The notes under the pieces were generated by a model that did no database searches, had not been told where the DNA came from, and saw only the letters and a program-made list of their open reading frames with translations. The translations under genes and the position numbers were made by a program. Shown in pieces: positions 1-20,432 of a DNA stretch of 20,432 bases (position 1 is its first letter; each line of letters opens with the position of its first letter). This DNA comes from a virus: IMG/VR virus record IMGVR_UViG_3300025646_000492, positions 1-20,432 of that record; one strand, written 5' to 3'.

Positions 1-4
1 TGAT

Positions 5-499
5 ATGATGGATAAAAATGCTGTTAAAGAAGTTCGCAAACAACTTAAAGAACTCGAAAGAGCACAAGCTAAACTCCAGAAAGAATACGACAAAGTATCT
101 GGCGGTAGAAAAAAAGAAGTTGTAGATGAGCTTGAAGATGAAGATATTCCTGAAAACCCAAATGATCCAATGGATCACCCAGCAATATCTGAGGATGAAG
201 AAATATTTGCACTTAACGAATCTACACTTCGTTTCCAAAAATTAGCTGGTTTAATCACTGAAAGTGGTATCAAAAAGAAACTAAATGAAGCCAGCTTTAC
301 CGATGATATGAATGATGAACAAAAAGCCCTTTATCGGAAGGGCAGGGAGTGGATTAATAATAATAATATCATGACAAATACTGCTCACGAAGATATGTTC
401 GAGTATTTAAAAACATTATCTGATAATCCTAGAGATCTTAGAAAAGTTGCAAAAGCTGTTGGATGGGCTATTACATACCTCCAACGCCAAGAAAGATAA
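5..499 (+). CDS. Acidic coiled-coil protein with scaffold-like LRFQKLA tag; possible prohead-core or internal head protein
   Basis: 164 aa, function not recognised. Residues 5-45 are a charged, probably coiled-coil helix; 41-68 are strongly acidic and Pro-rich. Residues 75-81 read LRFQKLA, identical to seven residues near the C terminus of the scaffold protein (gp22) in this window. Two sites fitting the T4 prohead-protease rule (L/I)xE follow: LITE at 83-86 before Ser, and LNE at 93-95 before Ala. The last 69 residues look like a compact helical domain. I infer that it could enter the prohead core and be cut by gp21, releasing this domain. The start is ATG at 5, with a second ATG directly after it; a TGA at 1-3 may end an upstream gene. 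It is followed by a terminator. T4 has the small terminase gp16 before gp17, but I see no gp16 signature here. Confidence 0.7.
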   Translation: MMDKNAVKEVRKQLKELERAQAKLQKEYDKVSGGRKKEVVDELEDEDIPENPNDPMDHPAISEDEEIFALNESTLRFQKLAGLITESGIKKKLNEASFTDDMNDEQKALYRKGREWINNNNIMTNTAHEDMFEYLKTLSDNPRDLRKVAKAVGWAITYLQRQER

Positions 500-540
500 A
501 AACATATATACTACCCGACAAGAATATAGTTTAGAGAAAT

Positions 541-567
541 GGGAACCATTAGGTTCCCTTTCTTTTT
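541..567 (+). terminator. Rho-independent terminator before the terminase gene
   Basis: GGGAACC (541-547) and GGTTCCC (552-558) form a perfect 7-bp stem with the 4-nt loop ATTA, followed by TTTCTTTTT. It closes transcription of the preceding gene. The only sequence left before the terminase ATG at 583 is about 15 nt. Confidence 0.85.
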
Positions 568-582
568 AGCTACGTATATACG

Positions 583-2175
583 ATGACAGATATTAAATCA
601 ATTATTAAACAAGAGTTTGTTAAATCAGCAAGCGATCCTGTCTATTTTATGAAAAAATATTGTTGGATTCAACATCCAACAAGAGGTCGCACACAATTTA
701 ACTTATACCCTTTCCAAGAAAAGGTACTAACTCTACTAAACAAGCACGATAAATCAGTTATCTTAAAATCAAGACAGCTTGGTATATCGACCCTCTCAGC
801 GGGTATAGCTTTACATATGATGTTGTTTCAAAAGGATAAAAACGTCCTTGTAATCGCAACAAAGCAAGAAACCGCAAAAAACCTAGTAACTAAAGTACGA
901 TTTATGTATGAACAGTTACCCAGTTGGTTAAAATTACCCACAGTAGAAAATAACCGATTATCACTACGACTTAGTAATGGGTCTCAAATTAAAGCAGTAT
1001 CAGCAGCAAGTGATGCTGGTAGATCAGAAGCAATTTCACTTCTAGTAATTGACGAGGCTGCATTTATTGAAGAAAACAGAATTGAAGAAATTTGGGGCTC
1101 AGCACAACAAACACTTGCTACTGGTGGTAGAGCAATTGTATTATCTACACCAAATGGTACTGGTAACTGGTTCCACCGAATGTGGGTTAAAGCACAAGAT
1201 GGTACAAGCGGTTTTACACCCATCAGATTACCTTGGACTGTACACCCAGAACGAAACCAAGAATGGCGAGATAAACAAGATGACGAGTTAGGTGAAAGAA
1301 TGGCAGCACAGGAATGTGACTGCGATTTTACAACCTCTGGTGATACTGTATTTCCCCCTGAGGTACTAAACCACATTGAAGTTACAATGATTAAAGACCC
1401 CTTAGAAAAAAGAGGTATGAATAGTAGTTTGTGGGTTTGGGAATACCCTGATTATACAAGACAATATATGGTTGTAGCTGATGTAGCAAGAGGTGATTCA
1501 AAAGACTATTCAGCATTTCATATTATAGACATTGAAAGTTCAACACAAGTTGCTGAATTTAAAGACCAAATACCTACAAAAGATTTTGGCCGAATATTAT
1601 ACAACATAGCAAACGAATATAATAAAGCATTACTTGTAATTGAAAACGCAAACATTGGCTGGGCTGCAATCCAAGAAGTAATTGATATGGGTTATGAAAA
1701 CCTATATTATAGCCCTAAAGACGAAAAATTCACCCGTGATGCAGAAGCATATATCGCTAAAGGATATGATTTAATAGATAAATCTAAAATGGTACCGGGT
1801 TTTACTATGTCACTTAAAACTAGACCATTAACTATTGCTAAATTAGATGCATATATTAAAGAACAAAGTATCCAAATAAATTCAAGACGTACGTTAGATG
1901 AATTAAGAACATTCGTTTGGAAAAATGGCCGACCAGAAGCCCAAACTGGTTATAATGATGACTTAATTATGTCTATAGCTACTGCATGTTATGTGCGAGA
2001 TACTGCACTTAAATTTGCTCAGCATGGGGTTGACTTAACTCGAGCTATGCTTGAAAATACAACAAAAGCAAACTACAACCCATTCTTCAGTTCAACACAA
2101 ATTAATGATCCTAAAAGAGCGTATAAAATGAATGTAGGAGGAAAAGATGAAGATTTATCTTGGCTCCTAGGTTAA
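583..2175 (+). CDS. 17: Terminase large subunit, gp17-like DNA-packaging ATPase/nuclease
   Basis: 530 aa (T4 gp17 is 610). It is the packaging motor that docks on the portal, translocates DNA with ATP and cuts concatemers. The ATPase half has a deviant Walker A, KSRQLGIST at 62-70, where T4 has SRQLGKTT; a Walker B LLVIDEA at 153-159 with D157 and E158; and the coupling motif LSTPNG at 188-192. The RNase H-like nuclease half shows its acidic residues in order: D300 in VVADVARGD, E354 in LVIENAN, and D459/D460 in GYNDDLIMS. The length and intact motifs suggest a complete, active enzyme. No clear late-promoter motif or Shine-Dalgarno sequence precedes the ATG, which lies 15 nt after a terminator. 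The next gene is the portal. Confidence 0.97.
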   Translation: MTDIKSIIKQEFVKSASDPVYFMKKYCWIQHPTRGRTQFNLYPFQEKVLTLLNKHDKSVILKSRQLGISTLSAGIALHMMLFQKDKNVLVIATKQETAKNLVTKVRFMYEQLPSWLKLPTVENNRLSLRLSNGSQIKAVSAASDAGRSEAISLLVIDEAAFIEENRIEEIWGSAQQTLATGGRAIVLSTPNGTGNWFHRMWVKAQDGTSGFTPIRLPWTVHPERNQEWRDKQDDELGERMAAQECDCDFTTSGDTVFPPEVLNHIEVTMIKDPLEKRGMNSSLWVWEYPDYTRQYMVVADVARGDSKDYSAFHIIDIESSTQVAEFKDQIPTKDFGRILYNIANEYNKALLVIENANIGWAAIQEVIDMGYENLYYSPKDEKFTRDAEAYIAKGYDLIDKSKMVPGFTMSLKTRPLTIAKLDAYIKEQSIQINSRRTLDELRTFVWKNGRPEAQTGYNDDLIMSIATACYVRDTALKFAQHGVDLTRAMLENTTKANYNPFFSSTQINDPKRAYKMNVGGKDEDLSWLLG

Positions 2176-2201
2176 ATATTTATACACATACTATAAATAT
2201 T
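2175..2201. repeat. 10-bp perfect inverted repeat between gp17 and gp20
   Basis: AATATTTATA (2175-2184) and TATAAATATT (2192-2201) are perfect reverse complements separated by 7 nt. The left arm contains the promoter-like motif discussed elsewhere; the right arm is the T4-style late promoter word TATAAATA on the plus strand. It could be a weak AT-only hairpin, or back-to-back promoter elements. Confidence 0.6.
2176..2184 (+). promoter_or_regulatory. Late-promoter-like motif ATATTTATA upstream of gp20
   Basis: Exact ATATTTATA ending 21 nt before the portal ATG. The same word recurs at similar distance before several other genes in the window. A promoter role is inferred from this recurrence. 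Confidence 0.5.
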
Positions 2202-2205
2202 AAAT

Positions 2206-4053
2206 ATGGCAGATACTAGCTTATTTACACGATTAAGAAGGTTATTTTCAAATGATGTTATCATAAGAAACGTTGGAGGTAATCAACTCAAAATAATGGA
2301 TACTGACCGTATCCAAAAATATGGTAACTTAGAATCAAATTCACTTTATGATAGGTTTACAAGGTTACATAGACCTGTAGGTTCGTCTTTACAATATAAT
2401 CCTACACTTAATTACTCATCTATGCGCCTTCAGCTTTATAGCGATTATGAAGCGATGGATTATGATTCATTGATTGCCCCGGCACTTGATATTATTTCTG
2501 AAGAATCTACCCTTAAAAATGAATATGGGGATGTATTAACAATCAAATCTTCAAACGACAACGTAAAACGTGTATTACACAACTTATTTTACGATGTATT
2601 AAATATTGAGTTTAATTTACCTTCATGGGTTCGCCAAATGTGTAAGTATGGTGATTTTTATCTTCACCTTCAAATCTCTGAAAAGTTTGGTGTTTACAAT
2701 GCTTTACCACTTTCTGTATACCAGGTAGTCAGAGAAGAAGGCATGGATCCTGAAAACCCAAGTTATGTACAGTTTGTATTAGACCCTAATGGTTTATCTC
2801 AAAGTCAGACTTATAGTGCTAGAAGAAGTGACCAAATGAAACTCGAAAATTACGAGGTTGCTCACTTTAGACTATTGTCAGATGCTAACTATCTTCCTTA
2901 TGGCCGTTCATACCTTGAGCCGGCTCGTAAAGTATTTAAACAATTGATCTTGATGGAGGATGCGATGCTTATCCATAGAATTATGCGTGCACCTGAAAAG
3001 AGAATCTTCTACATGAATGTAGGAGGTATTCCACCACAAGAAATCGATCAGTTTATGGAACGCACAGTTGCTAAAATGAAAAAGACTCCATATGTGGACC
3101 AAAACACTGGTGACTATAACTTGAAATTCAATATCCAAAATATGACTGAGGATTTCTACATTCCAATTAGAGGTAATGATGCATCAACTAAGATCGAAAC
3201 TACAAAAGGTCTCGATTATGACGGTACAACTGATATTGAATATTTAAAGAATCGAATGTTAGCCGCTCTTAAAATTCCAAAAGCATTTTTAGGATATGAT
3301 GAAAACCTTGAAGGTAAATCAACGTTAGCTGCCATGGATATTCGTTTTGCTCGCACAATTGAGCGCCTACAAAGAACAATTGTTTCTGAATTACAAAAAA
3401 TTGCACTAGTTCATTTATATACTCAAGGATTCACTGATTCGGATTTAGTAGATTTTGAATTATCTCTCACAGGCCCTTCAATTGTATTTGAACAGGAAAA
3501 AACCGAATTATATAAAGCCAAAGTTGAATTAGCTAATTCTATTGCCGATAAAAAGATTTTATCTTCTGATTTCGTATATAAAAACATTTTTAATCTTTCA
3601 GAAGAAGAAATGGATCACGAAAGAAATAGATCACTTGATGATGCTGCTCATATTTTCCGTTTAAATCAAATAGAAAATGAAGGCAATGATCCTGTGGAGT
3701 CTGGTGAATCATATGGTACACCACATGACTTAGCAAACTTATATTCAACAAAAAGAGATAAAACAATTAAGGATGTTCCTGATGGATATGATGAAAATGA
3801 ACCGGGTAGACCAAAAACCAAATTAAGCGATTTTGGTACTGACAAAAGTAATTTCAGCCGTGATCCATTAGGTAAATCTGGTATGACAGCTGATGATAGT
3901 CCTAATAGAACTAATAATGTTTCTGCATTAGCTCTTGAAGAAAATAATAGAATCCTTAAAAAATTATCTTTAGGAAGAATGAAAGGCAAACAATTATTAA
4001 ATGAAGAGGGTAGATCATCTATGTTAGATGAAAAAAACATAATAAAAGAATAA
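2206..4053 (+). CDS. 20: Portal vertex protein, gp20-like
   Basis: 615 aa (T4 gp20 is 524). It forms the dodecameric ring at the unique vertex that starts prohead assembly, docks the terminase and later joins the neck. The body is recognisably T4-portal-like, for example the regions around residues 55-110, YSDYEAMDYDSLIAPALDI, and the segment with GKSTLAAMDIRFARTIERLQ near residues 365-390. Roughly the last 110 residues, after the conserved stem and wing region, are polar and low-complexity and account for the extra length. They end in a basic helix followed by QLLNEEGRSS, which contains one (L/I)xE-type site. It follows gp17 directly. The next promoter-like motif lies in the gap after its stop. 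Confidence 0.95.
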   Translation: MADTSLFTRLRRLFSNDVIIRNVGGNQLKIMDTDRIQKYGNLESNSLYDRFTRLHRPVGSSLQYNPTLNYSSMRLQLYSDYEAMDYDSLIAPALDIISEESTLKNEYGDVLTIKSSNDNVKRVLHNLFYDVLNIEFNLPSWVRQMCKYGDFYLHLQISEKFGVYNALPLSVYQVVREEGMDPENPSYVQFVLDPNGLSQSQTYSARRSDQMKLENYEVAHFRLLSDANYLPYGRSYLEPARKVFKQLILMEDAMLIHRIMRAPEKRIFYMNVGGIPPQEIDQFMERTVAKMKKTPYVDQNTGDYNLKFNIQNMTEDFYIPIRGNDASTKIETTKGLDYDGTTDIEYLKNRMLAALKIPKAFLGYDENLEGKSTLAAMDIRFARTIERLQRTIVSELQKIALVHLYTQGFTDSDLVDFELSLTGPSIVFEQEKTELYKAKVELANSIADKKILSSDFVYKNIFNLSEEEMDHERNRSLDDAAHIFRLNQIENEGNDPVESGESYGTPHDLANLYSTKRDKTIKDVPDGYDENEPGRPKTKLSDFGTDKSNFSRDPLGKSGMTADDSPNRTNNVSALALEENNRILKKLSLGRMKGKQLLNEEGRSSMLDEKNIIKE

Positions 4054-4071
4054 CCCTTCAGGACTCTCTAC

Positions 4072-4080
4072 ATATTTATA
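4072..4080 (+). promoter_or_regulatory. Late-promoter-like motif ATATTTATA
   Basis: Exact ATATTTATA, 21 nt before the ATG at 4102, in the 48-nt gap after the portal gene. It may drive the prohead-core and protease genes that follow without further gaps. Confidence 0.5.
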
Positions 4081-4101
4081 TAAGAATAAATCAATTCATA
4101 C

Positions 4102-4944
4102 ATGAAACCTAAGCACTCCAAGTACAAAAATACTGGGATACTATTTGAACTGTTGACAAGACAAATTACGTCGGAGACTATTTCGAATTCCCAACCAAAG
4201 GCTGTAGGTATCTTAAGAAAATTTTTCGGTAATAACTCAACTCTTGTAAAAGAGTACCAGATATATAATGCGTTACTTAATAAAAGATTTGAGAAAGAAG
4301 CAAGCGCTACTGTTCTCATTGAAACATTAATAGACGCTCACTCTAAACTTAACAAGTCTGTTTTAAGAAGAGAAAGATACAACCTAGTTAGAGAAATTAA
4401 AGAAACCTATAATATAGAGGATTTTTTTAAAGCAAAAATCCCTAATTATAAAGTATATGCTAGCGTCTATAATCTTTTAGAAAATCAAGATGCTAATCCT
4501 ATGTCAATTGTAAATTCTAAAGTAGCTATTTTAGAACATATTACAAATAAAAATCTTCCAAACAAGCCCAAAAAAGAAATGGTTATGGAAGAATATGAAA
4601 AATTCGATACAGAAACCAGAGCCCTTACTTATAAATTGTTGATGGAAAAGTTCAATGAAAAATACTCTGGATTAGCAGATAACCAAAGAACCCTTCTTAA
4701 AGAATATGTTTATAATGTTTCTAATAGCCCTAAACTTAAATCTTTTATTAACAAAGAAATTGTAAGAGTAAAAGCTGAAATTGAAACACTAGCTGAAAAT
4801 ACTGATCAAGTTACTAAAATTAAACTTACTGAAGTTAAAAACTTGATTAAACCCCTTTGTAAAAAATCATTTGTTCATGATGATAATGTAATTAATCTTC
4901 TTAATTATTATGAGTTAGTTAACGAACTCAAATCTGCTCAATAA
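4102..4944 (+). CDS. Conserved T4-like phage protein of unknown function, probably prohead-associated
   Basis: 280 aa, mostly charged alpha-helix with no signal peptide or membrane segment. The N terminus, HSKYKNTGILFELLTRQIT at residues 4-22, resembles a family I associate with marine T4-like phages; no function is known to me. It lies where T4 has the prohead-core genes 67 and 68, between gp20 and gp21. Its stop overlaps the next start as TAATG, so translation is probably coupled. The position suggests a role in core or head assembly, but nothing in the sequence shows an enzymatic activity. Confidence 0.85.
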   Translation: MKPKHSKYKNTGILFELLTRQITSETISNSQPKAVGILRKFFGNNSTLVKEYQIYNALLNKRFEKEASATVLIETLIDAHSKLNKSVLRRERYNLVREIKETYNIEDFFKAKIPNYKVYASVYNLLENQDANPMSIVNSKVAILEHITNKNLPNKPKKEMVMEEYEKFDTETRALTYKLLMEKFNEKYSGLADNQRTLLKEYVYNVSNSPKLKSFINKEIVRVKAEIETLAENTDQVTKIKLTEVKNLIKPLCKKSFVHDDNVINLLNYYELVNELKSAQ

Positions 4945-5144
4945 TGAACGTAGATAAACTTAGAAATTTAATTCGTGAACTCATTAAAACCGAGTTAGAA
5001 GAGGCTAATTCACTAGGAGCTTCTGGAGCAGGTACTACAATCCAAACTGGACAAAGTGATGCTTATGCTACTCCTAAAGCTTTTTTAAAACCTTCTGACT
5101 GGAAAAAGAAAAAGAAAAAAATTAAATACGCTGAAAGTAAATAA
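4944..5144 (+). CDS. Small prohead protein mimicking the capsid protein's cleavage site and N-terminal arm
   Basis: 66 aa. Residues 1-20 form an amphipathic, charged helix ending LEE, a good (L/I)xE site for the gp21 protease before Ala21. Residues 20-42 match residues 60-82 of the major capsid protein at 17 of 23 positions; both contain NSLGASG, GTTI and GQS. The remainder is short and very basic, with a run of six lysines at residues 54-59. I infer that it is targeted to the prohead, cut by gp21 to leave a basic peptide of about 46 aa, and stays in the head near DNA or the shell lattice. It sits at the T4 gene 67/68 position and is translationally coupled to its upstream neighbour by a TAATG overlap. 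No named function is known to me. Confidence 0.85.
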   Translation: MNVDKLRNLIRELIKTELEEANSLGASGAGTTIQTGQSDAYATPKAFLKPSDWKKKKKKIKYAESK

Positions 5145-5147
5145 GTT

Positions 5148-5288
5148 ATGGCTAAAAAAATCAACGCATTTGAGTTTGGTAAAGGTGAGGTAAATATTTC
5201 TCGCCCTGGTGTGCATGCTAAAACAAGAACTAGCAATCACAAAACATCTAAACACTATAAAAAAGCCTATAGAGGACAAGGAAAATGA
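5148..5288 (+). CDS. 46-aa basic conserved phage protein (RPGVHAK / YKKAYRGQG)
   Basis: This short gene starts at ATG 5148, 3 nt after the previous stop, and ends with TGA overlapping the gp21 start (ATGA at 5285-5288). The product is 46 aa, strongly basic (many Lys, Arg and His), with RPGVHAKT at residues 19-26 and SKHYKKAYRGQGK at the C terminus. I associate this signature with small proteins found between portal and protease genes in marine T4-like phages; the family has no known function. Both ends fit tightly between neighbours, which supports it being real. A DNA- or scaffold-binding role in the prohead core is plausible from charge and position only. Confidence 0.8.
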   Translation: MAKKINAFEFGKGEVNISRPGVHAKTRTSNHKTSKHYKKAYRGQGK

Positions 5289-5896
5289 GCAATTTAATCG
5301 TAGATATCATCCCTTTAAAAGTTGACCGTTTATTAATTGAATCGTCAATTAAAGCTGGTGGTCCCCTCATTGTAGAGGGTATTATCCAAAGAGCTGGTGT
5401 TAAAAACCATAATGGTCGTATTTACGAAAGAGCTATCCTTGAAAGAGAAATGACCAAATATATTGATGGTCCCGTTAAGCAAAATAATGCATTGGGTGAA
5501 TTAGACCACCCCGATTCATCTGTTATTAACTTAAATAACGTATCTCATAAAATTAATAAGTGTTGGTGGAATGGAAATGATGTACATGGTCAAATTGAAA
5601 TCCTTCCAACCCCAGCAGGTAACATAGCTAAAGCACTATTTCAATCAGGAGTACCAGTTGGTATCTCATCTCGTGGAATGGGTTCAGTACAAGAAAATTC
5701 AGATGGTGTTTTAATGGTACAAGAAGATTTTGATCTATTATGCTTCGATCTAGTATCTACTCCATCTACACCTGGTGCTACATTAACACCTCAACAATTA
5801 AAAGAAAGTATAGAGCACCCGACAGCTGATTACACTAAAGTACACAATATTATCCGTGATATTATTTGCGATAACACAGGTATGTGTAAGTGTTAA
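5285..5896 (+). CDS. 21: Prohead core serine protease, gp21-like
   Basis: 203 aa (T4 gp21 is 212). It matures the prohead by cutting scaffold, core and capsid proteins after (L/I)xE sequences. The family hallmarks are visible: GRIYERAIL at residues 44-52, a catalytic His75 in GELDHP, and a nucleophile Ser128 or Ser129 in VGISSRGMGS. The conserved SVQENSDGVLMVQEDFDLLCFDLVSTPS-type segment follows. It overlaps the upstream 46-aa gene by 4 nt. Its TAA stop overlaps the stop of the minus-strand gene: the TTAA at 5893-5896 serves both strands. Candidate substrates in this window are gp22, gp23, the 66-aa protein and possibly the protein at 5-499. Confidence 0.95.
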   Translation: MSNLIVDIIPLKVDRLLIESSIKAGGPLIVEGIIQRAGVKNHNGRIYERAILEREMTKYIDGPVKQNNALGELDHPDSSVINLNNVSHKINKCWWNGNDVHGQIEILPTPAGNIAKALFQSGVPVGISSRGMGSVQENSDGVLMVQEDFDLLCFDLVSTPSTPGATLTPQQLKESIEHPTADYTKVHNIIRDIICDNTGMCKC

Positions 5897-6078
5897 TCGC
5901 GATTTAAAAGTCCTTTAATAAAGTTGTAAACAAATACAACAATCATAATTGGCCATAAAACAATTGACCATAGGCGTTCTCCAAATGTAACGTCCATCCC
6001 ATTCCATTTAATAACGTGTTCAATGCCAAACGTTACAATCAAGCCTATTAACAGGTAGTAAGTAATTAATGTAATCAT
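5893..6078 (-). CDS. Small two-helix membrane protein on the opposite strand
   Basis: 61 aa. Two hydrophobic segments, about residues 3-20 and 35-55, are separated by a short polar stretch (KWNGMDVTFGER); the C terminus is basic (KGLLNRD). It is the only confident minus-strand gene in the window. It converges on gp21 and shares the palindromic TTAA stop with it. On its own strand, ATCTTTATA, one mismatch from the late-promoter-like word, lies 20 nt before its ATG. Small membrane proteins of this look occur in marine T4-like phages with unknown function. A holin-like role or a membrane anchor for prohead assembly are possibilities, but neither is shown by the sequence. Confidence 0.75.
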   Translation of the reverse strand: MITLITYYLLIGLIVTFGIEHVIKWNGMDVTFGERLWSIVLWPIMIVVFVYNFIKGLLNRD

Positions 6079-6098
6079 AATATAGGGGTTTTATTCGG

Positions 6099-6107
6099 TA
6101 TAAAGAT
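6099..6107 (-). promoter_or_regulatory. Minus-strand late-promoter-like motif ATCTTTATA
   Basis: On the minus strand the sequence is ATCTTTATA, 8 of 9 matching ATATTTATA. It ends 20 nt before the ATG of the minus-strand membrane gene, the same spacing as the plus-strand copies. Confidence 0.4.
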
Positions 6108-6118
6108 AAAACCAATAT

Positions 6119-6140
6119 TTTGGGTTTCCAAATTTTTTTT
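6119..6140 (+). terminator. Weak rho-independent terminator candidate upstream of the gp22 leader
   Basis: TTTGG (6119-6123), loop GTTT, CCAAA (6128-6132) and then eight T residues (6133-6140). The stem is only 5 bp, so termination may be partial. An alternative pairing of nearby AAACC with GGTTT also exists. It directly precedes a promoter-like motif, as the strong terminator does at 9318-9345. Confidence 0.35.
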
Positions 6141-6149
6141 ATATTTATT
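6141..6149 (+). promoter_or_regulatory. Late-promoter-like motif ATATTTATT upstream of the gp22-gp23 unit
   Basis: Matches ATATTTATA except for the last base, as does the copy before 19287. It lies 124 nt before the gp22 ATG, far more than the usual 17-27 nt, and the extra distance is filled by a structured leader. Confidence 0.45.
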
Positions 6150-6253
6150 TCCAGTAAGCATACACTATCTTAAAATAGTGTCCCTGGATTTTAAAACAAA
6201 TCCCTATTAGAGATACTAAAATCTCTATTTCCCGTATTTTTATTTACTGGAAG
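6148..6253 (+). promoter_or_regulatory. Structured leader of gp22-gp23: three matched hairpins in a closing stem
   Basis: TTCCAGTAA (6149-6157) pairs perfectly with TTACTGGAA (6244-6252), extendable by a G-U pair at each end. Inside are three hairpins. Hairpin 1 is ACACTAT/ATAGTGT, 7 bp (6162-6181). Hairpin 2 is GGATTT/AAATCC, 6 bp (6186-6203). Hairpin 3 is TAGAGAT/ATCTCTA, 7 bp (6208-6227). Each loop is exactly 6 nt and A-rich (CTTAAA, TAAAAC, ACTAAA). A CCC follows or overlaps each 3' arm (6182, 6202, 6231). The whole would fold as a four-way junction ending 21 nt before the gp22 ATG. It matches no RNA family I recognise. If transcription starts just after the motif at 6141, the 5' arm of the closing stem would be partly missing, so the hairpins are better supported than the closed junction. 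Confidence 0.65.
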
Positions 6254-6261
6254 CCAATTAA

Positions 6262-6269
6262 AAAATTAA
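6262..6269 (+). promoter_or_regulatory. A-rich start signal AAAATTAA before gp22
   Basis: AAAATTAA ends 4 nt before the ATG, with no Shine-Dalgarno sequence. The same octamer precedes four other starts in the window. Confidence 0.4.
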
Positions 6270-6273
6270 ACAA

Positions 6274-7566
6274 ATGGCTAAAGAATTATTAAAAGAGGCT
6301 ATTGCCGATGCAAAAGCCGTTAGAGAAGTCGCTTTGCAAAATGCTAAAATGGCATTGGAAGAAGCGTTCGACTCTAAACTAAAAAACATGCTTTCTGCTA
6401 AATTAGCAGAAGAGCTTGAAGAAGATGTCGAACTTGAAGAGGCATTTGATATCGACCCAAACGATATTGATTGGGAAGATATAGAACCAGATGCTGAAAA
6501 CAGACCTGACTATCAAGAGGGTACAATATATGGAACCTCAGATGATGGTCGTGAATGGAAAGCTCATGGTTACTACACTGAATTTGATGGTTATCAAGTT
6601 ATTGGTGATTTAGAAGCAATCGAGGAAACGTCTGAAGGTATGTCTTACGAAGAGGACGATGAACTCGATGAAGAAATCAACCTTGACGAACTTATGGCTG
6701 AATTAGAATCACTTGAAGAAGGTGACGACGAAGAAGAAGAAGAAGAAGCCGTAGAAGAAGGACTCAAAGATTTTATTAAAAACGTAAAAGCAGCTGCTGG
6801 CGGTGAAGGTAAAAAAGTTGGTGACTGGGTAGCTAAGCAAAGCCCTGAAATGATTGCTAAGGCAAGAGAAGACAAGGGTGCTTACCAAGACTTAGTCGCT
6901 AAACTAAGAAAAGACCTAGGCCAAGAAGATGGTGATACTATGGCTAGAAGATTTGATGCTCTTTCTAAAATCGTTAAAGGTAAAGAACTTGGTACTTACA
7001 TTTCTAAAGATGCTTCTGGTATTTTAGGTACTCGTAAAATGGAAGAAGCTGAAGAATCTGAAGAAGATACTAATGAATCGTTCGATATCGATGCTTTAAT
7101 CGCTGAAATTGAAGCTGAACTCGAAGAGGGTAAAATGAAAAAAGCCGATGACGAAGAAGTAAAAGAAGCTAAGAAAAAAGACGACGAAGAAAAGGCTAAA
7201 ATGGAAGAAGAACTCGCTGAGGCTCTTTCAACAGTCGCTACCCTTCAAGAAACTATTTCTGAGATGAACCTTCTCAACAGCAAACTCCTCTACTGCAACA
7301 AACTCTTCAGAGCTAACGCGTTAAATGAAGCCCAGAAAGTTAAGGTAATTGACGCCTTAGACAAAGCATCTACAACAGGTGAAGCTAAATTGGTATTTGA
7401 AACACTTCAAGAATCATTTACATTCACAGGTGTAGAAAAGAAAGCAATTAAAGAAGGTTTAGGACGTGCTTCTAAGCCTGCTGGAGTTGCTCCTAAAAAG
7501 GTTATTACGGAATCAGTAGATGACACTGTGTTAAGATTCCAAAAACTCGCAAACATTAAACTTTAA
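6274..7566 (+). CDS. 22: Prohead core scaffolding protein, gp22-like
   Basis: 430 aa, longer than T4 gp22 (about 270). It forms the internal scaffold around which gp23 assembles and is degraded by gp21. The conserved core is the C-terminal third, with the helical NLLNSKLLYCNKLFRANALN at residues 332-351 and the end LRFQKLANIKL at 420-430, probably the capsid-binding tail. The N-terminal part is very acidic with many LEE and LxE sites. Two non-acidic inserts interrupt it: residues 76-118, with GREWKAHGYYTEFDGYQVI, and 163-255, with KKVGDWVAKQ and MARRFDALSKIV. These look like small folded domains and explain the extra length. It lies 12 nt upstream of gp23, in the same transcript. Confidence 0.93.
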   Translation: MAKELLKEAIADAKAVREVALQNAKMALEEAFDSKLKNMLSAKLAEELEEDVELEEAFDIDPNDIDWEDIEPDAENRPDYQEGTIYGTSDDGREWKAHGYYTEFDGYQVIGDLEAIEETSEGMSYEEDDELDEEINLDELMAELESLEEGDDEEEEEEAVEEGLKDFIKNVKAAAGGEGKKVGDWVAKQSPEMIAKAREDKGAYQDLVAKLRKDLGQEDGDTMARRFDALSKIVKGKELGTYISKDASGILGTRKMEEAEESEEDTNESFDIDALIAEIEAELEEGKMKKADDEEVKEAKKKDDEEKAKMEEELAEALSTVATLQETISEMNLLNSKLLYCNKLFRANALNEAQKVKVIDALDKASTTGEAKLVFETLQESFTFTGVEKKAIKEGLGRASKPAGVAPKKVITESVDDTVLRFQKLANIKL

Positions 7567-7572
7567 AATTAA
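7565..7572 (+). promoter_or_regulatory. A-rich start signal AAAATTAA before gp23
   Basis: AAAATTAA overlaps the gp22 stop codon and ends 6 nt before the gp23 ATG. No Shine-Dalgarno sequence is present, although this should be the most heavily translated gene. Confidence 0.4.
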
Positions 7573-7578
7573 GAAACT

Positions 7579-9294
7579 ATGAATGTTAACTCATTATTAG
7601 AGGGCGCTTCACCGCTTCAACACCAACAAGCTGAATCAGCTAAGTTGGCTAGAAAGTGGGAAAAGTCCGGTCTCTTGGAAGGCTTAAACGGCCACGAGAG
7701 CGAAAAATCAAACATGGCTGTTCTCCTTGAGAACCAAGCTAGACAATTAATCAACGAGAGTAACTCGTTAGGTGCTTCAGGTACTGGTACTACTATTTCT
7801 GCAGGTCAGAGTGAAGCATGGGCTGGTGTTGCTCTTCCATTGGTAAGAAGAGTATTCGGTGAAATCGTTGCTAAAGACCTCGTGTCTGTTCAGCCAATGA
7901 ACCTTCCTTCAGGCCTTATCTTCTACTTAGATTTCCAGTATGGTGATGCTAAAAATGGATTCGGTGCTGGTGATTCTTTGTACTCTGTAGACAGCACTAC
8001 TCTTAAAGAAACCCAATTACCAGGTGTTGGTCAAAGAAGCGGTCTTTATGGTGCTGGTACTTTCGGGTATTCTATCAATGAAGTAGATTCTGCTGCACTT
8101 TACATTACTGGTGGTGCTGAAGGTGAGGCTGCTGGTCTTGACGCTGTTATTGGTGCTGCTACCGCATCTCATGGTACTTTATCTGCTGCTGATTTCTTCA
8201 CTTTTATTAATGGTGATAGTGAATTCTCTGCATCTGTTGCAAACACTGCATGTGATGTAATCAGAGTTTCTCTTGATTCATTAACTGATGAAGATCTTGA
8301 AGGTGTAAGAGCATTTGAAATCCTTAGTGGTTCTACTAATGTTACTGTTTACAATCAGTTTACTAAAGTAGGTACTGATTACATTGAATTCTTAGTAGAT
8401 AACACTGCTAATGCTTTTGTTAACGGTGCTAGTAACTTAGTAGTCAGATACCACAAAGGCCCAGATAACCTTAACGATAGAGGTGATTATGAAGATGGTA
8501 CTTCAACAGCTCCTTCTCAAGGTGATGGTAATGTTTCAACCCTTGAAATCCCAACTATCGACGTTAAGTTGAACAGCGATACTGTTACAGCGAAAACTCG
8601 TAAGTTAAAGGCTCAATGGACACCAGAATTCGCTCAGGATTTGAATGCTTACCACAGCATTGATGCTGAAGCTGAATTGACTTCTATTCTTTCTGAGTAC
8701 ATTTCAATGGAAATCGATCTTGAAATCCTCGACATGTTGATCAGAAACGCTGATACTACTAACCACTGGAGTGCAAACGTAGGTGTTGAGACTTCTAGCA
8801 CAGGTGTTAGAACATCTGCTGGTAGTAACGAATACTACACCAGAATGTCTTGGTTCCAAACCTTGGGCATCAAGCTTCAGTCTGTTAGCAACACTATTCA
8901 CCAGAAGACTCTTCGTGGTGGCGCTAACTTCATGGTAGTTTCTCCAAAAGTAAGCACAATTTTAGAATCTATTCCTGGATTCGCTGCTGACTCTCCTGGT
9001 GATTCTAACAAGTATGCGATGGGTGTTCAGAAAATCGGTGCTATCAACTCTAGATACACTGTTTACAAGAACCCATACATGACTGAGAACGTGATCCTTA
9101 TGGGATACAAAGGCAACCAGTTCCTTGAAACAGGTGCTGTATTTGCTCCATACATCCCATTGATTATGACTCCACTTGTATACGATCCAGTATCATTTAC
9201 TCCACGTAAGGGAATCATGACTCGTTACGCTAAGAAGATGGTTCGCCCAGACTTCTACGGTAAGATCTTTATCCACGATCTTAACTTAGTGTAA
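7579..9294 (+). CDS. 23: Major capsid protein, gp23-like
   Basis: 571 aa (T4 gp23 is 521). It has the HK97 fold and forms the hexamers of the head. The delta region is residues 1-60, ending LINE before Ser61. This fits the (L/I)xE rule, and T4 gp23 is cut after residue 65. The mature arm NSLGASGTGTTISAGQSEA is followed by the family core LVRRVFGEIVAKDLVSVQPM at 88-107 (T4: LVRRAIPN...GVQPMN). Other conserved parts are AQWTPEFAQDLNAYHSIDAE, GANFMVVSPKVSTIL and YKNPYMTENVILMGYKGNQF. An insert rich in small residues around 160-310, variable in this family, may be a surface domain. Its codon choice is more biased (GCT, GGT, TCT) than its neighbours', as expected for high expression. A strong terminator follows. 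Confidence 0.98.
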   Translation: MNVNSLLEGASPLQHQQAESAKLARKWEKSGLLEGLNGHESEKSNMAVLLENQARQLINESNSLGASGTGTTISAGQSEAWAGVALPLVRRVFGEIVAKDLVSVQPMNLPSGLIFYLDFQYGDAKNGFGAGDSLYSVDSTTLKETQLPGVGQRSGLYGAGTFGYSINEVDSAALYITGGAEGEAAGLDAVIGAATASHGTLSAADFFTFINGDSEFSASVANTACDVIRVSLDSLTDEDLEGVRAFEILSGSTNVTVYNQFTKVGTDYIEFLVDNTANAFVNGASNLVVRYHKGPDNLNDRGDYEDGTSTAPSQGDGNVSTLEIPTIDVKLNSDTVTAKTRKLKAQWTPEFAQDLNAYHSIDAEAELTSILSEYISMEIDLEILDMLIRNADTTNHWSANVGVETSSTGVRTSAGSNEYYTRMSWFQTLGIKLQSVSNTIHQKTLRGGANFMVVSPKVSTILESIPGFAADSPGDSNKYAMGVQKIGAINSRYTVYKNPYMTENVILMGYKGNQFLETGAVFAPYIPLIMTPLVYDPVSFTPRKGIMTRYAKKMVRPDFYGKIFIHDLNLV

Positions 9295-9317
9295 TAGAGT
9301 ATCTCTATACAATTAGG

Positions 9318-9345
9318 AAAGGGCCGCAAATTGCGGCCCTTTTTT
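9318..9345 (+). terminator. Strong rho-independent terminator after the capsid gene
   Basis: AAAGGGCCGC (9318-9327), loop AAATT, GCGGCCCTTT (9333-9342) and a T run to 9345: a 10-bp GC-rich stem, the strongest terminator in the window. It ends the gp22-gp23 transcript. The next promoter-like motif begins one base later. Confidence 0.95.
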
Positions 9346-9354
9346 ATATGTATA
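9346..9354 (+). promoter_or_regulatory. Late-promoter-like motif ATATGTATA upstream of phoH
   Basis: ATATGTATA, the G variant of the recurrent motif, lies 27 nt before the ATG at 9382 and directly after the terminator. The same TTATATGTATA context is repeated before the gene at 19950. Confidence 0.45.
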
Positions 9355-9381
9355 ATAAACAAACGTTTTAAACCATTTAAT

Positions 9382-10047
9382 ATGGCTAAACAAAATATTG
9401 AAAAGATCCCACCAAAAGGGCCTATTCGCTTCTCAATTTCACTTTCAGAGGAACAAAAAGAAGCCAAAGAAAAAATCCTCCAAAGACCGTTTAATTTTAT
9501 TATTGGAAAAGCTGGTAGTGGTAAAACATTACTAGCAGTACAAGTTGCATTAGATATGCACTTTAAACGTATGATTAATAAAATTGTTATTACTCGCCCT
9601 ACTGTATCTAATGAAGACAATGGATTTTTACCAGGTTCACTTGAAGAAAAATTAGAACCTTGGTTAGTACCAATTCGTTCTAATATGCGTAAAGTATATA
9701 ATAAACCAGATATTTTATCTAAAATGGAAAGTGAAGAAAAAATCGAATTAGTTTCACTTACTCACTTTCGTGGTAGAACATTTGAAGATGCCGTATGCAT
9801 TATAGATGAATTCCAAAATCTTACTAAACAACAACTACAAATGTGTTTATCACGTTTAGGTAAAAACTCAACAATGATTTTTACAGGCGATAGCCAACAA
9901 ATAGATTTAAAATTTAAAAACGATTCAGCTATACACGAAGTTGCAAAAGTTCAAGGTTCACAGTTTGTTAATAAAATCATCTTAAAAGAAAACCACCGCC
10001 ACGAAGCATTGGACGAAATATTCGAATTACTAAAAGATTATAGTTGA
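9382..10047 (+). CDS. phoH: PhoH-like ATPase
   Basis: 221 aa. Walker A is GKAGSGKT at 42-49, Walker B VCIIDEF at 138-144 (D142, E143), then GDSQQID at 169-175 and an ENHRH motif near 203-207. This is the complete PhoH core, with DEFQN where DEAQN is usual. PhoH proteins are P-loop ATPases with sequence ties to helicases; the role of phage copies is unsettled. A longer in-frame start at 9331 is possible on paper, but those 17 codons would lie in the terminator and upstream of the promoter-like motif, so ATG 9382 is preferred. It is a single-gene unit between gp23 and the neck genes, with its own promoter-like motif. Confidence 0.95.
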   Translation: MAKQNIEKIPPKGPIRFSISLSEEQKEAKEKILQRPFNFIIGKAGSGKTLLAVQVALDMHFKRMINKIVITRPTVSNEDNGFLPGSLEEKLEPWLVPIRSNMRKVYNKPDILSKMESEEKIELVSLTHFRGRTFEDAVCIIDEFQNLTKQQLQMCLSRLGKNSTMIFTGDSQQIDLKFKNDSAIHEVAKVQGSQFVNKIILKENHRHEALDEIFELLKDYS

Positions 10048-10060
10048 TTTATACTTTTCT

Positions 10061-10069
10061 ATATTTATA
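10061..10069 (+). promoter_or_regulatory. Late-promoter-like motif ATATTTATA upstream of the neck genes
   Basis: Exact ATATTTATA in the 39-nt gap after phoH, 17 nt before the ATG at 10087. The next five genes follow with tiny gaps or overlaps, so it may drive all of them. Confidence 0.5.
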
Positions 10070-10086
10070 ATCAAACACTATAACTT

Positions 10087-11241
10087 ATGGCAGATATCCC
10101 TATTTGGCCCGGTTCAGCATCGTTTGCCGATACAACAAATCCAACACCCTTTGGATTTTATGATACAGATACAGACTTTACCTCTTCAGCTAACCAAGTT
10201 GCAACTTGGTGTGCACAGAGGCTGGGATACCCTATAGTTGATATTGAATTACAAGCCGTAAATTTCTTTACAGCATTTGAAGAAGCTGTAACTACATATG
10301 CCCAATATGTTTATCAATATAAAATTATTGAAAATATGGGGTCTCTTGAAGGATCCCCTACTAGTAGTAACCTAAATAATCAATATGTCCAATCTAATTT
10401 AGGTAACATTATTGCTATTGCAGAACAATATGGTACTGAAGCGGGAACTGGGGGTAACATTGACTATAAAACTGGTAGTATAGCTATTAGTGCTTCACAA
10501 CAAGTATATAACCTAGATGATTTATGGACAAATGTTAGTGAATCAGGGAATAATATAGAAGTAAAAAGAATTTACCACTATGCACCACCAGCGATTGTAA
10601 GATACTTTGACCCATATGCAGGTACGGGTACTGGAATTCAATCGTTAATGGAAACTTTTGGGTTTGGTAATTATTCCCCAGGTGTAAACTTTATGTTAAT
10701 GCCTATTTATTACGATGCCTTAAAGATTCAAGCAATTGAATTTAATGACCAAATTCGTAAATCAGCATATAGTTTTGAATTAATTAATAATAACAAATTA
10801 AAAATATTCCCCAAACCTAGAAGGAATGAAACTTTGTATTTTGATTATGTTGTTAAAGAAGATAGAAATAGTGTTATTCGAAATACAAACAAAGGACTTG
10901 TTTCTGATATTTCAAACGTTCCTTATGCTAACATAAGTTATAGCACCATTAATACCCCAGGAAGACAATGGATTTTCCGTTATACTCTAGCAGTATCAAA
11001 AGAAATGTTATCTAATGTAAGGGGCAAATATTCCACAGTTCCTATCCCTGGTGCTGAAGTTACTACAAACGCTGAATCATTAAGAAGTGAAGCAGCAGCT
11101 GAAAAACAAGCTTTAATTGAAGAACTCAAGTTAATGCTTGATGAATCTTCAAGAAGTAAGTATATAGAACGTGAAGCTCAAATTGCTCAAAACACCCAAG
11201 ATACTCTTGGTAAAGTACCTTACCCAATATATATCTACTAA
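10087..11241 (+). CDS. Virion structural protein, probable neck protein (gp13 position)
   Basis: 384 aa. The N-terminal third carries a signature I associate with marine T4-like virion proteins: TPFGFYDTDTDF at about residues 20-31, then CAQRLGYPIVDIELQAVNFF at 42-61 and TAFEEAVTTYA after it. The middle has AEQYGTEAGTGGNIDYKTGS, and the C terminus a charged helix. It precedes a gp14-like and a gp15-like gene, which is the place of T4 neck gene 13 (gp13 is 309 aa). I infer a connector/neck role from that position; direct similarity to gp13 is not evident by eye. Its stop overlaps the next start (TAATG). Confidence 0.85.
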   Translation: MADIPIWPGSASFADTTNPTPFGFYDTDTDFTSSANQVATWCAQRLGYPIVDIELQAVNFFTAFEEAVTTYAQYVYQYKIIENMGSLEGSPTSSNLNNQYVQSNLGNIIAIAEQYGTEAGTGGNIDYKTGSIAISASQQVYNLDDLWTNVSESGNNIEVKRIYHYAPPAIVRYFDPYAGTGTGIQSLMETFGFGNYSPGVNFMLMPIYYDALKIQAIEFNDQIRKSAYSFELINNNKLKIFPKPRRNETLYFDYVVKEDRNSVIRNTNKGLVSDISNVPYANISYSTINTPGRQWIFRYTLAVSKEMLSNVRGKYSTVPIPGAEVTTNAESLRSEAAAEKQALIEELKLMLDESSRSKYIEREAQIAQNTQDTLGKVPYPIYIY

Positions 11242-11597
11242 TGATTAAATTAAAAGACATATTATGTGAAGATATATCTTTATTTTCTGTGGATGTAATT
11301 TTAGTCACAGATAAAAATACAAATTTTACGGATGTTATTGATGGGGTAAGGGGAATTCGTAAAATAACCACAGTTAATGCCAATACACCTGAAGAGATGG
11401 AGGCTAAAAACCGTAAAAGAACTGATAATAAAGAAGTTCATACGGCAAGTATTAAATTTATTGGGGGACAAGATCCTAAACAAGATTTGGATTTTTTTAA
11501 AACCACAATGCTTCAAAGTAAAAAAGGCGACCCTAATAAAAGAATTGAAGGATTACGCCACGTTATATTCAAACCCAAATCATTAATTCGTGTATAA
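11241..11597 (+). CDS. Unknown 118-aa protein within the neck gene cluster
   Basis: 118 aa, function not recognised. The order of predicted elements suggests a small alpha/beta fold: a strand (SVDVILVT, residues 16-23), a helix (DVIDGVRGI), a strand (KITTVNA), a long polar loop, a strand (TASIKFIGG), a helix (DLDFFKTTMLQ) and a final strand (HVIFKPKSL). This beta-alpha-beta pattern resembles a ferredoxin-like fold, a guess from pattern only. It overlaps both neighbours by one base through TAATG junctions, implying coupled translation with the neck proteins. T4 has no gene between 13 and 14. Confidence 0.85.
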   Translation: MIKLKDILCEDISLFSVDVILVTDKNTNFTDVIDGVRGIRKITTVNANTPEEMEAKNRKRTDNKEVHTASIKFIGGQDPKQDLDFFKTTMLQSKKGDPNKRIEGLRHVIFKPKSLIRV

Positions 11598-12139
11598 TGC
11601 CATTATTTGGAGGAGCCAGAGACATATCGCTGTTCAGAAGTATGAATAGAGAACTGATTAATGACATTATTCAGACAGAAATAGCCTACTATAAATTAGC
11701 TTTACACGAAACAGTTGCAAATATGTATGGGGAATCTACCCAAAAATCATATTATGAACCTCTTCGCCTTGCTTGTTTAATGGATAAAAGCGATCAAGAA
11801 TGGAGTAGCGATGATTTTGGGCCCGAAGTTAAACAAATTTACCAGTATAAATTTTTAAAAGCCGATTTAGTTAATATTAACTTAGTACCTGAAGTTGGTG
11901 ATTTAATTTTATACGATAATGATTTTTGGGAAGTAGATACATTTGTTGAAAATCAATATTTTGTGGGTAAAAATCCTGATTATGCTATTTCAACAGATAC
12001 GCAAAATTTTGGTACTTCACTTTCTATTATACTATCTACTCACTTATCAAGAGTAGAAAAATTAAACCTTATTCCCCTTAGGGGAAACAAATACCCTGTT
12101 ACGAATACAGCTTTGGGTTCAACAGCAAATCCTAGATAA
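11597..12139 (+). CDS. Probable neck protein, gp14-like
   Basis: 180 aa (T4 gp14 is 256). The N-terminal half is helical (INDIIQTEIAYYKLAL, residues 19-34). The second half alternates hydrophobic strands around FLKADLVNINLVPEVGDLIL and NDFWEVDTFVENQYFVGKNP, the layout of head-completion proteins that sit at the head-tail joint. Direct similarity to T4 gp14 is faint; the call rests on fold pattern and on its place immediately before a recognisable gp15. A hairpin TTCCCC-TTA-GGGGAA at 12072-12086 lies inside the gene and has no T tract. The next gene starts 2 nt after the stop. Confidence 0.8.
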   Translation: MPLFGGARDISLFRSMNRELINDIIQTEIAYYKLALHETVANMYGESTQKSYYEPLRLACLMDKSDQEWSSDDFGPEVKQIYQYKFLKADLVNINLVPEVGDLILYDNDFWEVDTFVENQYFVGKNPDYAISTDTQNFGTSLSIILSTHLSRVEKLNLIPLRGNKYPVTNTALGSTANPR

Positions 12140-12141
12140 AG

Positions 12142-13014
12142 ATGGCAGAAAGAATTAACCCCAATATTTTAAATTCGAACACTCTTTTAAGACGTAACTT
12201 AGAAGCAAGTGCGCCACCTGAATTTCAAGAATTATCCCTTGATACTGAAAGAGATACAGCGGGCGAAAATCGCCATTTAGAAATTAGAAGAGATCAAGAT
12301 ACTTTTGAAGGAACCACAATTACCCTTCAAGATATTGACGAAGCTGTAAATTACTATCTAAGTGAAGATTTAGGTTTAGCTGTAAATTCTAACGGTGAAT
12401 CAATTAAAGTCCCCGTGATGTACGGGTCCCCTGAAAGATGGAAGGCCGTGCAAGCAGACGGCTATTATCGCGATAAAAACGGACGTATACAAACGCCCCT
12501 CATCATGTTTAAACGTACCTCTATTGAAAAAAGGAGGGAACTAGGAAATAAACTAGATGGTAATAAACCTAATTTATATGTTGTAGAACAAAATCGCTAT
12601 AGTCCTGATAATGCATATGATGCTTTTAATATAGTAAATAAAATTAAACAACCCAAAAGAGAAGTTTATCAAGTACCAGTTCCTGATTATTTATTTGTAA
12701 ACTACGAAGCTATCATATGGACAGACTTTATGTCCCAAAATAATAAATTAGTTGAAGCAATAGAATATGTTTCAGATGCTTATTGGGGTAATAAAGAAAA
12801 ATATTTGTTTCAAACAAACGTAGATAGTATTACAAACGTAAATGAGTTGCAAGTTGGCGAAGACAGATTAGTCCGAGCGTCATTCAATTTTAAACTCGCC
12901 GGTTATATAATTCCAGATACTTTCAAAAGATCTACTCAAGCTCAACCCAAACAGCTTACAACATCTGAGATAGTTATTACCAGCGAGACTGTTAAAAAAA
13001 TTGATGACCTCTAA
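12142..13014 (+). CDS. 15: Tail terminator / sheath stabiliser, gp15-like
   Basis: 290 aa (T4 gp15 is 272). gp15 forms a hexamer that caps the contractile tail and joins it to the neck. The match to T4 gp15 is spread along the protein: IKVPVMYGSPERW (T4 IRVPITYASKEHF), TPLIMFKRTSI (T4 LPRINLHLVDF region), the central VNYEAIIWTDFMSQNNKLVE (T4 IYELSIFTRYEDDMFQIVE), and VRASFNFKLAGYIIPD near residue 250 (T4 RRIEWSLTFEVNGWMYPP). The N-terminal ~55 residues are polar and unmatched. It is the last morphogenesis gene before the fibre block, and shows that the phage has a contractile tail although sheath and tube genes lie outside this window. Confidence 0.85.
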   Translation: MAERINPNILNSNTLLRRNLEASAPPEFQELSLDTERDTAGENRHLEIRRDQDTFEGTTITLQDIDEAVNYYLSEDLGLAVNSNGESIKVPVMYGSPERWKAVQADGYYRDKNGRIQTPLIMFKRTSIEKRRELGNKLDGNKPNLYVVEQNRYSPDNAYDAFNIVNKIKQPKREVYQVPVPDYLFVNYEAIIWTDFMSQNNKLVEAIEYVSDAYWGNKEKYLFQTNVDSITNVNELQVGEDRLVRASFNFKLAGYIIPDTFKRSTQAQPKQLTTSEIVITSETVKKIDDL

Positions 13015-13022
13015 GACTAAGA

Positions 13023-13871
13023 ATGCCCTCAACTAAATTAATATATGGTGTTGGAAGAGTACCTAAACCGAGTGAATTCTCGTTAGGGGAAATTATTGTT
13101 AACGTAGACGATTCAAAAGTCTATTCAAAAAACAAAAATAACACAGTATTTGAAATTGGTGGTGGAACCACTATTATAGAAGGAGAAAGCAGCGGATTAG
13201 GTTTTACAACAGCTTCAATTTCTGCATCGGGGTTTTTTACCTCAGCTGATACTTCAAATTTAATAATTTCTGGTGGAACTGGCGTTAGTGTAACAACTGG
13301 TTCAAATAACCAAATTATTATCACTGCTACAGGAGATTCTGAAGTTACTAATGCTATATATGCAGATACTGCTTCTTATGTAGAATCTACTAATATAGAT
13401 GGTATTTTATTTTCATTCATTAATGATGAACAACAAGGGGGGTTATTTTTTGATCCTCATAATATATCATCTCAAGATGAAGTTCAAGTTATTACAGTAG
13501 GTTTAACAACTTCTGATAAACCCTTATTTGCCGCTATAAGCTCAAGTGGAGATATAAGTGCAAGTGGGTATATAAGTGCTTCTGAGTTTATAGGAAACTT
13601 AACAGGAACTGCTTCTTTATCTGATAAAATTAAAACCACAGATGGTAATACGACAGATTACAATTACCCCGTATTACATGGAACTCCAGAAACTTACTCA
13701 ACTGTTCTTAGAAGATATAATCTTACTTTTAATCCTGACAGTGGAGCTTTAATTACCCCAACTATAAGTGCCAGTAATTATTTAAGACTTGAACCCATTG
13801 AAAACACAACAGGAGTAGCGGGAGCTCTAATGTATTCAGCGTCAAATGAATTTTATTTAGGGTTCTCTTAA
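13023..13871 (+). CDS. Tail-fibre-like structural protein with ASG repeats
   Basis: 282 aa. The N terminus, IYGVGRVPKPSEFSLGEII and NVDDSKVYSKNKNNTVFEIG, is like the short fibre-attachment domains in phages that display reads such as 'GE..vN..d.klY.kn..g.v.ei'. The middle has repeated Ser/Gly motifs: TASISASG, SSSGDISASGYISASEFIG. Such stripes form extended beta fibres in trimeric phage appendages. The C-terminal part ends in a MYSASNEFYLGFS segment, probably a tip or trimerisation domain. It follows gp15 by 8 nt and may share its transcript. A virion appendage role is inferred from composition; the receptor is unknown. Confidence 0.8.
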   Translation: MPSTKLIYGVGRVPKPSEFSLGEIIVNVDDSKVYSKNKNNTVFEIGGGTTIIEGESSGLGFTTASISASGFFTSADTSNLIISGGTGVSVTTGSNNQIIITATGDSEVTNAIYADTASYVESTNIDGILFSFINDEQQGGLFFDPHNISSQDEVQVITVGLTTSDKPLFAAISSSGDISASGYISASEFIGNLTGTASLSDKIKTTDGNTTDYNYPVLHGTPETYSTVLRRYNLTFNPDSGALITPTISASNYLRLEPIENTTGVAGALMYSASNEFYLGFS

Positions 13872-13877
13872 AAATCG

Positions 13878-13886
13878 ATATTTATA
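13878..13886 (+). promoter_or_regulatory. Late-promoter-like motif ATATTTATA
   Basis: Exact ATATTTATA in the 35-nt gap after 13871, 20 nt before the ATG at 13907. It may drive the small helical gene and the two long fibre genes behind it. Confidence 0.5.
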
Positions 13887-13906
13887 TATAGTAACAAGAT
13901 ATAGTC

Positions 13907-14098
13907 ATGAATTTTGCACAATTAAGAAAAAAAGCAATAAAAACACCTGAAGAACCACAAACTTTAGGTTTAACTAAACAAGAATGCGCGGTTATAATGG
14001 GATTAATTGGTGAAAGCCGAATCCAAATTAAAGATTTGCAATTCTTTTACGACTTAGTATATAAACTTCAAGAATTTATTCAAGAAGAAGAAAAATAA
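13907..14098 (+). CDS. Small helical protein paired with a fibre gene (paralogue of 19950-20105)
   Basis: 63 aa. After a basic N terminus, residues 22-58 (LGLTKQE... to KLQEFI) form two likely helices. From LTKQE on, 37 residues align without gaps to LEPQE... in the small protein at 19950-20105, with 10 identities, including the L..QE start, the KD pair and the spaced L, K and E. In both places the small gene sits before a fibre gene beginning xNWKKVIVSGS (here 6 nt away). No function is recognised. A fibre-specific chaperone, or a regulator of fibre expression, would fit the pairing; neither is shown. Confidence 0.75.
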   Translation: MNFAQLRKKAIKTPEEPQTLGLTKQECAVIMGLIGESRIQIKDLQFFYDLVYKLQEFIQEEEK

Positions 14099-14104
14099 TA
14101 ACAT

Positions 14105-16201
14105 ATGGCTAATTGGAAAAAAGTAATAGTCTCAGGCTCAAACGCCGAACTAAACAATATATTTGCCTCCGGCAACATTACAGGCAGTAATATAAGTTCT
14201 AGTGGGGAATTATATTTTAGTTCTAGTGAAGAAAACTTTAGTAATATTGTAGTAGTAGATATAAACACAGGTAAATTATATAGAACTGCATCAAGTGCTT
14301 TATCAGTAGATTTAGTCTTAGGGGAACCCACAGATACAACTTATAGTGATGGGTTACTCCCCTTTCAAACAGATGGCAGTACCACAATTAATGATGCTAT
14401 TGATGATATTAATGAGGTATTAGCAGGATTAGCCCCTTCTCCTGCCCCTAATATGGCGGGTTTAGGAACAGTTGATAGTGGTACTGAAGTTAATGTATCT
14501 TTTGGTTCTGATAACCCCATTACAAATTATACTAATGTATTATCATCTACACTAACTTCTCCTGATTTTTCTACATTAGCTACTAATGGTAATTTTTTAA
14601 ATAATAAAAATAATGATGATACCACAGATGATAGATTAGGGGCATTTAGTTCTTATACTATTATAAATGGAATATTAAACGATTATGTTACATCTGATGG
14701 TACCCCAAATGTTAACTATGGGAATAATGCATTTAATAATGGCCACACTGGTACGCTTAAATTATATGTTAATAATGATAGTACTCCTGTCCATACATTA
14801 GATTTATCAAGTGATATGGATGCTATAGCATCTGATTTAAATGGTAACTCTTCAGGTTTTACAAACCTCTCAGCAACCCAAAGTGCCCATTTCCCAGCAA
14901 CAGGAAATGAATTATCAGTCTTTACTCACAGATCAGGTTCTTGGCAAGTAGGTACTGCAGACCAACAATTAGGATGGAATTATGCTAAAGTTATTCATAC
15001 TGTAGGGGCTGTAGATTATACAACAAATTACGTTGAGTGGGTAGTTGATACTAATGCAGATGCTTTAAGCGTATCTAATAACACAGTAACTAACTTTAGT
15101 GGTACCTTTACTAATAGATGGATTTCGGGTGTAAAATATTTTAATTCATTTACAGCAGATTACCGCGTTACTGTAAATAATGTATATAAAAACGTTTACA
15201 GTGATAGCGATAGTGCTATTGATATGGGTAATAATAATACAGGTTTAGTTACATTTGATTCATTAACTCAAAAAGGAACTGGACTTACTCAAGCAGATTA
15301 CACAACAGATAATACTGCCCCTACTCAACCATTGGCTCTATTAAACCCGGCAGTTAATAACTGCGAAACCACAGAATTACAAATTACAGGTTCATTAAAA
15401 AGTTTAACCGACAGATCATGTGTAACTACAGGTAATGCATTTACTATAGATCTTGATTCAGTTGTTCACCCACTTAAAACCAACCTAACTAACGAGGGTG
15501 CTGCTTCTTTATCAGGTTTATTATTTGATAATAGAACAGAAACATCAACTCTACAACAAGAAGATTTTGTAAGTGAATCTATAGGTAGAATTCCCGTAGG
15601 AGCATATGCTAACCAATCTGCAGTAAGCACAGCAATTGGAACATTTGATGCTACTTCAACATTAGCAAGTGATGAGTTATTAGTATTCCCTGGCATTAAT
15701 ACTTCCAATGCAGGTAATGGAAGGTTAGTATATCCTACCCAAGGCGTAAACAGTGGTAATTTTAGTGGTGTAAGTAATATCCCTTCAGGCTTTACTGCCA
15801 ACTATTCATCAGCAACTGGTGATAGAAAATTTGTAAGAGCATTCCGTAATAATGTAGGTGCTACCTCTAATGGTTCTATTACTATAGAAGGTAGTGGTAC
15901 GATTGTAGCTTCAGGTGGTTCTTTAAGTTCTACTAACATTAAAGTCAGAATCAAATTCCCTGGAACAACAGCATTCTTAGATTTAGCAACTGTCCCCGCA
16001 GATAGTGATAACTTACAATCGGACGATATGGGATGTTTAACAGGTACTTTAGTTTCTTCTTTAGACGCTACTAATAGTTTCACTACTCAAACAGCTGCCG
16101 GTGGGGGTAGTATAGCTCTTAATGACTATATAATTGTAGAAATTACAGCAGCAAGTACTTGGACAGGATTTATAGACAAAATACAAGTAGCATTCAGCTA
16201 A
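14105..16201 (+). CDS. Large tail-fibre-like protein, NWKKVIVSGS family
   Basis: 698 aa. It starts MANWKKVIVSGSNAELNNI, nearly the same as the start of the gene at 20187, so this is a shared attachment domain. Residues 20-55 carry ASG-type repeats (FASGNITGSNISSSG). A segment IVVVDINTGKLYRTASSAL follows. From about residue 75 the protein is rich in Thr, Asn, Ser and Gly with many short strands and no repeats clear to the eye, as in a long beta fibre or a multi-domain tip. No catalytic motif is seen. It is the largest appendage after the 796-aa protein and ends 22 nt before that gene. Confidence 0.85.
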   Translation: MANWKKVIVSGSNAELNNIFASGNITGSNISSSGELYFSSSEENFSNIVVVDINTGKLYRTASSALSVDLVLGEPTDTTYSDGLLPFQTDGSTTINDAIDDINEVLAGLAPSPAPNMAGLGTVDSGTEVNVSFGSDNPITNYTNVLSSTLTSPDFSTLATNGNFLNNKNNDDTTDDRLGAFSSYTIINGILNDYVTSDGTPNVNYGNNAFNNGHTGTLKLYVNNDSTPVHTLDLSSDMDAIASDLNGNSSGFTNLSATQSAHFPATGNELSVFTHRSGSWQVGTADQQLGWNYAKVIHTVGAVDYTTNYVEWVVDTNADALSVSNNTVTNFSGTFTNRWISGVKYFNSFTADYRVTVNNVYKNVYSDSDSAIDMGNNNTGLVTFDSLTQKGTGLTQADYTTDNTAPTQPLALLNPAVNNCETTELQITGSLKSLTDRSCVTTGNAFTIDLDSVVHPLKTNLTNEGAASLSGLLFDNRTETSTLQQEDFVSESIGRIPVGAYANQSAVSTAIGTFDATSTLASDELLVFPGINTSNAGNGRLVYPTQGVNSGNFSGVSNIPSGFTANYSSATGDRKFVRAFRNNVGATSNGSITIEGSGTIVASGGSLSSTNIKVRIKFPGTTAFLDLATVPADSDNLQSDDMGCLTGTLVSSLDATNSFTTQTAAGGGSIALNDYIIVEITAASTWTGFIDKIQVAFS

Positions 16202-16223
16202 AACTGACATAACCAATAGCAAA

Positions 16224-18614
16224 ATGGCAAAAAATACTAGAATATTAACTAATATAGCATTTAAAAAATTAGCTAATGCTACTATAACTAACCCAGGAAA
16301 CAGTGAATTCCAGGAAACTATCAAAACTAATATCCAAATAGGTGCTAATACTATATTTGCTAACACCCCTCCAGTATCTGGTCTTCCTACAACATTATAT
16401 GATACCTCAAGTGATGGTTATGTCCAGTATGTTGAATTAGATTTAGTAGCTATTGGTTCTAGTAACTATGATGCAGATACATTTTCAGGTGATAACTCAA
16501 ATTATGATGATGTTGATAATGGGCAAGGAGTAATAGACCACGCTTATGCAGCCAAATTACCAGCAAATTATGAAACCCAAGATGGTTCAAACTCAGATTC
16601 TACATCACAAAACCCCAAAGCAGGTACTGGATATTTTGTAAATGGTGGGTTTTTAAGTGGTAGTGGTGGATCTGTTCAAATCGTCCCTCCATCATTCGGT
16701 CTAGGATATATCCCTGTTATAGAAGATAGTAATGGTAGTAACCCATCATTAGGTGGTGACGCCCAAGATTTTTATATTGATTATTATTCAGGCGTTGTCT
16801 TTAGACAAGATGATGACCCCAACAGTTATTACCCTGTAAAATTAAAATGTTACATTTATATTAGTGACTTTGTTACAGATGCTTTACAAAATGTAGGGGA
16901 TACTGTAGATCTTCACATTAGTGCTTCTGAAGGAGGTGGATTTAGTTTTGCTAACACAGCAACAGCATCATTTGAATCTGGCTCAGCAGGCATCACAGTA
17001 ACAGCAACTCCTGCAAGTAATACAATTACAATTGGTGCCTCTACTGATAATGTTACATTCAATCAAATCACAGCTTCTATAATTAACGCTGATAAAATTG
17101 AAGCTTCTGAATATATTGTAAGTAGCTCTATTACTTACATGACTCAATCTTTCTCCTCAGGTTCAACAATCTTTGGAGATACAAATAACGACACACATCA
17201 ATTTACTGGTTCACTTTATGTTTTACATACAGGTAGTAATTATGGAATTACACTTACGGGTAGTGGTTTAACAATTAATAGTGGAGATGGAGCAAGCATT
17301 AGTGCTAGTGGATTTATATCAGCTAGTGATTTATACTTAACAAACACACTTACTGCATTAGATGGTGGTGTTACCGTTACTTCAAACGCTTCCGTAGAAT
17401 TATATGTAGACGGTAATATAACAGCTAGTGGCAATATAAGTGCAAGTTCTTATTATTCAAACGGATATAATGCGCTTTCAGTAGCCACTGTAGGAGGCGC
17501 TACCGCTTTGTATGTTGGTCCTGATCCAAATATTGATTTTAATTTATACGGTGATGTAAGTAATACAAATCTTTCCCATATATTTACAGGCAATATCACA
17601 GCCTCAGGTAATATAAGTGCTTCTGGGTTACTTTTTGCAAGTGCCTCTGATGATGGTGGAAGTGTTGGAAGTATAGCAGTTGCCATGTATGATACTGTTA
17701 GTGGTAGATTCTATTACACAGCAAGTGAAGCATTAGGTGATACTACATTATTAGAAGCAAGTGCCTCAGCTGGTATTCGGTTTGAAGATGACAATGGTGG
17801 ATTTAGTACATCCCTAACACAAACAGCTTCTTTTGCAGCTGCTGGGGGCAGTGGTCTAACAGTAGATGTAGATAGTAATGTTATAACATATACTTTAGTA
17901 GGTGTATTATCTAGCTCACAACAAATCGCAACTGACATCAGTGGAGCTATTGACGCTGCTACAGGTTCAGTTCTTTCAGATTATGGACTACTAAGTAGTT
18001 CTCAACAGATTGCAACAGATATTAGTGGGGCAATCGATGCCGCAACTGGTTCACTACTCACAGATTATGGTTTACTTAGTGGTTCAGCTCAAATTGCAAC
18101 AGACATCAGTGGCGCTATTGGAGCTGCAACAGCCTCTTTAAGTGCATCTATTGTTGGTACAGCAAACGAAGTTGAAGTAGTAGGAACATTAGGTGGTAAT
18201 ATTACAATTGGGTTACCAGATAATGTAATAATTGCAGGTAATTTAACAGTACAAGGTACTACAACTACAATTGATACTACTAATTTACAAGTAGAAGATT
18301 CATTTATACACTTATCATCAGGTTCAGGAACAAATGGTAATGGTGGTATTATAATTGAGAGAGCAACAGATAATACTGGAACTGCCTTATTCTGGGATGA
18401 AACCAACGGTGTTTGGGCAGTTGATTTAGCAGGAGCAAGTGCTCCCGGCAACACCGCTAATGCAGATGCTAATATAGTATTTGTATCTCACTCAAGTGCT
18501 AACCCAACAGGAAATCCACTTATGGGGGCAACCGAAAATTACCGATATGGTCAAATGTACATAGCTACTACAGACAACGATGGTGACGGAAATAACATTT
18601 GGATTTACGCTTAA
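16224..18614 (+). CDS. Large fibre/appendage protein with ASG stripes and 28-residue tandem repeats
   Basis: 796 aa, the longest protein in the window. Residues 1-200 form a distinct head domain (FKKLANATITNPGNSEFQ...; FYIDYYSGVVFRQDDDPNSY). The middle contains YMTQSFSSGSTIFGDTNNDT, a block shared with the fibre gene at 20187, and repeated GNITASGNISASG stripes. Residues 562-642 hold two complete and one partial 28-residue repeats (LSSSQQIATDISGAIDAATG...). The C-terminal part has GLPDNVIIAGNLTVQGTTTT and IHLSSGSG..., a domain I associate with marine phage tail appendages. It ends in a DGDGNNIWIYA tip. It is probably a trimeric fibre or baseplate appendage. Confidence 0.88.
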   Translation: MAKNTRILTNIAFKKLANATITNPGNSEFQETIKTNIQIGANTIFANTPPVSGLPTTLYDTSSDGYVQYVELDLVAIGSSNYDADTFSGDNSNYDDVDNGQGVIDHAYAAKLPANYETQDGSNSDSTSQNPKAGTGYFVNGGFLSGSGGSVQIVPPSFGLGYIPVIEDSNGSNPSLGGDAQDFYIDYYSGVVFRQDDDPNSYYPVKLKCYIYISDFVTDALQNVGDTVDLHISASEGGGFSFANTATASFESGSAGITVTATPASNTITIGASTDNVTFNQITASIINADKIEASEYIVSSSITYMTQSFSSGSTIFGDTNNDTHQFTGSLYVLHTGSNYGITLTGSGLTINSGDGASISASGFISASDLYLTNTLTALDGGVTVTSNASVELYVDGNITASGNISASSYYSNGYNALSVATVGGATALYVGPDPNIDFNLYGDVSNTNLSHIFTGNITASGNISASGLLFASASDDGGSVGSIAVAMYDTVSGRFYYTASEALGDTTLLEASASAGIRFEDDNGGFSTSLTQTASFAAAGGSGLTVDVDSNVITYTLVGVLSSSQQIATDISGAIDAATGSVLSDYGLLSSSQQIATDISGAIDAATGSLLTDYGLLSGSAQIATDISGAIGAATASLSASIVGTANEVEVVGTLGGNITIGLPDNVIIAGNLTVQGTTTTIDTTNLQVEDSFIHLSSGSGTNGNGGIIIERATDNTGTALFWDETNGVWAVDLAGASAPGNTANADANIVFVSHSSANPTGNPLMGATENYRYGQMYIATTDNDGDGNNIWIYA
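17112..17219 (+). repeat. Shared fibre block, copy 1 (YMTQSFS-GSTIFGDT)
   Basis: 36 codons encoding a segment with YMTQSFSSGSTIFGDTNNDT. It matches 27 of 36 residues, ungapped, with the segment at 20292-20399 in the last gene. This is a fibre module used twice. Confidence 0.85.
17907..18149 (+). repeat. 28-residue tandem protein repeat, two full copies and one partial
   Basis: Copy 1 is 17907-17990, copy 2 is 17991-18074, and the partial third runs to about 18149. Copies 1 and 2 share 26 of 28 residues, yet 19 of those 26 codons are written with a different synonym. The repeat is therefore obvious in protein and poor in DNA. Confidence 0.9.
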
Positions 18615-18621
18615 AAATTAA
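18614..18621 (+). promoter_or_regulatory. A-rich start signal AAAATTAA
   Basis: Ends 2 nt before the ATG at 18624 and begins at the last base of the upstream stop codon. No Shine-Dalgarno sequence is present. Confidence 0.35.
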
Positions 18622-18623
18622 CC

Positions 18624-19232
18624 ATGGCTAAATTTACAACACAGTGGCACAGGTTTAAGACTGTAAACACTTCTCCCGTCCAGCCAGAAAGCTACAGTAC
18701 TAACAACATAATTAAAATCGGAGAAGGTCAAGCTATACTATCAAATGTAACCGATACTATAATATTAGAAGATCCTACTTATATAGATAATTCAGAAACA
18801 GAATTATTATTCTCAGATGAAATCCCCAGTAACGCTATTATTACAGGTATTCAATATACTTTTTATTTAGACGCCGATAATTCAAATAATTCTCGTATTG
18901 ATTTTTACCCTAGAGTAGGAACAACAGACGGAACTCAAAAATCAATTTTTGGTACTAATATATATGGGGGGGCTACTAATACTTACCCTACCAATATTAG
19001 TGATAATACAGTTGGTCTTAATTTAGATTTAGATAATGTTGATAATATACAAGCAAAATGGAATTTTGCTCTTGAACTAAGTGTTAATAATTTTTATATT
19101 AATGGTTACGATTTTGAAGATGCTAATGGTCCATCACCCGCAGTTAGGTTAGAATATGAACTTCGCCCTAAAGTAACAATTACAACTAACGGAAAACTAA
19201 GTATAACTCAGGGTAAAATGCATATTGTTTAA
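18624..19232 (+). CDS. Appendage protein, paralogue A (GKLSITxGK C terminus)
   Basis: 202 aa of mostly beta-type sequence. It is related to the next gene along its whole length: FTTQWHRFKT (residues 4-13) against YKTSFHRFNT; EDPTYIDNSET against SDPTVIDDSGT; ITGIQ against IKGIQ; LNLDLDNVDNI against FTLDLNTNNID; and PSPAVRLEYE...ITTNGKLSITQGK against TPAIRIWYE...VTTGKLSITSGK. Both look like compact jelly-roll-like virion proteins. It lies 9 nt after the 796-aa fibre gene, probably in the same transcript. It could be a fibre tip, an adaptor or a decoration protein; no receptor-binding motif is recognisable. Confidence 0.85.
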   Translation: MAKFTTQWHRFKTVNTSPVQPESYSTNNIIKIGEGQAILSNVTDTIILEDPTYIDNSETELLFSDEIPSNAIITGIQYTFYLDADNSNNSRIDFYPRVGTTDGTQKSIFGTNIYGGATNTYPTNISDNTVGLNLDLDNVDNIQAKWNFALELSVNNFYINGYDFEDANGPSPAVRLEYELRPKVTITTNGKLSITQGKMHIV

Positions 19233-19257
19233 TAGAAGTAAAAGCCCAATGGTTCAT

Positions 19258-19266
19258 ATATTTATT
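19258..19266 (+). promoter_or_regulatory. Late-promoter-like motif ATATTTATT
   Basis: Eight of nine bases of ATATTTATA, 20 nt before the ATG at 19287, in the 54-nt gap between the two paralogues. Confidence 0.45.
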
Positions 19267-19276
19267 TTAATCTTTA

Positions 19277-19284
19277 AAAATTAA
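19277..19284 (+). promoter_or_regulatory. A-rich start signal AAAATTAA
   Basis: Ends 2 nt before the ATG at 19287, in a TTTAAAAATTAAC context very like that before 18624. Confidence 0.35.
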
Positions 19285-19286
19285 CT

Positions 19287-19907
19287 ATGGCAGTATTATA
19301 TAAAACATCTTTCCACCGATTTAATACAATTGCTAATAGTTCAGGTGTTACTAATGCATCATCTTTAATAGGCACAGGATTAGGAACAGCTTCTCTTCTT
19401 GATACAGGAGATTATGTCAGGTTATCAGATCCAACTGTTATAGATGATAGTGGAACCACACAAACATTTTCTACGGAAATTGCTAACTCAGGACATACTA
19501 ACTATACTATTAAAGGTATCCAAATCCAAACACAAATATCTAGCTCATTACTTACTTTTAATTTTGATATGCAACACAAAATCCGTCTTAATGGGAGTAG
19601 TGATGTAATAATGTCAACAGAAAACCCATTAAGTTTACAGCCTTATAATCCAAGATTATACCCTGACCCTACCCAACCCCTTAGTACCTTTACTTTAGAT
19701 CTTAATACAAATAACATTGATGACCTTGAACTAACAACATATTATAGTGAACCCTCCGATCAAGGTGATTGGTTTAGTCTTAGTAATACTTTTGCTAGTG
19801 GTACCCCTACCCCTGCTATTAGAATATGGTACGAAGGATATAGTCGAATCACAGTAACAACTGGAAAACTAAGTATAACTAGTGGTAAAGTAAGTATAGG
19901 TTATTAA
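19287..19907 (+). CDS. Appendage protein, paralogue B (GKLSITxGK C terminus)
   Basis: 206 aa, a paralogue of the preceding gene with the same N-terminal HRFNT, the DPTxID motif and the C-terminal TTGKLSITSGKVSIGY. The middle (residues 80-160) has diverged strongly, as expected if that part faces a variable target. Unlike paralogue A it has its own promoter-like motif and a 54-nt upstream gap, so the two copies may be made at different levels. No enzymatic motif is seen. Confidence 0.85.
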   Translation: MAVLYKTSFHRFNTIANSSGVTNASSLIGTGLGTASLLDTGDYVRLSDPTVIDDSGTTQTFSTEIANSGHTNYTIKGIQIQTQISSSLLTFNFDMQHKIRLNGSSDVIMSTENPLSLQPYNPRLYPDPTQPLSTFTLDLNTNNIDDLELTTYYSEPSDQGDWFSLSNTFASGTPTPAIRIWYEGYSRITVTTGKLSITSGKVSIGY

Positions 19908-19916
19908 TAAACTCTT

Positions 19917-19925
19917 ATATGTATA
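19917..19925 (+). promoter_or_regulatory. Late-promoter-like motif ATATGTATA
   Basis: ATATGTATA, identical to the phoH copy and in the same TTATATGTATA context, 24 nt before the ATG at 19950. Confidence 0.45.
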
Positions 19926-19936
19926 TATAACAAATA

Positions 19937-19944
19937 AAAATTAA
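19937..19944 (+). promoter_or_regulatory. A-rich start signal AAAATTAA
   Basis: Ends 5 nt before the ATG at 19950. It supports this short gene being translated. Confidence 0.35.
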
Positions 19945-19949
19945 AAGTT

Positions 19950-20105
19950 ATGCTAAGAGTTACATTAGAACCCCAAGAAATCCAGTTTGCAATCGCTGCA
20001 ATCCACCAAACTCAAATTATGGGTAAAGACGCACACGTTGTATCTAGTTTATTAAAAAAATTTGAGGAAAAACTTGCTGGGCTCCAAGAAGTTAAACAAC
20101 AATAA
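19950..20105 (+). CDS. Small helical protein preceding a fibre gene (paralogue of 13907-14098)
   Basis: 51 aa, ATG at 19950 to TAA at 20103-20105. Two helices are likely: PQEIQFAIAAIHQTQI (residues 8-23) and HVVSSLLKKFEEKLAGLQEV (29-48). It aligns without gaps over 37 residues to the small protein at 13907-14098. A promoter-like motif (24 nt upstream) and an AAAATTAA start signal (5 nt upstream) both support it. The following gene starts xNWKKVIVSGS, as does the gene after its paralogue. Function unknown; its recurrence beside the same fibre family suggests a partner of those fibres. Confidence 0.75.
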   Translation: MLRVTLEPQEIQFAIAAIHQTQIMGKDAHVVSSLLKKFEEKLAGLQEVKQQ

Positions 20106-20113
20106 TATTTATA
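20105..20113 (+). promoter_or_regulatory. Late-promoter-like motif ATATTTATA
   Basis: Exact ATATTTATA beginning at the last base of the previous stop codon. It is 73 nt from the next ATG (20187), and the extra leader contains hairpins. Confidence 0.45.
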
Positions 20114-20128
20114 TCCAGCTATTATTGG

Positions 20129-20165
20129 CCTGTAAAGGAAGTAGGCAGCAACGTTGCTGTACCTA
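20129..20165 (+). promoter_or_regulatory. Structured 5' leader of the last fibre gene
   Basis: CCT-GTAA-AGG (20129-20138) can form a small hairpin with a GNRA-type loop. TAGG (20142-20145) plus CAGCA, loop ACGT, TGCTG, a 2-nt bulge TA and CCTA (20162-20165) form a 9-bp bulged stem; its top is a perfect palindrome, CAGCAACGTTGCTG. This stretch is more GC-rich than its surroundings. I recognise no known riboswitch class. Confidence 0.5.
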
Positions 20166-20186
20166 ACCGTAGTAGTGTTTTAAAGT

Positions 20187-20432
20187 ATGCCTAATTGGAA
20201 AAAAGTCATCGTATCTGGCTCGGATGCCGTTTTAAATAACATCACTGCAACTGGTAATGTTACTATTCAAGGAGACTTAACTGCTGAAAATTATATAATT
20301 TCATCTACTACAATGTACATGACCCAGTCATTTTCTGACGGGTCAACAATTTTTGGAGATACTTTAGGTGATACACACGAATTTACAGGTTCACTTTTTC
20401 TTACTGGTACTTACTACGATGATACTCCTGTA
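20187..20432 (+). CDS. Fibre protein, NWKKVIVSGS family (5' part, runs off the window)
   Basis: 82 codons are visible, open to the window end. The start MPNWKKVIVSGSDAVLNNI is the same attachment domain as in the gene at 14105. It is followed by a GNVTIQGDLTAENY stripe and then YMTQSFSDGSTIFGDTLGDT, the block also found in the middle of the 796-aa fibre protein. It thus joins in one reading frame two modules that lie in different genes earlier in the window. The ATG at 20187 lies 73 nt after a promoter-like motif, behind a structured leader, and has no Shine-Dalgarno sequence. Confidence 0.85.
   Translation, partial: MPNWKKVIVSGSDAVLNNITATGNVTIQGDLTAENYIISSTTMYMTQSFSDGSTIFGDTLGDTHEFTGSLFLTGTYYDDTPV
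20292..20399 (+). repeat. Shared fibre block, copy 2 (YMTQSFS-GSTIFGDT)
   Basis: 36 codons matching 27 of 36 residues of the block at 17112-17219, ungapped. Confidence 0.85.

Follow-up and report, generated by a model that had tools for sequence, protein, structure and literature searches.

In the RNA phages MS2 and PP7, a structural protein, the coat protein, recognises a short operator hairpin through its loop bases and represses translation, and in phage P22 the scaffolding protein exerts post-transcriptional feedback on scaffold synthesis. In phage HK022, transcripts open with a pair of hairpins, the put RNAs, whose target is RNA polymerase at early promoters. For T4-like phages, we know of no RNA-level setting of the scaffold/capsid ratio or of the timing of their synthesis. 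In the gene 43 operator of T4 and RB69, a hairpin of the mRNA precedes the start codon, by about 40 bases in T4, and mediates autogenous repression; its loop bases (UAAC; UAAA in RB49) are especially relevant for binding (PMC3014915).

The window, as we call the whole 20,432-base virus-record fragment analysed here, carries a T4-like head-gene cluster comprising large terminase, portal, head protease, a scaffold-position gene and the major capsid protein. The scaffold (gp22-position) gene (6274-7566, + strand), first in its unit, has no Pfam or PHROG match of its own, and its name rests on its position between the head protease (phrog_207) and the major head protein (phrog_138); the gp23-like major capsid protein gene comes second (7579-9294, + strand; phrog_138, E = 2.8e-75). 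The capsid protein displays 54.7% identity to that of Flavobacterium phage immuto, which together with Microcystis phage Mel-JY01 is the closest annotated isolate, and we therefore infer that the window belongs to the 'far-T4' side of the T4-like phages. The motif NSLGASGxGTTIxxGQSxA, perhaps a head-targeting or protease-processing signal, is common to a 66-aa ORF (4944-5144) and the N-terminal part of the capsid protein, and LRFQKLA occurs in the mid-region of the first ORF (5-499) and at the C-terminus of the scaffold-position protein, suggesting a head signal in common. Between the protease gene and the scaffold leader, a hydrophobic 61-aa ORF on the minus strand (5893-6078) has no Pfam or PHROG match and has a counterpart of equal length in L001 (3557-3742, minus strand).

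A late-promoter-like box, TATATTTAT (6140-6148, + strand), heads nearly every homologous leader, and transcription is predicted to start at about 6153, a position placed on the assumption of T4 late-promoter geometry. The motif TATAT[TG]TAT has five matches in the window, all on the + strand and within the intergenic DNA that makes up 4% of the sequence, and is likely the late promoter consensus of this phage group, unlike T4's TATAAATA. Besides the box at the scaffold gene, such boxes lie at 9345, 10060, 19257 and 19916, each of them + strand and intergenic. Directly 5' of the scaffold-gene box, a weak terminator-like stem followed by eight T can be read from the sequence (TTTGG-gttt-CCAAA; 6119-6140, + strand), which is too weak to be detected by a terminator scan; sister clades (L007, L091 and others) possess a strong GC-rich terminator, AAAGGCGCC..GGCGCCTTTTTT, just before the promoter. 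Downstream, the inverted repeat AAAGGGCCGCAAATTGCGGCCCTTTTTT (9318-9345, + strand), likewise found by reading, resembles a strong intrinsic terminator and ends the scaffold-capsid unit. The region would form the 5' leader of a late mRNA encoding the scaffold and capsid genes only. Co-transcription of the capsid gene with the gene upstream of it is suggested by metatranscriptomes from other Bacteroidetes phages (PMC9723584). The first-pass annotation had proposed that an RNA leads the gp22-gp23 unit, and the leader does lie downstream of the late-promoter-like box and ahead of both genes; it contains no ATG within 6153-6273 from which a leader peptide could begin.

Three hairpins were found on the + strand of the leader: hairpin 1, ACACTAT-cttaaa-ATAGTGT (6162-6181; 6160-6181 with its conserved AU 5' flank), which covaries; hairpin 2, GGATTT-taaaac-AAATCC (6186-6203), restricted to the window's clade; and hairpin 3, TAGAGAT-actaaa-ATCTCTA (6208-6227; 6206-6227 with its conserved AU 5' flank), the most conserved element. 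CCC stands 3' of the 3' arm of each, with TTT intervening at hairpin 3. The first-pass annotation had enclosed these hairpins in a closing stem, and hairpins, stem and CCC are all present where it placed them. The fold of 6140-6262 reaches -27.6 kcal/mol, whereas shuffled versions average -12.6 (z = -5.4, 0/200 shuffles), and that of 6153-6273, which leaves out most of the closing-stem 5' arm, gives z = -4.1 (0/200 shuffles). Since the minus strand folds comparably, the strand cannot be picked by folding alone, and the + orientation follows from the late promoter and the gene, together with G-U pairs and a loop consensus that is specific to one strand.

To compare the leader among relatives, IMG/VR was searched with capsid proteins, yielding about 200 loci, and the sequence preceding the gene upstream of the capsid gene was gathered from 135 distinct IMG/VR loci. 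The leader was found in about 130 IMG/VR loci as well as in immuto, Mel-JY01 and a 484-kb huge phage. In nearly all 135 loci, TATATTTAT or TATATGTAT and a short spacer precede hairpin 1, about 23 nt separate it from hairpin 3, and the ATG follows after 16-54 nt; the distance from hairpin 3 to the AUG is mostly 16-33 nt and ranges from 16 to over 50 nt. In a first, sequence-only alignment of 46 leaders, with hairpins 1 and 3 scored as the named structure, hairpin 3 was paired in 100% of cells, a percentage biased upwards because the 46 leaders had been chosen for a clear hairpin 3, and both-sided changes occurred at six of its seven pairs. The covariation score of hairpins 1 and 3 together was 0.56, against 0.19 for shuffles and 0.06-0.18 for slid partners. 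The double changes and the held-out matches of the covariance model do not depend on the choice of leaders in the same way. This model found 89 of 100 loci, each time at the scaffold leader, and in 975 kb gave no match outside leaders at E <= 0.1. In the 89 model-matched leaders, whose alignment was fitted to the covariance model and leans towards it, pairing reaches 99.4% in hairpin 3 and 72-83% in hairpin 1.

To hairpin 3, parsimony on pair states over a capsid-protein tree (FastTree) assigned 57 double changes that compensate, 10 that are single-sided and only 1 that breaks a pair; to hairpin 1 it assigned 71 compensatory, 20 single-sided and 45 breaking changes, some of the latter presumably reflecting 7-nt-loop forms misaligned by one or two columns. 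Covariation among related intergenic regions, to which the first-pass annotation had looked for a decision, is decisive for hairpins 1 and 3, and its proposal of selection on RNA structure is borne out by a fold better than shuffles and by compensatory changes in these two hairpins. G-U pairs and the strand-specific loop favour an RNA rather than a DNA inverted repeat, and from these comparisons we regard it as virtually certain that a conserved structured RNA exists at the scaffold-capsid leader.

Hairpins 1 and 3 follow a common design: AU stands 5' of a 7-bp stem, U-A is the usual loop-closing pair, and the loop measures about 6 nt, in most cases exactly 6. AU lies directly 5' of the stem (flanks ending AT) in 49 of 50 well-paired copies of hairpin 1 and in 87 of 89 copies of hairpin 3; the loop ends in AAU in 33/50 and 83/89, respectively, and in AAA in six of each. 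AAA endings in both hairpins are found in the window's clade (the window, L001, L005, L095 and L096), a joint change, uncorrected for ancestry, that would be expected if one factor reads both hairpins and that may be a single event. This loop and flank signature, common to the two hairpins, is compatible with the earlier idea that a protein binds the loops. Of the three matched hairpins originally described, 1 and 3 are indeed matched and the middle one proved lineage-specific: hairpin 2 is kept in L001, L005, L093, L095, L096 and L098 and is absent or unrelated elsewhere. Being clade-specific, with a loop that lacks the ending common to hairpins 1 and 3, it was rejected as a third equal site.

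The spacer between hairpins 1 and 3, typically about 23 nt, measures 14-28 nt in 81 of the 89 leaders. All eight longer spacers (37-43 nt) hold a perfect 6-7-bp hairpin of 15-17 nt and differing sequence, with a remainder of 21-27 nt; seven of these leaders look like one clade and L150 represents a second. These lengths suggest that the distance between hairpins 1 and 3 matters. The spacer that contains the window's own hairpin 2 is of ordinary length.

The 5' arm of the closing stem, TTCCAGTAA (6149-6157, + strand), is fully complementary to TTACTGGAA (6244-6252) and is not conserved. It begins one base past the promoter box and straddles the predicted start. Among nine leaders of the window's clade, a fully complementary arm is present only in the window and a partial one in L096, L097 and L004; in near relatives, with the 3' arm almost unchanged, the 5' arm reads TTTTAACAA, TTTGGAA, TTGGGAA or AACATATAAAGAAA. 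As the 5' arm changes without compensation, the outer 9-bp stem was rejected as part of the element, and this point of the first-pass annotation is not supported. The accompanying idea that a late start near 6149 would delete part of this stem appears right, and the start-site transcript is predicted to form another pairing, hp4, instead.

In hp4 (6229-6252, + strand), UUCC-C-GUA (6229-6236) pairs with UAC-U-GGAA (6245-6252), with 7 bp and one mismatch, when the late transcript as predicted is folded to its minimum free energy. By this modelling, hp4 uses the closing-stem 3' arm, whose partner is then probably the UUCCCGUA that follows hairpin 3; the outer stem reappeared on folding a longer upstream transcript. 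Across the relatives, a UUUCC-like sequence after hairpin 3 co-occurs with GGA[G/A] before the ATG (37/12/6/34, Fisher 1e-8, uncorrected for ancestry), and in leaders where this GGA[G/A] is a Shine-Dalgarno sequence, folding pairs it with UUUCC at 63% on average (31 leaders). This association and pairing make hp4 a plausible clade-dependent output switch; it is absent in many clades without a Shine-Dalgarno sequence. In one clade, that of L138, L147, L149 and relatives, a CUUAUUU that overlaps hairpin 3 at its 3' arm has its complement, AAAUAAG, beside the Shine-Dalgarno sequence, a possible alternative fold competing with hairpin 3 that is kept in some members, not all.

Bacteroidia ribosomes ignore Shine-Dalgarno sequences via bS21/bS18/bS6 (PMC9976891). 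A Shine-Dalgarno sequence precedes the scaffold gene in 12 of 12 tested records with bS21 and in 5 of 27 without detected bS21 (Fisher 1.6e-6, uncorrected for ancestry, with many records incomplete; the observation draws on L026, L045, L047, L064, L143, L157, L165, L167, L168, L178, L185, L188, L198 and L206). Phage bS21 may re-enable Shine-Dalgarno use, or the hosts may simply differ. An obligatory partnership with bS21 was rejected, as the protein is absent from the complete genome of immuto, which carries the leader.

Over 26 whole records, the scaffold leader is the best model match wherever a convincing match exists, and the held-out complete genomes of immuto (E = 6.4e-4; leader region 125519-125609) and Mel-JY01 (E = 0.0027) contain exactly one match each. 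A simple stem-loop regex gave chance matches only in the immuto genome, having missed the real site because its loop is longer. The huge phage LR756508 (484 kb; L212, 2901-3001) scores weakly (E = 2.4) at the correct place, and inspection by eye revealed both hairpins, the second with the loop ACTAAT, before a scaffold-like gene whose protein resembles the window's scaffold protein at its start. A context-blind DNA scan of IMG/VR for hairpin 3, with a pattern that represents the UUUCC-bearing clades, returned at least 80 loci, and the capsid gene lies 0.9-1.5 kb downstream in 66 of 66 testable loci among the matches listed; the contigs of the remaining 14 end before a capsid gene could appear. 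These searches show the element to be single copy per genome and exclusive to the scaffold-capsid pair.

A general late-mRNA leader was rejected, since the covariance model gives no convincing second copy and the other late-promoter-like boxes of the window and immuto have short leaders: the gap from box to ATG is 125 nt at the window's scaffold gene versus 18-29 nt at the three other boxes with a gene in the window, and 98 nt at the scaffold gene of immuto versus about 12-31 nt at its other intergenic boxes. Nor is the leader common to all T4-like phages, the covariance model having no match in the complete genomes of T4, S-RIM2, S-CRM01 and RM378, four negatives that include two cyanophages; the gap from protease to gp22 is 30-51 nt in T4, S-RIM2 and Sf-CH1b. 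Rfam 15 gave no match at the leader even at E <= 1 and no gathering-threshold match in 12 relatives, and a tRNA or tmRNA identity was rejected with 0 such genes found by ARAGORN in the window. No terminator-like site was found on the + strand at the leader, where the hairpins are AU-rich and followed by CCC or UUUCC. We found no description of the leader in the open-licence literature, an earlier report elsewhere being possible, and the words promoter, intergenic, hairpin and scaffold are absent from the report of Roux et al. 2015 on Far-T4 phages.

We favour, with a probability of about 0.6, the reading that the leader is a bipartite cis-acting operator, recognised by a protein, which controls how the scaffold-capsid mRNA is translated. 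Its two parts would be the like-built hairpins that lie about 23 nt from each other close to the transcript 5' end, and one protein would recognise both loops and, by binding, adjust the translation or lifetime of the mRNA. In clades with a Shine-Dalgarno sequence, its pairing with UUUCC in hp4 could give a bound protein a means of keeping the start site either closed or open. Simple ribosome occlusion by a protein on hairpin 3 is doubtful in the window's clade, where 46 nt separate the end of this hairpin from the AUG. The most natural binder would be a phage assembly protein acting as feedback. We put forward only tentatively, with the odds against it, that the leader is an operator dedicated to assembly feedback, in which both hairpins are held at once in a two-site clamp, either by unassembled scaffold or capsid or by a small RNA-binding protein of the phage, and scaffold-capsid translation is thereby matched to head assembly across the far-T4 radiation, huge phages included.

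Other roles were weighed against this operator. Hairpin 3 mostly lies 16-33 nt before the AUG, as might a translational enhancer that recruits or positions ribosomes or a phage or host translation factor and favours the scaffold-capsid mRNA late in infection, and some of these phages encode bS21, which in phages has been proposed to favour late phage mRNA (PMC9723584), near the unit; however, the leader occurs in phages without detected bS21, complete immuto among them, and the AUG spacing varies from 16 to over 50 nt while the spacing of hairpins 1 and 3 is kept, and we rate an enhancer as rather unlikely. Slowed decay of a very abundant late mRNA by 5'-proximal hairpins, with no dedicated binder, would suit a hairpin 1 that begins about 10-20 nt from the predicted 5' end, a capsid mRNA that must be abundant, and a structure conserved with arm sequence free. 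Such generic protection, which we consider unlikely, does not require that AAU loop ends and AU flanks be conserved in hairpins 1 and 3 alike, nor a fixed spacing with compensating middle hairpins; moreover, the stems are AU-rich and weak, and leaders are short at the remaining late promoters of the window and of immuto.

Two hairpins right after the promoter, at the transcript 5' end, also recall nascent RNAs that act on RNA polymerase, like the HK022 put antiterminators, but a single late promoter per genome is involved, a strong terminator follows right after the capsid gene, and a tuned translation start (hp4) would be superfluous, which leaves this role very improbable. Inverted repeats just past a promoter can be operators read by a DNA-binding protein, and the minus strand folds similarly; we give paired DNA sites hardly any credence, as hairpins 1 and 3 have unlike arms within a single genome, arm sequences change freely from phage to phage, the loop consensus is strand-specific and always in the same orientation, and G-U pairs occur.

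With hairpins kept while their letters are swapped, the leader very probably acts as a genuine, hitherto unnamed control element of head building. The RNA is compact and covaries strongly; it is tied to two genes only and has persisted across wide divergence, up to 484-kb phages. Because an isolated, culturable phage (immuto, on Flavobacterium sp. LMO8) carries it, the question is directly testable, and the twin-hairpin site would offer a clean bait for finding a new phage RNA-binding protein.

Set against known systems, the leader has in common with phage translational operators of the gp43/gp32 type a structure that is conserved ahead of a start codon and present once, at the gene it would regulate. 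Viewed as a possible metabolite riboswitch, whose hallmarks are an expression platform and a large, invariant pocket for the ligand, it has its conserved residues mainly in loop ends and flanks, and the alternative pairing hp4 is found in some clades only. It has in common with the HK022 put RNAs two hairpins at the transcript start, but stands at one late promoter whose unit ends in a terminator. An unpaired base in the stem of hairpin 1 in one clade recalls the MS2 and PP7 operators, which differ in belonging to single-stranded RNA phages and in being a single hairpin over the start codon, while binding of a structural protein is purely hypothetical here. Autoregulation by the P22 scaffolding protein concerns another phage type and does not imply a comparable leader RNA. 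In the T4 gene 32 operator, too, the 5' leader is structured and a phage protein binds it to repress translation (PMC3014915), but this operator comprises a pseudoknot and an A+U-rich stretch and serves another gene. The nearest known way of working, by analogy and not by membership, would be that of the T4 gene 43 operator, in which DNA polymerase binds one hairpin of a replication gene, whereas the leader described here presents two hairpins with AAU or AAA loop ends at the scaffold-capsid unit.
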